Shown here: piece after piece, positions 1-61,043 of the stretch
Position numbering within the stretch: position 1 is the stretch's first letter
How the letters are laid out: each line of letters starts with the position of its first letter
NCBI GenBank assembly: GCA_902798585.1
Contig: CADBXF010000012.1
Location: 1 to 61,043 of the forward strand
DNA from: an uncultured Lachnospiraceae bacterium
Lineage (GTDB): Bacteria > Bacillota > Clostridia > Lachnospirales > Lachnospiraceae
DNA: 61,043 nucleotides
Direction of reading: 5' to 3'
Notes under the pieces: model-generated
What the model was told of the DNA's origin: nothing
What the model saw: only the letters and a program-made list of their open reading frames with translations
Databases searched by the model: none
Position numbers and translations under genes: made by a program

Positions 1-111
1 AGCACAGCTGCTCCTTCCCTGCAGAACCATCGGTTTCGCATCGGCCGGCGCTTCGGCCGTCCCGTCTCTCATTGTACCATGCAGCGGCCGCGATTTCAAT
101 TCACTCCGCCG

Positions 112-151
112 TAAAATCGAGAGGGACCGTCCTCCCCGGACGGTCCCTCTC
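112..151 (-). terminator. Intrinsic terminator
   Basis: A perfect stem of about 14 bp (arms 119-132 and 138-151, 5-base loop) is followed on the minus strand by a short T-rich run. It lies just downstream of the minus-strand membrane protein gene and should end that transcript. Bases 1-111 hold nothing else I can support; an open minus-strand frame starting at 72 lacks a ribosome site. Confidence 0.8.
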
Positions 152-174
152 TGTATCCCCCAAACAAGCTGTGA

Positions 175-1830
175 TTAGCGCTTCTCCCATGCGCGGATCT
201 GCTTGATTCCGCTGATTTCCGTATCCTCGTAACGAATCGTTACGGCGTCGCCCTCCCGCACGAGGATGAGACTCTCGTCCTCGTTCAGAGTGCCCTTGTA
301 AACTGTTCCGTCCTGCGCTGTGATATACACCGTAGCGGCGTTCTCAAGCGCAATCAGGCGAACCGTCGCAACGGTGATTTCGGCCTTCGGAATCTCGTCT
401 CCCCCGTCGACTCCCGCGATTCCGTTTCTCGCCAGAAGCTTGCGATAGGAAGCCATCGCATCCGCCTGGGTCGCTCCGGTCGCCACAATGCCGTAGTTCT
501 CGACATTGACAAGCGCATAGAGCTTCACAAGACCGCCGACATCCTTAAGCACCATGATGTAGGTTGCCTGCCCGCCGATGTTCACAAGGGACGGGAACGA
601 GGCTTTGTAGCCCTTTTCCTGTACCTCGCCCTCGGCCGCGCCCATCGCGGAGTACTCCTCCGCGCCGCTCACGGCATAGAAGCGATACTCTCCGGTGCGG
701 GCGTTGCTTATGATGAAACCGATGTTGCTCTCATCGCTTGTGACGCTCGTCACTCCGGTAAAATACCAGACATCGTCGCCGATGACGATGTAACCGTAGT
801 CGTCCGTCGTCATCTTGCAGTCTTTGTTGCCGAACACGCTGTTCCAGAATCCGCCGGACAGCTTGCCGTACCAATTATATTTTTCGCTCGCGAGATCACC
901 GTCATAGACGATGTCCACCCACGAAGGAACATTCTTTACACTGTAGATTTCGGAGCTTCCGTCCACCGGATTGAAGAGAATCACTTCATTGACATCCATC
1001 GCGCCGAAAAGCCCCGCATTTGCGGTCATACACGAGACGATATAGTACGGATTTCCGTTGTCGTCGACCTCAAAATAGATACCGCCGAAGATTTTCGTCG
1101 GATACGAAAAACGAAGCTTGCGCATCAAATCGTCGCCGAACCGTCCGCTCTCCGCGTATTTCACGGGCTTCGCGAATTCGACATAGGTCGCGCTGTTTCC
1201 GACCGGGTCGACCATGACATATCCGGGAATTCCGTTTTTGCGGTTCTCCACCCATTTTACGAGGCCGGCGTATTCCAGAATCGCCACCTTCTTCGGCGAA
1301 TTCCGGTAGTTAATCTGGCTGTACCGGTCGTTGACATAATACTGCGAGACAACCTGCGACAGCGAACCGAGCGTGCGGTTACCGATAATGCGCGCCGACT
1401 CCGTGTCCATCAAAGCAATGTTGGTAACGCTTGTCGATTCCGGCATGTCGGTCTCAAACTCCGCCGACTGCACATTGATGATTCCCGCGTAAGTTCTTGC
1501 ATGGAACAGCTTCGCTGAGGAAATTCCTCCGATTACAAGCGCTGCAAATGCAAGCACGGCGAGTCCGCCGCCGATCACCGGGCCCCAGGTTGTTATTTTC
1601 CGGCCGACAACCGTGATTTCGTTCTTGCAGAAGACTTTATGCGTTATCGCATGCGCCCCGGCGAACACCGCGCCGAGCAGCATAACCATTGTCCAGAATC
1701 CGCTGCTGTGAATGTTGATTGCAGGCAATGTAAAATAATAAATCACAAATGCCGCAAGCGCCGTAACGCCGACGGAAACCAGATAGCTGATCACTGTCTC
1801 CCGTATTCGAATACCTTTTGTGTTCTTCAT
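175..1830 (-). CDS. Membrane protein with large extracytoplasmic domain, unknown function
   Basis: A 551-residue protein I do not recognise. Three hydrophobic segments near residues 11-35, 43-63 and 82-107 are followed by a soluble domain of about 440 residues, rich in Tyr and Gly with beta-type patterning and no motif I can name. The start chosen is the ATG at 1830, 22 codons inside the longest frame, because AAGGAGAG lies 5 bases upstream. The topology suggests the large domain is outside the cell, but this is inference. It has its own promoter (1897-1925) and terminator (112-151), so it appears monocistronic. A role as an envelope or CvpA-like accessory protein is possible but unproven. 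Confidence 0.75.
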   Translation of the reverse strand: MKNTKGIRIRETVISYLVSVGVTALAAFVIYYFTLPAINIHSSGFWTMVMLLGAVFAGAHAITHKVFCKNEITVVGRKITTWGPVIGGGLAVLAFAALVIGGISSAKLFHARTYAGIINVQSAEFETDMPESTSVTNIALMDTESARIIGNRTLGSLSQVVSQYYVNDRYSQINYRNSPKKVAILEYAGLVKWVENRKNGIPGYVMVDPVGNSATYVEFAKPVKYAESGRFGDDLMRKLRFSYPTKIFGGIYFEVDDNGNPYYIVSCMTANAGLFGAMDVNEVILFNPVDGSSEIYSVKNVPSWVDIVYDGDLASEKYNWYGKLSGGFWNSVFGNKDCKMTTDDYGYIVIGDDVWYFTGVTSVTSDESNIGFIISNARTGEYRFYAVSGAEEYSAMGAAEGEVQEKGYKASFPSLVNIGGQATYIMVLKDVGGLVKLYALVNVENYGIVATGATQADAMASYRKLLARNGIAGVDGGDEIPKAEITVATVRLIALENAATVYITAQDGTVYKGTLNEDESLILVREGDAVTIRYEDTEISGIKQIRAWEKR

Positions 1831-1896
1831 GGAACTCTCCTTGCCGGTTATTCTTTTCCGTAAGATAATTTGTCTTGTGTAAATTGCATTTTCCAT

Positions 1897-1925
1897 ATTA
1901 AACCACTGTTCGCCGGAAATGTCAA
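1897..1925 (-). promoter_or_regulatory. Sigma-A promoter for the 175-1830 gene
   Basis: On the minus strand TTGACA (1920-1925) and TTTAAT (1897-1902) are separated by exactly 17 bases. Transcription would start near 1890, about 60 bases before the ATG at 1830. Confidence 0.75.
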
Positions 1926-1960
1926 TACGATTTACATAAAATTAACATTTTCCCGCAGCA

Positions 1961-1986
1961 AAGGCTCCTCCTCGCGGAGAAGCCTT
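1961..1986 (-). terminator. Possible hairpin terminator after the amidase gene
   Basis: An 11-bp stem with one G-U pair and a 4-base loop lies about 60 bases beyond the amidase stop codon. The run after it on the minus strand is not T-rich, so it may be a weak terminator or only a stabilising hairpin. Confidence 0.35.
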
Positions 1987-2044
1987 CGCACAGTCATCTT
2001 TCCATTGTCATCCCGCCGTAAGGTGAAACCGCGGACTTCCGATA

Positions 2045-3766
2045 TTACGGCCGGCCCGGCGAAAGCGGCGGCTCCGACGGCGATACCGGCGGTACCGTAA
2101 AGGTCGGAGTCGGGCTGGTCAGCGGCCCTGTCGGCGATACCGGCTGCTCCGTTAATGTCGGCGTCGGGTTCTCCGGCGGCTCGGTCGGCGATACCGGCTG
2201 CACCGTAAAGTTCGGAGTCGGAAGCGGGCTCGGAGCCGGACTCAGCGTAGGTGTAAGCTCGTCACTCGCTGCCGGCGTCAGTGTCGCTGTAGGGCGCGGC
2301 GTCGGTGTTCCGGGCGTATCCTTCTTCTTTAATTGCAGAAACTCCGCGATTCCGCGGGCGTCTGCGGCGCCGAGAGCCTTCAGCTTCTCCGGCGAATTGA
2401 TAAAGTTATAGTAATCGTAATTGTTGTCGATGTGGCAATGCTCGATGATACAGCTGACAATCCCGCTCTCCGCGCTCAGACGGTTGATCAGGTAGGCGTC
2501 CATCGCCTCACCGTTCGGATAGCTGTACTTCGAGCGGTCACTCTTCCGCGTCATGGTTTCGAGGTTGTCGATGCCCAGATTTTCCAGCTCACGCAAAATG
2601 AAACTGCCGAGACTTTTGGCCCTTGCTGCCACCGTGTTTTTACGGGGAACGAGCGCCTCTCCGCCTGCGGTCTTGCCGTTGTATGCATCGAAATGCAGGC
2701 TCACGACGATGTCGGCGCCTCTGCTTTTTGCATATCGCACACGGTACTCCAGATCGTCGACATCACTGTCCGGGTCAAACACATAGTCGCCCGTGCGGGT
2801 CAGATATACAATGACATTGTCATACTCCCTCTCCAGGTAATCCTTGCAGGCCTTTGCTACCGACAGCGTGCTTGCCTTCTCGGTTGTTCCGCGGTAGGTC
2901 GCCCCGGAAAACGGACCGCCGTGACCGGGATCCAGAACAACGACATACAGGCCGTCACGGTTTTTGTCGGGCCCGTAATGGTAAGAAAAATCCAGCCCGT
3001 TCGCCTGGAGCCGCGTCGCAGCCGGCAGCGGTCGCGCGCCGCCGTAATCGGTCGAGGATGCCTGCACATAGCCGATCAAGGTCTTTCCCTCAAGAAGGAC
3101 AGCAACCTTGTACCAGGTTTCGTTGAATTCCGAGACATAGGAATCCAAAACCGTCAATTTGGAATCGAAGCTGAGCCGCAGCATTCTTGCGTTGGTGCGA
3201 CCGGGCGCCTTTCGGAGATACTCCCCCTCGTTGAGTCGGGATTTCACGCCCTCAATATCCGGGTATTGATCCGGGGTATAGTTTCCGTAAGGCGGCCATT
3301 CGGAATCGTCCGGCGACGGCGCTGCGGTCGGCGTGACGGTCGCAGCCTTCGTCGGCGTCACGATGGCCGGTGTAGGCGTCGGCTTTGCCTTCGGCGTCAC
3401 CGTCGGCGTCCTCACCGGCGTCGGCGTCGGTTTGCCCGCAGGCGTAACCGTCGGCTCCGGTTTCACGGTAAATGTCGGCGTTGCCGTTGTAAGCGGTTTC
3501 TGGGAAGTTGTCGGAGATGCTGCCGGAGTTCCTGTTTCCACGCCGGAAGGCGTCGGGTCAGGCTCTTCCGTCGCCGAAGGGGCAACGGCTTCGGTGACGT
3601 CATGCACGGGATCGTTGCCCCCGGTGATATCGCCGCTTACCGTTGCATTGTTGCCGTTCTCCCGCCCGCTTCCCGGTTCGGGTCCGACTTTTTTGCAGGA
3701 CAACAAAGCGATTGTCGCAAGCAACATCGCCGAGAAAAGCATCATTTTTCGTAAAATGTTCTTCAT
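2045..3766 (-). CDS. N-acetylmuramoyl-L-alanine amidase lipoprotein with SH3-like domain
   Basis: A 573-residue exported peptidoglycan amidase (Amidase_3 fold). The order is a lipoprotein signal ending in LLSC near residue 24, a Thr-Pro-rich linker, an SH3-like segment (about 165-240), the catalytic domain (about 265-460), and a second Thr-Pro-rich tail. Catalytic-domain marks are DPGHGG, SLHFD and IEHCHID, which supply the expected zinc ligands. Cleavage of the bond between MurNAc and L-Ala is known for the family. The ATG at 3766 is preferred because it begins the lipoprotein signal and has an AAAGGG site; the longer frame adds 30 residues that spoil the signal. The long C-terminal tail after the catalytic domain is unusual and may span the wall. 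Confidence 0.88.
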   Translation of the reverse strand: MKNILRKMMLFSAMLLATIALLSCKKVGPEPGSGRENGNNATVSGDITGGNDPVHDVTEAVAPSATEEPDPTPSGVETGTPAASPTTSQKPLTTATPTFTVKPEPTVTPAGKPTPTPVRTPTVTPKAKPTPTPAIVTPTKAATVTPTAAPSPDDSEWPPYGNYTPDQYPDIEGVKSRLNEGEYLRKAPGRTNARMLRLSFDSKLTVLDSYVSEFNETWYKVAVLLEGKTLIGYVQASSTDYGGARPLPAATRLQANGLDFSYHYGPDKNRDGLYVVVLDPGHGGPFSGATYRGTTEKASTLSVAKACKDYLEREYDNVIVYLTRTGDYVFDPDSDVDDLEYRVRYAKSRGADIVVSLHFDAYNGKTAGGEALVPRKNTVAARAKSLGSFILRELENLGIDNLETMTRKSDRSKYSYPNGEAMDAYLINRLSAESGIVSCIIEHCHIDNNYDYYNFINSPEKLKALGAADARGIAEFLQLKKKDTPGTPTPRPTATLTPAASDELTPTLSPAPSPLPTPNFTVQPVSPTEPPENPTPTLTEQPVSPTGPLTSPTPTFTVPPVSPSEPPLSPGRP

Positions 3767-3823
3767 CCGGTCGCCCTTTGCACCACGGTTTTTACACACA
3801 AGGCTCCTCCACTGCTTTTTCTC

Positions 3824-3853
3824 AGTGTACCACACGGCGACGGTTTTTGTAAA
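3824..3853 (-). promoter_or_regulatory. Promoter for the SH3-amidase gene
   Basis: Minus-strand TTTACA (3848-3853) and TACACT (3824-3829) are 18 bases apart. The -35 box abuts the T-run of the upstream tRNA terminator, so the amidase gene starts a fresh transcript. Confidence 0.55.
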
Positions 3854-3880
3854 CAAAAAAACCGACTCAGAGAGTCGGTT
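3853..3880 (-). terminator. Intrinsic terminator of tRNA-Gln
   Basis: An 8-bp perfect stem (3860-3867 with 3873-3880, 5-base loop) is followed on the minus strand by seven T residues. It sits six bases past the tRNA. Confidence 0.9.
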
Positions 3881-3885
3881 GAAAG

Positions 3886-3958
3886 CTGGGCTACAAGGAT
3901 TCGAACCTTGAAAATGACGGAGTCAGAGTCCGTTGCCTTACCGTTTGGCGATAGCCCA
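3886..3958 (-). tRNA. tRNA-Gln (CTG anticodon)
   Basis: The minus strand folds as a full cloverleaf: a 7-bp acceptor stem (TGGGCTA with TAGCCCA), a D arm, an anticodon stem ACGGA/TCCGT around loop CTCTGAC giving anticodon CTG, and a T arm with GGTTCGAATCC. The discriminator base is G. CCA is not encoded, so it must be added after transcription. Confidence 0.95.
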
Positions 3959-3987
3959 ATGTGTGTTGCTTTGTGTCAACAGCCGCT

Positions 3988-4016
3988 ATTATATACTAAC
4001 GCTTCTGAGTTTGCAA
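3988..4016 (-). promoter_or_regulatory. Promoter for tRNA-Gln
   Basis: Minus-strand TTGCAA (4011-4016) and TATAAT (3988-3993) are 17 bases apart. The predicted start lies about 20 bases before the tRNA. Confidence 0.8.
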
Positions 4017-4152
4017 GTGTTTTTCGGAAAATTTTCCGCAATCGGGGTAAAATTTTCCGAAGTTTTCTTACGGAAAATATGACATATTGACGACTGTTTG
4101 TGTTTTTTGTGTTTTTTGGTAAATTTGACTTCCCTTTTTTCGGCTGATTCGG

Positions 4153-4158
4153 TATAAT
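4153..4158 (+). promoter_or_regulatory. -10 element upstream of the small acidic protein gene
   Basis: A perfect TATAAT lies about 65 bases before the ATG at 4225. The best -35 match (TTGACT) is 22 bases away, which is too far, so promoter use is uncertain or activator-dependent. Confidence 0.4.
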
Positions 4159-4224
4159 TACGGTATAAAAACCGACCGAGAGGTAGGGGGACGCGCGTAA
4201 TGCGCTCCGGAAAGGAGAAGTAAT

Positions 4225-4722
4225 ATGAAAAAGTTTACAAAACTGGCCCTGTTCACTGCACTTACCGCAGGCGGCTACTATCTCTACAAGCAGGTTCAGA
4301 AGCAGAAGGAGCTTGCCGAGGGAGAGACCTACGAGGATGACGATCTCTTCGATTCCGAGGATGTTGATTTTGCGGATGATGCCGTAAATCTCGCCGAGGG
4401 TGAAGAGGCTGCCGAGGGTGAGACCGCCGATCGTTTTGCGAAGGTAAAGTCCAAGGCGTCCGATGTAGCACAGAAGGTGAAGGATAAGACCGTGGAAATC
4501 GCGCAGGCGACCAAGGAGAAGGCTGTCGAAGTCAAGGAGTATCTTGCGAACAAGTTCGAATCCAAGACTGAGGAAGCTGCCGAGGTTGCCGAGGATGCTG
4601 CCGATGCAGCAAAGGAAGCCTCCGAGGACTGGACCGGCACTCTGGAGGATGCTGCAGAGAAGGTCGAGGACAAGGTTGAAGACATCGCCGCCGATATGGC
4701 CGATGCCGTAGATCCCGACTGA
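4225..4722 (+). CDS. Small acidic Ala/Glu-rich helical protein with N-terminal membrane segment
   Basis: A 165-residue protein. A short hydrophobic stretch (about residues 5-20) precedes an acidic Glu, Asp, Ala and Lys-rich region with repeating helical heptads such as KVKDKTVEIAQATKEKAVEV. This resembles YtxH-like or LEA-like stress proteins in composition, but composition is weak evidence of homology. The ATG at 4225 has AAAGGAGA 6 bases upstream. It is monocistronic between a -10 element and a strong terminator. An envelope-associated stress role is inference only. Confidence 0.75.
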   Translation: MKKFTKLALFTALTAGGYYLYKQVQKQKELAEGETYEDDDLFDSEDVDFADDAVNLAEGEEAAEGETADRFAKVKSKASDVAQKVKDKTVEIAQATKEKAVEVKEYLANKFESKTEEAAEVAEDAADAAKEASEDWTGTLEDAAEKVEDKVEDIAADMADAVDPD

Positions 4723-4739
4723 GTTTTCCGAAATAACGA

Positions 4740-4776
4740 ATGCCTCATATCCGCGGATATGAGGCATTTTCTTTTT
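4740..4776. terminator. Bidirectional terminator
   Basis: A perfect 28-base palindrome (4740-4767) is followed on the plus strand by TTTCTTTTT. It lies between two convergent genes and probably serves both, more strongly for the plus-strand gene. Confidence 0.88.
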
Positions 4777-4816
4777 GTCTTTTCGTATCAAATCGTCTCT
4801 CGTACACGCTCCCGCA

Positions 4817-6271
4817 TCAATTCTTCGGATAGCCGTCGTTGTACGGTTTTTTCTTTATGCTGTAGGTGTTTTCGTATTGAATGACACGCTCTTCCCCTGC
4901 CGCATTCCGCGAGGTAACGCGAATATAATTGTTGCGTTCATCATACTCGTAGGATGTCATCAAACGCAGCGTAAAAATATCTCCCCGAAGAATGCCTTCC
5001 TTCTCCGTTGCGACAAGTCCGGCTTCGTTCCGCGTGACCTCGTTTACTTCCCATTCCTTCACGCCCTGCGAAGTGAGACGAAGCGTTTTCTCGGTGACGA
5101 CACGCCCGTCCTCGGAATACTCTGTCAGCTTTTGCGAAATGATTGCGCCGTTCGGGTCAAAAGTTGTCTCACTCACCGGCCGTCCGGAAGCATCCGTCAG
5201 ATATTCCTTCTGCAGATACCGTGCGGGTCCGGCGGATTCGCTCAGGTAGACGCGGTAGCTTCCCTCCGGCTCAATCTTCTCCTCCTCGCGGGTAAGCTCC
5301 GAGCGCACGAAAACAACTCCGTCGAACTCTCCTCCGACAATGGTTCCCTCGTAAACGGAATCATAAAAGACCGAAACCTCCGTCACACCGGCCGGTACCT
5401 CCGCCGTGTGCGGTGAATTGTCAAGGCGGTACACAACCTCATAGCCGGAATTCTCCCGCCTTTCGGCCTTGCCCTCTTCGGTCAGACGCGAAACCTCATA
5501 TGTGTATGGCCCGACAGCGAGTTCGGTGTGCTTCTCCTTCGGGTTTCCGAGGATATCCAATGTGGTGACCTCGACAAGCGCGAACTCCGGCTGTCCGTCC
5601 GTGGCGCGCAGATATTTCTCATCCGGGCATGTGCGCACAACCCCTGCCCCATCTGCGCCGGTAACCGACGAAAAATACGGAATCGCAAATGGATCGCTGC
5701 GGTAGAATGTCAGGCTTCCCGGCTCTCCGTCCGCATTCGGGACGACCTCTCTCTCAAAGAGATTTCCGTCCGCGTCGACATACTCCGTCACTTTCCGAAT
5801 CGATGTGTACGGATATGCTGAAAAATACTCCGTCGTAGTGATTGTCTCTCCGTTATCCGGCCGCTTGACATTCACCTCCCGATAGCTTCCGTCGAGCTCG
5901 GTATATGTGGCTGTCACAACAGAACCGTCCTTAAGGCAATACATTGAGACCATCGGGTAAGCATACCCGTCCAGGGTCTTTATATAGCTGTACTCCCCGT
6001 CTTCCTGGAATTCGCAGGTGATGATGAAGGTAGAGGAACCCTCCTCGTATCGTGCCTTATATCGGATCAGATAAATGTCTTCCTCCGGAATCGTTGTCGC
6101 TGTCGGTTTCGGAGTCGTTACCTCCTGTGTCACCGTCGGCTCATTTTCACGCGGGCTCGGAGACGGCGAACATCCGTAGGAAACCGCACATACGAGAAGA
6201 AGCGCTGCTGCACACAGCGCCCGAGCTCCCTGCATAAGCGGCGTTCTCTTGTCCTCTTCTTCCCGTCTCAT
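4817..6271 (-). CDS. Lipoprotein with YD-repeat-like segments, unknown function
   Basis: A 484-residue predicted lipoprotein: signal with lipobox ending VSYGC near residue 34, then a Ser/Thr/Pro linker, then a long beta-rich domain. Phrases such as EYSEDGRVV and YEYDERNNYIRV resemble the YD or RHS-like repeats used in surface beta-structures, here sparse and irregular. The start at 6271 follows the previous stop by 7 bases with GAAGGGATG upstream, so it is the last gene of the threonine-pathway unit. Any link to threonine synthesis is not evident, and the pairing may only be transcriptional. Confidence 0.72.
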   Translation of the reverse strand: MRREEEDKRTPLMQGARALCAAALLLVCAVSYGCSPSPSPRENEPTVTQEVTTPKPTATTIPEEDIYLIRYKARYEEGSSTFIITCEFQEDGEYSYIKTLDGYAYPMVSMYCLKDGSVVTATYTELDGSYREVNVKRPDNGETITTTEYFSAYPYTSIRKVTEYVDADGNLFEREVVPNADGEPGSLTFYRSDPFAIPYFSSVTGADGAGVVRTCPDEKYLRATDGQPEFALVEVTTLDILGNPKEKHTELAVGPYTYEVSRLTEEGKAERRENSGYEVVYRLDNSPHTAEVPAGVTEVSVFYDSVYEGTIVGGEFDGVVFVRSELTREEEKIEPEGSYRVYLSESAGPARYLQKEYLTDASGRPVSETTFDPNGAIISQKLTEYSEDGRVVTEKTLRLTSQGVKEWEVNEVTRNEAGLVATEKEGILRGDIFTLRLMTSYEYDERNNYIRVTSRNAAGEERVIQYENTYSIKKKPYNDGYPKN

Positions 6272-6278
6272 TCGAGTA

Positions 6279-7481
6279 TCATCCCTTCGTAAAATGTTCC
6301 ATCAGGCGGAAGCCTTCCGCATAGTCAAACGGTGTCGAAGCTGCGGTCTCCTCGGTGTAAGCCGGGACGCCGGACACCTTCTTTGTGCTGTCATACAGCA
6401 GGTACGGAACCGGCGCACTCGTATGCGTGCGCAGCGAAACCGGCGTCGGATGATCCGGAAGAATCAACATCCGGTAATCCTCACCGGACGCGTCCATGGC
6501 TCTTTTGATGACGCCGACAATCTGCTCATCGATATACTCGATAGCGGCAATCTTGCGCTCGGCACTGCCCTGATGCCCCATCTCGTCCGGAGCTTCCACA
6601 TGAATATATGCAAAATCCTCGTTTTCCGTAAGAAGCGCAGCTACCGCCGCCTCCGCCTTGCCTCGATAGTTCGTGTGGAGGCTGCCGTCAGCGCCCGGGA
6701 CGATAATATTGCGCATGCCGGCCCCGACTGCGATTCCCTTCAAAAGGTCCACAGCGGAAATCATCACGCCCGAAAGTCCCGTCTTCTCGCGGAAGGAGGA
6801 CAGCGAGGGCCGTGTTCCGGCGCCCCAGAACCAGATCGAATTCGCCTTGTTCAAGCCCTTCGCAGCGCGCTCGACATTGATCGGATGGCTGTTCAAAATC
6901 TCATAGCTTCTCTTCTGCATCTCGCGAAGCACCGGGTCCTCCGGGAGATACTCGCCGATGACCTTCGTGAGAATATCATGCGGCGGGGTGAGCGAAACCA
7001 CACGCCCCCGGTTCCAGATCAACAAATGGCGATAGCTTGTTCCGACATAAAAATGATATCCTTCCCACTCGAGCTGCTTGCGCACGGCTTCGAGAAGAAC
7101 CGCGGCGTCCTCCGTGGAGATTTCCGAGGAGCTGTGGTCGATAATCGTCTTCTGCTCATACGGAAGAGCATCGTCGGAGACCGTCACGATATTGCACCGA
7201 ATCGCTATGTCCGTCGATGCCATCGAAACGCCGATGGAGAGCGCCTCCAGGGGCGAACGGCCGGTATAATACTGTTTCGGATTGTAGCCGAGCACCGCCA
7301 GATTGGCCGTGTCGCTGCCGGGCTTCATCCCTGCGGGAATCGTATGCGCCGTTCCGACCTCCGAGACCGGCGCCAGCGCATCCATCTCGGGCGTCTTTGC
7401 ATAAGCGAGCGGTGTTTTTCCGCCGAGCTCCGCAATCGGAAGATCGGCCATACCGTCCGCCAAAACCACAATGTATTTCAT
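6279..7481 (-). CDS. Phosphoglycerate-mutase-like protein, proposed homoserine kinase
   Basis: A 400-residue member of the archaeal-type cofactor-independent phosphoglycerate mutase family (alkaline phosphatase superfamily). Visible marks are VVLADGMAD at the N-terminus, GSDTAN with the nucleophile Ser, VEAPDEMGHQG and LPDHPTP for metal binding. A subgroup of this family found beside threonine genes in organisms without classical thrB has been proposed to be the homoserine kinase (TIGR02535 in family databases). Its position directly after hom fits that proposal. No classical GHMP-type thrB is visible in this window. The ATG at 7481 follows AGGTGAT and is preferred to a GTG three codons earlier. 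Mutase activity remains the alternative. Confidence 0.82.
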   Translation of the reverse strand: MKYIVVLADGMADLPIAELGGKTPLAYAKTPEMDALAPVSEVGTAHTIPAGMKPGSDTANLAVLGYNPKQYYTGRSPLEALSIGVSMASTDIAIRCNIVTVSDDALPYEQKTIIDHSSSEISTEDAAVLLEAVRKQLEWEGYHFYVGTSYRHLLIWNRGRVVSLTPPHDILTKVIGEYLPEDPVLREMQKRSYEILNSHPINVERAAKGLNKANSIWFWGAGTRPSLSSFREKTGLSGVMISAVDLLKGIAVGAGMRNIIVPGADGSLHTNYRGKAEAAVAALLTENEDFAYIHVEAPDEMGHQGSAERKIAAIEYIDEQIVGVIKRAMDASGEDYRMLILPDHPTPVSLRTHTSAPVPYLLYDSTKKVSGVPAYTEETAASTPFDYAEGFRLMEHFTKG

Positions 7482-7536
7482 TGATATCACCTAAAATCAC
7501 GCAGAAAGACCGGCTTCCTGCGTGACTCCTTTCTCA

Positions 7537-8736
7537 TTATTCGTACCGGATGCAGGACAAAACCGTAAGCCCCTCGCATACCTTGGCAAATGCCCCCTCC
7601 GTCATGCTCTTCGTGACGAATGCAAACTCATCGTCGGCGTCGGCAAGCTCCACGGTCTTGTGGATTTCGAAGCGTTTGCGCGCCTCGTCGGCTTCCGCTG
7701 CGGGAACCCGTACGAAGAACCGTCCCTCCATTTCATCCTTCACACCGAGCGTAAGCTTTTCCGTGCTCCAGAGAATCGGGATGTTGACGAAGCGGTGCTT
7801 GGCTGCGTCAATGACATCCGAGACAACCGCGCTCGCCGTCGGCAGCTTACCAGCGCCCATGCCGTAGAACATAATCTCGCCGAGCATGTTTCCGCGCACC
7901 ATAATCGCATTGAACACTCCGTTGACCGGATAGAGCGGATTCTTCTTGCGAATCATCATCGGAGAAACCATCGCGTAAACCTTGCCGTCCTTCGCATAGC
8001 TGCGGGCAATCAGCTTGATACCGCGCTTCATCGATTTGGCATAAGCGACATCGCGGCTGGAAATCTTCGTGATGCCCTCCGTATAAATCTCCTGATAATC
8101 CACCTGCTGGCCGTATGCAAGCGAAGTCAGAATTGCAATCTTTCGGCAGGCGTCAAAGCCCTCGATGTCAGCTGCGGGATTTCTCTCCGCAAAGCCGTTC
8201 GCCTGCGCATCCGCGAGCGCCTCATCGAACGAAATGCCGTCCTCGCGCATCCGCGTCATCATATAGTTCGTGGTTCCGTTCAGAATACCGCTGACTTCCT
8301 CCACCTCGTCAGCCGTCACGGAACGCATCAATTGACGGATTACCGGGATGCCGCCGCCCACACTCGCCTCAAAGAGGAAGTTGATGCTGCGCTCCTTCGC
8401 AATCTCAATCAGTTCCGCGCCGTACGCCGCGACAAGCTCCTTGTTCGAGGTACATACGCTGCGCCCCGAAAGAAGAGCCTCCTTCACATACTCGTAGGAA
8501 GGATGCAGGCCGCCCATCACCTCAACGATGATATCGATCTCCGGATCCTCGATGATTGTCCGGAAGTCATGAACCAGGAAAGGCTCCACCGGATTCCCCG
8601 GAAACTCCCGAAGGTCAAGGACATATTTTACTTCAATCGGTGCGCCTACGCGCTTCTCGATTACGGCGTGGTTCCCGCGGATGACGTCAAACACCCCCGA
8701 GCCGACCGTGCCGTATCCCAAAATTGCAACCTTCAT
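7537..8736 (-). CDS. hom: Homoserine dehydrogenase
   Basis: A 399-residue enzyme reducing aspartate semialdehyde to homoserine with NAD(P)H. It has the Rossmann motif GYGTVGSG near residue 8, SNKELVA with the catalytic Lys, the ILNGTTNYM signature and GAGKLPTASAVV. The C-terminal region is shorter than in 430-residue homologues, so the usual ACT regulatory domain is reduced or divergent; a separate ACT protein is encoded just upstream. The ATG at 8736 has GGAGG 9 bases before it; 11 more codons could be read upstream but lack a site. It is the second gene of the unit starting at 9249. Confidence 0.95.
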   Translation of the reverse strand: MKVAILGYGTVGSGVFDVIRGNHAVIEKRVGAPIEVKYVLDLREFPGNPVEPFLVHDFRTIIEDPEIDIIVEVMGGLHPSYEYVKEALLSGRSVCTSNKELVAAYGAELIEIAKERSINFLFEASVGGGIPVIRQLMRSVTADEVEEVSGILNGTTNYMMTRMREDGISFDEALADAQANGFAERNPAADIEGFDACRKIAILTSLAYGQQVDYQEIYTEGITKISSRDVAYAKSMKRGIKLIARSYAKDGKVYAMVSPMMIRKKNPLYPVNGVFNAIMVRGNMLGEIMFYGMGAGKLPTASAVVSDVIDAAKHRFVNIPILWSTEKLTLGVKDEMEGRFFVRVPAAEADEARKRFEIHKTVELADADDEFAFVTKSMTEGAFAKVCEGLTVLSCIRYE

Positions 8737-8808
8737 GATGCTGTATCCTCCTACCGCAATTGTTTTCATTTGTCGTTCCCCACACAGACATGCGCGGAAA
8801 ATGCCGCC

Positions 8809-9249
8809 CTACTCGACGCCGAGCACCTGCAGGCGCTGTACGCCGGTGAGAGCCGTAATCCGATCCTCAAGCTCCGAGAGCTCCGCAGTCTCCGGGAGCA
8901 TCTCAAACCCGAGTGCAACCGAAGCCATACCGCCGATCGGAATGCTCTGCTGAATCGTCAGAACATTCGCGCGACACCCCGCAACCTCTGAGAGAATTGC
9001 GGAGAGAATTCCCGGCTCATCGCTCACCTGAAGAAGCACATTGACGGTCTTTCCGCGGGAAGTCTCGTGGAAAGGCTGAACATCGTCCTTGTACTTGTAG
9101 AAAGAACTCCGGCTCAGCGAGAGCGCGTCTGTAGCCTCCTGAACCGTCATGTTGCGATTCTTTGCCAGCATTCTCTTGACTTCCGCGACCTTCACAAGCA
9201 CCTTCGGCAGTGCCCGCTTGCTGACCAGATATACCTCGTCATTTGCCAT
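8809..9249 (-). CDS. ACT domain protein, UPF0735 (PheB-like)
   Basis: A 146-residue protein. The N-terminal half has a helix-turn-helix-like stretch (VQEATDALSLSRSSFYKYKDDV), and the C-terminal ACT domain (about 70-146) carries VSDEPGILSAILSEVA, a typical amino-acid-binding start. Size and order match the UPF0735 family. The ATG at 9249 has GGGAGG 7 bases upstream. It leads the operon with hom and the proposed homoserine kinase, so it is likely an amino-acid-responsive regulator of threonine-pathway flux; this role is inferred. Confidence 0.88.
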   Translation of the reverse strand: MANDEVYLVSKRALPKVLVKVAEVKRMLAKNRNMTVQEATDALSLSRSSFYKYKDDVQPFHETSRGKTVNVLLQVSDEPGILSAILSEVAGCRANVLTIQQSIPIGGMASVALGFEMLPETAELSELEDRITALTGVQRLQVLGVE

Positions 9250-9348
9250 GTCGCTTCCTCCCGCGCTGAGCGCTGTATTCTCCGTTCCGTCTCTGAAAAT
9301 CCTCTCTCGTGTGTGCCGTCCGCAAACATTTGTCCGTAGACAGTGGTA

Positions 9349-9377
9349 ATTGTACCACAGGGTATCGAAAAATGCAA
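9349..9377 (-). promoter_or_regulatory. Promoter of the ACT-hom-kinase unit
   Basis: Minus-strand TTGCAT (9372-9377) and TACAAT (9349-9354) have a 17-base spacer. The -35 box sits immediately after the T-run of the upstream terminator, so the unit is insulated from the protease gene. A leader of about 95 bases follows. Confidence 0.8.
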
Positions 9378-9378
9378 T

Positions 9379-9416
9379 CGAAAAAAGTGACGATTTGCAA
9401 CCGCAAACCGCCACTT
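9379..9416 (-). terminator. Intrinsic terminator after the ctpA-like gene
   Basis: A 14-bp stem with two G-U pairs and a 4-base loop (9385-9416) is followed on the minus strand by TTTTTT. It ends the division-hydrolase operon. Confidence 0.88.
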
Positions 9417-9442
9417 ATCTTCGTCATTATGCGACCTGAAAA

Positions 9443-10676
9443 TCAGTCGCCGAGCTTGTCCTTAAGCGCCTTAATCGCCGCCTGGAGCTGCGCATCCTGA
9501 TCCTCCGGAATCTTACTCAGCTTCTTCGCCTCGTCGCTGAGTTCCACCGCGATGTCCGGCGTTAATCCGGTCTTGTGGATATTGCGTCCGTTCGGCGTGT
9601 AATATGCGGAAATCGTAACCTTGATTGCGGAGCCGTCGCCGAGCGGATACATCGTCTGTACAATGCCCTTGCCGAAGCTCTGCGTGCCCACGAGAACGGC
9701 TTTGCCGTAGTCCTGCAGACATCCCGCGAACACCTCCGAAGCGCTCGCGCTGTACCCGTTCATAAGAACCGCAATCGGAATGTCAAGCGTAAGCGTGCTG
9801 TCCGAGTAATAATCCTCGCGCTTTCCGTTCTTGTCCTCCATGTAGACGAGCAGCTCACCCTTCTTGAGGATGCGGCTGAGCATCGACTGCACGGTGCGGA
9901 GAAGTCCGCCGGGGTTGTTGCGAAGATCGACAACCAGTGCGCTCATATTTTTCCTGCTCAAATCCTTCACGGCGTCGTTAAACTGCTGTGCGGTGACATC
10001 GTCAAACTCGGCTACCATGATGTATCCGATTCCGCCCTCAAGCATCCGGTATTCGACCGTGGGAACCTCCACGGTATCGCGCTTCACCGTAAAATGGAGA
10101 TAATCCGTCTCTCCTTCGCGATAAACGGTCACTTCGACGGTCGTTCCGACGTTCCGCCCGCAAAGTTCGACGGGGTATTTCGTTTCTCCGTCGGTTCGAA
10201 TCCGGGCGCCGTCCGACGCGCCGATCGCGCGCGACGTCAAAGTAAGATGACAGACTTCGGCGATCGAAGCGAGCGCCTCGCCGCGGCCCGTTGTCACCGA
10301 TGGTCACTCTGGAACCGATTCCGGCATACACGCCGTCGGACGCCTGCTGGAAGGAGGCGTACTCCTGCGGATTGTAGTAAACCGTGTACGGATCGCCGAG
10401 GCCGGAGACCGCTCCGTGATACAGACCGTCGGCCACCTTGTTGTAGTCGATGTCCTGATAATAATAGTAATCCAGCACCGCGCCGATTTTCTCAAGCTTG
10501 GTCTTGTAATTGGTCTCCTCAAGGGAAGCCGCCGGAGTCAACTCCTCGACGGGCTGCAAAGTATCATTTTTCTTCGTCAGGCGATTCTCCGACTCCGAGC
10601 CGCAGGCAATTGTCACAGCAATCAGCAGGCAGCACAGAATGCCGGCCAGAAATCCCTTCCATGTATCCTTATTCAC
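9443..10676 (-). pseudogene. ctpA: C-terminal processing protease (S41, CtpA type), frameshifted
   Basis: Two overlapping frames together encode one S41 peptidase. The first, from a GTG at 10676 with GGAGG upstream, gives a signal anchor with lipobox-like VTIACG, then the N-terminal domain to YAGIGSRVTIGDNG. Reading then must move by one base near the GGG at 10287-10289 into a second frame, which gives the rest: the end of the PDZ domain, VDLRNNPGGLL, catalytic Ser in SASASEVFAG, and catalytic Lys in SFGKGIVQ, ending at 9443. The PDZ segment right after the break is poorly conserved and unusually CpG-rich. This could be a true frameshift, a sequencing or assembly error, or less likely programmed shifting. 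Position after ftsEX and M23 matches the usual ctpA locus. Confidence 0.82.
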
Positions 10677-10717
10677 AAATTAATCCTCCGAAAGCGCACT
10701 TATCCGTTTCCGCTGCA

Positions 10718-12037
10718 CTAATAGCGGATAAACCGGAGCGGATCTACCGCCGTTCCGTCAATCACCACACTGAAATGCAAGTGCGGCGAAGTGGAAACTC
10801 CCGTCGAGCCGACAAGGGCAATGACCTGTCCCTGGAGCACATAATCGCCCTTGGAAACCAGCAGCTTGGAACAATGCAGATAGCGTGTCACATAACCGTT
10901 GCCGTGGTTAATCTCGACATAATTGCCGGCGCTGTTGTTGTAGCTTGCCGTCGTTACGGTTCCGGCGAGCGCCGCCACAATCTGGGCGCCGTATTTTCCG
11001 CCGATATCCACGCCCTTGTGGAAGGTGCTTGCGCCCTTCGTCGGGGCTCTTCTCGGTCCGAAGCCCGACCCGCGGTACGGATCGCCGGGCAGCGGCCAGA
11101 TCATCTTCGACGGATCCTTTTCATCCTTCTTCGGGATTCCGTCAGCATTGTTGTAACCGGTCTTCGGCACATTGCCGTAATTGATACTCTCCTGCTTCTT
11201 GGCCGCTTCCGCAGCAGCTCTCGCGCGCTCTTTCTCGATTTCCTTCTGGAGTGCGATTACATCTTTGTTGGCCTTGTTGTACTCTGCGAGGTACTCCTCC
11301 AAAACCTCCTGATTCGCACCGATCTTCGTCTCGAAATCCGCGAGCGCTTCCTGCTTCTTGGCAATCACTTCCTGCGCATATGCAAAATCCTGCTCATACA
11401 GCTCATGGCTCGCATCGAGCATCGCAATCTGCGCCTCAAGCTTCTCTTTCACAAGCTCAACCGTCCGCTTCGCTGCGAGATACCGCTGAACGAGCTGGTA
11501 ATCATACTCGCGGATATTGAGCGTATATTCATCGTAATTCAAAATGTCGGAGATGTTACGGGAGCCCATAATCATCTCAAGCTCCGAGATGTTTCCGTGC
11601 TCATACAGATACTGGAATCGGCGGCACATGTTTTCGTACTGCCGGTCGGCGACCTCAGTCGCCTCCGCGAGCTGCTGATTGGTCACTTCAAGCTCCGCAT
11701 TCAGCTCTACGAGCTCGTCCTCAAGTGCGGAAATCTCCAGCATAATCTCGCTCTGCTTTTGATCCATATCGGCGATGTACTTCTCGATGTCCTGATACTC
11801 CGCCTTCAGATTGTTCTGTTCGTTCTGAAGTTTGCGCCTCTTCTGCTCATACTCTTCCCGCTTTTTCTGAGCTTCCTTCAGCTTCTGCTCAAGGGTCTCA
11901 TCCCGGTAGGTTACAGCTACCCCCACGGAAGGTTCCGCGGGAATCTCCCCCGGAGCGGCCAGCGAAGATGTCATCATCATCGCGCCCATAGCGGCTGTGA
12001 GCGACAACACGACGAAGCGCTTCCTGTTCTTCTTCAT
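10718..12037 (-). CDS. M23 metallopeptidase with coiled coil (EnvC/PcsB-like murein hydrolase)
   Basis: A 439-residue exported protein: signal peptide (1-27), a long coiled coil (about 45-290), a short linker, and a C-terminal LytM/M23 domain. The zinc-site motifs HKGVD and HLHF are intact, so it should be an active endopeptidase rather than a pure activator. The ATG at 12037 has GGAGGG 4 bases before it. It lies directly downstream of ftsX; FtsEX is known to gate coiled-coil hydrolases such as EnvC, PcsB and CwlO, and this protein is the obvious partner here. The adjacent broken ctpA may normally process it, which is inference. Confidence 0.93.
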   Translation of the reverse strand: MKKNRKRFVVLSLTAAMGAMMMTSSLAAPGEIPAEPSVGVAVTYRDETLEQKLKEAQKKREEYEQKRRKLQNEQNNLKAEYQDIEKYIADMDQKQSEIMLEISALEDELVELNAELEVTNQQLAEATEVADRQYENMCRRFQYLYEHGNISELEMIMGSRNISDILNYDEYTLNIREYDYQLVQRYLAAKRTVELVKEKLEAQIAMLDASHELYEQDFAYAQEVIAKKQEALADFETKIGANQEVLEEYLAEYNKANKDVIALQKEIEKERARAAAEAAKKQESINYGNVPKTGYNNADGIPKKDEKDPSKMIWPLPGDPYRGSGFGPRRAPTKGASTFHKGVDIGGKYGAQIVAALAGTVTTASYNNSAGNYVEINHGNGYVTRYLHCSKLLVSKGDYVLQGQVIALVGSTGVSTSPHLHFSVVIDGTAVDPLRFIRY

Positions 12038-12074
12038 ACTCCCTCCTTACCCACATCGGTGTCCGCAGACGCAC

Positions 12075-12995
12075 TTACATGCGGCGGAACTTCCGAAGCT
12101 CGCGGTTCAGCGTGAAACTGCTGCCGAAGAAACCGATTCCGACACTGATGCACATGGAAATCGGAATCAATACGGCAAATACATCATTGACATTGACAAA
12201 GTTTACGGAGCTGAACACTCCGAGATTGTCGGAAATCAATGTCACCAGCTTATAGTACACGGCGTACAGTACCGAAAGCGGAACTGCGGCGCCGAGGAAG
12301 CCGATGATAACTCCCTCCACAAGGAACGGCGCGCGGATGAACAGGTCCGTCGCCCCGATCAAACTCTGAATCTGAATCTCTCTCGCACGGACGGAGACAC
12401 CGATGGAAACCGTAGTGCTGATGAGGAACAGGGCGATTGCAAGAAGCAGAATAATCAGTACAATCGCGCCGATGCTCAGGCCCTTATTTACCGTGGTGAG
12501 CGAGCTCACGAGATCCTCTGCGTTGTTGACAAAGCGAACGCCGTCGGCTGTCATCGCTCGAATCTCCTTAACCGCCGGAAGCTGATCCTCCGCCGAGACG
12601 AAATACACCTCAAACGAAGCGCTGTTTTCCAGCGGGTTGTCGCTGCCGAACGACTTCAAAAGTTCCGAGTCGCCCTCCGCAAAATGGGCCTTTTTAAAGT
12701 TTTCCCAAGCCTCGTCGGCGGAGACAAACACGACTCTGCGCACACCGTCGACGGCAAGAATCTTATCCTTTAACACCAACAACTCTTCGTTGGAGATGTC
12801 TTCCTTGAAAAATACGGTTGCGCCGACGCCCTGCTCCATATCCTGCAGGCCGGACTGCACATTCACCAAAACGAAATACATGATTCCGAAGAGGAAGATG
12901 CAGACGGTCATCGTCGCTACGGAAGCGATGGAGAACAACCGGTTTCGAAGAAAATTCTTTACGCCCTGTCCGAGACAATAGAAAAAGCTATCCAC
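12075..12995 (-). CDS. ftsX: Cell division protein FtsX
   Basis: A 306-residue membrane protein with the FtsX plan: cytoplasmic N-terminus, TM1 (about 20-45), an extracellular loop of about 130 residues, then three TMs near residues 170-195, 225-250 and 270-295. It pairs with FtsE to drive extracellular peptidoglycan hydrolase activity. The likely start is the GTG at 12995, which overlaps the ftsE stop by 8 bases and has GGGAGG 7 bases upstream; an ATG at 13019 would add eight residues but lacks a site. Confidence 0.93.
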   Translation of the reverse strand: MDSFFYCLGQGVKNFLRNRLFSIASVATMTVCIFLFGIMYFVLVNVQSGLQDMEQGVGATVFFKEDISNEELLVLKDKILAVDGVRRVVFVSADEAWENFKKAHFAEGDSELLKSFGSDNPLENSASFEVYFVSAEDQLPAVKEIRAMTADGVRFVNNAEDLVSSLTTVNKGLSIGAIVLIILLLAIALFLISTTVSIGVSVRAREIQIQSLIGATDLFIRAPFLVEGVIIGFLGAAVPLSVLYAVYYKLVTLISDNLGVFSSVNFVNVNDVFAVLIPISMCISVGIGFFGSSFTLNRELRKFRRM

Positions 12996-14142
12996 GCTTG
13001 TAGCCTCCCTTCTTGTCATTGACAATCACGCCTTCGTTCAGCACGATTACGCGCTTCTGCATCGCATCCACAATCTCGTGGTTATGCGTGACGACCACAA
13101 CGGTCGTGCCGCGCGCATTGATATCCTCCAAAAGCTCCATAATCTCCTGCGTGTTCACGGGGTCGAGATTACCAGTAGGCTCGTCCGCAAGCAAAATAAG
13201 CGGATTGTTGACGAGCGCACGCGCCAGAGCCACGCGCTGCTGCTCCCCGCCGGAAAGCTTGTTCGGAAAGCTCTTGTATTTGTGTCGAAGACCGACAATG
13301 GAAAGCATCTTGGCGACATTTCTCGTAATCTTGCGGGACGGAGCGCCGATGACTTTCTGTGCAAATGCAATATTCTCATAGACCGTGCGGTCCTCAAGAA
13401 GGCGGAAATCCTGGAATACGATTCCGATGCTTCTGCGGTATTTGCACACCTGACTGTTGCGAAGCTTCGCCAAATCGGTTCCCGCGATATAGATGGAACC
13501 CTCCGTGGGGCGGATTTCGCGCATCAGCAGGCGGATCAGCGTCGATTTGCCGGAACCGCTCGGGCCGACGATAAATACAAACTCGCCCTTGTTGATTCGG
13601 AACGAGACATCCTTGAGGGCCCGCCGGTCCTGATCCTCGGGACCGTCCTCATACTCCTTCGTCACATGGTCGAAGACGATAACCGGAGCCTGCGGAAGCA
13701 CACCCTTGAGAATCGAACCCTTGCGAACCGTGGCGTAGGCCTCGGGAAGCGCATCGTCAAAATCATCCTCGGCAGGGAGATCATCGTCCTCCTCGGCAAT
13801 GTCTTCCGCCGTATGCTGCTGAATTCCGATACTGTCGTCGTAATCCTCGTAATCCTCATCGTCCTCGTCATACTCGTCCGAAGCGATTTTTCGCAGCGCG
13901 TCGCCCGCTGCCGCAACGCTTCCTGCGGGAGCAACTCTCTCCGTGCTCTTTTCCTTCGCAGGCGCGATATCCTCTGCAGATGCCGCTCCGTCGGCTGCGC
14001 TCGACGATTCCGCTTTCGAAGACGCCGGGCCTTCCTCTGCGGACGCAAAAACAGACGCCTCCCCGGCGATTGCCGAAGCAGACGCGTCTGTTGTCATTTC
14101 TTCCGCTGCATTCACAACGGGATCCTTAATGGTATCTGTCAT
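12988..14142 (-). CDS. ftsE: Cell division ATPase FtsE with long acidic N-terminal extension
   Basis: A 384-residue protein. Residues from about 152 onward are a normal FtsE: Walker A GPSGSGKST, LSGGEQQ signature, Walker B LILLADEPTGN and a switch His in VVVTHNH. In front of this is an extension of about 150 residues, first Ala/Ser/Glu-rich and then strongly acidic (EYDEDDEDYEDYDD), which typical FtsE proteins of about 230 residues lack. No good internal start with a ribosome site exists near the ATPase core. The first ATG at 14142 has only a weak upstream site, so the exact start is less certain. ftsX follows with overlap. Confidence 0.9.
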   Translation of the reverse strand: MTDTIKDPVVNAAEEMTTDASASAIAGEASVFASAEEGPASSKAESSSAADGAASAEDIAPAKEKSTERVAPAGSVAAAGDALRKIASDEYDEDDEDYEDYDDSIGIQQHTAEDIAEEDDDLPAEDDFDDALPEAYATVRKGSILKGVLPQAPVIVFDHVTKEYEDGPEDQDRRALKDVSFRINKGEFVFIVGPSGSGKSTLIRLLMREIRPTEGSIYIAGTDLAKLRNSQVCKYRRSIGIVFQDFRLLEDRTVYENIAFAQKVIGAPSRKITRNVAKMLSIVGLRHKYKSFPNKLSGGEQQRVALARALVNNPLILLADEPTGNLDPVNTQEIMELLEDINARGTTVVVVTHNHEIVDAMQKRVIVLNEGVIVNDKKGGYKRG

Positions 14143-14195
14143 CTCTTAATCAAACCTCGTAAAGCTCCCGCGCCGAAGTCGCGGAAGCCTCATTT

Positions 14196-15284
14196 TCAAT
14201 ATTCGCTGTTCTCCATGTACTTCATGTACTTGACAACCATCAACGCAATCTTAAAAGTAATGGCGTCATCAAATACGCGAAGATCGAGATTGGTGCTCTT
14301 CTCGAGCTTGTCGAGACGGTACACCAGCGTGTTGCGATGAATGTACAAATCTTTCGAAGTCGCAGAGACATTCAGACTCTTCTCGAAAAATTTGTTGATT
14401 GTCGCGAGCGTCTCGTCGCCGAAGTCCTCCGGGGACTGGCCGTCGAAAATCTCGCGGATAAACATCTTGCACAAAGGCATCGGCAACTGATAAATCAGGC
14501 GGCCGATTCCCAGATTGTTGTAGGCAACCACATTGCGCTCGCTGTAGAAAATCTTTCCGACGTCGAGCGCCATCTTGGCTTCCTTGTAGGACCGGGAAAT
14601 GTCCTTAATCTCGTTGACGATGGTTCCGTAAGCGACATGAACCTTGCTCATAGCCTCGGTGTTTAGCATGTCGACGATCACCTTCGCCGTGTTCATCAAA
14701 GTGTCGTAATTCTCCCCGTTCTTCAATTCCTTCACGATGATGATGTTTTTCTCATCTACGGCCGTGATAAAATCCTTCGGTTTGTTCGCAAACAGCGTTC
14801 TCACGGTCTCAAGCGCGTTTGTGTCCTTCTCGGTCTTCGTCTCAATGAGATAGACCACGCGGCGGGCTTCCACATCCACATGAAGCTTCTTGGCGCGGTT
14901 GTAGATATCAACCAGCAGAAGGTTGTCAAGGAGAAGGTTCTTGATGAAATTGTCCTTGTCGAAGCGCTCCTTGTACGCAACGAGAAGGCTTTGAATCTGG
15001 AATGCGGCCATCTTGCCGACCATGTAGACATCATCGGAATCACCCTTCACCTGAAGGATGTACTCCAATTGATGATCGTCATAGACCTTGAAGAACTGGA
15101 AGCCATGCATTACCTGGCTGTCCGCGGGCGACTCGGCAAATGCCGCAGCCATCGACTCGGCGTTGTCCGATGTGTTCATCGTGGAAGCCAGCGTCTTGCC
15201 CTCGGTGTCCATCACACATAAATCCACGCGAGTGATTGCTTTCATACCGTCAATCGTGTTCTGAAGAATCTGGTTGGAAATCAT
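14196..15284 (-). CDS. CdaR/PucR-type transcriptional regulator
   Basis: A 362-residue regulator. The N-terminus resembles a sugar-diacid-recognition domain (about 1-125), and the C-terminus carries the PucR helix-turn-helix with SKDLYIHRNTLVYRLDKLE (about 310-345). The ATG at 15284 is chosen because AAAGGA lies upstream and because the predicted transcription start (about 15327) is only a few bases before the alternative ATG at 15323. It precedes ftsE by 53 bases and may be cotranscribed with the division genes. The ligand is unknown; diacid sensing is family knowledge only. Confidence 0.88.
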   Translation of the reverse strand: MISNQILQNTIDGMKAITRVDLCVMDTEGKTLASTMNTSDNAESMAAAFAESPADSQVMHGFQFFKVYDDHQLEYILQVKGDSDDVYMVGKMAAFQIQSLLVAYKERFDKDNFIKNLLLDNLLLVDIYNRAKKLHVDVEARRVVYLIETKTEKDTNALETVRTLFANKPKDFITAVDEKNIIIVKELKNGENYDTLMNTAKVIVDMLNTEAMSKVHVAYGTIVNEIKDISRSYKEAKMALDVGKIFYSERNVVAYNNLGIGRLIYQLPMPLCKMFIREIFDGQSPEDFGDETLATINKFFEKSLNVSATSKDLYIHRNTLVYRLDKLEKSTNLDLRVFDDAITFKIALMVVKYMKYMENSEY

Positions 15285-15333
15285 CTTGCCCCGTTCCTTT
15301 CCGCATCCTGACATGCATTCCATAATCAGGGTT

Positions 15334-15362
15334 ATTATATCACTTCCGCCCCTTTATTTCAA
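15334..15362 (-). promoter_or_regulatory. Promoter for the CdaR-like regulator
   Basis: Minus-strand TTGAAA (15357-15362) and TATAAT (15334-15339) with a 17-base spacer. It may drive the whole run through ftsEX, the M23 gene and ctpA, since I see no terminator between 14196 and 9443. Confidence 0.82.
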
Positions 15363-15385
15363 GTGAAAACGATGTGAACAAGGGA

Positions 15386-15421
15386 GCAAAAAAGGCTCCG
15401 CACCGTATGATGCAGAGCCTT
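15386..15421 (-). terminator. Intrinsic terminator after the sugar ATPase gene
   Basis: Stem 15392-15421 (11 bp with one G-U pair) followed on the minus strand by TTTTTT. It lies 25 bases after the ATPase stop. Confidence 0.88.
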
Positions 15422-15446
15422 GTCTGTCGTAAAATGAGTCGCCCGA

Positions 15447-16559
15447 TCAGTGAGTGATAATCTGCTCGGTCTCCTTGTCGAAGATGTGCATCTTCGCAAG
15501 ATCCATCGCAATCGTGATGGTGTCGCCCGGTCTTGCCGTCGTGTGCGGATCAACGCGTGCGGTGATATCGTAGTCATCCACTGCGAAGTACAGGAATACT
15601 TCGGCACCGAGAAGCTCGTATACACGAACGGTAGCTGCGAAGGAAGCCTCCGGATGAGCCGTAACATAGGACTCCTCGTCCTTGATATCCTCAGGACGGA
15701 TACCGAGAACAACTTCCTTGTCAACATAGCCGCCCTCAACAAGCTTCTTAGCCTTAGCCTCGGGAACGCGAATCTTGTTGTTGCCGAATACAAGGTAAAC
15801 ATTGTTGCCGTTAACGGTAACGATGGAATCGATGAAGTTCATCTGAGGCGATCCCATGAAGCCTGCTACGAACAGGTTGTTCGGCTTGTCGTAGAGGTTC
15901 TGAGGAGTATCAACCTGCTGGATGACACCGTCCTTCATAACGACGATGCGGGTACCGAGCGTCATAGCCTCGGTCTGGTCATGGGTAACATAGATAATCG
16001 TAGCCTCGAGTCTCTGGTGAATCTTGGAGATCTCGATACGCATCTGTACACGGAGCTTCGCATCCAGGTTGGAAAGAGGCTCGTCCATAAGGAATACCTT
16101 AGGGTTACGAACGATTGCACGCCCCATGGCAACACGCTGTCTCTGACCACCGGACAGAGCCTTCGGCTTACGGTCAAGCAGCTGCTCGATACCGAGGATC
16201 TTAGCAGCCTCGTTTACGAGCTTCTCAATCTGATCCTTCGGAACCTTGCGGAGCTTAAGGCCGAATGCCATGTTATCATAAACAGACATATGCGGATACA
16301 GAGCGTAGTTCTGGAATACCATCGCGATATCGCGATCCTTAGGCTCAACATCGTTCATGAGCTTGTCGCCGATGTAGAGCTCACCGCCGGTGATCTCCTC
16401 AAGACCTGCGATCATACGAAGAGTCGTGGTCTTACCGCATCCGGAAGGACCTACGAAGATGATGAACTCCTTATCCTTGACATCAAGGTTGAAGTCCTTA
16501 ACTGCGACGAATCCGTTCGGATATGTCTTGCTGATGTTAATAAGTTTCAAACCTGCCAT
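15447..16559 (-). CDS. MsmX/UgpC-type sugar ABC transporter ATPase
   Basis: A 370-residue ATPase of the CUT1 sugar importer class: Walker [17 protein letters not shown], Walker [12 protein letters not shown], switch His in YVTHDQ, then a C-terminal TOBE/OB regulatory region. The ATG at 16559 has GGAGG 9 bases upstream. It stands alone, with no permease beside it, as is usual for MsmX-like ATPases that energise several sugar importers. Composition is slightly more AT-biased in codon choice than its neighbours, consistent with high expression. Confidence 0.94.
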
Positions 16560-16695
16560 TATAAAATGCCTCCTGTTTATTCTTAGCAGACGCACCGCGC
16601 CCGCCGGCACAGTACCTAAAGCGAATAATACACTAAGCGTTCAAAAAAAACTATGTGTCAAATGTACAAATTCAGTTTTCTACTTTTGTCTAATT

Positions 16696-16720
16696 TGCAT
16701 AACATTCGTAAATGTTTGCA
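16696..16720. other. Inverted repeat between divergent genes, possible operator
   Basis: TGCA-AACATT arms pair with AATGTT-TGCA around a 4-base centre, with one bulged T in the left arm. It sits in the 278-base AT-rich gap between the sugar ATPase (minus) and the dehydrogenase (plus). A repressor or catabolite-type site is possible; no regulator can be assigned. Confidence 0.35.
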
Positions 16721-16769
16721 TTATCCTTGTGTATTTTACTAAATTTTCCTTTGAAAGCATACACTTCGT

Positions 16770-16798
16770 TTGATTTTTTTGTCATTCTTTGCTAAACT
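16770..16798 (+). promoter_or_regulatory. Possible promoter for the short-chain dehydrogenase
   Basis: TTGATT (16770-16775) and TAAACT (16793-16798) with a 17-base spacer, 39 bases before the ATG. The -10 box is imperfect. Confidence 0.5.
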
Positions 16799-16837
16799 TA
16801 TCAAGTAAAAAGTTCACACTTTCGGAGGGTGTTTTTT

Positions 16838-17563
16838 ATGGAAACCATCGTTATTACAGGTGCCAGCGGAGACATCGGTTCCGCCGTTGCACTGCAGTTG
16901 GCCCGCAGGGGGCGCTGTCTCGCCCTTCTCGGACATACAAACACGGAGGCTCTCTCCCGCACCGCCGACGCCGTCATGCAGCGCGGTGCCCATTGTCTGA
17001 CCTACGCCGGCGATCTCGGCGACGAATCGTTCGTCCGCTCCGCTGTCGAGTCCGTGCTGGACACGGCTCATCGCATCGACAGTCTCGTGCATGTTGCGGG
17101 CTATTCACAGACGGGGCTTCTGACCGATCTGACCTTTGACGAATGGAACCATCTGGTCTCGGCGAACCTGACCTCGGCATACCTGTGCATCAAGCATATC
17201 ACGCCCGACATGGTGAACCGCAAGGAGGGCCGGATTCTTCTCATCTCCTCCGTCTGGGGAACCCGCGGCGCCTCGTTCGAGGCTGCCTATTCCGCGACGA
17301 AGGGCGGCCTTGACTCGCTCACAAAGGCGATGGCCAAGGAACTTGCGCCGAGCAACATCGCCGTCAACGCACTGGCACCCGGCATGGTCGATACGAAGAT
17401 GAATTCACACCTGACCGCCGAGGATTTGCAGAGTCTCACGGACGAAATTCCGGCAGGCCGGATGGCAACCCCCGAGGAGGTCGCACAGACGGTCGACCTG
17501 CTGCTTTGCGCTCCGCGCTATCTCACGGGCGAAATCATCGGCTTTAACGGCGGCTGGTTCTGA
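16838..17563 (+). CDS. Short-chain dehydrogenase/reductase (FabG-like)
   Basis: A 241-residue SDR with TGASGDIG for cofactor binding, the catalytic Ser in ISSVWG, and the YSATK Tyr-Lys pair, ending in NGGWF. Length and motifs match FabG-like 3-oxoacyl-ACP reductases, but no fatty-acid genes are adjacent, so another carbonyl substrate is as likely. GGAGGG lies 8 bases before the ATG at 16838; a GTG three codons earlier is too close to that site. The gene stands alone with its own terminator. Confidence 0.88.
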   Translation: METIVITGASGDIGSAVALQLARRGRCLALLGHTNTEALSRTADAVMQRGAHCLTYAGDLGDESFVRSAVESVLDTAHRIDSLVHVAGYSQTGLLTDLTFDEWNHLVSANLTSAYLCIKHITPDMVNRKEGRILLISSVWGTRGASFEAAYSATKGGLDSLTKAMAKELAPSNIAVNALAPGMVDTKMNSHLTAEDLQSLTDEIPAGRMATPEEVAQTVDLLLCAPRYLTGEIIGFNGGWF

Positions 17564-17589
17564 TTCCGCCCGGAATCGAATAAAGAAAG

Positions 17590-17635
17590 AAAACGGATCC
17601 GCGGAAAGTCGAAACCGCGAATCCGTTTTGTTTTT
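17590..17635. terminator. Bidirectional terminator
   Basis: A long stem with one mismatch (17590-17629) and T-rich flank GTTTTTG on the plus side and A-rich sequence on the other. It separates the convergent dehydrogenase and amidase genes. Confidence 0.85.
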
Positions 17636-17659
17636 GAGTTGCGTATTATCCTGCCGGCG

Positions 17660-18517
17660 TTATTTCCGGTACTGCGTCATCAGGAATTCCATGATTCCCT
17701 CGGCCTCCTGCGCCGCCATCCGGGCAATTGCCTCGTCCGTCTCGATATACTGTACATCCGCATCGTTGTCGAGGTAGCAGCTCTCGAGAATGACCGCAAC
17801 AACGCCGAGGTCCGCTCCGTGGCGGTTGATTGCGTAGTAATCCACAGGCACTCCGTTGCTGTCCTTCGTGTCCAGACTGTCCTTTTTGTACGGTCCCCGG
17901 TTCTTGAGGCCCATCCCTTCCAGTTTCGCCAGAAGACACTTTGCAAGCGCCTCCGAGTTCCCCGTGATATTCGGCTGTTTCGAAATACACACCATGGAGC
18001 CGAAGGCATTGTGATACTCCGAGGAATTCAAATGCATGCTGATCATGATGTCCGCATTTTTCTCCTTGGCAAACTCAACGCGGGCCCGCAGGTCCTTCGA
18101 GTTGTCCTCAAAGAAAATCGTGTCGTCCGAGCGCGTCAGATACACGGTCACATTATCGTAATGCGTCTCCAAATACTCCTTAAGAAGCTTCGCGTGGGTA
18201 AGATTCAGAGTTTTCTCAACGAACCTCCCGTATACCGCGCCGCCGAATTTGGCGCCGTGGCCCGGGTCAAGCACCACCACAAAGGTAGGAAGCGGCGTCG
18301 GGGTCGGCGTGTCAGTCGGAGGGATTGTCCCGTCGTCGGAAAATTTTCCTCCGGAGACAATATCCTTCTCTCCCGCCTTATAAGTCCCGTTTCCGTCCTC
18401 GTCGTAAGAACCGACTTTCGTATAATATCCGAGATCATCATCGTCCGGATTCTTTCCGCAGGCGCACAAAGCCAAGCTGCAAAGCGCCATCGCAAGCAGT
18501 AATACTGTTTTTCTCAT
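17660..18517 (-). CDS. N-acetylmuramoyl-L-alanine amidase lipoprotein
   Basis: A 285-residue lipoprotein with lipobox LCAC near residue 19, an acidic linker and an Amidase_3 catalytic domain from about residue 80. DPGHGA, a Glu in RFVEKT, SMHLN and ILESCYLDN supply the metal and catalytic residues. It is much simpler than the 2045-3766 amidase: no SH3 region and no tail. The ATG at 18517 has GGGAG 8 bases upstream. It lies 49 bases after cotH with no terminator between, so it is probably the last gene of that unit. Confidence 0.92.
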   Translation of the reverse strand: MRKTVLLLAMALCSLALCACGKNPDDDDLGYYTKVGSYDEDGNGTYKAGEKDIVSGGKFSDDGTIPPTDTPTPTPLPTFVVVLDPGHGAKFGGAVYGRFVEKTLNLTHAKLLKEYLETHYDNVTVYLTRSDDTIFFEDNSKDLRARVEFAKEKNADIMISMHLNSSEYHNAFGSMVCISKQPNITGNSEALAKCLLAKLEGMGLKNRGPYKKDSLDTKDSNGVPVDYYAINRHGADLGVVAVILESCYLDNDADVQYIETDEAIARMAAQEAEGIMEFLMTQYRK

Positions 18518-18566
18518 CTGTTTTTTCTCCCATGTAAATCAAATAAATCTGTATTCTGTTTTCATA

Positions 18567-20645
18567 TTATCGATATCTGCGAACCACAATGGTCGCGATA
18601 ATCAGACCCGTAATCACAACCACAAGGACTGCGATTCCGGTCTTATTCACACCGCCGGTCTTCTTGTCCGCCGCAGGCGACGGAACCGGCGTTGCGGTCG
18701 GCACAGGCGTCGGAGTCGGATCCGGAATCCGCTCGAAGGCGACTTCAAGCGTCATCCCGTCCGGTGCGCCGGGACCGATTGTCCACTCGGAAGCGGCGGT
18801 CTTAAGATCGCCCGAGACTCCTGCGTAGGTATGCTTCGGGGAATGAATGACAACCGCAAACTCTGCGGGATAATTTTTCGGGCATACTGCCGTAAATGCC
18901 CCGTCAACATAGTTCGGACTGTCCTCCGTAATCCGAATTCCGTTGTACACAAGGCTCGCGACGGAGGCGTCAAACTTTACCGTCACCGTCCGGTAACCGC
19001 CGAATGAAAAATGCTTCTCCAGCTGTTCGAAGACATTTTTCGCGCGATATTTCGCATAAGTAGTAAGTGTCTCAAGACCCGTGCGGTAGGCTCCGGTCAT
19101 AATCCGCTTGCGCTGCAGCGGCTCCAGGTCCTTGTAGAGCCCGGAAATCCGCGTAACTGTCTCCGTGAGAGCCTCCGCCGAAAAATCGGTATTCAGACGG
19201 TCGACCATCCGGGTGACAAAGCGTCTTACGAAGGAATCATTTTTCACGAATGCCCGGAACAATGCCGTCGCATCGTTCTGATACGGATGGAGCGTACCAC
19301 CCGCCGTCAGCATCTGTTCGAATGTGTCCCTCTTTGTGGAGCGCCCGTAAAGGCCCCATGCGTACTCCGTGTCGTAGAGCAGCCAGCGGAGGCGCCCGTC
19401 GCGGCCGGGTTCGTCCGAAACCGGTCCGAGATACCTCCAGGCCTTGCAGTTGTTGCCGGGCCAGTCCTCGTTCGCGATGAAAAACTGAATGCAGTAGTAA
19501 TCGATAAAGTTGTCGATATCGAGATACTGCTCGACTTTTGCAAACGCCTCATCGCTCGAGAGGTCGGTCTCCGTACAGTAGCGGAACACCTCCTGGTACC
19601 AGGAAATCTGCTCGCGCACGATATCATCGGTCGCCGACTCCGCCGCAATATGGATTCTTCCTGCGCCGTCGAAGGTGTACTCGAAAATAACGCACTGCTC
19701 CTCCTTGATGTCGTAGTGCTCCTTGATGTAATGCTCGTCAAATCTCTCCTGAAGGTTGAACAGGCCGTACAGCTCGCCGTTTAAGTATACGATGACAGGC
19801 CGGGCCGCCATGTGGTCCACGCCTGTGTCCTTCATCAGATAGTGCGCAAGAACATCGCGCATCATCGTGTTGTCGTGCGAGGAGCCCTCATTGCCGCCGT
19901 TTCGAAGCAGCAGCCGTCGGAAGCTGTCAATCGGTTCGCCGTTTTCATCGTAAGCTCCGCAGATTGCGCCGTCCTCAAAAAAATCATACTCGAACTTGTT
20001 CTGTTCATCGTACTCCGAACGCGCATACAAACGAAGCGATTTTACGCGGAAGCTCCGGCTCGCCGCGCCGTGAAAGCGCATGCCGGCCTTCATCGAGACC
20101 GCGGGTCCGTCGTCCGTAAAATACGTCACATGGACCGGGCGTTCCCACTCCCTGCCGCGCTTTGAGAAGTTTTTCAGGATGCCGGTCTTTTCGCCGCTGA
20201 GGTTGCCCTCATCAGTCACGAGCGACCAGATCGGAAGCGCGAAACGGTCGGTGAATTCCGGGCCGACGAAATAGGTCTTCGTCGCAACCGCGGAGTGTCT
20301 GCCGTCCTTCATCACCGCCATGTAACGGATCACTCTCGCCTTCGGCTCGCCGTATGCATCCTTCTCTCCCGCCGTCAGCCGAATCGGACCGGTGTAGGGC
20401 ATTGTCGACGGACTTCCGGGCGCCGGGGTCGAGCAATCCTCCGTGTAATAGACGGTCGCTCCCTCCGGCACATCGATGGTGACTTCCACCGTTTCCTCGT
20501 AAAATCCCTGCTCCGGGCTTGCCGCCGGCAGTTCCGCCGTCTCCTCCGTCACGGAGGGCTCTGCGGCTTTCGCGCCGGGGATTGCAAGAAGCGCGAAGGT
20601 CAAAAGACCGAGAATAATCCGCCTTGTCCAAGTAAACTTTCTCAT
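18567..20645 (-). CDS. CotH-family kinase-like exported protein
   Basis: A 692-residue protein: signal peptide (1-28), a chitobiase/Fn3-like beta segment (about 45-125), a CotH domain (about 150-510), a beta region, a short Thr-Pro linker and a C-terminal TM (about 665-688) with a basic tail. CotH marks include LLLRNGGNE, FIANEDWPGNN and LYDTEYAWG. CotH is a secreted atypical protein kinase in Bacillus spore coats; related proteins occur on non-spore surfaces. Its ATG overlaps the stop of the EAL protein gene by four bases (ATGA), so the two are translationally coupled. The anchor suggests a cell-surface rather than coat location. Confidence 0.9.
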   Translation of the reverse strand: MRKFTWTRRIILGLLTFALLAIPGAKAAEPSVTEETAELPAASPEQGFYEETVEVTIDVPEGATVYYTEDCSTPAPGSPSTMPYTGPIRLTAGEKDAYGEPKARVIRYMAVMKDGRHSAVATKTYFVGPEFTDRFALPIWSLVTDEGNLSGEKTGILKNFSKRGREWERPVHVTYFTDDGPAVSMKAGMRFHGAASRSFRVKSLRLYARSEYDEQNKFEYDFFEDGAICGAYDENGEPIDSFRRLLLRNGGNEGSSHDNTMMRDVLAHYLMKDTGVDHMAARPVIVYLNGELYGLFNLQERFDEHYIKEHYDIKEEQCVIFEYTFDGAGRIHIAAESATDDIVREQISWYQEVFRYCTETDLSSDEAFAKVEQYLDIDNFIDYYCIQFFIANEDWPGNNCKAWRYLGPVSDEPGRDGRLRWLLYDTEYAWGLYGRSTKRDTFEQMLTAGGTLHPYQNDATALFRAFVKNDSFVRRFVTRMVDRLNTDFSAEALTETVTRISGLYKDLEPLQRKRIMTGAYRTGLETLTTYAKYRAKNVFEQLEKHFSFGGYRTVTVKFDASVASLVYNGIRITEDSPNYVDGAFTAVCPKNYPAEFAVVIHSPKHTYAGVSGDLKTAASEWTIGPGAPDGMTLEVAFERIPDPTPTPVPTATPVPSPAADKKTGGVNKTGIAVLVVVITGLIIATIVVRRYR

Positions 20646-23600
20646 GTGTTTGTTTCCGTTCCTTCTGCGTCAGGCCCGACGCATTGTAAGAAATTCATAG
20701 CCTCCTCCGCATATCCGAAAGGAATCTTGGAGGCCGAGGCCAGGTGGAAGACAAAAGTCGTGGTCTCGAACTGCCCGCGGCCGGCATTGGTGCCGGAGCC
20801 GACAGCTATGACCGAAGAACCCTCGCAGCGAATGTTCACCGTGGATCCGATGATGCGAATCGAAGCGTCGCCGCCCCGGTTGCCGATGCCCACGCATCGT
20901 TTGGCCTTCATCTCGGTCTGGAATTCACAGTCGATCAGGCGCGCCTGCATCCTGTCGTTGGTCAGCGTGCCGATGCCTACCTGCGTATCTCCGGAGGTGA
21001 TGCACGCAATCCGTGCGTTTCGGATGTCTACATGAGGCTCGCCGCCGACGGAACCGATTCCTACGCCGCGGTCGGAATTCACACGGGCAAGCACGCGTGT
21101 ATTTTGCACGAAAACATTGGCGGTATTGCTCGTTGAACCGATGCCGAGCGCCTGTTCACCGGTCATCGTCAGATAAAGGTTTTTGCATTTTTCGATGCGC
21201 ACTCCCGTATCCCGGAGATATCCTCCGCCGATGCCGACAACCTCGCGTCCGTCGCCGTGCACGGTCAACTCGCCGTCCATGTTGATGACGATGCGGCCGA
21301 CCGACTGGTTGCTGTCGCCGCCGATGCCGAAACTCCGGTCCGCGCTGACATTTACATAGAGCTTGCCGTTGCCCTCAATCGTGAGCGACGAGCTCTCCGG
21401 AACGCGGATTCCGGCGTCCTGCAGCGTGACATTGCCGTCGATGACAAGCGTCACATCGCTTCGGTTTCCGATCTCGATACACGGCCGCCGCTGATAGGAC
21501 TCCAGCTGCAGGCTCCGCAGGTGGATGCGGCTCACGGTATTGTCCGGAATGTGCACCACGATGTCCGCCTGATGCTTCGTATTGCCGACCAGAATGCAGT
21601 CCGGTTTCGGAACCACAAGCTCCGTGTAGCCGTCCATCACGAGGGAAAGAACCGGAACCTCGCTCTCATTGCCGACAATGTAGGTCTTCTTCTGTCGCGA
21701 CTCGATATTTCGAAGGTTCATCCGAACGATGTCATCAACAAGATCTTTCGGCAGTTCCCGGAGAAACTCCCGGTTCGGCCGTCCCGTATAGTAGCCCTGC
21801 ACTAAGTCGACGCCGAGACGGATTACGGTGTTGAGTTCCTCCCGCGTCTCCACGCCCTCCGCCAGTGCAAGGAAACCGTTTTCGTGCGCGAACTGAACGG
21901 TGTTGGACACAAAATACTGCTTCTTGTTGTCCTCGTTCACGCCGGAGATCAGCACACGGTCGATTTTCACATAGTCCGGCGCATAGTTTAAGAGGTTTGA
22001 GATATTGGAATAGCCCGCACCGTAGTCGTCGATGGCAAGCTGCATTCCGTGGTCCGAGCAGCGCTTCTTGATCAGTCTCACCTGCTCCTGCGTCGCTTCC
22101 GACTGCTCCGTGAATTCGATGACAACGCTGGAAAGCACATCCTCACAGCTTGCCGCGAGCTTCTCAAAATCCTTGTCGTTGATTAAGACGCTCGGAATGC
22201 TGTTGACGAAAAGCTTTCGCCCGTTGATCATCTCACGGTACCGCCGAAGCAGCGCCAGCGTGTTGAAAAATGTATGCCGCTCGACATCGTAGAGACGGTC
22301 GATTGCCTCCGCATGACGCAAAATGGTCTCCGGATTCAGGGACATCTCGGAGCCTGCGCGCATAAGCGCCTCGTAGGCGAAAATATCACCGGTTTTGGCG
22401 TTGACAATGGGCTGGAAGCAGTACGACAGAAGGTTGTCGTCGAGAAGACGCGTAACCTCCGCTCTCTCCGCCTCATCGAAGCAGTCGGGGTCGCCCGAGT
22501 GCTTCTTATTTTCCTTGTAGGACTTCTTGTCCGCCAGCACGCCCGCCGTGATTGTCGCGATGTCCGCTTCTTCCGTCACATCCTCGCAGACTTTGGCGTA
22601 TGCGATGTCAACGCTGTACGACTTGTTGTTGAAGTTGTTGTAGGTCTGCAGACGCGAACGCAGGTTGGCAAGAAGCCCCCTCGCATCGTTGTCCGTATCG
22701 TAGAAGCCCGCAATCACAAACTCGTCGTTGCCGAACCTCGCGCAGATGTCGCGGTCGTTCATTGTCGCCTGCAGCATCTTCGTCAGTGAAAGAAGCACCT
22801 CGTTGCCCTCGTCGCGCCCGTAGGTGTCGTTGATTGTCGAAAAACGCTCGATATCAAGCGCAATCACGCGAAGCTTCACGGCGCGATTGCCCCGATGCCG
22901 GTACATATCCGTCAGCGCATTGATGTACCCCTTGTAGTTGTACAGACCGGTCATGGCGTCACGCACCTGGTTCTGCACAGTCATGTCGTCGTACATATAC
23001 CATCGGCGTTGCGTCTCCAGACAGTGGGCAAGCTTTCGCGTCCATGCGCGGAGGCAGGGGGAAAACACCTCGGGCGAACTGCCGTAGGTGATGACCTCAT
23101 ACCCGAGCACACGGTCCATGAAATGAATCGACGCTACATAAAATACGCGCGGCTTCGCACTCTCCCGGTACAGCGCGGGAATCATGAACTCCCGGCTGAA
23201 CATCCGCCCGTCGCCGAAGGTGCTTGCGGTACGCTCATGGCAGAGCGCAAGCTCCATCTTGTCGGTCAGGTGCTTCTGTTCATCGCGCACATGAAGCGCA
23301 TTTTCATTGAGACACAGATAAAAAGACTCATAGTCTCCGAGATACTCCGTAAACTTGTCAACCGTCTGCAGGCAGGTCTTTAAATCCGCCACATTGGTGA
23401 TTTCCTCGCTCATGAAATTGAATTCCGAAGGGAATCTCTCATAGCTCTCGCGAAGCATGGTCAGCCAAAGCTCGGCATAGGAATTGCTCGAATGACGGCT
23501 GCATCCGCAGGATGCGCCGGGAATCAGGCGGCACTGCCCCTCCGAACGGTGAAGGAGGAAGTTTTCCTTCCCCTCCATAAGAGCCAGCAGCATGCGCACC

Positions 23601-24373
23601 GCGTTGCGCGCCATCTCCGTCGGATCTCGGTAAACCGTGAGAAATTCGGCGACAGGCCGATCTTCATCCGTACCGTAACCCGCGACAATGACATCCTCCG
23701 GAACCCGGACTCCCCGGCTCTCGAGCGCATTCACAAGCGCGGCAGCGCTCTCGTCGGAGACACAGATGACAGCGTCCGGAAGCCCCTCCGGGTCAGCACA
23801 CAGCCTGTCCGCAATCGCATCGCCGGAGTGAATCCAGAATCCACCCTCGAAAAACTGCGACGGATCGACGGCAAGCCCCCGCCTGTTCATCGCCTGGATG
23901 AAGTCCTCCTGCAGCGACCGGTCGAAAGGAACCGGGTCGGATGTACTCCCCGCCTCAAGGAGAATTCTTCTTGCTCCGTGGCGTTCCGTCAGGTGACCGA
24001 CCAGAAGGTCCATTCCGTTTTCCCGTCCGAACAAAACGGTCGGAAATCCGTAACCGCTCTCGCGCTCGAGGCATACCACGGGCTTGTCGAACTCCCTCCG
24101 GATGCGGTCGAGCATCTCCGCCTGGCTGTCCATATAAAATGTCGTAGGATACACAATAAGGCCGTCGAGCTCCCGAAGGTTCATCGCCTCGTAGACAGAG
24201 CACTCCGCATCGGAGTAACTCGCGTCCATGCCCGCGCGGCACAGCGTCGTAAATGTCACGACATCGATATCATTGTCCAACAATTCCTTCTGTACTTGAT
24301 ACAGGCACTGCCGGAAAAACCGGTGGTGCGCATCGGAGATCAGAACTCCGACAATCTTTCTTCTCTTATCCAT
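20642..24373 (-). CDS. Sugar-sensor/GGDEF/EAL/beta-helix protein, c-di-GMP phosphodiesterase candidate
   Basis: A 1243-residue cytoplasmic protein with no signal or TM. Residues 5-300 resemble the ligand-binding domain of LacI-type regulators but without the DNA-binding head. Residues about 300-465 are an unassigned linker. A GGDEF domain follows with the motif changed to GNDEF near 548-552, so it is probably not a cyclase. The EAL domain (about 650-870) looks complete: EALMRA, FVNSIP, EFTEQ, DDYGAG, VKID, AEGVE and VQGYY. From about 900 a beta-helix-like region has seven repeats of 28-31 residues marked GIG near 1016, 1047, 1077, 1105, 1134, 1163 and a variant at 1192. The ATG at 24373 has GGGGAGG 8 bases upstream. 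cotH is coupled downstream. Confidence 0.9.
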   Translation of the reverse strand: MDKRRKIVGVLISDAHHRFFRQCLYQVQKELLDNDIDVVTFTTLCRAGMDASYSDAECSVYEAMNLRELDGLIVYPTTFYMDSQAEMLDRIRREFDKPVVCLERESGYGFPTVLFGRENGMDLLVGHLTERHGARRILLEAGSTSDPVPFDRSLQEDFIQAMNRRGLAVDPSQFFEGGFWIHSGDAIADRLCADPEGLPDAVICVSDESAAALVNALESRGVRVPEDVIVAGYGTDEDRPVAEFLTVYRDPTEMARNAVRMLLALMEGKENFLLHRSEGQCRLIPGASCGCSRHSSNSYAELWLTMLRESYERFPSEFNFMSEEITNVADLKTCLQTVDKFTEYLGDYESFYLCLNENALHVRDEQKHLTDKMELALCHERTASTFGDGRMFSREFMIPALYRESAKPRVFYVASIHFMDRVLGYEVITYGSSPEVFSPCLRAWTRKLAHCLETQRRWYMYDDMTVQNQVRDAMTGLYNYKGYINALTDMYRHRGNRAVKLRVIALDIERFSTINDTYGRDEGNEVLLSLTKMLQATMNDRDICARFGNDEFVIAGFYDTDNDARGLLANLRSRLQTYNNFNNKSYSVDIAYAKVCEDVTEEADIATITAGVLADKKSYKENKKHSGDPDCFDEAERAEVTRLLDDNLLSYCFQPIVNAKTGDIFAYEALMRAGSEMSLNPETILRHAEAIDRLYDVERHTFFNTLALLRRYREMINGRKLFVNSIPSVLINDKDFEKLAASCEDVLSSVVIEFTEQSEATQEQVRLIKKRCSDHGMQLAIDDYGAGYSNISNLLNYAPDYVKIDRVLISGVNEDNKKQYFVSNTVQFAHENGFLALAEGVETREELNTVIRLGVDLVQGYYTGRPNREFLRELPKDLVDDIVRMNLRNIESRQKKTYIVGNESEVPVLSLVMDGYTELVVPKPDCILVGNTKHQADIVVHIPDNTVSRIHLRSLQLESYQRRPCIEIGNRSDVTLVIDGNVTLQDAGIRVPESSSLTIEGNGKLYVNVSADRSFGIGGDSNQSVGRIVINMDGELTVHGDGREVVGIGGGYLRDTGVRIEKCKNLYLTMTGEQALGIGSTSNTANVFVQNTRVLARVNSDRGVGIGSVGGEPHVDIRNARIACITSGDTQVGIGTLTNDRMQARLIDCEFQTEMKAKRCVGIGNRGGDASIRIIGSTVNIRCEGSSVIAVGSGTNAGRGQFETTTFVFHLASASKIPFGYAEEAMNFLQCVGPDAEGTETNT

Positions 24374-24452
24374 ATCGCAAACCTCCCCGCCGCCCGTACA
24401 CGCACGAACGACGCGTTCCGACCCCTGCGGGATGCAGGAATCTGCACTCTGT

Positions 24453-24481
24453 ATCATACCATAGTATTGCGCAAAAAGCAA
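24453..24481 (-). promoter_or_regulatory. Promoter for the EAL/cotH/amidase unit
   Basis: Minus-strand TTGCTT (24476-24481) and TATGAT (24453-24458) with a 17-base spacer. The leader of about 70 bases contains a small hairpin with CCTGC/GCAGG arms. Confidence 0.72.
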
Positions 24482-24544
24482 AAGAAAAGCATCGGGCACG
24501 CGGCTGAGCAGGCCTGATTCCCGCATTTCGACGGGATATTTTGC

Positions 24545-24600
24545 ACGGAAAATGCCGGCGGTGCATCTTCCCGTTCTCACGGGCTTTTGCACCCCGGCAT
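24545..24600 (-). terminator. Long-hairpin terminator after the deacetylase gene
   Basis: Arms ATGCCGG and CCGGCAT (24552-24558 and 24594-24600) extend through a second paired segment (TGCA with TGCA) and an inner GCCCG/CGGG hairpin. The minus strand continues with TTTTCC. It separates the deacetylase from the EAL unit. Confidence 0.65.
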
Positions 24601-24617
24601 CCATGGTACTTCAGCTG

Positions 24618-25598
24618 TTACGGCCGTTTGCGATACTGCTTGCCGAGCGGCGCATCTCCGAGCAGTTCGGAGACGGTCACGAACTCGTAGCCGGCCTGTG
24701 AGAGACGCTCGATAATCTGGCAGAACGCCTCGTAGGAATTGTCGTAAATCTCGTGCATCAGAATGATGCTTCCGCGCCCGGTGTAGGTTATGACATTGTT
24801 GACAATCGCATCGACATTGGCCTGCCGCTCCTCCTCGGTCTTTCGGCCCTTCAGCTTCCAGTCCTCGGAATCAACGCTCCAGTTGACAACATAGAGCGGA
24901 CTCTCCTCAATCTGTTTCTTCGTGATACGGCCGCCGGGCGCTCGCATGACCCGGGGTACGGCGCCGGTGTAGAGCACAATCGCTTCGAAGGTCTTGTTGA
25001 TCTCCTCGCGGTACTCTTCCTCGGTGATTTTGTCGTAATATTTTTCGTGCGTCCAGGCGTGGATACCAATCTCCATTCCGGCATCTGCGGCAGCCTTCAG
25101 CTGCTCCCCTGTCGTGTCGTTGATACGGTTTCCGACGACAAACCAGGTCGCCTTCGCGTTGTACTCCTGAAGCTTCTCCACAAACAGCGGCGTGAGCTTA
25201 CTGTACGGACCGTCGTCGAAGGTGATCGCCACCAGCTTGCGGCCGTCATCCGGCGTAGGCGTCGGCGTCTCCGGATTCACCGGTCCCGGTGTCGGCTCGG
25301 GCGTCGGGAACGGACTCGGCGGCGGGGTCGGCGTGGGTGTGGGTGTCGGCGTAGGGCTCGGCGTCGGACTCGGGCTCGGTGTCGGGCTCGGTGTCGGCGT
25401 GAATGTCGGCGTCGGCGTAGGATCCGCGAAGACTCCTCCGGGCGCCGTGAGAATAAAGAAATACAGGATGGCAAGAATTGCACCGAGCAAAACCGCCCCC
25501 GTGGCAAACATCAAAATATGCTCCGTCCTTCGGATACGACGGATACGCGCTCTCTGTTCCTCGGTCAATTTCGACCGTCTGCCGTTACGGTTCGGCAT
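24618..25598 (-). CDS. Polysaccharide deacetylase, membrane-anchored
   Basis: A 326-residue protein: basic cytoplasmic N-terminus, one TM (about 28-53), a Thr/Ser-Pro linker of about 60 residues, and a NodB domain (about 120-310). TFDDGP, HAWTHEKY, RAPGG and LMHE are the expected NodB motifs with metal ligands. The family removes N- or O-acetyl groups from peptidoglycan, chitin or xylan; with this wall-related neighbourhood peptidoglycan is the likely target. The ATG at 25598 has GAGGT upstream. It is divergent from tRNA-Gly. Confidence 0.92.
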   Translation of the reverse strand: MPNRNGRRSKLTEEQRARIRRIRRTEHILMFATGAVLLGAILAILYFFILTAPGGVFADPTPTPTFTPTPSPTPSPSPTPSPTPTPTPTPTPPPSPFPTPEPTPGPVNPETPTPTPDDGRKLVAITFDDGPYSKLTPLFVEKLQEYNAKATWFVVGNRINDTTGEQLKAAADAGMEIGIHAWTHEKYYDKITEEEYREEINKTFEAIVLYTGAVPRVMRAPGGRITKKQIEESPLYVVNWSVDSEDWKLKGRKTEEERQANVDAIVNNVITYTGRGSIILMHEIYDNSYEAFCQIIERLSQAGYEFVTVSELLGDAPLGKQYRKRP

Positions 25599-25652
25599 AC
25601 AATCACCTCGAATCTAATCACTGAACAAAAAACCGCGCATTTACGAAAAGGC

Positions 25653-25681
25653 TTGCATTTTTCGCGAATGCGCGATATAAT
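25653..25681 (+). promoter_or_regulatory. Promoter for tRNA-Gly
   Basis: TTGCAT (25653-25658) and TATAAT (25676-25681) with a 17-base spacer; the -10 box ends 12 bases before the tRNA. Confidence 0.85.
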
Positions 25682-25693
25682 CGAAACGAACAT

Positions 25694-25764
25694 GCAGATA
25701 TAGTACATCGGTAGTATATCAGCTTCCCAAGCTGAGGAGGCGGGTTCGATTCCCGTTATCTGCT
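25694..25764 (+). tRNA. tRNA-Gly (CCC anticodon)
   Basis: A complete cloverleaf: acceptor GCAGATA with TATCTGC, D arm with GGTAGTA, anticodon stem TCAGC/GCTGA around loop TTCCCAA giving CCC, and T arm GCGGGTTCGATTCCCGT. Discriminator T; CCA is not encoded. Confidence 0.95.
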
Positions 25765-25772
25765 GACTCACG

Positions 25773-25805
25773 AATGCCTTCCCGATTTCGGGAGGGCATT
25801 TTTCA
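25773..25805 (+). terminator. Intrinsic terminator of tRNA-Gly
   Basis: An 11-bp stem with one G-U pair and a 4-base loop, followed by TTTTT. Confidence 0.9.
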
Positions 25806-25874
25806 TAGGCATCACACAAGCGCTATCAGTATACTGCAACGGCTCTCACTTTGCAATATTTTTTCAACTTTCCA

Positions 25875-25903
25875 TTTACTTTTTTCGCGGAAATCGCTAT
25901 AAT
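25875..25903 (+). promoter_or_regulatory. Promoter for the TPR protein gene
   Basis: TTTACT (25875-25880) and TATAAT (25898-25903) with a 17-base spacer. The spacer and -10 region closely match those before the lipoprotein gene at 31740. Confidence 0.8.
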
Positions 25904-25984
25904 GATTGCAATGCGATTTGCAGCAAAGCGGCGCGCGGCGAATCGGATTTTGCGCGCCGAAGAACATATTTTTCGGAGGGTATC

Positions 25985-26782
25985 ATGGGCGAATATTCCA
26001 CGTCAATCGGATCGTCCGCCGGCGAGAACGGAATCAAGCGGATTCCGATGAATTCCGTCTGGACGGCAGTCGAAAACTGTATGGCGAAGAAGGATTACAC
26101 CACGGCGAAGGCGGTTTTGGCCGAAGCCGGTCGGGAGGCGGCCTCCTACGGCGATCTCTCCGGAGAGCTTCAGGTACTGCATGAGCGCATCGCGCTTGCA
26201 AGACGCCTCGGCGAATACGCCGAATGCGACGAACTGTGCAATCAGGCGACCGATGTTCTGACGAAGCTGAACATGCAGTCGACTCCTTCCGCGGCGTCGC
26301 TGTTTATCAATATTGCGGACACTCTGATTGAGGAGGAGCGCTACCGCGACGCTCTCCGCTATCTCGACCCCGCATGCGACATTGCCTCGGAGAACCGGGA
26401 AAACGGCGGCGAACTGCTTCTCGCTTCCGCTCTCAACAGCAAGGGTGTCGCCCTGACGGCAATCGGGGAATTTGAGCGTGCGCAGAAGTGCTATGACGAT
26501 GCGCTTGCAATTCTTCTCTCTCACCCGGAGCATGTACTCGACACGGCGCGCACGCACATCAATCTCGCGCATTTGATGAGCCGCTGGACCGGCGATGACG
26601 AAGAGGTCAACAAGCACCTCATCACCGCATTCAAGCTCTTCGACGGCAAGGATCTCATCCGCGATTACCGATATGCGGACGCCTGTCTTCGCTGCGCGGA
26701 AAGCTTTGAATTTTTCGGATTCTTCCTCTACAAAAACCAGCTGCGGAAACGGGCTGCGGATGTCTACGGAGAGAATGCATAA
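25985..26782 (+). CDS. Tetratricopeptide-repeat protein
   Basis: A 265-residue soluble protein made of helical pairs typical of TPRs. The clearest repeats are NIADTLIEEERYRDALRYLD and NSKGVALTAIGEFERAQKCY with a third after them. It has no signal or other domain, so it is probably a cytoplasmic scaffold. GGAGG lies 5 bases before the ATG at 25985. It has its own promoter and a terminator at 26790, so it is not cotranscribed with the sugar transporter that follows. Confidence 0.85.
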   Translation: MGEYSTSIGSSAGENGIKRIPMNSVWTAVENCMAKKDYTTAKAVLAEAGREAASYGDLSGELQVLHERIALARRLGEYAECDELCNQATDVLTKLNMQSTPSAASLFINIADTLIEEERYRDALRYLDPACDIASENRENGGELLLASALNSKGVALTAIGEFERAQKCYDDALAILLSHPEHVLDTARTHINLAHLMSRWTGDDEEVNKHLITAFKLFDGKDLIRDYRYADACLRCAESFEFFGFFLYKNQLRKRAADVYGENA

Positions 26783-26789
26783 GACAACC

Positions 26790-26825
26790 AACGGCAGGTC
26801 GGATTGCGGCCTGCCGTTTCTTATA
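26790..26825 (+). terminator. Intrinsic terminator after the TPR gene
   Basis: A 9-bp perfect stem (26790-26798 with 26810-26818) followed by TTTCTTATAT. Confidence 0.8.
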
Positions 26826-26884
26826 TCGCAACGGCGCCGCCCGTAACCCGCGCAAAATATAATCACGCAAGAGGAGCATTTGTC

Positions 26885-28012
26885 ATGAAAATCACATTGG
26901 ACCATGTCACCAAGAGATTTCCCAACCGCAACAAAAAAATCCACTCGGATGTCATTGCCGTCAACGATTTCACCTTTGAGATTCCGGACGGCAAGCTGAT
27001 CGGTCTTCTCGGCCCCTCCGGATGCGGCAAGAGCACGACGCTGAACCTGATCAGCGGTCTCGAGACGCCGACTTCGGGACGCATCTTCTTCGGAGATACC
27101 GATGTCACCGATGTGCCGGCCGAGAACCGCGGCGTCGGCCTCGTGTTCCAGAACTACGCGCTCTACCCTCACCTGACCGTCCTCGACAACATCATGTTCC
27201 CTCTGGGCAACCTCCGCGGCAGCGAGAAACTCACGAAGGAACAGATGCGCGACAAGGCGATGGCTGTCGCAAAGCTCGTCCAGATTGACGAACTGACCGA
27301 GCGGCGCCCGAAGGAGCTCTCCGGCGGACAGCAGCAGCGCGTTGCGATTGCGCGTGCGCTTGTAAAGATGCCGAGTGTTCTTCTGCTCGACGAGCCGCTC
27401 TCCAACCTCGACGCCCGGCTTCGCCTGCAAACGCGCGAGGAGCTTGCGCGAATCCAGCGTGAGACGGGAATCACCACGGTCTTCGTCACCCACGACCAGG
27501 AGGAGGCGATGAGCATCAGCGATCTCATCGTCGTCATGAAGGACGGTCTGTTCCAGCAGATGGGCAAGCCCCAGGATGTATACGATATCCCCGACAATCT
27601 CTTCGTCGCCAAATTCCTCGGCACCCCGCCGATCAATGTCTTCGAAGGCACCGTCCGCGACGGCCGGCTCTTCCTCGGCGAGACCGCCGTGCTGCCGGTG
27701 CACGACCTTGCGATGGGCGGCGAGCCGGTCGGGGAGCCGAAAAATGTTTTCGTCGGAATCCGGCCGGAGGGCTTTATCCCCGCAGAGGACGGCGCTCTCG
27801 CACTTACGCTTCGCAAAATTGAGGTCATGGGCCGCGACACCTCGGTCGTCGCTTCCCACGAGGCGCTCACAACACCGACGCTTCGCGCCATCGTCGCTTC
27901 CGACGCTCCGGTTTACGAGAGCGACGGCATCGTACGGTTCGACATCAAACCGTCGAAGCTCCATTTGTTTGACCGCGATACCGAAGCGCGCATCGCATTT
28001 GTCACAGACTGA
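26885..28012 (+). CDS. Sugar ABC transporter ATPase (MalK/UgpC type)
   Basis: A 375-residue CUT1 ATPase with [27 protein letters not shown] and FVTHDQ, then a TOBE-type regulatory half. It is a paralogue of the orphan ATPase at 15447 but belongs to a full transporter operon. The ATG at 26885 has GAGGAG 8 bases upstream. The first permease gene begins 11 bases after its stop. The dedicated ATPase suggests this importer does not depend on the shared MsmX-like one. Confidence 0.95.
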   Translation: MKITLDHVTKRFPNRNKKIHSDVIAVNDFTFEIPDGKLIGLLGPSGCGKSTTLNLISGLETPTSGRIFFGDTDVTDVPAENRGVGLVFQNYALYPHLTVLDNIMFPLGNLRGSEKLTKEQMRDKAMAVAKLVQIDELTERRPKELSGGQQQRVAIARALVKMPSVLLLDEPLSNLDARLRLQTREELARIQRETGITTVFVTHDQEEAMSISDLIVVMKDGLFQQMGKPQDVYDIPDNLFVAKFLGTPPINVFEGTVRDGRLFLGETAVLPVHDLAMGGEPVGEPKNVFVGIRPEGFIPAEDGALALTLRKIEVMGRDTSVVASHEALTTPTLRAIVASDAPVYESDGIVRFDIKPSKLHLFDRDTEARIAFVTD

Positions 28013-28023
28013 CGGAGGCGCAT

Positions 28024-28920
28024 ATGAAACAGAAACTTCGACAATACAAGGCCTGGCTCTATCTTCTTCCGGCCATCGTTTTTCTGGGGATTTTCATGGT
28101 GTATCCCCTGCTTGACGTCGTCATCTACTCCTTCGAGGAGGGCTTCAACTTCGTGACGCAGTCCTCCCGCGGAACCGGCCTGTTCAATTATTCCTATGTG
28201 CTGCACGACCCGTATTTTGTTCAGGCGCTCAAAAACACCTTCCTCATCGTGATTATCACCGTTCCTGTTTCGACGGGGCTCGCGCTTCTGATTTCTCTTG
28301 CGCTCTCCTCTGTCAAGCCGCTGCGGAATCTCTTCCAGACCGTCTATTTTCTGCCGTATGTCACCAACACCCTGGCGGTCGGCCTGGTCTTCATGGTGCT
28401 CTTTAAAAAGACCGCATACACCGACGGCATGGTCAACCTTCTCCTCGGAGTGTTCGGCGTCCCGTCCGTGGATTTCATCGACGGTCCGTACTGGGCAAAG
28501 CTGTTGGTCATGTGCATCTACACGGTCTGGGTGGTGCTGCCGTTTAAGATTCTGATTCTTACAAGCGCCCTCGCTTCCGTCAATCCGGACTATTACAAGG
28601 CCGCCCGCGTGGACGGCACGCGCCCTTCGCGAATCTTCTTCCGAATCACGCTGCCGCTCATCTCGCCGATGGTCTTCTACCTCGTAATCACCGGATTTAT
28701 CGGGGCGTTCAAGGCCTACAGCGACGAGGTCGCACTCTTCGGAACCGATTTAAATGCCGCGGGCATGAACACGATGGTCGGCTATGTGTACGACATGCTT
28801 TACGGCGCGTCGGGCGGTTACCCCTCGTACGCTTCCGCCGCCGCGCTCATCCTCTTCCTGATTGTGCTCACAATCACCTGCATCAACCTGATGGTGAGCC
28901 GTCGAAGCGTTCATTACTGA
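28024..28920 (+). CDS. Sugar ABC transporter permease (MalF-like)
   Basis: A 298-residue protein with six predicted TMs and the EAA loop YYKAARVDGTRPSRIFFRITLP, which docks to the ATPase. This is the CUT1 first permease. GGAGG lies 5 bases before the ATG. The second permease starts 16 bases downstream. The sugar cannot be read from the sequence; GH130 and GH30 genes nearby make mannosides or xylan fragments possible. Confidence 0.94.
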   Translation: MKQKLRQYKAWLYLLPAIVFLGIFMVYPLLDVVIYSFEEGFNFVTQSSRGTGLFNYSYVLHDPYFVQALKNTFLIVIITVPVSTGLALLISLALSSVKPLRNLFQTVYFLPYVTNTLAVGLVFMVLFKKTAYTDGMVNLLLGVFGVPSVDFIDGPYWAKLLVMCIYTVWVVLPFKILILTSALASVNPDYYKAARVDGTRPSRIFFRITLPLISPMVFYLVITGFIGAFKAYSDEVALFGTDLNAAGMNTMVGYVYDMLYGASGGYPSYASAAALILFLIVLTITCINLMVSRRSVHY

Positions 28921-28936
28921 GAAAGGAGGCAAAATC

Positions 28937-29830
28937 ATGACACAGGAAAATGTTGTTTTCTCCGGGACAGCCGCTACGGATTTCTCGTCACAGGCAAAAC
29001 GCCGGCGCAGAATCCGCACCTCGCTCCTGTATGTATTTCTCACGATTTGGGCTGTTGCGGTGCTCTTCCCCTTTTACTGGATGATTCTCACTTCATTCAA
29101 GTCGCAGGGCGCATACAACAGCGAGCAGACGCCGAAATTTTATGTCTCCGAACCGACTGCGGAAAATTACCGCGAGGCATTTACCGCGGTTCCTCTCGCG
29201 CGCTATTTCGGCAACACCCTGATTTTCACGATTGTCACAACAGCGCTCATGATGGTTGTCATCATACTTGCGGCATTTGCCTTTGCAAGGCTTAAGTTCC
29301 GCGGCAAGAACCTGCTGTTCACGCTGTTTTTGAGCCTCATGATGATTCCCAACGAGCTCGTAATCATCACCAACTATGTAACTATCACCAAATGGGATCT
29401 CCGCAACTCCTTCCCCGGCTTGATTCTTCCGTCGATTACCTCGGTGTTCTACATCTATCTGCTCAAGGAGACCTTCGAGCAGATTCCCGAGGAGCTCTAC
29501 AAAGCCGCCAAGGTGGACGGAACCTCGGATTTCAAATATCTTCGCCGCGTCATGATTCCGATTGCGCGCCCGACGCTCGTCACCATCGCGATTCTGAAGG
29601 TCATCGAGTGCTGGAATTCCTATGTCTGGCCGCGGTTGATCACCGACAAAGCGGAGTATTTCCTCGTTTCCAACGGCATCCAGGAGATCCGCGAGCACGG
29701 CTTCGGCCGGGACAATATCCCCGCCATGATGGCCGCCGTCGTAGTCATCTCCGTGCCCCTGATTGTTCTCTTCTTAATCTTCCGCAACAAAATTATGGAA
29801 GGTGTGTCGAGAGGAGGGATTAAAGCATGA
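28937..29830 (+). CDS. Sugar ABC transporter permease (MalG-like)
   Basis: A 297-residue protein with six predicted TMs, a cytoplasmic N-terminus of about 28 residues, and the EAA loop LYKAAKVDGTSDFKYLRRVMIP. GGAGG lies 7 bases before the ATG. Its stop overlaps the start of the binding-protein gene (ATGA at 29827-29830), so synthesis of the two is coupled. Confidence 0.94.
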   Translation: MTQENVVFSGTAATDFSSQAKRRRRIRTSLLYVFLTIWAVAVLFPFYWMILTSFKSQGAYNSEQTPKFYVSEPTAENYREAFTAVPLARYFGNTLIFTIVTTALMMVVIILAAFAFARLKFRGKNLLFTLFLSLMMIPNELVIITNYVTITKWDLRNSFPGLILPSITSVFYIYLLKETFEQIPEELYKAAKVDGTSDFKYLRRVMIPIARPTLVTIAILKVIECWNSYVWPRLITDKAEYFLVSNGIQEIREHGFGRDNIPAMMAAVVVISVPLIVLFLIFRNKIMEGVSRGGIKA

Positions 29831-31617
29831 GACGGATTTCATTTGCGCGCGAAGCGCACAAATTCAATCCGGGCGAATTGGCTGCGGAGCAGCCTATTCG
29901 CTCAGCCGCACTCGCCTGCGGCTCCGCCTTGCCTCGCGCACGGCGGGCAGCATGTCCTCAGGCGCGCGAAGCGCACAAATTCAATCCGTACAATCCGTAC
30001 CTGCATACTGTTTTGCTGGCACTGCTGGTTCTCTGCGCGGCGCTTCTTACCGGGTGCCACGGCGGGACGACGCAGGAGGAATTTTCCGTGCCTGCGCAGG
30101 TGGATTTGACAAAGGAGTACAACATTTCATTCTGGGCAAAAAACGACAATAACCGGCGCCAGGCCGAGATTTATAAGCAGGCGATCGAGAATTTCGAGAA
30201 GCTCTATCCGAACATTCGTGTCACAATGAAGACCTACATGGACTACCCTTCTCTCTACCGCGATGTCATCACCAATATCGCAACGGACACGACGCCGAAT
30301 GTCTGCATCACCTATCCCGATCACATCGCGACCTACATGCAGGGAGACAACATCGTGGTAAAGCTCGACGATCTGATGCGCGATCCGCACTACGGCCTCG
30401 GCGGAAGCGAGGTTCGGTTTGACGCGCCTACCGCTGCGGAGATTGTCCCGAAATTCCTCGACGAATGCAAGATTGCCGGCGGCCAGTATGCGCTCCCGTT
30501 CATGCGCTCCACCGAGGCGCTGTACATCAACAAGACCGTTCTGGAGGCCGCGGGATACAAGCTTCCCGAGAAGATTACCTGGGATTTCGTTTGGGAGGTC
30601 TCGGAGGCGGCCCTTGCGAAGGACGGGGACGGCAATTACATCGCCAACGGACAGACGACGCTCATCCCGTTCATCTACAAATCGACGGACAACATGATGA
30701 TTTCCATGCTTGCCCAGAAGAACATCCCCTATTCCGACGAATACGGCAATATTCTGATGTTCAACGATGACACGCGCGACCTTCTCAAGGTGATTGCCGC
30801 GCACGGAAAGAGCCGCGCATTTTCCACCTTTTCCATCTCGAGCTACCCCGGCAACTTCTTAAACGCCGACCAGTGTATCTTCGCCGTCGACTCGACCGCG
30901 GGCGCAACCTGGATGGGCAGCGATGCGCCGAATCTCGATATTCACGGTGAGGATGTGCGCAAATTCGAGATAGTCGTGACCGAGATTCCGCAGTTTGACC
31001 CGGAGCATCCGAAAATGATTTCGCAGGGGCCGAGCCTCTGCCTCTTCAACAAGGAGGACGAGGGCGAGGTCGTGGCCTCGTGGATTTTCCTTCAGTATCT
31101 GCTCACCAACGAGGTGCAGATTGCATATTCGCAGACAGAGGGCTATATTCCCGTCACGAACAAAGCACACGGGTCTGCGGAGTATCAGGACTATCTCGCA
31201 GCGGCGGGAACCGACAACGAGCTCCATGATTCGGTCAAGATTCAGGCGGCGGAGCTTCTGCTCAAAAACATCGACAACACCTTCGTAACGCCGGTATTTG
31301 CGGGGTCCGCCTCAGTTCGCGAGGCCGCGGGTGAGCTGATTGAGAGCGTCACAAAAGCCGGCCGGCGTCGAATCACCGTGGATGACGCCTACATAAAGAC
31401 CTTGTACAGTGATGTCACCTCGCTTAAACACCTCGACCAGATTACGGTCCGCACTCCCGATGCCGGCGCGGATGACGGTTCGGGAAAGGGTCCTCAGAAG
31501 GACCTCGGAGCTCTTCCCGGCGCAAGCCTTGCGCTTCTTATCATCCTTCCCGCCACCTGGATTGTGCTGCTTGCCCTCTATATGATTGGACGAAAAAAGC
31601 AACAAAAAGCAATCTGA
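29827..31617 (+). CDS. Sugar-binding lipoprotein with repeat insertion and C-terminal TM
   Basis: A 596-residue extracellular solute-binding protein (CUT1 type). The N-terminus is odd: 57 hydrophilic residues precede the hydrophobic core LLALLVLCAALL and lipobox LLTGC near residue 77. The extra length comes from a 117-base in-frame duplication-type insertion in which AREAHKFNP occurs twice (about residues 7-15 and 46-54). Without it the protein would begin with an ordinary signal. The binding domain spans about 90-520. A second oddity is a C-terminal TM (about 568-588) with tail GRKKQQKAI, so the protein could be anchored at both ends. GGAGGG precedes the ATG, which overlaps the permease stop. 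Confidence 0.92.
   Translation: MRRISFAREAHKFNPGELAAEQPIRSAALACGSALPRARRAACPQAREAHKFNPYNPYLHTVLLALLVLCAALLTGCHGGTTQEEFSVPAQVDLTKEYNISFWAKNDNNRRQAEIYKQAIENFEKLYPNIRVTMKTYMDYPSLYRDVITNIATDTTPNVCITYPDHIATYMQGDNIVVKLDDLMRDPHYGLGGSEVRFDAPTAAEIVPKFLDECKIAGGQYALPFMRSTEALYINKTVLEAAGYKLPEKITWDFVWEVSEAALAKDGDGNYIANGQTTLIPFIYKSTDNMMISMLAQKNIPYSDEYGNILMFNDDTRDLLKVIAAHGKSRAFSTFSISSYPGNFLNADQCIFAVDSTAGATWMGSDAPNLDIHGEDVRKFEIVVTEIPQFDPEHPKMISQGPSLCLFNKEDEGEVVASWIFLQYLLTNEVQIAYSQTEGYIPVTNKAHGSAEYQDYLAAAGTDNELHDSVKIQAAELLLKNIDNTFVTPVFAGSASVREAAGELIESVTKAGRRRITVDDAYIKTLYSDVTSLKHLDQITVRTPDAGADDGSGKGPQKDLGALPGASLALLIILPATWIVLLALYMIGRKKQQKAI
29845..29988. repeat. 27-bp direct repeats flanking a 90-base hairpin-rich element inside a gene
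   Basis: The 27-base sequence at 29845-29871 recurs exactly at 29962-29988, a period of 117 bases, which is divisible by three. The 90 bases between contain several short inverted repeats, such as GCTGC/GCAGC and GCCGCA/TGCGGC, and the direct repeat itself begins with a GCGC/GCGC hairpin. No transposase is present. The structure is that of a small dispersed palindromic element rather than an insertion sequence; no other copy lies in this window. Confidence 0.8.
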
Positions 31618-31646
31618 AAACGACAAAAACTTGAATACATTTTCTA

Positions 31647-31674
31647 TTGCAGTTTTCGCCGATATCGCTATAAT
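31647..31674 (+). promoter_or_regulatory. Promoter for the OB-fold-like lipoprotein gene
   Basis: TTGCAG (31647-31652) and TATAAT (31669-31674) with a 16-base spacer. The spacer nearly matches that of the TPR gene promoter. Confidence 0.72.
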
Positions 31675-31739
31675 GAAGGTGGTTGCGGAAACATTTTCCG
31701 CGGCGCGTACAATTTGTTTTTTCTGTGAAGGAGACAAAA

Positions 31740-32540
31740 ATGAAGAAATTATTGATTTTGGCAGCAGTTCTTGTGCTTGCTCTCTCCGTGAGCGCATGCG
31801 GCAAGGATGACAAGAAGAACGAAACGCCTACGGCGTCTCCGACCGCTACGACGGCTCCCACCGAGACTCCGACGCCCGAGGCAACGGCAACACCTACCGA
31901 AGTTCCCGCTCCTGCCGTAATGAACCATGCACAGTTTGATGCAGCCGAGTTTGACACCCCGGTTACGGTTCAGGCTTTTGTTGTAGACACCCAGAGCTGG
32001 TGGGACAACAAGATTACCGTATACGCCGCTGACAAGGACGGTGCGTACTTCATCTACGAGATGGCCTGCTCCCAGGAGGATGCCAAGCTTCTCGTTCCCG
32101 GCAAGGCGATTCTCGTAAGCGGATTCAAGTCCCAGTGGTCCGGTGAGATTGAGATTGCCGAGGCAACCTTCAGTTTCGCAGACACCTCCGAGACCTTCGT
32201 TCCCGAGGCATTCGATGCTACTTCTCTTCTCGGGACCGACGATTTGATCAAGCATCAAAACGAGCGCGTTGTCTTCAAGGGTCTCAAGATTGAAGCACAG
32301 GAAGACGGCGCGGCATTCGCCTACAAGAACGCTGAGGAGAAGACCGACGACCTGTATTTCAAAGCTTCCGCCAACGGAACGACCGTAAGCTTCTGCGTTG
32401 AGTTCTATCTTCGCGGCAAAGACACGGATGTTTACAAGGCAGTGGAAGGCCTTAAGGTCGGCGATACCGTGGATGTTGAGTGCTACCTCTACTGGTACAA
32501 CGGTGCCAACCCTCATGTAATCGGCGTTACCGTAAAATAA
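31740..32540 (+). CDS. Lipoprotein with OB-fold-like domains, unknown function
   Basis: A 266-residue lipoprotein: lipobox VSAC near residue 20, a Thr/Pro/Ala linker to about 60, and two similar beta-rich segments (about 62-155 and 160-266). Phrases such as LLVPGKAILVSGFKSQW and GLKVGDTVDVECYLYWYNG resemble the strands of OB-fold (tRNA-anti-like) domains. Function is not known. GAAGGAG lies 6 bases before the ATG at 31740; 19 upstream codons could be read but lack a site. It has its own promoter and terminator. Confidence 0.8.
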   Translation: MKKLLILAAVLVLALSVSACGKDDKKNETPTASPTATTAPTETPTPEATATPTEVPAPAVMNHAQFDAAEFDTPVTVQAFVVDTQSWWDNKITVYAADKDGAYFIYEMACSQEDAKLLVPGKAILVSGFKSQWSGEIEIAEATFSFADTSETFVPEAFDATSLLGTDDLIKHQNERVVFKGLKIEAQEDGAAFAYKNAEEKTDDLYFKASANGTTVSFCVEFYLRGKDTDVYKAVEGLKVGDTVDVECYLYWYNGANPHVIGVTVK

Positions 32541-32557
32541 TTTCCCGATGACTGAAG

Positions 32558-32592
32558 AAGGCTGTCGCAAACAGGTTGCGGCAGCCTTTTTA
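32558..32592 (+). terminator. Intrinsic terminator
   Basis: A 13-bp stem with one G-U pair (32558-32570 with 32576-32588) followed by a run of T, 17 bases after the lipoprotein stop. Confidence 0.9.
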
Positions 32593-32683
32593 CCATTGCG
32601 GACATCCGCCGCCCGAATCGGCGATTGCTATCCGCCACAGCGGACGATGCCCCGTATTACCATGCGCAGACAAGGAGGAAACC

Positions 32684-33439
32684 ATGCTTATCATCGACAT
32701 CAACACAATCGACGAACTGCTTCAGTTCGCGGAGGCTCTTGCCGCCCGTCACGGAAGCAACACAAGACTGTGGTACCGCGGGGAGGGCAACTCCGCTCTC
32801 ACTCTCGTGCCGTCCATCCAGCGAAGCGAAAAACGCCTTGCGATGGAGCGTTTCCTCTCGAACGATTTCTATGTGCGCGCGATGCAGATTATGAGCAACC
32901 CTCCGGAGAAACACAATTACGCGCACTGGGTTGCGCTCATGCAGCACTACGGCCTTCCGACACGAATTCTCGACTGGTCGCGCTCTCCTCTGGTGGCTTC
33001 CTTCTTCGCAACGGAAACCTACCGGACGATGCCCGACACCGACGCCTGCGTCTGGGTTCTCGTCCCCGACCGGTTCAACGAGATGGAGGGCTTCGGGCGA
33101 TGCATCTACCCGATTGACGCGGACACGGCCCAGGAGATGCTGCTCCCGGCGTTCAAACACCTGCATCACAACCCCGCGCTCGAGGACAAAATACTGGCAT
33201 GCGCCTCCACGGATCAAAACCTCCGGATGTACCTGCAGCAGTCCTGTTTCACGGTGCACAATTCGCTGCGCCGGCTTGAGGATATCTGCGACGACCAGAT
33301 GCTTTATAAAATCATCATCCCGAAAGAGCGCAAGCAGTATTTCATCGAAAGTCTCCGTGTTCTCGGCATCACCGAGAGCTATATCTATCCCGATCTCGAG
33401 CATATCTGCCGCGATTTGCGCGGTTTTTACGATCTTTGA
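32684..33439 (+). CDS. FRG-domain protein
   Basis: A 251-residue cytoplasmic protein. RLWYRGEGNS near residue 28 and YGLPTRILDWSRSPLVASFFA near 90-110 are the hallmark motifs of the FRG domain, named for its Phe-Arg-Gly core (here Tyr-Arg-Gly). The domain occurs in many uncharacterised bacterial proteins and some suspected toxins; its activity is unknown. GGAGG lies 5 bases before the ATG at 32684. It stands alone between two terminators. I see no partner antitoxin or defence gene beside it. Confidence 0.88.
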   Translation: MLIIDINTIDELLQFAEALAARHGSNTRLWYRGEGNSALTLVPSIQRSEKRLAMERFLSNDFYVRAMQIMSNPPEKHNYAHWVALMQHYGLPTRILDWSRSPLVASFFATETYRTMPDTDACVWVLVPDRFNEMEGFGRCIYPIDADTAQEMLLPAFKHLHHNPALEDKILACASTDQNLRMYLQQSCFTVHNSLRRLEDICDDQMLYKIIIPKERKQYFIESLRVLGITESYIYPDLEHICRDLRGFYDL

Positions 33440-33475
33440 TTGTCCCGGGGCGCCCGCAACAATTCATTTTCGACA

Positions 33476-33516
33476 CACAAAAAAGCAGAGCCTTCTGACG
33501 GGCTCTGCTTTCTTCC
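33476..33516. terminator. Bidirectional terminator
   Basis: An 11-bp perfect stem (33482-33492 with 33501-33511) with A-rich sequence on one side and TTTCTT on the other. It separates two convergent genes. Confidence 0.85.
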
Positions 33517-33533
33517 GCTTATGTTTCGCAAAA

Positions 33534-34118
33534 TCAAAGCTTTGTTATGAGTCTGAGATAATCCTCGGGATCTTCATTGCCGGTAGTAACAACCTCGATG
33601 AAGAAAATTCCGTTGTCATGAACCGCACGCGCAGCCAATACCAGTTTGCCGCCCGGAACAGTCATAACGAGGCAGGTGTACGATTCGCCTGCAATGGTCT
33701 TTCGCTCGGTCTTTAACGATGTCTGAACGGTCGTGGTCTTGCTGATCGGGAGGTTGAGCATTGTCGAACCGTCGCCTATCATAGCCTTCAGCAGAGCTTC
33801 GATATCGTCGTTGTTGATTTCTCTCTCCTGGGACATGACAAACAACCCGGAGGTCGACTTCTGATTCGTGACAGCTACGCCGATGTCATAGCCTTTATAC
33901 TGCTTCCCGGACATACTGTTGATCTTGTATTCGCTTCCGGCTTCAACCTTGACCCCCGCCCATTTGTTGGTATATGTGGTGCCGTCCAACTCACCGGTCG
34001 AGTATTTTCTGTTCTGCCGAACAATAACCAGTGTCACCAAACCAGCGATAAGCAAAACCGCAATCACCGCCGTGATTATATAAATCGCCTCGCCGCGGTT
34101 CTTTCTTTCTCTCTCCAT
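33534..34118 (-). CDS. Single-pass membrane protein, unknown function
   Basis: A 194-residue protein with a basic N-terminus, one TM (about 11-33), and an extracytoplasmic domain of about 160 residues with alternating strands and helices (for example GYDIGVAVTNQK and YTCLVMTVPGGKLVLAARAV). No family is recognised. The ATG at 34118 has GGAG 8 bases upstream and is preferred to an ATG ten codons earlier. The preceding gene stops 22 bases upstream, so the two form an operon. Confidence 0.75.
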   Translation of the reverse strand: MERERKNRGEAIYIITAVIAVLLIAGLVTLVIVRQNRKYSTGELDGTTYTNKWAGVKVEAGSEYKINSMSGKQYKGYDIGVAVTNQKSTSGLFVMSQEREINNDDIEALLKAMIGDGSTMLNLPISKTTTVQTSLKTERKTIAGESYTCLVMTVPGGKLVLAARAVHDNGIFFIEVVTTGNEDPEDYLRLITKL

Positions 34119-34140
34119 GTGCCGGTCTCCTTCCGAAGAA

Positions 34141-34944
34141 TCAATCATTTCTCTTGCTCAACATCAATATCATAACAAATAAAATAGCAATAATCAATAC
34201 CCCCGGAATGGCAAGCATCCACCATTCGAAAATGTCATTGCCGTCGGCCGAACCGTTTTCGGCATTCCCGGACGGATTCTGCCCGGAATCGGGCTTCTCG
34301 TCCTTCCCCTTCGGCGTCGGAGTGTCCGGCAATTTCTCGGGCGTCGGCGTGGAATTCTCTGCCGCCGGTGTCGGCGTCACGGTAACCGGAGCTGTCGTCG
34401 GTGTCGCGGTCGGGGCGGGCGTTTCCGTGGGCGTCGGCGTTGCCTCGGTCGGCGTCGGTGTAGGCTCCTCCGGATCCGGCGTGAGCGTCGGGGTTACCTC
34501 CTCCGGTGTCGGAGTCGGCGTAGCAGCGTCCGGATCGGGCGTAGGCGTAGGCGTCAGGACATCGGTCTCGATAATCTCAAGATAGTTGTTGGAGACATAG
34601 CACTCCGTCCCCTTATAAATGATGCGGTAGAAGCTCGGCACTCCGAAGTCGTTGATTCGCTGTCCGGTGACATCCACCTCGGTGTCCTTCTGCAACACGC
34701 CGACCGTATAGCTCGGATCGTCCGTGTACTCCGGAACCGAGCGGAGATTTGCCGTCTTTACGGCGCGTCCGCGCGCCCGCATCTCGATAAATTCATATTC
34801 CTTGTTCGGGTCGATTGTCGGCATCGGCGTAGGCGAATTGCCATTCTCAGGCTCTGCCCAGGCGCCGGCGTTCATCATCGCAAGCAGCATGAGCGCACAG
34901 CAAATGACCGTAAGGGCACGCCGCAGGCTTTTCCCTGCAAACAT
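34141..34944 (-). CDS. Anchored SH3-like surface protein with Thr-Pro stalk
   Basis: A 267-residue protein: signal peptide (1-30), one SH3-like domain (about 48-128, with KTANLRSVPEY and ECYVSNNYLEII), a Thr-Pro stalk of about 90 residues, and a C-terminal TM (about 240-262) ending SKRND. SH3-like domains of this type often bind peptidoglycan; here no catalytic domain is attached. GGAGG lies 8 bases before the ATG at 34944. Confidence 0.85.
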   Translation of the reverse strand: MFAGKSLRRALTVICCALMLLAMMNAGAWAEPENGNSPTPMPTIDPNKEYEFIEMRARGRAVKTANLRSVPEYTDDPSYTVGVLQKDTEVDVTGQRINDFGVPSFYRIIYKGTECYVSNNYLEIIETDVLTPTPTPDPDAATPTPTPEEVTPTLTPDPEEPTPTPTEATPTPTETPAPTATPTTAPVTVTPTPAAENSTPTPEKLPDTPTPKGKDEKPDSGQNPSGNAENGSADGNDIFEWWMLAIPGVLIIAILFVMILMLSKRND

Positions 34945-34995
34945 AGTATAAATCCTCCTAAACTCTCATCTGAGTTGCATCATCGCAACGAGAAT

Positions 34996-35024
34996 ATTAT
35001 ACCGTTAAAGTGTGAAAAATTCAA
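34996..35024 (-). promoter_or_regulatory. Promoter for the SH3 protein operon
   Basis: Minus-strand TTGAAT (35019-35024) and TATAAT (34996-35001) with a 17-base spacer. Two small hairpins, GTTGC/GCAAC and ACTC/GAGT, lie between the start point and the ribosome site. Confidence 0.82.
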
Positions 35025-35077
35025 GTTTCCGCTGTCTGCAAATCGCTGTCCGGCCGCATTTCTCCGGAAAATGCCCG

Positions 35078-36784
35078 TTATCGTCTGCGAAGCGCATGGA
35101 CCATCACCCCTACTACGGTAGCAATCAGAAACACCGGTACCAGGGCAAACAGCCATACGGCCCGGCCGGAATTTCCTTCGGAGGAAGCCCCTTTGCCCTC
35201 CTTCTGTGAATCGGAATCCTCCCTTTCCGCAGCAGGAACCTCCGGCGTAACATCCCCGTCTGTCACCTCCGGCGTAACATCGTCAGGTTGTGCAGGCGTC
35301 GGCTCGTTCCCGTCCGGCGTAATCTCCGGCGCAGCAACCGGCGTCGCGGTAGGTTCCGGAGAGGGCTCCGGCGTAAGCGTTGCATCGGGCTCCGAAGTGA
35401 TTCCCGGCGTGAGCGTGACCTCCGGATCCGGCGTCGGTTCCGGCGTGATTGTCGGAGTCAGCGCAGGCGTCGCGGTCGGTGTCTTCTCCGGCGCCGGAGT
35501 CGGTGTCGGAGTCTTCACAGGCGCCTTGGTCGGCGTCGGGGTGGGCGCCTTGGTCGGCGCCTTGGTCGGCGTCGGGGGCTTTGTGGGTTCCGTGGTCGGC
35601 GTCGGGGTTTCCGTTGTATCCTGCGGCGGATTTACGCCTCCGTCGCCGACAATTCTGAATGTTCCCCTGCGCGTTCCCGTAAAATTCCCCTTGCCGGTCA
35701 GTGTATATTCCGCCGTGCCGGGATTGATATTATTCTTGTAAGCGACCTCAAAATCGGTCCCTTCCTTCAGCTCCTGCCCCGCATAGGTAATCAGAAACCG
35801 CAGTGTGATCGGCTTGCCGGTATACGGCTGATCGCCGAACGAAAACTCCAAATCCGACAAATCCACGCGGGTGACATCGACGGTATATTGTAAACTTACC
35901 GAACTTTCACCGATGGAAACCCTGGCAGTCAATATCGCTTTGCCCGGCTTATGTGCCCAAACCGTCTTTCCGTCGGTCGTGGCAATCGTCTCATCATTCG
36001 ATTCCCAAGATACGGAGGCCCCCGACGAATCCGTCGGAAGCGATGCCCATCCATCCGGATACGACAAGCCTATATCAACAACCTTCGGCAACTCATCGCT
36101 CATTCCGAAGGACAATTGAACCCCGTAATGCTCCAGCTTTGCATGCAGCGTCAATTTGCTTTCGTTGATTACTACCTGCCGTGAATTGCCGGAATTTACC
36201 GTGCCCGAAGTGTTACTGCTGTTCCCTGTTCCGAATTCCTGTACATAGCAATGAACACCCTTATAAACAAAATGCGCTACTCCCACCGACTTGTAGCCTG
36301 AGCTGAGCATCGCCCGCCGATGTCCCTGCCCGCCGTACGATTTATCATCCTCACGGAACCCGACAAACGCCGCCTCGGAGCTCGAATAGCCGATGGCGAT
36401 GTTCTCCGCATTGGGTCTGAGTCCGTTACTCGCCGCTGCCGTGTGCCATTGCGAACCGTCCGGACGCGTATGGGAAAATGAAATCGCAATCTCCGCGGCC
36501 CGCTGCATGGCAATCTCTTCCAAAGCATAGTCATAGGTCAGTTTTCCGAGGTCGGAGCAAACAACCTTCTCTCCCTCTTTGGACCAATACCATGCATCCT
36601 CACCGGTTCGAAAATCATTTATGAGTTTTAATGTCGCCTGTGCCTCCGACCCCTGTCTGAACTCCCCCGATACGGTGACGGTCGTGTTCGCCGACACCGG
36701 ATTCGTAAGCATACCAAGGCACAGCAAAACAACCAGCAAAACAGCTGCAGGGCGGTTTCTTCGATTCGTGCGTGTCACTCTCAT
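35078..36784 (-). CDS. CAP-domain surface protein with Ig-like region and membrane anchor
   Basis: A 568-residue protein: signal peptide (1-33), a CAP/SCP domain (about 45-195) with SFSHTRPDG, NAENIAIG and GHRRAMLS, a bacterial Ig-like segment (about 205-375), a Thr-Pro stalk (about 380-500), and a C-terminal TM (about 540-562) ending HALRRR. CAP domains occur in many secreted Firmicute proteins, often linked to sporulation or the envelope, with unknown activity. The ATG at 36784 has GGAGG 7 bases upstream. It has its own promoter. The stalk-plus-TM plan is the same as that of the SH3 protein beside it. Confidence 0.9.
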   Translation of the reverse strand: MRVTRTNRRNRPAAVLLVVLLCLGMLTNPVSANTTVTVSGEFRQGSEAQATLKLINDFRTGEDAWYWSKEGEKVVCSDLGKLTYDYALEEIAMQRAAEIAISFSHTRPDGSQWHTAAASNGLRPNAENIAIGYSSSEAAFVGFREDDKSYGGQGHRRAMLSSGYKSVGVAHFVYKGVHCYVQEFGTGNSSNTSGTVNSGNSRQVVINESKLTLHAKLEHYGVQLSFGMSDELPKVVDIGLSYPDGWASLPTDSSGASVSWESNDETIATTDGKTVWAHKPGKAILTARVSIGESSVSLQYTVDVTRVDLSDLEFSFGDQPYTGKPITLRFLITYAGQELKEGTDFEVAYKNNINPGTAEYTLTGKGNFTGTRRGTFRIVGDGGVNPPQDTTETPTPTTEPTKPPTPTKAPTKAPTPTPTKAPVKTPTPTPAPEKTPTATPALTPTITPEPTPDPEVTLTPGITSEPDATLTPEPSPEPTATPVAAPEITPDGNEPTPAQPDDVTPEVTDGDVTPEVPAAEREDSDSQKEGKGASSEGNSGRAVWLFALVPVFLIATVVGVMVHALRRR

Positions 36785-36840
36785 GCATTCACCTCCGAAG
36801 CTACGGTTAATCATTTTTCATGCCGATGGTTCTTAAGAGA

Positions 36841-36869
36841 AGTATAACGCTTTACAGAGTTCCCCGCAA
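36841..36869 (-). promoter_or_regulatory. Promoter for the CAP protein gene
   Basis: Minus-strand TTGCGG (36864-36869) and TATACT (36841-36846) with a 17-base spacer. Confidence 0.65.
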
Positions 36870-36937
36870 GAACTTCATCGCAAAAAGAGGGAAAAATCGA
36901 CTTCTTTCCGCAAGCGCCGAAAATGACGGCTTTTCAT

Positions 36938-36988
36938 ACAAAAAACGACACTCCGCAGGGAGAGATCGTCGCTGTCCCGCGGAGTGTC
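36938..36988 (-). terminator. Intrinsic terminator after the GH130 gene
   Basis: A 10-bp stem (36947-36956 with 36979-36988) with a 22-base loop, followed on the minus strand by GTTTTTT. Confidence 0.78.
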
Positions 36989-37028
36989 TTTTCAGCATGT
37001 TCAATCCAATATACGCACAGGAAACAAA

Positions 37029-38009
37029 TTAAACTGCATTTGCCTTAATATACTCAACAAGCTCATCCACCTGAGCAAAAGCCAGCGCGACAACCGTGTC
37101 GGCAGCACCATAGTAGATGGCGATACGGCCGGTCGCGGCATCCGTGAGCGTCGCGCACGGGAAGCAGACATTCGGCACATCTCCGACGCACTCATACGAG
37201 GTCTCCGGATGAAGCAAAAACGGCTTGCAGCGGTACAGCACCTTCCACGGCTCATTCTTGTCGAGAAGCGCGCCTCCGATGGAATAAATCATTCCGTTGC
37301 ATGTCGTGCCGACGCCATGGAAAATGAGCAGCCAATAATCGTCAAGCTCAATCGGAATCGGGCCGGCGCCGACCTTCGTCCACGCCCAGCCGGTCGGGCT
37401 CATCACATGATGATGGCAGCCCCAGTGAACCATGTCCGGGCTTTCCGAGAGGAACATCTCGCCGAACGGCGTATGGCCGTTGTCGGACGGACGCGAGAAC
37501 ATCATGTATTTGCCGTTGATTTTGCGCGGGAACAGCACGCCGTTCCGGTTGTACGGAAGGTATGCGTCCGGCAGACGGTAAAATGTCTTGAAATCGTAGG
37601 AATATGCCACTCCGATAGTCGGACCGTAGTGCTGTTCAAACGGACTGCACCAGGTCACATAATAGCGGTCCTCGAGGAAGCATACGCGCGGGTCGTAGCC
37701 GTAGGCAAGGCCGACGCACTCCCCTGTCTTCTCACAGTACAGTTTAAGCGGCTCGTGCTCGATATCCCAATGAAGCGCATCTTCGCTCTTTCCGAGAAAA
37801 AGCTGCTGCTCCATCGCCTTGTTATCGCTGCGGAACACGCCGACAAACGCACCGTCCTTGGGAATCACGGCGCTGTTGAAAATGCTGTTGGCAGAAGGAA
37901 TATCATGCCTTCCCACAATCGGGTTGCGGTCATATCTCCAGACGGGATCCGTACATCCCGCAGGGCGATCCTGCCAGGGAATGTTCGGAAGGTTTGCACC
38001 TAGAATCAT
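37029..38009 (-). CDS. GH130 family glycoside phosphorylase or hydrolase
   Basis: A 326-residue cytoplasmic enzyme with the five-bladed propeller pattern of GH130. The opening NPIVGRHDIPSANSIFNSAV, the YDPRV segment near 115 holding the expected catalytic Asp, and TGWAWTKVGAGPIPIELDDYWL fit the family, most of whose characterised members phosphorolyse beta-mannosides. The ATG at 38009 has GGAG 7 bases upstream; nine further codons are possible but unsupported. It is transcribed divergently from an AraC regulator with overlapping promoters, so it is probably induced by its substrate or a related sugar. The exact linkage specificity cannot be set from sequence alone. Confidence 0.9.
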   Translation of the reverse strand: MILGANLPNIPWQDRPAGCTDPVWRYDRNPIVGRHDIPSANSIFNSAVIPKDGAFVGVFRSDNKAMEQQLFLGKSEDALHWDIEHEPLKLYCEKTGECVGLAYGYDPRVCFLEDRYYVTWCSPFEQHYGPTIGVAYSYDFKTFYRLPDAYLPYNRNGVLFPRKINGKYMMFSRPSDNGHTPFGEMFLSESPDMVHWGCHHHVMSPTGWAWTKVGAGPIPIELDDYWLLIFHGVGTTCNGMIYSIGGALLDKNEPWKVLYRCKPFLLHPETSYECVGDVPNVCFPCATLTDAATGRIAIYYGAADTVVALAFAQVDELVEYIKANAV

Positions 38010-38062
38010 AACTGACTCCTTTCGGCGAAGGCGCAAAAAGCCTCCGCGGTTTTCTTGCGGTC

Positions 38063-38068
38063 ACTATA
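38063..38068 (-). promoter_or_regulatory. -10 element for the GH130 gene
   Basis: Minus-strand TATAGT with no convincing -35 box at 16-18 bases, which fits an activator-dependent promoter. Confidence 0.5.
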
Positions 38069-38089
38069 GCATTTTCCGTCCAGCTTTGC

Positions 38090-38095
38090 TATAAT
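38090..38095 (+). promoter_or_regulatory. -10 element for the AraC gene
   Basis: A perfect TATAAT, 80 bases before the ATG, again without a good -35. Only 21 bases separate it from the divergent -10 box, so the two promoters share their upstream region. Confidence 0.6.
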
Positions 38096-38175
38096 AGGGG
38101 AAGGTAAAAATTGTATATTTCTATTTTCGGAGAGCGCCGATTCCGATTTAAGCATCGGCGGAAAAGGAGGATACC

Positions 38176-39048
38176 ATGTCGCAATTGTTTGAATATATCG
38201 ATTCTCTGACCTCGCCATATGAGGCGTTCTGGGTGGATTCCCGCAACATCAACGATCCCACGAGACCGCATTGGCATTACTATATCGAGGTTATTTATGT
38301 GGAAATCGGCGAGCTCTATGTGGAATGCGAGGAACATCGCCGGACGCTCTCGCCGGGGGACTGCGCTATTTTCCATTCGCGCATGATTCACACCATGGCG
38401 CCGGTCGACCGCGATAACTACCGGTACGGTGTCATCAAATTCGACATCTCCCGCCTGCAGTCCGGCGCAAGCTTTACTCCGAGACTGCGCTCGGTTGTCG
38501 AGGCGGCCCGGAAGTCGTCCTCGGCTTCCCTCTTCTTCTCCGCAGGTTCTCTCGACCGGAATCTCGTATCGCGTGTCTTTAACACCTGCGTCCGCGAGTG
38601 CGACGATAAACGCTATGGAAGCGACCTTGTGGTGCATTCCAATCTCTGCGAGCTCATGGTGGCGCTCGCACGCTTCTGGCGCGCGGAAGGGCTGGATATT
38701 GCAGGTTCCGTCAGCACCGGCTACACCGGCGGAATCGAGTCCGTCACGGAGTATATAGACGAACATTCCGCAGAGCCTCTGTCCGTCGAAGGACTCGCGA
38801 AGCGCTGCGGAATGAGTTACTCTTATTTTGCGAAAAATTTCCGCCAGATGTACGGGCGAAGCTGCAAGGAATACATTGAGTTCGTCCGTGTGAGCAAGGC
38901 GGAGGATCTTCTGCTTTTTACCGATTTCGATCTCACCTACATAAGTCTTGAGACCGGCTTTGCCGACTGCAGCCACTTAATCAAAGTGTTCCGCAAATGG
39001 AAAGGCATCACCCCGAAGCAGTACAAACTGCTCCATTCACGCACCTGA
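38176..39048 (+). CDS. AraC-family transcriptional regulator
   Basis: A 290-residue regulator: an N-terminal cupin-type ligand domain (about 25-110, with PHWHYYIEVIYVEIGELYV) and a C-terminal pair of helix-turn-helix motifs (about 190-285, with LSVEGLAKRCGMSYSYFAKNF and YISLETGFADCSHLIKVFRK). GGAGG lies 5 bases before the ATG. It is divergent from GH130 and is the likely activator of that gene. Its last 12 bases overlap the end of the convergent tcdA gene, and no terminator separates them. Confidence 0.93.
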   Translation: MSQLFEYIDSLTSPYEAFWVDSRNINDPTRPHWHYYIEVIYVEIGELYVECEEHRRTLSPGDCAIFHSRMIHTMAPVDRDNYRYGVIKFDISRLQSGASFTPRLRSVVEAARKSSSASLFFSAGSLDRNLVSRVFNTCVRECDDKRYGSDLVVHSNLCELMVALARFWRAEGLDIAGSVSTGYTGGIESVTEYIDEHSAEPLSVEGLAKRCGMSYSYFAKNFRQMYGRSCKEYIEFVRVSKAEDLLLFTDFDLTYISLETGFADCSHLIKVFRKWKGITPKQYKLLHSRT

Positions 39049-39756
39049 GATGGCGCGTATCACCTCTCCTGCGGCAATCAGACCGGCGACTGAGGGCACA
39101 AAGGAAACGCTCCCCGGAACGCTGCGCTTTCCGGAGGCCTGAGCCGGCATATCCGTCGCGCTCTCCTTCGGTGCAATCGGCTCCTCCGGTGACCATACGA
39201 CTTTACATGCGGTAATTCCCCGTTTTTTCAACTCGCGCCGCATCACTTTCGCGAGCGGACACACCGATGTCTTGTATATGTCGCTCACGGTAAACCGCGT
39301 CGGATCGAGCTTGTTGCCGGCTCCCATGCAGCTGATTACGGGAACGCCGGCCGCCTGTGCCTCGACGATAATCTCGAGCTTCGCGGCAACCGTGTCCACA
39401 GCATCAATAACATAATCAAAGCCCGCCAATGTGATTCCGCCGTGGTCTTCCGGCAGATAGAATACATTTCGCGTCTCCACCGAAGCCTCCGGGTTAATTC
39501 GCCCGATGCGCTCCGCCATAACCTCGGTCTTGTACCGCCCGACGGTCGAGTGGTCTGCGATAATCTGGCGGTTGATATTCGACTCCGCGACCGTGTCGGC
39601 ATCCACCAGCAAAAGCCTGCCGACGCCTGCGCGAGCCAGCGCTTCCGCCGCAAATCCGCCTACCCCGCCGATTCCGAAAATTGCAACAGAAGCCGACTGT
39701 AGCTTTCGCACGCCGGCTTCTCCGAGTAATCGTTCTGTTCTTTCGAAAATGCTCAT
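39037..39756 (-). CDS. tcdA: tRNA threonylcarbamoyladenosine dehydratase
   Basis: A 239-residue ThiF/E1-like protein with the nucleotide-binding GIGGVGGFAAEALARAG, DADTVAESNINRQ and ISCMGAGNKLDP, all typical of TcdA (CsdL/YgdL). It cyclises t6A37 in tRNAs using ATP. Its ATG overlaps the stop of the upstream gene (ATGA), and GAAGGA lies just before, so it is translationally coupled to a trigger-factor-like lipoprotein. The 3' end overlaps araC by 12 bases on the opposite strand. Confidence 0.92.
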   Translation of the reverse strand: MSIFERTERLLGEAGVRKLQSASVAIFGIGGVGGFAAEALARAGVGRLLLVDADTVAESNINRQIIADHSTVGRYKTEVMAERIGRINPEASVETRNVFYLPEDHGGITLAGFDYVIDAVDTVAAKLEIIVEAQAAGVPVISCMGAGNKLDPTRFTVSDIYKTSVCPLAKVMRRELKKRGITACKVVWSPEEPIAPKESATDMPAQASGKRSVPGSVSFVPSVAGLIAAGEVIRAISGA

Positions 39757-40880
39757 TCCTTCTCAATCGTCGCGTTATCGCGAATCAACTTCAGAGCCTT
39801 GTCGTTCAATGCCATATAGGTAAGGTAATCCTTGCCGTAGGACTGCTCAAATGTCTCTATATCCGTGGTGACACTGCTCATCGACATGTAGCTCTGTACC
39901 GATGTCTTGTACTCCTCGTCCGTCAGCGTGAGATTTTCCGCCTTCACGATTTCCTGGAACACCAAATACTCCTTGACGGTTCTCTCGGCTTCCTTCTTCA
40001 TCTCGTCACAGAACTCCTGATATGTCAAATCACTTCCGTAATATTCCTTATAAACCTCTGTATAGAACTCTTCCTCTGTCATCCCGTACGCAGGCGCATA
40101 CTGCTTGATAACAGCCATGGAAAGGTCATAGTAGTAGGTGACATCATCCGGATTGAGGTCGCTGAACTCCGCGTTGGCAATCGTCTGATCGATAACCGAA
40201 TTCCATGCGTCGCTCTCAGCTTTCTTATCTGCATCGTCCTGCAAATGCTGTCTTGCATATTCACGAAGGCCTTCCACGGTGGTTGCAACCTTGCTGAAAT
40301 TGCGTTTTACATACTCGTCGGTCAACTCGCCGAATTCCTTGCCGACATAGTTGATGGTTATGGTAAATACCGCTTTTGCGCCGGAAAGCGCGGTGTCGTT
40401 CGTATACGGATCCGGGAAAGTCACATCGATATCAAAGGTATCCCCGATTTTCTTGCCGATGATGGCATCCTCAAAACCGTCAATAAAGGACTTCGAACCG
40501 AGAACAAGAAACTGGTCCTTGGCCGTACCGCCGTCAAACGCGACATCTCCGACTCTGCCGGCGTAATCGATGTTGACCGCATCCCCGCTCTTTACCTCCG
40601 TGCCGACCTCGCGCGAATCGTCGCGAACATAGTTCGGAAATTCCACCAAAAGATCCTTCATCTCTTTATCGATATCAGCATCCGAAATGACGACCTTCTT
40701 CTGGGTCGCCGTAATCCCCTTGTACTGTCCGAGTTTAACGGTTCCGGTACACTCATGCAGGTAACTCGATTTCGAAGGAGTTCCCGTAGGGGTTGTCGTA
40801 TTGTTCTTGTTTCCGCCGCAGGCTGTAAGAATCGCGAACAGCGCAACCGTCAGAACCAAAAGCATGCAATATTTCTTCAT
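39753..40880 (-). CDS. Exported trigger-factor-like FKBP peptidyl-prolyl isomerase lipoprotein
   Basis: A 375-residue lipoprotein with lipobox LTAC near residue 20. The middle (about 100-190) is an FKBP domain (GDAVNIDYAGRV, KSFIDGFEDAIIGKKIGD), and the C-terminal half (about 195-360) is helical like the substrate-binding arms of trigger factor. The ribosome-binding N-terminal domain of true trigger factor is absent. It is therefore probably an extracytoplasmic foldase, comparable in role to PrsA. GGAGG lies 5 bases before the ATG at 40880. tcdA is coupled downstream. Confidence 0.9.
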   Translation of the reverse strand: MKKYCMLLVLTVALFAILTACGGNKNNTTTPTGTPSKSSYLHECTGTVKLGQYKGITATQKKVVISDADIDKEMKDLLVEFPNYVRDDSREVGTEVKSGDAVNIDYAGRVGDVAFDGGTAKDQFLVLGSKSFIDGFEDAIIGKKIGDTFDIDVTFPDPYTNDTALSGAKAVFTITINYVGKEFGELTDEYVKRNFSKVATTVEGLREYARQHLQDDADKKAESDAWNSVIDQTIANAEFSDLNPDDVTYYYDLSMAVIKQYAPAYGMTEEEFYTEVYKEYYGSDLTYQEFCDEMKKEAERTVKEYLVFQEIVKAENLTLTDEEYKTSVQSYMSMSSVTTDIETFEQSYGKDYLTYMALNDKALKLIRDNATIEKE

Positions 40881-40915
40881 GTTAACCTCCGTGCTGTAGT
40901 AATCACAGCTTTTAT

Positions 40916-40944
40916 ATTCTATCAAACCACGAAATAAAAGTAAA
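40916..40944 (-). promoter_or_regulatory. Promoter for the foldase-tcdA unit
   Basis: Minus-strand TTTACT (40939-40944) and TAGAAT (40916-40921) with a 17-base spacer, 36 bases before the ATG. Confidence 0.65.
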
Positions 40945-41000
40945 GAAAATAATCAAAAAGTTCACATTTGACCGGCTTTGAAAACGACTCTCCGCAAGGC

Positions 41001-41035
41001 ACAAAAAGCGGCGGCAGGATTACTCCCGCCGCCGC
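41001..41035 (-). terminator. Intrinsic terminator after the giant surface protein gene
   Basis: A GC-rich stem (41008-41015 with 41028-41035, extended inside) followed on the minus strand by TTTTTGTG, about 100 bases past the stop codon. Confidence 0.85.
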
Positions 41036-41138
41036 GTAGCTTCTTGTTTCGGAAACTCATTTTCCATGGAATTTCCGTTGTCGTTTCTTACTTCTTTCGT
41101 TTTTTCCGCGCACTCCTCAGAGAGGAATCTGCCGTTCA

Positions 41139-44100
41139 TCAAAGGCCGATTTGCTCTTCCTGCTCGCGTCTCTTCGCAATCAATACGAAGCAGAACGAAG
41201 CAGCACCAATCAGGAGTATAATCCAGCCGAACAGCATCAGGTCGTCGGTCTTCGGCGATTCCTTCTGCTCTTCTGCATCCGCCGGAAGAATCTCGACCTC
41301 AATCGTGACATCGTCGCCGTCCTCGAAAGATACGGTGAGAACCGTCTTTCCGACTTCAAGTGTATCCAGATAATCAGGCAGGAATTCGATAATTACACTG
41401 CCCTTGGACCTCTTGAAGTCTTTACCTTCCACGAGAACCCTCTTCGAATCCTTAACACCCTTGAACTTGTCGAATGTCTTCGCATCATCCAGAGTTCTCT
41501 TGATTTGAGACGCCTTCGGTGCAACACCGGACTTCAGCTTGTAAGTAATCAGCTTATCGCTGATCAGCTCATAAACACCCTTCTCATCCTTCGGATTCAC
41601 AGGCTCATCTTTCTTAATCTCGGTCTTCTCGTAGGTTGCCTTATAAGTAGCCTCGCCGGTTACCTCCGCAATCTCCGGAGTCCATCCCTTGAACTCATAG
41701 GTGTACTGTTCATCCGCTTCCTTCGTAGGAGTTTTGCCGGTGTAAGCAGGCGTTTCGCCGTACTCTGTTTCACCGCTCTGCAGCTCCGTGCCGTCCTCAT
41801 CAACAAACTTGATTGTGTACTTTCTGAGAATCTTTCGGTAGGTGGCTGTATAAGTAGCCTCGCCGGTCACCTCCGTAATCTCCGGACTCCAGCCCGCAAA
41901 CTCATAGGTATACTTGTCATCCGGTTCCTTCGTAGGATCCGCGGGCTTCACAATATCCTTCGGCTCCGTGCCGTAAGGATAATTCGTTTCTTCTGCCAAT
42001 TCGGTCTCACCGTCTTCATCTACGAAGACAACCGGGAACTCCTTAACCGTCTTCTTGTATACAGCCGTGTATGTCAAAGATCCCTCAGCATCCTCGCCGA
42101 TTACCGGCAGAAGCATATCCTTGTCGTACTCCGCACTGCCGTCCGTCCATCCGACGAATTCAAAAGTATACTGTTCCGTTTCGCCCTTAGTCGGCTCTTC
42201 ACCGGTGTACTCCGGACTGTGTCCGGGATATCCGTGAACCGTATCAAGAACGCTCGTTCCGTCGTCATCGACAAATGTTACTACTACAAACGGTTCGATT
42301 CTTGCGGATACTGCGATTGCATCCTCCGCTTCGGCAACATCAATGACAGTGAAGTACTCGTCGATTTCACCGATTTCGCCACCCTCGGGAATGGATACCC
42401 CGTGCGTTTCGGGGATTACGATTCCGCTTTTTGCATAAATCGCTTTGCCGTTGTTCGTCTTAATTTCCCAGATACCGGAAACCATCTTAATCTGGTCGGC
42501 AGAGATTCCGTTATGTTCTTCTCCCGTGACGGTAATGTACGCATCCTTTTTCATAGTCACGGCGCCGAAGTAGGAGTCGAAATCGCCTGCACGAATTCCA
42601 TCGACTTCGCTTTCCAGATTTACATTGCCATGGATTATAATCTCGCCGGAAAGCACTTCAATTGCAGCATATGCCCCGTCTGTATATTCTTCCTTAAGCA
42701 CCTGCATCTCAACATCGCCGCCGATCGTGATACCTTTCGCAGCCACTATACCGTGTCTCGATATCGATTTTCCTCCGTCAATACCGGTGACATCTCCGTC
42801 GATACTGATTGTTCCGCTGTTATCGAGTGCAAGACTCGCCGAATCAGTGTCTACGGTAAGAAGTGTTCCGTTCTTACTGTCACCGTGAACCGAGCCGTGG
42901 ATGATAATACTCCTGCTGGCATCTACCAACTTATATCCGTATCCGTCTATCGCTCCGGTAAGATTGCCGGTAATCTCAACAATTTCGCATTTGATGCCGT
43001 CCCCGTAGCGCCCGCCCGTGAGTGTAACATCTCCGTCAATCTTCAGTTTGCCGCTGACTTCGATTACAGCGTAACCCAGCATATCGACTGACGCATCCAG
43101 ATTGCCGATAATCAGAGTATCGATTTCCGCATCGTGGGAACCGCCCGCACCGATGGCTATTTCTTTTCCCTTCAGTCTGATCGGCTTATCTCCGGTACAT
43201 TCGAGAGTGACAACTCCGGCGCAAGAGATAGCACCTCGGAATTTATCTCCGATTGCAATCTCCTTTCCGACGATGGAAACATCGCCCCATGCCGTAATGC
43301 CGTGGTCTCCGCCGCCTTGAATAACACCGCAGCCCTGAATATCAACATCACCGTAGCTGAAGATTCCCGATCCGCATTGTGCATCAATCGGCAGGCTGAT
43401 GGAGAGATCGCCGACGATTGAGAGCTCACTGTTGTTCTGCGAAAGGAAGCTGATACCGAAGTGTGCAAGATTAAATTCGCCTAAATAGGACAGTTCGATG
43501 TTGAGATCTCCCTGCATCGTGATATTGCTGTTGGTACTCAGAATACCGGTGTGTGCGGAGTCACTTACCAAAGAAAGGCCCTTCTCGGCAATGATTTCAA
43601 GCGGCAATCCTTCCTCATCATCAACACAGATTAATGCTCCGTTTTGCAAATCATCGGCATCCGTATTCAAAACGATATCATCGCCGGTCAGAATGGTAAG
43701 AATCATCTTCTCAGAGGTCTGGCTGAAGGTAATTCTCTCATTTCCCGCGCCGTCGCCCAAAACATCCGATTGCGTAAGCGTGGAAACCTGCTTGCCGTCA
43801 ACCCAAATGTTGAAATATTTCACAAATGCAGCCGTAACCACTACATCGCCCTCGGGCATCTGGAAGTAGTATTCGTTGTCATTTTCCGTCTGGTTCGGAA
43901 TATCATCATTGCCGCACTTCACGGAAACACTGTCCAACTGATATCCTTCTCTGGGCTTGAGTGTCAGCGTAACCCACTCGCCCGCTTCCGCCTTATCGTT
44001 CGGACGATCGGTGTATACCGTGCCGTCAATCACTTGGTCGTGAATGATGCTGTAGAGCGTTGCCTCTTCAAACACAGCGGTAAAGTACATTTCACTATAC

Positions 44101-46664
44101 ACCGACGGCAGCTGTGACGAAGCCAGAACAGTCTCCGAACCTTCCTGCAACCATCCCAGGAAGTGATACGCGACATCCTCCTCCGCAGGCTTGGTCGGGT
44201 CATCGCCTCCGGGATAAACCGGAGTCGCTTCGTACTCATATTGACTCGTGGTCTCAACACCTTCCACATTCCAGGTGACGGTATACAGTCTTACAGACTC
44301 GTCAAACTGTGCAGTGAAGGTTACATTTCCGCCGACCTCGGGAAGCGTTTCGCCCTTGGCGTATACTACATTGTCCTTGCTGCATTTCCATCCGGAAAAT
44401 GTATATACCTTCGTATCGGACGGCGCCTTGGTCGGTTCCGCATTGGGATAAACCGGAGTGGTTCCGTAAGGAACATCCGGCTGATCGGTCACATCGCCGT
44501 CAATATCCCAGGAAACGGTATAAACCTGTGTTGTCTCTGTATAAGTCGCCTTGTAGACAACATTTTCGGTGACATCCGAGATGCCGGCCTCGCCGTTCTT
44601 CCACTCTTTGAACACATAAGAATACTGCTCATCCGGATCCTTGCTCGGATTCTGCGGCACCGTAATCTCATCTGCTGCAGTGCCCGCAAAATAGTATTTC
44701 TTCTCACCAAGCACCGTCTCCTGCTCATCGTCATCCACGAAGGTGACCGAGTAACGGGTCAGCGTCTTCTCATCCTCATGACTCTTGCCGTCAGGACTTT
44801 CTGTCGCAGGAATCATTGCTTTGAACACCGTCTTGGCAGGCGTTGTATCGGTCTCATCAATCTCCTCGATTGTGAACCAGTCTCCTTCCGCCGTCACCGT
44901 CGGATTCTCGACAGCCAGCGTGTGCGTACTTTCCTTCTCGCAAACATAGTTGGCAATCGCCTTCTTGTACCCGGTCGTTTCGCTTCCATCCCAGGTAAAA
45001 TCGACGAATTTCCAGGTATGCGCTGCCGGAATTGTCAGCTCGTCAAGCGTAACCGCCTGCGTACCGTCCGCATCTTTGAAGAGCGTTTCGCAGCGTTCGC
45101 ACTTCCAATGGGCCTCATGGCCTTCCGTCTCGCATCCGGGCGCCTCATACGGAACCTCTGTCAGCGGGAACTGATGTCCCGCAGGCTCCGCATCCTTATG
45201 GCCGGGCATGTCAATAGTGATCTCCTCGAAGAAGTATACAGGCGTACCGGCAAGCGGTGTTGTGTCGTTTGCCTTTCGCGGAAATGCCTCCCAGGGAATC
45301 GCATTCGAAGCATTATAAGTCAATGCGTATGTATTATTCTGGCCTCTGTAAGTAAGCCGACCGCCGTTTACAATCCAACGGATCCATCCGGGCTGCTGCT
45401 CTGCATTGCTGACATACACAATACACTCACTGGGATTGGTTCTTCCCGTTACATGAGCAAGCCAGCTGTCGCCGTTTTTGAAATTAAAGCTTCCAGCATC
45501 AGCGCCGGCGGTAACCGCCCAAACGGCAGCATCGTCGACGACCTTGATAAAGGTCTTCTCCGAAGTTACTCCGCCGATCGGCAAATCGTCGGTGATAATC
45601 TCGACCGCACGGTCTTCCGCTGCATAATTGTCGTTCGCACTGGGATTCGGTTTTCCGTTTGCAACGGCATGACCGGTAGTACCCGGTGTGCTTGTGTTCG
45701 TTACCACATAATTCTTCCCGGCGGTAAGTGTGTCGGTTAACACATACACCTTAACCTGCGTCGGGTTTTCCTCATCCGGCACCTGCGCCGGAATCGTATA
45801 AGTCTTCGAGACCGCTGCTCCGGTCGGGCTGTCGTTCTTGCTCACGGTGGCCGTATATGTCCACATGTCCGTTTCACTGCAGTCATCCGCAGTCGTTACG
45901 GACTTCGTAACCTGAGCTTTCCTCGTGACGGTACTGTCCCCGTCCTGGCAGGAAAAGGTTGCGGTCGCTTCCACATGAAGGTCGTTCAAAAACCATTCTG
46001 TGTCAAACACCATACTTTCGAGCCGGTAGTCGTGAACATGCGTCGAAATCTCTTTCTCCTCAAAGAGGTACACATTCGCGTTACCCTGTTGGTTGACCGC
46101 ATGGAACCCGTCGGTATTGTTGTAATTGAGGTACACCGTGCGGGTACTGTTACCGCTACTGTGATAGGTGATATACAAATGGCCGTTATACAGCCAGTTG
46201 AAATCTCTGTGATTGCCGATCACGGGGTTGGCATTGGCGGTAACCACCACACCCTGAGTTCCGTCAAGCTGCAGATAGTAGTTGTTCTCTTCACCGTCTT
46301 TGTTATACAGGCGGTTGTAACCTCCCTGTACCGCAGCCTTCCAGATTGCGAAAGCGTCGTTGAAATCGGATTCCTCGATATACGGAGCCGAAATTTCGTC
46401 TGTCGCAGCGTGAATCTCGCTGATTGCTGCGGTGCTTTTGCTGTAATCCGAATGGGACAGCGCCAAAGCGTTCGTGCCTGCGGTGTTACGGTTGACAATC
46501 AAATAGGATTTGCCTGCCGTTAAATTTTCCGAAAGCACATACACTTTTCGGGTGGTTGTCGCAGCGGTTGCGGTCTTCACCGGTGCCACATACTCGGGCA
46601 GGGCGAGCACGACCATTGCAATCACCATAATGATGCTTACCGCTCTTCTCCAAATTTTCCTCAT
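41139..46664 (-). CDS. Giant multidomain surface protein with sortase-like C-terminus
   Basis: An 1841-residue exported protein. After the signal peptide (1-35) come two related domains of roughly 170-190 residues, beginning VYVLSENLTAGKSYLIVN and VYVLTDTLTAGKNYVVTN. A Cys-pair segment (HWKCERCETLF), several InlB-type beta-grasp repeats (for example VYTFSGWKCS and AYHFLGWLQ), a beta-helix region of about 400 residues and four more beta-grasp repeats with EFKGWTPE-type endings follow. The end is SPKTDD, a TM and KRREQEEQ, resembling a variant LPXTG sorting signal. GGAGG lies 6 bases before the ATG. An adhesin or glycan-binding role is plausible but unproven. No sortase gene is in this window. 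Confidence 0.9.
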   Translation of the reverse strand: MRKIWRRAVSIIMVIAMVVLALPEYVAPVKTATAATTTRKVYVLSENLTAGKSYLIVNRNTAGTNALALSHSDYSKSTAAISEIHAATDEISAPYIEESDFNDAFAIWKAAVQGGYNRLYNKDGEENNYYLQLDGTQGVVVTANANPVIGNHRDFNWLYNGHLYITYHSSGNSTRTVYLNYNNTDGFHAVNQQGNANVYLFEEKEISTHVHDYRLESMVFDTEWFLNDLHVEATATFSCQDGDSTVTRKAQVTKSVTTADDCSETDMWTYTATVSKNDSPTGAAVSKTYTIPAQVPDEENPTQVKVYVLTDTLTAGKNYVVTNTSTPGTTGHAVANGKPNPSANDNYAAEDRAVEIITDDLPIGGVTSEKTFIKVVDDAAVWAVTAGADAGSFNFKNGDSWLAHVTGRTNPSECIVYVSNAEQQPGWIRWIVNGGRLTYRGQNNTYALTYNASNAIPWEAFPRKANDTTPLAGTPVYFFEEITIDMPGHKDAEPAGHQFPLTEVPYEAPGCETEGHEAHWKCERCETLFKDADGTQAVTLDELTIPAAHTWKFVDFTWDGSETTGYKKAIANYVCEKESTHTLAVENPTVTAEGDWFTIEEIDETDTTPAKTVFKAMIPATESPDGKSHEDEKTLTRYSVTFVDDDEQETVLGEKKYYFAGTAADEITVPQNPSKDPDEQYSYVFKEWKNGEAGISDVTENVVYKATYTETTQVYTVSWDIDGDVTDQPDVPYGTTPVYPNAEPTKAPSDTKVYTFSGWKCSKDNVVYAKGETLPEVGGNVTFTAQFDESVRLYTVTWNVEGVETTSQYEYEATPVYPGGDDPTKPAEEDVAYHFLGWLQEGSETVLASSQLPSVYSEMYFTAVFEEATLYSIIHDQVIDGTVYTDRPNDKAEAGEWVTLTLKPREGYQLDSVSVKCGNDDIPNQTENDNEYYFQMPEGDVVVTAAFVKYFNIWVDGKQVSTLTQSDVLGDGAGNERITFSQTSEKMILTILTGDDIVLNTDADDLQNGALICVDDEEGLPLEIIAEKGLSLVSDSAHTGILSTNSNITMQGDLNIELSYLGEFNLAHFGISFLSQNNSELSIVGDLSISLPIDAQCGSGIFSYGDVDIQGCGVIQGGGDHGITAWGDVSIVGKEIAIGDKFRGAISCAGVVTLECTGDKPIRLKGKEIAIGAGGSHDAEIDTLIIGNLDASVDMLGYAVIEVSGKLKIDGDVTLTGGRYGDGIKCEIVEITGNLTGAIDGYGYKLVDASRSIIIHGSVHGDSKNGTLLTVDTDSASLALDNSGTISIDGDVTGIDGGKSISRHGIVAAKGITIGGDVEMQVLKEEYTDGAYAAIEVLSGEIIIHGNVNLESEVDGIRAGDFDSYFGAVTMKKDAYITVTGEEHNGISADQIKMVSGIWEIKTNNGKAIYAKSGIVIPETHGVSIPEGGEIGEIDEYFTVIDVAEAEDAIAVSARIEPFVVVTFVDDDGTSVLDTVHGYPGHSPEYTGEEPTKGETEQYTFEFVGWTDGSAEYDKDMLLPVIGEDAEGSLTYTAVYKKTVKEFPVVFVDEDGETELAEETNYPYGTEPKDIVKPADPTKEPDDKYTYEFAGWSPEITEVTGEATYTATYRKILRKYTIKFVDEDGTELQSGETEYGETPAYTGKTPTKEADEQYTYEFKGWTPEIAEVTGEATYKATYEKTEIKKDEPVNPKDEKGVYELISDKLITYKLKSGVAPKASQIKRTLDDAKTFDKFKGVKDSKRVLVEGKDFKRSKGSVIIEFLPDYLDTLEVGKTVLTVSFEDGDDVTIEVEILPADAEEQKESPKTDDLMLFGWIILLIGAASFCFVLIAKRREQEEQIGL

Positions 46665-46930
46665 GGGGGACCTCCGTTAAGGATGTTTTTCCGAACTCGC
46701 AATGCGATTCCGGTAGGGTTCGTATGCTGTTCCTCCGCGTGCGAACATCGCGCGCCCGTGCGCATACATCGTGCGCATATATACCAAGATAATAAGTATA
46801 TTTACACACTATAACACTGTGATTGTATCACATTGGGCGGTCAACGAAAAGTTTTTTCTTCACAGATTGTTCAAAAATTACCCTGCACTGTATTATTCGA
46901 AAAATGTGACGCGTTATGCGTCATCTCGTC
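46665..46930. other. Leader and intergenic region of the giant surface protein gene
   Basis: I see no gene here and no convincing sigma-A promoter at normal spacing, although the region is AT-rich between 46785 and 46920. On the minus strand, near 46703-46733, a small structured segment contains ACGAACCCTAC with CGAAC/GTTCG and TCGC/GCGA pairings; the same 11 bases recur in the mgtE leader. A short stretch (about 46742-46777) has three GCGCA-like units. Confidence 0.4.
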
Positions 46931-46964
46931 AAAAAGAACAGCCGGAGAAATCGTCCTCCGGCTG
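46931..46964 (-). terminator. Intrinsic terminator after the DUF308 gene
   Basis: A 9-bp perfect stem (46939-46947 with 46956-46964) followed on the minus strand by TTCTTTTTG. It lies about 107 bases past the stop. Confidence 0.85.
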
Positions 46965-47070
46965 AAAAACCATCATTCGTCAATTGTAGTCCTTACTGAC
47001 ATGCGGCATCTCGAAAAATGCAGCAAGCCCTCATTGCTCATCTCTACAGATGTCGTATCTAACTGGAGTA

Positions 47071-47706
47071 CTACTCTCCGTCCGCTTCCTCCGAGTACGA
47101 AGCCCCGGCTGTTTCGGCGGTCTCCGCAGCATAGGCCACATCCGTCATATCGACCTCATCCTTGCGTTTATTAATCACTTTCCGGATTCTCGCAAGAACA
47201 AATGCGGAAACCAAATCGGTGAATCCGCTGTAGATCAGTCCGACGCCGATCCATGTCGATATGTTGCCTGTAATCCATCCCATCATGAGCACAAAGCCGA
47301 ACGCAATTCCGACTGCGGCAATGACAGCATGCACTCCCCATGTGCCGTGCGCAAGCCGCTTCATATCCCAGCTGTTCTGGAATTTGACGGTACCGCTCAA
47401 GAGAATCAAAAACGAGAGAACCGTCGGCAGATATCCGATGATGATTTTATGCTTGACAAACATCGATACGCCGAGGAACACGGCCGTCATCGCAATCGCA
47501 AGCACATAGCGTCCGCTGTCCTGCAGCGGCGGCTTGCGGATATAATCAATGACAAAGCAGAGCCCTGCCGCAACAGCCACACCGGCAAGCACATAGCCGA
47601 TGGCGGACTTCAGAGTGTCCGGTTTCAAAAGCATCATCACGCCGAGCCCCACAAGCACTGCCGAAACGAAAATGATATCGAGTTTCATCTTCTTCACAAC
47701 CTTCAT
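47071..47706 (-). CDS. DUF308 (HdeD-like) membrane protein
   Basis: A 211-residue protein with six predicted TMs in three pairs and a charged C-terminal tail of about 40 residues (acidic, ending EEADGE). Size and pattern match DUF308/HdeD proteins, whose function in Firmicutes is unknown. GGAGG lies 8 bases before the ATG at 47706. The diguanylate cyclase gene ends 74 bases upstream with a weak hairpin between. Confidence 0.82.
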   Translation of the reverse strand: MKVVKKMKLDIIFVSAVLVGLGVMMLLKPDTLKSAIGYVLAGVAVAAGLCFVIDYIRKPPLQDSGRYVLAIAMTAVFLGVSMFVKHKIIIGYLPTVLSFLILLSGTVKFQNSWDMKRLAHGTWGVHAVIAAVGIAFGFVLMMGWITGNISTWIGVGLIYSGFTDLVSAFVLARIRKVINKRKDEVDMTDVAYAAETAETAGASYSEEADGE

Positions 47707-47737
47707 AAAACACTTCCTCCGTTATTTTCTCTCTATC

Positions 47738-47761
47738 AAAACAGAAAGCGGCAGAATGCCG
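47738..47761 (-). terminator. Weak hairpin terminator after the cyclase gene
   Basis: A 5-bp stem (47749-47753 with 47757-47761) followed on the minus strand by CTTTCTGTTTTG. It may be only partly effective. Confidence 0.4.
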
Positions 47762-47780
47762 TCCCCGTTCGGATCGTCAC

Positions 47781-48857
47781 TCAACCGCTTATACACTGGT
47801 TCTTGCCGTTTTGCTTGGCATTGTAAAGCATCTTGTCGGCAACGCGGAAGAACTCCTCCGCAGTCATTGTATACGAGCTCATCTGAAAAATACCGCAGCT
47901 GAATGTGATGCGGCGCTCTGTCCACTCGTATTGCGTCTCCCGGAACTCCTCAAGTGAGGTGTTCATCATCTTCGCGGCGTCACGGACTTTCACATCCGGG
48001 AAGATTACCGCGAACTCCTCACCTCCGTACCGGCACACATAGTTATTTTCCCCGCAGTTTTTCTGCAAAACGCGCGCCAGATTCAAAATGACTTCGTCGC
48101 CGTTGTTATGCCCGTAGGTATCGTTGACTTTTTTGAAATCGTCGATATCGATTACGGCCAATGTCAGAGGCGCATCGTCACGGTTTCGCACAAAAGTATC
48201 AAGATAATCGTAAAATGCCGTATGATTATATAGACTCGTCATCGGGTCGCGCTCGAGCTTGTTGGCAAGGCGGGAATTGTCATTCACATGCGAACGAATC
48301 ACGCCGTCATTGTCGAGCACATACTCCATCAGGATTTCGTTGCACAGGCAGCAAAGCACAAGCAAAAACATCGCGGTGCATACATCGACCTCGATATTTT
48401 CCCCACAGGTCGGGAACAACTGCGCCGTACCGACATACTGCGCTACGGTCACCAGGCACAGAATCTCCGTCACACGGCACATCCATTTGCGGCCGTACAC
48501 TGTCGAGAGAGAAATCGGGACAGCGAACGAGCCGTACAGAACCGACGACTCTGCAGCCACGAAGCAACCGACCGTGCACAGCACCCAGAGATACAGAATC
48601 GTCGCAAAATCCTTCCACTGCACCTCGATATTCGGCGAGTCCAGCAGCCTCCACACGACGGTGTAAGTGACTGAGAATATCAGGGCAGGTATCAGGATAT
48701 AAGTCTTCAGGTACTTCGACTGACTGATCCCGGCGTACCGCGCATCCACCCGTATCAAGGCATAGTACTGCAGCACTAACAGGACCAGGATGAACGCTGT
48801 CACCATGAGCATGATAATCAGGAAATGCTTATGCAATTTTGCATACCGATTGTTCAA
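47781..48857 (-). CDS. Membrane-bound diguanylate cyclase (GGDEF)
   Basis: A 358-residue protein with five or six N-terminal TMs (to about residue 185) and a C-terminal GGDEF domain (about 195-355). The active-site motif is intact as GGEEF in RYGGEEFAV, with FKKVNDTYGHNNGDEVL upstream, so it should make c-di-GMP. No RxxD inhibitory site is evident just before the motif. The start at 48857 has GAAGGG 8 bases upstream. It follows mgtE by 15 bases and is probably cotranscribed with it. Confidence 0.92.
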   Translation of the reverse strand: MNNRYAKLHKHFLIIMLMVTAFILVLLVLQYYALIRVDARYAGISQSKYLKTYILIPALIFSVTYTVVWRLLDSPNIEVQWKDFATILYLWVLCTVGCFVAAESSVLYGSFAVPISLSTVYGRKWMCRVTEILCLVTVAQYVGTAQLFPTCGENIEVDVCTAMFLLVLCCLCNEILMEYVLDNDGVIRSHVNDNSRLANKLERDPMTSLYNHTAFYDYLDTFVRNRDDAPLTLAVIDIDDFKKVNDTYGHNNGDEVILNLARVLQKNCGENNYVCRYGGEEFAVIFPDVKVRDAAKMMNTSLEEFRETQYEWTERRITFSCGIFQMSSYTMTAEEFFRVADKMLYNAKQNGKNQCISG

Positions 48858-48872
48858 ACCCTTCTCCTTTTG

Positions 48873-50144
48873 CTATATCCCCAAAATAATCGTTGCCAAT
48901 CCGAAGAAAACGAACAACGAAACTGCATCCACAATAGTGGTGATAAACGGGCTCGCCATAACCGCCGGGTCAAACCCCATCTTACTGACCAGAAGCGGCA
49001 ATGTGCAGCCCAACAGCTTTGCGGCGACTACGGTAGCCAACAAAGTGATGCAGACCACGATTGCAATCGGCACCGTGATCGGCTTGTGCATCAAAAGCTT
49101 GTCAATCAGGAAAATCTTGCCGAACGACAATACTGCCAGGCTTCCGCCGCAGAGTATTGCCACGCGAACCTCTTTCCAGATGACGCGAAGAACATCCGAT
49201 GAATCCACCTCTCCGAGCGACAGGGCACGAATCACGGTAACGCTCGCCTGACTTCCCGAGTTACCGCCGGTATCCATGAGCATCGGAATAAACAATGTCA
49301 GCACCGCCTGCGTCTTAAGCGCGTTCTCGAAAGAACCGATAATCATTCCCGTAAAGGTGGCCGAAATCATCAAAAGCATCAGCCATACAATGCGGGAGCG
49401 GTACAATTCCCAGGGGCTTGTACGAAGATAAGGCTTCTCGGTAGGGAGCATGGCGTTCATCTTCGCGAAGTCCTCTTCCGCCTCATCCTGCAGGACATCG
49501 ATAGCGTCGTCGACGGTGACGATACCGACAAGCCGGTTCTCTGCGTCGACAACCGGAAGGGCAAGCGCATCGTATTTACTGATGGTCGCCGCCACATCCT
49601 CCTTGTCCTCAAGCGTATTTACGCTGACGACATGGTCCTCCATAATGTCCGCAATCTTCGTCGAATGATCGGCGCACAGGAGGTCCTTCACCGTGACCAC
49701 GCCAATCAGATGGCTGTTCCGATCGGTAACATAGCAGGTGTAAATGGTCTCCTTGTCAAAGGCTACCTTGCGAATCAGCGAAAATGCCTCATCCACCGTC
49801 ATGTCCTGCTTTAAGCGCACGAACTCGGTGGTCATGATGCTTCCCGCGCTGTCCTCGGGGTACTTCAGCAGTTCATTGACCGTCTTGCGGGCCTCGGGCG
49901 TCACATTTTGCAAAATGCGCTTTACAACATTGGCGGGCATCTCCTCGACAACAGCATACTGCTGCTTCGGCAGTTCATCGAACAGCTCTGCAATATCCGC
50001 GGGCTCTGCGTCGCGCAGCATCTGCCGCAGCGCAGCATACCGCTTTTCTTCGACGAGCGAAAGGGCTTCCTCGATATCGAGACCCCGCTCGTTCTCCTCG
50101 GCAACGCTCTCCGGCGTCACCATCTTCTCTTCATCCTGTGTCAT
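48873..50144 (-). CDS. mgtE: Magnesium transporter MgtE
   Basis: A 423-residue protein with the full MgtE order: N-terminal helical domain (about 25-120), two CBS domains (about 125-250), a linker helix and five TMs (about 275-420). Conserved pore features include MLMDTGGNSGSQ and FDPAVMASPFITTIVDA. Gating by cytosolic Mg2+ is known for the family. The ATG at 50144 has GGAGG 8 bases upstream; seven earlier codons lack a site. A leader of about 360 bases with hairpins precedes it, and a diguanylate cyclase gene follows at once. Confidence 0.95.
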   Translation of the reverse strand: MTQDEEKMVTPESVAEENERGLDIEEALSLVEEKRYAALRQMLRDAEPADIAELFDELPKQQYAVVEEMPANVVKRILQNVTPEARKTVNELLKYPEDSAGSIMTTEFVRLKQDMTVDEAFSLIRKVAFDKETIYTCYVTDRNSHLIGVVTVKDLLCADHSTKIADIMEDHVVSVNTLEDKEDVAATISKYDALALPVVDAENRLVGIVTVDDAIDVLQDEAEEDFAKMNAMLPTEKPYLRTSPWELYRSRIVWLMLLMISATFTGMIIGSFENALKTQAVLTLFIPMLMDTGGNSGSQASVTVIRALSLGEVDSSDVLRVIWKEVRVAILCGGSLAVLSFGKIFLIDKLLMHKPITVPIAIVVCITLLATVVAAKLLGCTLPLLVSKMGFDPAVMASPFITTIVDAVSLFVFFGLATIILGI

Positions 50145-50247
50145 TACGACTTCCCTCCGTATCAAACCTGATTCCCCTCAAAGGGGTTTACGGCTGAACA
50201 CGGAACCGTCATCGGGACACCCGCCACACCAGGCTGTCCGATGTATC

Positions 50248-50293
50248 AAAAAATGTCACAGGCGGTTACGAAAAGCAACCGTCGCAGCGTGAC
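50248..50293 (-). terminator. Terminator-like hairpin in the mgtE leader
   Basis: On the minus strand outer arms GTCAC/GTGAC (50289-50293 with 50255-50259) enclose an inner CGGTT/AACCG hairpin and are followed by ATTTTTT. It lies about 105 bases before the mgtE start, inside the leader, so it may attenuate transcription. Confidence 0.55.
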
Positions 50294-50384
50294 TCCATTT
50301 CGATACCGCGGACTGTGAATGTCTGATTCTGCAGCACGAGTGATCTCCCGTAGGGTTCGTGCTACTGCCACCGTCACCGTCCAC
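50256..50384 (-). CDS. Candidate leader peptide upstream of mgtE
   Basis: A GTG at 50384, five bases after a strong AAAGGAGG, opens a 42-codon frame whose TGA (50256-50258) falls inside the distal arm of the terminator-like hairpin. The peptide begins VDGDGGSSTNPTGD if the first codon is written literally. Ribosome position could thus decide whether the hairpin forms, as in known leader-peptide control of Mg2+ transporters such as mgtA. The peptide resembles nothing I know, so its existence rests only on the ribosome site and the position of its stop. Confidence 0.4.
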   Translation of the reverse strand: MDGDGGSSTNPTGDHSCCRIRHSQSAVSKWSHAATVAFRNRL

Positions 50385-50474
50385 AAGTACCTCCTTTCTG
50401 CCTGCCGAATACGGCCGCTGTAGTGTTTCTGTCGTGTTTTCGATGCCCCCGCAGCCCCCATTTTACGGCTGCGG
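50331..50474 (-). promoter_or_regulatory. Structured 5' leader of mgtE
   Basis: Besides the terminator-like hairpin the leader has a perfect 8-bp hairpin (50449-50456 with 50467-50474) and a stem AGCACGA/TCGTGCT (within 50331-50368) whose loop includes CCCTACGGGAG. I looked for M-box hallmarks and did not find them. The element may be a Mg2+- or nucleotide-responsive RNA not matching classes I know. Confidence 0.4.
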
Positions 50475-50512
50475 TTTCCGGGTTCTTTCACGCTTTACTG
50501 CACTACTGTATT

Positions 50513-50518
50513 ATTATA
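50513..50518 (-). promoter_or_regulatory. -10 element for the mgtE transcript
   Basis: A perfect minus-strand TATAAT; the sequence 17 bases upstream (TACACT) is a poor -35 box. Transcription would begin near 50506. Confidence 0.45.
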
Positions 50519-50573
50519 ACATCATGCAGCAAAAAAGTGTATTGCCCGTGCTTTCGGAAAAAGCAAAAACAGC

Positions 50574-52277
50574 TTAGTCCGTCTGAGTGATGGCCAAAAT
50601 GGTAAATTTTTTAACATTTTCGCCGTCTTTCATGTCAATTTTGATTTCATGCTCCCCGGAAACCGTCTCATTGACCAGCAGATAGGTGTTGCAATGATCC
50701 CATCCGATTGTCCTCGGATTGATTTCCTTAAACGGTCTGCCGTCCACCGTGACAACTGCGGTGCCGAATTCCGCCGAACCGGAATCCTTGTAGGTCAGGA
50801 ACAAATTGCGGCAGGTCGTCTTTACAACGAACGGGGCATCCCCCTGCTCATGCATCCAGTTTTCGGGGAACTGCGGCGTTCCGAAGGCATCGCAGTCCAT
50901 CTCCGCTCTCTGAAGCGCGGTGTCCGTCCCGGAAAACGATCCCGCCTCGATTGTTATTCTGTCCGAAAACTGCGCCGCGGTATCGCGGGTGACGGTATAG
51001 CATTTCTCGTAAGGGCGGCCGAGATATCCCTTCGCGGGCCACTCCGGCTCCTCATCGACATGCGCAAGCGACTGCTCGAAGAGATGGTTGATGCAGTCCG
51101 CCATCACGCGGTGACCTTCGTTCGTCGGGTGATAGCAATCGTAAAAATACTGGCGCTTCGAAATCACGCGGTTCTCCGCGTCGGGAAACTGCGGGGAAAC
51201 CGCATCCTTGACGCTCACCATCGGAAGCGAATAATAGTTTCCGATCGGTGCAAGGCGGTCCTGCAGGTTCCAGTCGTTCATAAACACCGCAAACACAAGA
51301 ATCACGGCGGGCATCTCCGGGCGGTTGTAAGCCTTCGCTATCAGGCTCTCGTAGCACACGCCCTCCGTCTCATCGCCCGCGTCGTTCACGGCAAATTCAA
51401 TCAACACAATGTCCGGCTTCGCAGCGCCGTCCTTAAGCACGTCGTGCTCGTACCGGACGATTCCGAGTTCCGAAGGCGTTCCGCCGACACCGGCCTTCAC
51501 AAGGTGCACCTTCTCCGGCTCCGTCGCATAGGTGTTCCGGAAATGGTCAAACACGCGGTAGCAATAGCTCTCCGTTTCAATCGGCTTCGCGCCGGCGCCC
51601 TGCGTAATCGAGCCGCCGATAAAGGCGATTGTCACATCCTCGCCGCGCTCCGCCTTCTCCATCGCCTTGCGCAGACGGTGCGTATTGCCCATCGCAAGAA
51701 GCGAGTTCGCAATCATTGCGCGGTACTCCTCCGACGCAAAATCAACCGGCGGATCCAGCTGCGGCTCCGGCACGGAATAACCGTCCTGAAGATAGAAAAT
51801 CACGGTGAGTTTCACCTTGACATTGGCTTCGGGGCTGAACAGGAAAAATGTCCCGAGAATATCGTCCTCGTTTCTCCACGAGAACTCGTCGAGAGGAAAA
51901 ACTCTCTCCGCTCCGTCGCAGCACACCTCCATCGCGAGTCGCGTACCGTTTTTGTATCGATCTGTCGTCGCATAGTTATGCAACTCACAGGTTACCTCAA
52001 GCTCTGCGTCACCGCCGTCCGCCCGCTCCGCAATCACGCCGATGCTGTGAACGATCTCGCGGAAATCCGCCGTCTTCTGAAGCCGGTTCGCAAGCTCGGG
52101 TGAAAGATCCGGACAAATCAGCTGAAGATTCTGACCGACGCGGTTCTCGAGAAAAATCGTCTCCGCATAGCGGTCACCGTCCGGTTCCTTATGGGAAGCG
52201 TACAGCAGATCCTCCAGCATAAAATAAATCTTGGCCCGTTGTTTGGTCGGGTCCTTCGGGGCGACAGGTCCTCTCAT
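50574..52277 (-). CDS. SGNH/GDSL hydrolase, cytoplasmic paralogue
   Basis: A 567-residue protein without a signal. An N-terminal beta-rich domain (about 1-180) precedes the SGNH core: FIGGSITQG near 218, IEFAVND near 285, and the Asp-His pair in DCYHPTNEGH near 395. A C-terminal beta domain follows. Long stretches match the lipoprotein at 54262, such as NLQDRLAPIGNYYSLPMVSVKDAV. Acetyl esterase activity on plant glycans is a reasonable guess since a GH30 gene lies between them. The ATG at 52277 has AAGGAG 12 bases upstream, rather far; a GTG at 52316 is the alternative. Confidence 0.85.
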   Translation of the reverse strand: MRGPVAPKDPTKQRAKIYFMLEDLLYASHKEPDGDRYAETIFLENRVGQNLQLICPDLSPELANRLQKTADFREIVHSIGVIAERADGGDAELEVTCELHNYATTDRYKNGTRLAMEVCCDGAERVFPLDEFSWRNEDDILGTFFLFSPEANVKVKLTVIFYLQDGYSVPEPQLDPPVDFASEEYRAMIANSLLAMGNTHRLRKAMEKAERGEDVTIAFIGGSITQGAGAKPIETESYCYRVFDHFRNTYATEPEKVHLVKAGVGGTPSELGIVRYEHDVLKDGAAKPDIVLIEFAVNDAGDETEGVCYESLIAKAYNRPEMPAVILVFAVFMNDWNLQDRLAPIGNYYSLPMVSVKDAVSPQFPDAENRVISKRQYFYDCYHPTNEGHRVMADCINHLFEQSLAHVDEEPEWPAKGYLGRPYEKCYTVTRDTAAQFSDRITIEAGSFSGTDTALQRAEMDCDAFGTPQFPENWMHEQGDAPFVVKTTCRNLFLTYKDSGSAEFGTAVVTVDGRPFKEINPRTIGWDHCNTYLLVNETVSGEHEIKIDMKDGENVKKFTILAITQTD

Positions 52278-52409
52278 AATACGATAAAGCTCCTTCTCTT
52301 GTCCGGATATACGCACAATTATCCGCTTTTTCCCGGCTTTTTGCGGCGTTTTCGCCGCGAATCCCTCCCGGAATCTCTGCGAAAAATGCGCACAAACCGG
52401 AGTATGAGT

Positions 52410-52439
52410 ATTATATCATAATCCCGCGCGCGATGTAAA
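52410..52439 (-). promoter_or_regulatory. Promoter for the cytoplasmic SGNH gene
   Basis: Minus-strand TTTACA (52434-52439) and TATAAT (52410-52415) with an 18-base spacer. The start point near 52403 leaves a leader of about 125 bases. Confidence 0.65.
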
Positions 52440-52470
52440 GCCGAAAAAGACGGTTTTCGCTTCTTTTAGG

Positions 52471-52500
52471 TTGACTTTTTCACTTCTCCGGTAGTACACT
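52471..52500 (+). promoter_or_regulatory. Promoter for the GH30 gene
   Basis: TTGACT (52471-52476) and TACACT (52495-52500) with an 18-base spacer, divergent from the SGNH promoter 31 bases away. Confidence 0.6.
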
Positions 52501-52550
52501 TTTTCTACAGGCATATCCGTGCCGCAGTATTCGGAAGGAATTGATATTTT

Positions 52551-54119
52551 ATGCGCAGAAACAACAATTATACCAAGCCGTCGGACGCGGCGCAGTCCCT
52601 CGCCCGCAGAGCATTTTTCGTGATGCTCGCCGTCCTTCTTACGGCAGCAATCACACTGCTTTCGGGATGCGAGGATAAACCCTCGGGCAACAGCACGCCC
52701 GCAGGCGACGCAACGCCGACCGCAGTCCCCACAAACGCACCGGTCACCGTCGACCCCGACGCGCGCGCCGTCACACTGGATTTTGCGAAAACACACCAGA
52801 CCATCGACGGCTTCGGCGCCGGCTTCACCTGGTATTCGGAGCTTCTTTTCCGCCTGAAAGACCCGGCCGAAGGGCTGGATCTTCTCTTTAAGGACGCGGG
52901 CTTCACTATCCTCCGCTTTAAGAACGAGCTCGGCTATTCCTCGGGCGGCGCCATGGGCAAAGCCCGCATCGACAAGGCGTATTACGACGCCGCTTCGGAG
53001 CGCGCGAAGGCCCGCGGCGAGGAAGTCAAGGTCCTCTACTCCAGCTGGTCCCCGCAGGCCAACCTGAAGAGCAACAAGCGCATCGAGGGCGGCGGAACGC
53101 TCGCCAAAAACGCAGACGGCACATATGTATACAGCCAGTTCGCAAAATGGTGGACCGACGCGGTTTCTCTCTACCGCTCCCAGGGCATTCCCGTGGACTA
53201 TGTCAGCATTCAGAACGAATGCGATTTCGTCGCGAGCTACGACGGCTGTGAATTTTCCGCAACAGAGACCGAAACGCACGCTTCATACGGCGAGGCATTT
53301 CTCGCCACCTACCGTTCGTTCCGCGACAATTTCGGCGAGAACGCGCCTCTGATGATTGCTCCCGAGACCATGACGGTTGATTCCTCGACACTCAAAAGCT
53401 ACCTCTCCCCGATTCTCGCGGCAGAGCCGAACAGCGTCTATGCCGTCGCGCACCACCTGTATCTCGGCGGCGAATCCTCGGACGACCCCAACGAGTGCGC
53501 TCCCGATTCGTTCCTCATGAATTTCATGGGCGTAAAGAATTTTGCGGCGAAAAGCAACCTCCGCAAATGGCAGACCGAGTTTTACCGCGGCACCGCCCTT
53601 CAGACCGCCAATGTCGTCAACAACTCTCTCGTCTATGAGGATGCGAACGCTTACATCTTCTGGGGCGGCGTGTGGGTTGCAAACCAGACGGACGGAATGG
53701 ACAACGGCAACCTGATTATCGTGGGCAATCCTTCCGCGGGCTGGCCTACGGAAAAGGGATACCTCGCAACCGGTAACTACTACGCAATGCGCCATTTTTC
53801 GCAGTTTATCCGGCCGGGATACATCCGCATTGACTCGGGCATCACCGGCGGAACCACGGTCCGCGCGAGCGCCTTCGTAAGCCCCGACGGAAACACTGTT
53901 GTCATCGTTCTTCTCAACAACGAGACATCCCCTGTCAAAGTCCAGTTGCCGCTTGACAATTTCACCGTAAACAGCTCTGCCGCCTACCAGTCCGTATTCA
54001 CCAAGGGCTATACCGCGGACATGTGCTACAAAAAGCTCGGCGCCCTCGACGCCGACCGCGTACTCCCGCTTCCGGGCGAAAGCGTCACCACGATTGTGCT
54101 GCAGGGCACAGCGAAATGA
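52551..54119 (+). CDS. GH30 family glycoside hydrolase lipoprotein
   Basis: A 522-residue lipoprotein: basic N-terminus, hydrophobic core and lipobox LLSGC near residue 40, a short Thr/Pro linker, a (beta/alpha)8 domain (about 75-420) and a beta side domain. IDGFGAGFTW opens the barrel; IQNECDF carries the acid/base Glu and WQTEFYRG the nucleophile Glu. GH30 includes glucuronoxylanases, beta-glucosidases and fucosidases; the short form with a NECDF motif most suggests a xylan-active enzyme. GGAAGGA lies about 10 bases before the ATG. It sits between two related SGNH hydrolases, as expected for an acetylated-glycan degradation locus. Confidence 0.9.
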   Translation: MRRNNNYTKPSDAAQSLARRAFFVMLAVLLTAAITLLSGCEDKPSGNSTPAGDATPTAVPTNAPVTVDPDARAVTLDFAKTHQTIDGFGAGFTWYSELLFRLKDPAEGLDLLFKDAGFTILRFKNELGYSSGGAMGKARIDKAYYDAASERAKARGEEVKVLYSSWSPQANLKSNKRIEGGGTLAKNADGTYVYSQFAKWWTDAVSLYRSQGIPVDYVSIQNECDFVASYDGCEFSATETETHASYGEAFLATYRSFRDNFGENAPLMIAPETMTVDSSTLKSYLSPILAAEPNSVYAVAHHLYLGGESSDDPNECAPDSFLMNFMGVKNFAAKSNLRKWQTEFYRGTALQTANVVNNSLVYEDANAYIFWGGVWVANQTDGMDNGNLIIVGNPSAGWPTEKGYLATGNYYAMRHFSQFIRPGYIRIDSGITGGTTVRASAFVSPDGNTVVIVLLNNETSPVKVQLPLDNFTVNSSAAYQSVFTKGYTADMCYKKLGALDADRVLPLPGESVTTIVLQGTAK

Positions 54120-54176
54120 GCCCGACAGTCAGAGTCTTACGAATGCCGCAACATGAATCCGACAATCGACACCCGC

Positions 54177-54208
54177 AAAAAAGGCACCGGTTTTCCGGTG
54201 CCTTTTTC
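54177..54208. terminator. Bidirectional terminator
   Basis: A symmetric stem with GGCACCGG/CCGGTGCC core and A5/T5 flanks, between convergent GH30 and SGNH genes. Confidence 0.92.
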
Positions 54209-54261
54209 ACATTACTCAGCGTAACACAAAAGCTTCGCAAAATAGCCTCAAAGCAATTGCA

Positions 54262-55584
54262 TTATTCCCCGTACCCGATGGCGAGCACGGTAAATTCCTT
54301 ATCGGCGTTGCCGTCCGCCATGCGGACCGTCAGCGTGTGCTCTGCGGCCTCGGCCTCGTTCACAAGAACCAGCGTGTACGGGTTGTTCCAGCCGCCGGCA
54401 TCATGGCCGTCGATGGTCTTTACGACTTTGCCGTCGACGAGGATTTCGGCCTTGCCGAAGGTCTGGCTCGAAGACTTCTTGTATACGAGCAGCAGGGACC
54501 GGCAGGTTCCCTTCCATGTGAGCGGCTCGCTGCCGTCCGCGGCGGCGTGTTTCCAGTTGTTCGGGAATGTGTTGGTTTTTTCATAGCGAACGGAAAATAC
54601 GCCCTTGTCCGTCGAAACAAAGCCGCCGGCCTTCACGCCGGAGCCTTCCGCGGCCGCATCAAGCATCACAATTTTGTCGAAAGCATCGCTCATTTTAGGA
54701 GCCTCCGGCATTGCATTGGCTGCCTCGGCCTCCTCCGCATCGACATTTTTCAGAAGATACATCAGACAGTCCTTCATAATCATGTGGCCGTATGCGGTGG
54801 GATGATACGCGTCGTTAAAGTAGGTGGCGTCCTTAAGCGAACCGTCGGTCAGTCGCGGCACAACTGCATTTTTCACGCTCACCATCGGGAGATCGTAGTA
54901 TTCGCCGATGGGCTTGAGGCGGTCCTGAAGGTTCCACTTCGACTTAAAAACGCTGAACAATAAAATCACGGCCGGGTCGCTCTCCGACTGCATCGCACGG
55001 CGGACAAGCCCCTCGTAGGTCTGTCCGTTCGTGGGGTCGTCTCCGTCGTTGACCGCAAACTCGATAATCAGCAAATCCGGCTCACGGCCTTCATTTTTCG
55101 CGATGACATCGCGCTCGTAGCGAACCACACCGAGCGTCGACGGAGTACCCGAGAGTCCCGCATTCAGAAAATGCACATTTGCTCCGCCGTTCTTGCCGTA
55201 TACCTTTGCAAACTCCTTGGCAAAGGATGACGCATAGCAGTTCGCGTACGCTGCCGCGCCCTCGCCCTCGGTGATGGAGCCGCCGATGGTGACGATGTAG
55301 ACATCCTCGCCGCTTCTCGCCTTCTCAATCACGCGCTTTAACCGTGCGTTGTTGCCGGTGCTCATCAACGAGTCCGCAATCATGTTGTTATACCAGATTT
55401 CCTTCTCCGAAAGTGCCGGCGTCGGTGTTGCCGGGACCTCGGTGGGCGTCGGCGTTGCCTCCTGCGTAGGTGCAGTCGTCGGCGTCGACTCTGTCTTGTT
55501 GTCCTTGCCGCCGCACGCCGTCAAAGCTGCGAGAAGCAGCGCGACGCACAACAGCATCCATACTCTCTGCGTGTGTTTTTTCAT
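54262..55584 (-). CDS. SGNH/GDSL hydrolase lipoprotein
   Basis: A 440-residue lipoprotein: lipobox LTAC near residue 24, a Thr/Pro linker to about 60, the SGNH core (TIGGSITEG near 100, IEFAVND near 170, DAYHPTAYGH near 255) and a C-terminal beta domain. It is a shorter extracellular paralogue of the enzyme at 50574. The ATG at 55584 has AAAGGA 7 bases upstream; the long frame before it is the antisense of no gene but lacks a start with a site. It lies 20 bases after azlD and is probably cotranscribed with azlCD, an odd combination. Confidence 0.9.
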   Translation of the reverse strand: MKKHTQRVWMLLCVALLLAALTACGGKDNKTESTPTTAPTQEATPTPTEVPATPTPALSEKEIWYNNMIADSLMSTGNNARLKRVIEKARSGEDVYIVTIGGSITEGEGAAAYANCYASSFAKEFAKVYGKNGGANVHFLNAGLSGTPSTLGVVRYERDVIAKNEGREPDLLIIEFAVNDGDDPTNGQTYEGLVRRAMQSESDPAVILLFSVFKSKWNLQDRLKPIGEYYDLPMVSVKNAVVPRLTDGSLKDATYFNDAYHPTAYGHMIMKDCLMYLLKNVDAEEAEAANAMPEAPKMSDAFDKIVMLDAAAEGSGVKAGGFVSTDKGVFSVRYEKTNTFPNNWKHAAADGSEPLTWKGTCRSLLLVYKKSSSQTFGKAEILVDGKVVKTIDGHDAGGWNNPYTLVLVNEAEAAEHTLTVRMADGNADKEFTVLAIGYGE

Positions 55585-55604
55585 GGTGTTTTCCTTTCTT
55601 TTGC

Positions 55605-55919
55605 TCATCCGAGCAGGTGTATCATGCAGGTCGCCAGCCCCGCTGCCGCACAGGCTGCCAGCGACACAACCACGAGCCCCTTTCCGCGGTACGCAAGCGC
55701 CGCCGCCGCGAGCAGTCCGACAGCCGCCACCGCCATCGACCCTGTCGCGTACAATGCCGCCGGCAGCGTCATTGCCGTCAGCACCGCATAGGGCACATAG
55801 TATAAGAACGACCGGAAAAACCGGTTGCGAACTTTTCTCCGAAACACCGTAAACGGGATTGCTCTCACCAGATATGTGACCAGCATCATCACAAGTGCAC
55901 ACATTAGAAATCTACTCAC
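55605..55919 (-). CDS. azlD: Branched-chain amino acid exporter subunit AzlD
   Basis: A 104-residue membrane protein with three or four TMs and the family segment TYLVRAIPF near the N-terminus. With AzlC it forms a branched-chain amino acid efflux pair. The GTG at 55919 is chosen: it overlaps the azlC stop by 8 bases and has GGAGGT 7 bases upstream. Confidence 0.9.
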   Translation of the reverse strand: MSRFLMCALVMMLVTYLVRAIPFTVFRRKVRNRFFRSFLYYVPYAVLTAMTLPAALYATGSMAVAAVGLLAAAALAYRGKGLVVVSLAACAAAGLATCMIHLLG

Positions 55920-56652
55920 GGCACGCACCTCCGTCCTCCGGCGGGAACAGCCATGCCCCGACAGCCGCTGCCGCAACAGCGCTCACGATGATGGCAAATC
56001 CGACCGACACTTCCTTAAGCACCGGCATATAATACATCAGGCAACTGACTGCCGCAGCGAGGATTACCACGAAAAGGACGCGTCTGCTCTCCTTTGCCGC
56101 CGGCACAACAATTGCGATGAACATTCCGTAGATAGCGAGGGACATGACTTCCGTCACGGTCGCCGGAAGAACGTCTCCGAGAATTGCTCCGAAGAGCGTT
56201 CCGAGCGACCACCCGATATACGGCAATGTCATAAGCCCCAGAAAATATACCGTCGTCACCGGCATCTTTCGGGACGCGGCAACGCCGTAGATTTCGTCTG
56301 TTATGCCGAACCCGAGCAGCGCCCGCTTCGACCCGTTTACATCCTCGGACATATTTTGCGAAAGCGAAATGCCCATGAGCGAGTACCGGAGATTGATGAT
56401 GAACTGCGACAATGCGAGCTCGAACATCGAACCGCCTGCGGCAATCGTCTTGACTCCTGCAATCTGCCCTGCGCTCGTCAAATTGGTCATCGAGATCAAT
56501 GTGCTCTCCCACCACCGGAAACCAAGCGACGCCCCCAGAATTCCGAAGGTGAACGAGACAAAGAAGTACCCGCACGCAATCGGAAATCCGTGACGCAGGC
56601 CTTCCCGGTACTCTCTGCGCCGGGATGTTTCCGCTGTTTGTTCGATTGTCAT
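55912..56652 (-). CDS. azlC: Branched-chain amino acid exporter AzlC
   Basis: A 246-residue membrane protein with about seven or eight TMs. GFPIACGYFFVSFTFGILG and the paired LINLRYSLMG-like segment (here IINLRYSLMGISLSQ) and TDEIYG are AzlC marks. GGAGGT lies 7 bases before the ATG at 56652. azlD overlaps downstream. Use in dumping excess Leu/Ile/Val or analogues is family knowledge. Confidence 0.93.
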   Translation of the reverse strand: MTIEQTAETSRRREYREGLRHGFPIACGYFFVSFTFGILGASLGFRWWESTLISMTNLTSAGQIAGVKTIAAGGSMFELALSQFIINLRYSLMGISLSQNMSEDVNGSKRALLGFGITDEIYGVAASRKMPVTTVYFLGLMTLPYIGWSLGTLFGAILGDVLPATVTEVMSLAIYGMFIAIVVPAAKESRRVLFVVILAAAVSCLMYYMPVLKEVSVGFAIIVSAVAAAAVGAWLFPPEDGGACRE

Positions 56653-56699
56653 CCCGGGTACCTCCGTTTCATTCTCTCCGCGTTGCCGCAGCTCCCTCA

Positions 56700-56727
56700 G
56701 AAAACAACGAGGCTGCCGCAACAGCCC
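56700..56727 (-). terminator. Probable terminator after asnA
   Basis: A 5-6 bp GC stem (56711-56715 with 56722-56726) followed on the minus strand by a T-rich stretch with TTGTTTTCT. Confidence 0.6.
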
Positions 56728-56788
56728 CGTCATAACAAATCTGCTTCAAAATGGATTGTTTCCCTGAAATCCGTCTGTCACACCGGAC

Positions 56789-57799
56789 TTACAGCAATTG
56801 CACACCGCGCGATGCGGCATATTCAACGGCTTCCTCCGGCCATACGGACACCTGCACCTCACCGATGTGCGCCTTCCGAAGGAAGAACATACAGATGCGG
56901 GATTGCCCGATTCCGCCGCCGACGGTGTAAGGAAGCTTGCCCTGCAGAAGCGCCTTCTGGAAATCCAGCTCCGCACGCTCCGGGCAGCCCGCCTTCGCAA
57001 GCTGGCTCACCAGGGACTCCTCATCCACGCGGATGCCCATGGAGGAAAGCTCGAGTGCAATATCATCCACAGGATAATATACCATGATGTCACCGTTCAA
57101 CTGCCAGTCGTCGTAGTCCGGCGCACGGCCGTCATGCTTCTCTCCGTTGGTGAGGAGATCGCCGATTTTCATGATAAAGACAGCGCCGTACTCCTTCGCC
57201 GCAAGATATTCTCTCTCCTTTACGGGCTTATCCGGATAGCGGTCGAGAAGCTCCTGCGAGGTGATAAACGAAATCTCCTCGGGGAGAATGCACTGTACAT
57301 AGTCGTATTGGTTTGCGATGTATTTCTCGGTCACGCGAAGCGCCTCATACACATCCTTGACGGTCTTTTTGAGCATCTCCTCGGTGCGCTGCTCCTTCGT
57401 GATTACCTTCTCCCAGTCCCACTGGTCAACGAAGATGGAATGGATATTGTCCGTATCCTCATCGCGGCGGATTGCGTTCATATCGGTGTAAAGGCCCTCG
57501 CCTACGCGGAACCCGTAGCGTGCAAGCGCCATACGCTTCCATTTTGCGAGAGAGTGCACGATTTCCACCGGGCGGTCGCCGTTCTCTTTGATTCCGAATA
57601 CAACCGGGCGCTCCACACCGTTTAAGTTATCGTTCAGACCCGACTCCGGCGTCACGAACAAAGGCGCCGTCACGCGGTGCAGATTGAGCTGCGTCGCAAG
57701 CTCACGCTGAAAATAATCCTTCACCTTCTTGATGGCAATCTGCGTCTCTCTGTTGGAGAGAGCCGCCTTGTAGCCTTCCGGAATATAACACTTGTCCAT
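56789..57799 (-). CDS. asnA: Aspartate-ammonia ligase
   Basis: A 336-residue AsnA, the class II synthetase-like enzyme that makes Asn from Asp, ammonia and ATP. Diagnostic parts are TPLFVTPESGLNDNLNG, EIVHSLAKWKR, DMNAIRRDE, DQWDWEKVI and VGGGIGQSRICMFFL. The ATG at 57799 has GGAGG 8 bases upstream; a GTG three codons earlier overlaps that site. It lies 29 bases after the DUF1846 gene with no terminator, so it is the last gene of the trpS operon. Confidence 0.96.
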   Translation of the reverse strand: MDKCYIPEGYKAALSNRETQIAIKKVKDYFQRELATQLNLHRVTAPLFVTPESGLNDNLNGVERPVVFGIKENGDRPVEIVHSLAKWKRMALARYGFRVGEGLYTDMNAIRRDEDTDNIHSIFVDQWDWEKVITKEQRTEEMLKKTVKDVYEALRVTEKYIANQYDYVQCILPEEISFITSQELLDRYPDKPVKEREYLAAKEYGAVFIMKIGDLLTNGEKHDGRAPDYDDWQLNGDIMVYYPVDDIALELSSMGIRVDEESLVSQLAKAGCPERAELDFQKALLQGKLPYTVGGGIGQSRICMFFLRKAHIGEVQVSVWPEEAVEYAASRGVQLL

Positions 57800-57828
57800 G
57801 GTATTCACCTCCGCGGATTACCGCATTG

Positions 57829-59313
57829 TCAATGGTACAGCTTCTTCGTCTCGTATACGGGCTCGCTCGTCAGATGCATTCCGAGCTTGCGGAACACGCC
57901 CTCGTCGACCGCCGAGAGGATGACCGTGCTGTGAACTTCACAGTCGCGGAGATTCTCGAGCTGCTGCATCGCCATCTCCGCCCTCTCATCCTGCGTCGCG
58001 CATACGGACAATGCAATCAGCACTTCATCGGTATGTAATCTCGGGTTTCGGTTTCCGAGATGATTAATCTTCAAATCCTGAATAGGCTCTATCAAAGCAG
58101 GCGCCAGCAAATCGACGGAATCATCGATTCCGGCAAGCGTCTTCAGTGCGTTCAAAAGCGCTGCGGACGACGCACCGAGAAGCGGTGAGGTCTTGCCGGT
58201 CACCACATAACCGTCGTTGAGCTCGATGGCAACTGCCGGTGCTCCGCCGGTCTCCTCGGACTTCTTCTTCGAAGCCACAACCACGGAGCGATCCTCCGGG
58301 CTGATGCCCGCCTTCTCCATCAAAAGCTCAATCTTGCCGACAGCCTCCGCCGTCGCTCTCGCCTTGCGGCGGTCGCACATCGTCGCAAAATAGCGGCGGA
58401 TAATCTCCTCCTTCGCCGCCTCGCAGGTCGCCTCATCGTTGATGATGCAGTTGCCTGCCATATTGACGCCCATATCGGTGGGCGACTTGTACGGCGAACG
58501 GCCGTAAATGCGCTCAAACATCGCATTGAGAACCGGGAAAATCTCAACATCGCGGTTGTAATTGACCGTCGTCACACCGTATGCCTCGAGATGGAACGGG
58601 TCGATCATGTTCACATCGTTGAGATCGGCCGTTGCTGCCTCATATGCAAGGTTGACGGGATGTGCCAGTGGAAGGTTCCAGATGGGGAATGTCTCGAATT
58701 TGGCATAACCGGCGCGCACCCCGCGGATATTCTCATGGTACAGCTGCGAAAGGCAGGTCGCCATCTTGCCGCTGCCGGGTCCCGGAGCCGTCACGACAAC
58801 GAGCGGCTTCGTCGTCTCGATATATTCGTTCCGACCGAGGCCGTCCTCGCTCACAATCTTGGAGACATTGGTCGGATAGCCGTCAATCTTGTAATGGCGG
58901 TATACTTTGAGGCCGAGGCTCTCGAGCTTCTTCTTGTATGCAAGCACAACGCTCTGCTCCACAAACTGCGTAAGCACGACACTGCCGACATACATTCCGT
59001 AACCGCGGAATGCGTCGATCAGGCGAAGCACATCGAGATCGTAAGTGATACTCAGGTCCGCGCGCACCTTGTTGTTGACGATGTCGTTGGCGTTGATTGC
59101 AATCACAATCTCCGCATCGTCCTTGATCTGCGCGAGCATGCGAATCTTACTGTCGGGATGAAATCCCGGCAGCACGCGGGATGCGTGGAAATCGTCAAAC
59201 AGCTTGCCGCCGAACTCCAGATAGAGCTTGCCGCCGAACTGCCCGATGCGCTCCTTGATTCGCGCAGACTGCATCTCCAGATATTTGTCGTTGTCAAATC
59301 CGTACCGCTTCAT
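57829..59313 (-). CDS. DUF1846 family protein
   Basis: A 494-residue soluble protein that matches DUF1846 along its whole length: [20 protein letters not shown] at the start, [19 protein letters not shown] near 175 (a P-loop-like Gly/Lys stretch) and [12 protein letters not shown] in the middle. The function is unknown; the gene is common in Clostridia. Its ATG overlaps the HD-GYP stop (ATGA) with GGAGG 8 bases upstream, so translation is coupled. Confidence 0.93.
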
Positions 59314-60587
59314 AGCTCCTGCCTCCTCGATATCTCGTCCTTCGACATTCCGTCCCCGGAATCGCCGTATTGATCATGATCCTCCAGCAGAAATTCCTCG
59401 ATTTCCGGACGCAGCCGAACAACCGCATCCACGATGCACGGTTCAAAATGCCGCCCCCGCTCGAGCGACAGCTCGTGCAATACTTCATCGAGGTCCATGC
59501 GCCTCTTGTATACGCGCTCCGACAGCATCGCGTCGAGCGTGTCCGCAATCGCCATAATACGCGCAGACAGCGGAATTGCCGTACCCTTCAAGCCTTCCGG
59601 ATATCCCGTACCGTCCCACCGCTCGTGGTGGCTCAGGGTAATCTCCTGCGCACATTTTACGAGGCGCTTATCCGTAAGTCCGGAGAGATTTTCCGTGACG
59701 AGACGGTAGCCCTCCTTCGTATGGTTCTTGATGATGGTATATTCTTCATCCGTGAGCTCGCTCTCCTTTAAGAGGATGGCGTCCGGAATGGCAATCTTGC
59801 CGACATCGTGAAGCGGCGCCGCCGTCTCCATATACCCGATAGCCTTCGCGGAAAGCTCGGACTGATAGTACCCGAGTGTGTACATCTTCATGGCAATCAT
59901 CCGCACATAGGCCTGCGTGCGGCGCACATGATGCCCCGTGCTCTGGTCGCGGAACTCGAGGAAATTAGCGAAACCGGAAATCAGCTGTGTCTGCATATCC
60001 TTCATCTGGATGTTGTTTACATGCAGCGATTCGAGCGATGACTCTGTCTTGCCGACCAGGGTAATCAGCACGATGGTAAGCAAAATGTATTCCCATGTCA
60101 GGCTGAAGCCGAACACGCTGAACCATTCCCGCTCCGTTAAGAAGTCGTATGCCTCGGCCACCTCATTCCGGGCGCGCAGCAAAAGCGAACCCATCATTAT
60201 CGCATAGCATCCGGCCGTGATATGCAGCGTGAACCGCCGCTGATAATAGAGGCAGGAAAGCGCGGGCATCAGCGCGTAGCTGATGTACAGAAGAATCCCC
60301 GGCTTCGTCGCCATATAGCAGATGCCGCAGTGCATGCTGAAAATGATGATGTATTTTACAATCCACTGTGCACGCACCGAGCGCATCAGAGCCCGGCACA
60401 GCCAAACCAAACCGAACACGATGAGCGTGAAAACAATGCATTCGGGATAGGAAAACTCATTGTTCATCCCGGCATACTTCAGGATTGCAACCATCGGTCC
60501 GACAAAAAGAAGCACGAGCGAGCAGCGAATCAAAATAGTATTGATTTCGCTCTCGTTGCTTAGAAAATACGCGCTGTCGTGTTTCAA
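59310..60587 (-). CDS. Membrane HD-GYP phosphodiesterase
   Basis: A 425-residue protein with six predicted TMs (to about residue 185), a short coiled linker and an HD-GYP domain (about 200-385). The HD pair in [13 protein letters not shown] and the GYP in [16 protein letters not shown] are intact, so c-di-GMP hydrolysis is expected. The start is a TTG at 60587, 7 bases after GGAGG; no ATG fits. It lies 13 bases after trpS and overlaps DUF1846. Confidence 0.93.
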
Positions 60588-60600
60588 AACCGTTCCTCCG

Positions 60601-61043
60601 TCACTGTCGGTATTTGTCTGCCTGCTCGTTTACCCAGGTGTTGTCGTCGAAATAGTTGATGCGCATGGCGGCCTTGACCTCGTCAAGCGTTGCCGCCGCT
60701 GTCTTGCGTGCCTCGATGCTGCCCTTCTTAAGCATCTCCACAACCTCCGGAATCCTCTTCTGAAGCTCCGCGCGTCTTGCGCGAATCGGCGCAAGCTCCT
60801 CCTCCAAAACGGCGCACAGGAAACGCTTGATTTTCACATCGCCGAGGCCGCCTCTGCGGTAATGGTCCTTCAGAGCGTCCAGATTCTCATAGTCCGGAAG
60901 ATATTTTGCAAAATGCTCCGGCTTGCAGAACGCATCCAGGTAGGTAAACACCGTATTGCCCTCCACGGTTCCCGGATCGGTCACCTTGATGTGGTTCGGG
61001 TCGGTGTACATATTCATGACTTTGTTCTTTACTTCCTCGGCGC
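60601..61043 (-). CDS. trpS: Tryptophanyl-tRNA synthetase, C-terminal part
   Basis: The last 147 codons of trpS run off the window at 61043. The segment AEEVKNKVMNMYTDPNHI and VTDPGTVEGNTVFTYLDAF, then the helical C-terminal part ending YFDDNTWVNEQADKYRQ, match the anticodon-binding region of bacterial TrpRS. The KMSKS loop and the Rossmann core lie outside. It leads the HD-GYP, DUF1846 and asnA run. Confidence 0.92.
   Translation of the reverse strand, partial: AEEVKNKVMNMYTDPNHIKVTDPGTVEGNTVFTYLDAFCKPEHFAKYLPDYENLDALKDHYRRGGLGDVKIKRFLCAVLEEELAPIRARRAELQKRIPEVVEMLKKGSIEARKTAAATLDEVKAAMRINYFDDNTWVNEQADKYRQ

Follow-up and report, generated by a model that had tools for sequence, protein, structure and literature searches.

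What does a beta-helix do behind the EAL domain of a c-di-GMP enzyme that appears to stay in the cytoplasm? The question is raised by one gene in the window, i.e., the 61,043-nucleotide stretch of contig CADBXF010000012.1 (uncultured Lachnospiraceae bacterium, with rumen Lachnospiraceae as its nearest named relatives) analyzed here. The gene encodes a LacI-type receptor, a middle domain, a degenerate GGDEF domain, an EAL domain, and a predicted beta-helix (Table 1). With moderate confidence, we propose that the product is a c-di-GMP phosphodiesterase and that the helix, to which the EAL domain is joined at a nearly fixed distance, is likely a noncatalytic arm for docking or self-assembly inside the cell.

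TABLE 1 Positions of the gene, its domains, and its neighbors in the window
Feature	Residues	Position	Strand	Evidence
Whole gene (LacI-type receptor, middle domain, degenerate GGDEF, EAL, beta-helix)	1,243 aa	20642..24373	-	
Peripla_BP_3/LacI-type receptor domain, no HTH	1-290	23504..24373	-	PF13377 (1.5e-21); PDB LacI-family chains by sequence
Middle domain without Pfam match	291-465	22979..23503	-	Own HMM "mid"
GGDEF domain, signature GNDEF	471-583	22625..22963	-	PF00990 (2e-19)
EAL phosphodiesterase domain	639-866	21776..22459	-	PF00563 (2.7e-49)
End of EAL: terminal alpha-helix and near-constant joint to beta-helix	867-889	21707..21775	-	Helix in model; spacing
C-terminal beta-helix domain (predicted) without Pfam family	890-1235	20669..21706	-	AlphaFold2; fold matches; conservation
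Seven GIG-type repeats (six GIG, one AVG)	1016-1192	20798..21328	-	
CotH-type protein, downstream neighbor		18567..20645	-	PF08757
Amidase_3 (N-acetylmuramoyl-L-alanine amidase)		17660..18517	-	PF01520
Polysaccharide deacetylase, N-terminal hydrophobic segment, upstream neighbor		24618..25598	-	PF01522
ABC ATPase with MalK-type OB domain, nearby		26885-28012	Opposite to gene	

Gene structure and cellular location

The 1,243-residue frame reported in the preliminary description was confirmed. It is read from the minus strand, with its start at 24373 and its stop codon at 20644-20642; on the plus strand, stops interrupt that frame. A longer alternative frame (1,320 aa) starts at 24604, and the lengths of the 17 closest database relatives (P0003-P0019; 1,233 to 1,260 aa) support the start at 24373. 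Database relatives span 96 to 100% of the window protein at 26 to 79% identity, and on this basis we rejected a sequencing or frame artifact as the source of the helix. All 22 genomes of the genus contained a match over at least 1,216 of the 1,243 residues, with an internal stop in the copy of one genome (G016).

No segment of the window protein is strongly hydrophobic (highest 19-residue mean, 1.07), and its hydrophobicity indicates no signal peptide for export. Strongly hydrophobic segments were found within the first 60 residues of 19 relatives, with two each in 18 of them and five in the other. In 16 of the 18 segment pairs, 2 to 6 Lys/Arg residues occur in the 15 residues before the pair, and all 18 have 1 to 5 behind it. 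Such hairpins would leave the EAL domain and the helix in the cytoplasm in most of the membrane-anchored relatives. Export of the helix together with EAL was rejected on hydrophobicity and hairpin topology, and both support the cytoplasmic setting suggested previously.

A degenerate GGDEF domain and an apparently intact EAL domain

The expected variant GGDEF domain is present (70.4 bits; Pfam cutoff, 23.8), and its active-site signature reads GNDEF instead of GG(D/E)EF, with Asn at the Asp position 524. On the basis of these two features, the domain is probably not a cyclase, and we rejected that role. Where our own HMM found the domain, the signature was GGDEF in 1 of 65 helix-bearing proteins and in 43 of 65 helix-less matches (window reference row excluded).

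The EAL domain (168.1 bits; cutoff, 31.3) is complete, as described earlier, and looks catalytically intact, since all 11 sites checked are retained. Residues E668, N724, E753, D782, D783, K803, E839, and Q859, which we take from RocR-type enzymes to be the metal and substrate sites, are all present. Of 116 helix-bearing proteins (counting the window protein but not its duplicate P0002), 115 likewise retain all 11 sites, as do 59 of 64 helix-less matches (reference row excluded); intact sites are thus not special to the helix proteins. The EAL and GGDEF-EAL enzymes 6ifq, BlrP1 (3gfx), RocR (3sy8), and DosP (9bgv) also have all of the checked catalytic residues, and DosP-type chains carry GGDEF before EAL, as does the window protein. 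These PDB matches cover GGDEF/EAL only, and the window protein differs from the enzymes in its beta-helix after EAL, its degenerate GGDEF, and its cytoplasmic LacI-type input.

The C-terminal domain is a predicted beta-helix

No Pfam match above the cutoff lies past residue 866 of the window protein, and the C-terminal domain matched no family in Pfam or NCBIfam. GIG occurs at residues 1016, 1047, 1077, 1105, 1133, and 1162, followed by AVG at 1190 (spacings of 31, 30, 28, 28, 29, and 28). The earlier count of seven GIG repeats of 28 to 31 residues therefore holds for number and spacing but not for the motif of the seventh. In 20,000 shuffles of the domain, the longest repeat chains were 2 under the strict and 3 under the relaxed definition, and none came to the respective 6 or 7.

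AlphaFold2 modeled the domain as a beta-helix (pLDDT, 94.6; pTM, 0.91), in agreement with the fold proposed in the preliminary description. The modeled fold is close to that of Cthe_2159 (PF14262; 4phb and 4peu), which would make it a beta-helix of the same kind. Foldseek returned nothing for the model at 1e-3 or better (best, 7.7e-3); VIA-align over the Foldseek list gave many beta-helices (top Z, 24.9; rmsd, 3.9 over 315; Vag8, 7akv). The sole match of a PDB search by sequence (query A1; E ≤ 10) was a lipoprotein (E = 1.5), taken as chance, and the best PHROGs match was at 0.13.

Homologs of the helix domain are found among exported proteins of the Beta_helix_3/Cthe_2159 type with GIGGG repeats. 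Two exported relatives that were scanned match PF18889 (Beta_helix_3), whereas neither the window protein nor eight A1 helix domains matched PF18889 or PF14262 at E ≤ 1, which sets the window helix apart from both kinds of protein. The exported proteins start with apparent signal peptides; the window helix, in contrast, sits behind a cytoplasmic enzyme.

EAL and beta-helix form a recurring module

EAL directly precedes the helix in all 117 database proteins with a profile-found helix (P0001 and P0002, both the window protein, counted). The spacing is 11 to 15 residues in 116 of these and exactly 13 in 78. Of 53 loci matched by the helix profile in the genome samples, 42 contain EAL (scores, 86 to 450) and 11 do not (scores, 33 to 54); L093 and L100 among the 53 are one gene, as are L094 and L099.

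A search for stand-alone helices with query A1, which took in proteins of approximately 200 to 630 aa, produced 12 matches, and no clear stand-alone helix protein was seen among the 11 accounted for. Four of them (P0185, P0188, P0190, and P0191) are labeled EAL. The other seven are read as truncated or chimeric contigs: P0183, P0187, and P0189 start within the EAL tail and P0186 immediately after it, P0192 and P0193 start within the helix, and in P0184 an EAL tail comes after an unrelated front portion. P0194 (209 aa) is also among the 12 matches.

The inputs before EAL and the helix vary (i.e., LacI-type, acetyltransferase, two-segment membrane anchor, and others). The order LacI-(mid-)GGDEF-EAL-helix was found in 62 rows (window protein counted twice, as P0001 and P0002). 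The earlier statement that no protein of this full order had been described agrees with the literature searched, but the order itself is not unique. Neither was a description of the EAL-beta-helix module found in that literature, and the c-di-GMP passages of a review of lysine acetylation (PMC8556138) mention no GNAT-EAL fusions.

In an EAL tree of 127 rows, a branch with an SH-aLRT of 82 set 75 helix-bearing and 4 helix-less rows apart from the rest; the reconstruction was a quick one that left 39 of its 124 inner branches open and gave a long-branch warning for the helix split. The tree implied three helix changes and at least six input changes by our own labels; its helix-less rows came from searches with the window protein, and near helix-less EALs may be undersampled. 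Four LacI-GGDEF-EAL relatives without the helix are nested in the tree, so the helix is dispensable in some lineages. Given the constant pairing under varying inputs, together with the tree, EAL-beta-helix is a recurring module in many clostridia and not a one-off fusion.

Near-constant spacing also raises the possibility that the helix serves the EAL dimer as an allosteric lid or spacer, which would set phosphodiesterase activity from the C-terminal side with no outside partner. The short joint and the terminal EAL helix suggest rigid coupling, and the near-universal retention of EAL sites in the helix proteins fits such a role. However, the joint EAL-helix model (pTM, 0.60) leaves the orientation of the two domains unsure and offers no sure interface, the four nested relatives keep this type of EAL and end at the joint, and 340 residues is large for a lid. 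We regard this possibility as unlikely and prefer a docking or self-assembly arm.

The receptor and its ligand

Pfam placed Peripla_BP_3 at residues 127 to 289 (E = 1.5e-21) and Peripla_BP_1 at 8 to 228 (E = 3.5e-7), and no HTH model matched the window protein at E ≤ 1. These matches bear out a receptor of the LacI/Peripla_BP fold without a DNA-binding head. The middle domain behind it is common to many LacI-GGDEF-EAL relatives. Receptor and GGDEF also share one chain in a protein of the same genome (C5:34939-36816) and in a spirochaete protein (P0074); unlike in the window protein, no EAL and no helix were found in either.

The LacI-family ligand pocket presumably relies on an Arg and an Asp, the latter within the motif G-Y/F-D. 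Gly 234 occupies the Asp position in the window protein; over 72 aligned rows (window protein counted twice), this column contains D in 36, N in 16, and G in 15. The position of the Arg differs between alignments, and this residue is not clearly kept. The earlier designation of the receptor as a sugar sensor was therefore not sustained.

The preliminary description had proposed that an intracellular sugar controls c-di-GMP breakdown, with the helix as a scaffold or glycan-sensing surface. The receptor family, the exported homologs of the helix, and the nearby ABC ATPase with its MalK-type domain are in line with control by a sugar or by a helix-bound glycan. Against it stand the Gly at the pocket Asp position, the Arg that is not clearly kept, and the helix itself, where conserved positions are mostly turn glycines plus a GIxVPESS edge and no conserved acid or aromatic cluster is evident along the sequence; moreover, the cytoplasm is not expected to contain polymeric glycans. 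Sugar or glycan control is accordingly still more doubtful than a lid. We read the helix as a noncatalytic arm because of this conservation pattern, which suits a scaffold better than a glycan-sensing surface.

Genomic neighborhood and c-di-GMP context

The deacetylase adjoins the gene in all 20 sampled loci of the genus, and the amidase occurs in 15 of the 20 within the stretch sampled. The CotH-type neighbor, whose ATG overlaps the stop of the EAL-helix gene (ATGA), was present in 4 of the 20. Outside the genus, these neighbors are not conserved: relatives of none of the three were found in 18 loci from 17 genomes (±3 crude frames; blastp, 1e-5).

PilZ was detected in 1 of the 22 genomes of the genus (21 show none), so other c-di-GMP receptors are needed. 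c-di-GMP-I riboswitches occur in 9 of the 22, indicating another c-di-GMP output in part of the genus; c-di-GMP-II riboswitches gave no match in the 22 genomes in a search without a responding control. The scarcity of PilZ would suit a trigger or receptor protein, in which a helix-bound partner would be switched when EAL binds c-di-GMP and not by bulk hydrolysis. PMC5052742 describes such triggers in Escherichia coli, namely, PdeR and PdeL (active EAL enzymes acting on c-di-GMP and controlling a bound transcription factor or promoter). The partner of the EAL-helix proteins is hypothetical, however, and the riboswitches offer another output, making this the least probable alternative.

A proposed phosphodiesterase with a docking or assembly arm

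In the preferred reading of the helix as such an arm, a small ligand in the cytoplasm would be recognized by the LacI-type receptor, whose signal, relayed by the middle domain and then the degenerate GGDEF, would control EAL activity, presumably through the EAL dimer. By binding itself or a partner, the beta-helix may position the enzyme, which could then lower c-di-GMP locally, perhaps near envelope-building machinery; this envelope link is suggested by the frequency of the deacetylase and the amidase in the genus loci. Bactofilin and MinC fold as beta-helices, and to our knowledge neither carries EAL. PMC12448750 (bactofilin) and PMC6771821 (MinC) describe proteins of the cytoplasm that form assemblies or bind partners, and in this respect the window helix may resemble them.

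A bolder version, which we put forward only tentatively, is a new signaling unit: a surface-protein helix that may have been captured once by a phosphodiesterase and moved to the cytoplasm, where it would form a platform, able to assemble or to grip a partner, for degrading c-di-GMP where the envelope is being built, under interchangeable inputs (LacI-type receptor, acetyltransferase, or membrane hairpin).

Research on c-di-GMP enzymes, in our view, mostly concerns inputs ahead of GGDEF/EAL. Here, the constant part sits behind EAL and the inputs in front change. That part is a domain for which no Pfam or NCBIfam family was found; it is placed inside the cell here and was, apart from that, encountered in exported repeat proteins. 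If the helix docks or assembles, it would provide a direct handle on local c-di-GMP signaling in rumen and gut Clostridia.

The EAL-helix gene and its domains

The minus-strand gene encodes a 1243-residue product in which a Pfam scan found a Peripla_BP_3 receptor domain, a GGDEF domain, and an EAL domain, as the preliminary description had read from a single frame; C-terminal to the EAL domain, no Pfam family exceeded the cutoff. The 25 of 40 NCBIfam matches listed were all to GGDEF/EAL or LacI-type models, and among these listed matches only the GGDEF domain model passed its cutoff. The GIG repeats of the same description are genuine: they are spaced 28 to 31 residues apart (six exact; the seventh, AVG), and this chain was never attained in 20000 shuffles. 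The original observation is correct. Other features are listed in the table. The match on contig C9 of the same genome is split over two frames; in many relatives within the genus, a protein of this LacI-type receptor-GGDEF kind occupies one uninterrupted frame of about 650 aa.

Coordinates and membership of the features (C5 and C9, contigs of the same genome; L068, a locus of another genus)
Feature	Location or members	Strand	Description
EAL-helix gene	24373 to 20642	minus	1243-residue product
Second c-di-GMP gene	47781-48857		GGDEF protein, 358 aa, 131.8 bits
Long frame	41139-46664	minus	1841 residues
Further match	C9:72867-74736		LacI-type receptor-GGDEF
Further match	C5:34939-36816		LacI-type receptor-GGDEF
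DHH/DHHA1 protein	L068:8800-10275		starts 12 bases downstream of EAL-helix gene
19 membrane-anchored EAL-helix proteins	P0033, P0052-P0060, P0149, P0162, P0164, P0168, P0169, P0171, P0173, P0175, P0176		predicted segments

The EAL-helix pair and its inputs

Two similarity searches, both of which scored just those candidates with the most words in common, gave a set of 182 proteins (window protein included twice, as P0001 and P0002). A purpose-built HMM recognized the C-terminal GIG-repeat domain (residues 890 to 1235, modeled as a beta-helix; here, the helix) in 117 of them, counting the window protein twice, and the EAL domain was immediately N-terminal to the helix in all 117. The gap between the two was 11 to 15 residues in 116 proteins and exactly 13 in 78. 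Ahead of this pair, 45 proteins had no LacI or GGDEF domain detected by our HMMs (weak GGDEF in 3 of the 10 scanned with Pfam, i.e., P0052, P0057, and P0059), while 40 were LacI-mid-GGDEF-EAL-helix (mid, a domain without a Pfam match), 22 were LacI-GGDEF-EAL-helix, 6 were LacI-mid-EAL-helix, and 4 were GGDEF-EAL-helix. According to precomputed Pfam annotations, an acetyltransferase (GNAT) domain precedes the pair in P0133, P0134, P0136, P0137, and P0141, and GNAT plus GGDEF precede it in P0030. The GNAT-EAL-helix proteins suggest acetylation and c-di-GMP breakdown on one chain.

The window EAL domain was aligned to solved EAL chains. Eleven EAL sites, catalytic or binding positions in RocR-type enzymes, were checked. 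All eleven were retained in 115 of 116 helix proteins; given that 59 of 64 helix-less matches also retained them, intact sites are ordinary for an EAL domain. The GGDEF signature of 65 helix proteins read GNDEF in 27, GSDEF in 10, and GGDEF in 1, and it was intact in 43 of 65 helix-less matches (reference row removed). By its signature, the GGDEF domain of helix proteins is degraded. With the EAL sites kept and the GGDEF signature lost, the phosphodiesterase would have been retained and the cyclase not.

A quick maximum-likelihood tree covered the 127 EAL domains, 75 of them helix bearing, that remained after thinning at 75% identity. On one side of a branch (support, 82), it placed the helix proteins together with four LacI-GGDEF-EAL proteins that lack the helix. 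On this tree, 3 changes are required for the helix label and at least 6, within the helix rows, for the input label (our HMMs and precomputed Pfam). With the outgroup, the tree can be read as one helix gain, two losses, and repeated input exchange; 39 of its 124 inner branches are open, however, and the program cautioned that long branches meet at the split. The helix-less proteins P0032, P0035, P0037, and P0042 (LacI-GGDEF-EAL) are nested among helix proteins, and their chains end at the short EAL-to-helix joint or soon after.

The receptor domain is LacI-like. Its pocket-motif Asp and pocket Arg positions, presumably ligand-pocket residues of the LacI family, are Gly 234 and S153 or L154 (depending on which of two alignments is used), respectively, in the window protein. 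The Asp position held D in 36, N in 16, and G in 15 of 72 rows (window protein twice), and the ligand may differ among relatives. According to a review (PMC8846402), sugars are among the various solutes that Periplas_BP domains of c-di-GMP proteins may bind; from the PBP clan, it names one domain, SBP_bac_3 of RmcA, as having been investigated in c-di-GMP networks.

Predicted location and role of the helix

Strongly hydrophobic stretches are absent from the window protein, whose largest 19-residue mean is 1.07, and present in the neighboring amidase, deacetylase, and CotH (1.99 to 2.98). Such stretches (mean of at least 1.6) were present in 32 of 116 helix proteins, of which 13 were internal (beginning no earlier than residue 57, with means of 1.6 to 1.9) and 19 were within the first 60 residues. 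Two segments preceded the EAL domain in 18 of these 19 proteins; P0033 had five, an odd count with no simple fit to a cytoplasmic EAL-helix. The 15 residues before the segment pair contained 2 to 6 Lys/Arg in 16 of the 18 (none in P0058 and P0060, whose first segment is at the very N terminus), and 1 to 5 followed the pair in all 18, a pattern that would be as for a hairpin with both ends cytoplasmic. From the hydropathy of the window protein and the hairpin pattern of its anchored relatives, taken together, we infer that the helix is cytoplasmic.

Weighted conservation across 116 helix domains (effective number, 68) was chiefly at turn glycines and the edge motif GIxVPESS. Values above 0.6 at polar or aromatic positions were found for K896, Y898, Y916, D944, E993, S995, and E1184, and for Asn at positions 971 and 982 (R and V, respectively, in the window protein). 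Judged along the sequence only, the conserved polar and aromatic positions formed no cluster resembling a catalytic or calcium site. With conservation mostly in glycines and GIxVPESS and no site-like cluster, a structural or binding role is favored over an enzymatic one; we infer docking or assembly.

Distribution and genomic neighborhood

The helix profile matched 5 of 295 genomes in an order sample (E ≤ 1e-10), 27 of 397 in a family sample (E ≤ 1e-8), and 17 of 391 in a class sample (E ≤ 1e-8), which overlap (the source genome and G064 are in each); every match was EAL-less in 2, 2, and 4 genomes, respectively. In 53 loci, a set that leaves out three family-sample matches without a locus, the matched frame contained an EAL domain in 42 (scores, 86 to 450) and was EAL-less in 11 (33 to 54). 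At least 6 of these 11 frames start with an apparent signal peptide (read by eye). Within the genus, all 22 genomes matched the window protein over at least 1216 residues (weakest, 9e-118), one (G016) with a stop within the frame; the whole gene is conserved throughout the genus. The ten named loci that were found all belong to assemblies of Lachnospiraceae or Lachnoclostridium, several of which have titles that point to the rumen or forestomach; Ruminococcus albus and Acetatifactor are among the names of other relatives.

Twenty genus loci were available, including that of the window (two of the 22 genomes gave none). A polysaccharide deacetylase adjoins the gene in all 20, and an amidase lies downstream in 15; CotH is present in 4, where the available stretch ends before any amidase; the remaining locus, L016, reaches the end of its contig. 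In the window, the CotH start falls within the stop codon of the EAL-helix gene (ATGA). At 18 loci from 17 other-genus genomes, no deacetylase, amidase, or CotH was seen within three (crude) frames of the gene. Taken together, these neighbors hint at an envelope link for this genus. Two loci of one other genus have a GDSL-lipase gene ahead, and one also has LytR-CpsA-Psr behind (Pfam, selected neighbors). DHH enzymes, a family with a member beside the EAL-helix gene at L068, include some that degrade pGpG, the product of EAL domains.

Genus genomes had 3 to 7 EAL and 6 to 20 GGDEF matches each, PilZ in 1 of 22, and c-di-GMP-I riboswitches in 9 of 22 (the source genome has none). Of six riboswitch loci inspected (plus-strand frames only), two (L034 and L037) had a downstream frame, both read as an exported, Pro-Thr-rich protein, which probably represents an output of c-di-GMP signaling in this genus.

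The EAL-helix module among EAL proteins

No description of an EAL-beta-helix or LacI-GGDEF-EAL-helix architecture was found among the matches listed from the open-licence literature searched. The EAL-helix module adds a new form to the known EAL proteins. As a phosphodiesterase with a putatively cytoplasmic beta-helix arm, retained while inputs are exchanged, the module is of greater interest than the single gene.
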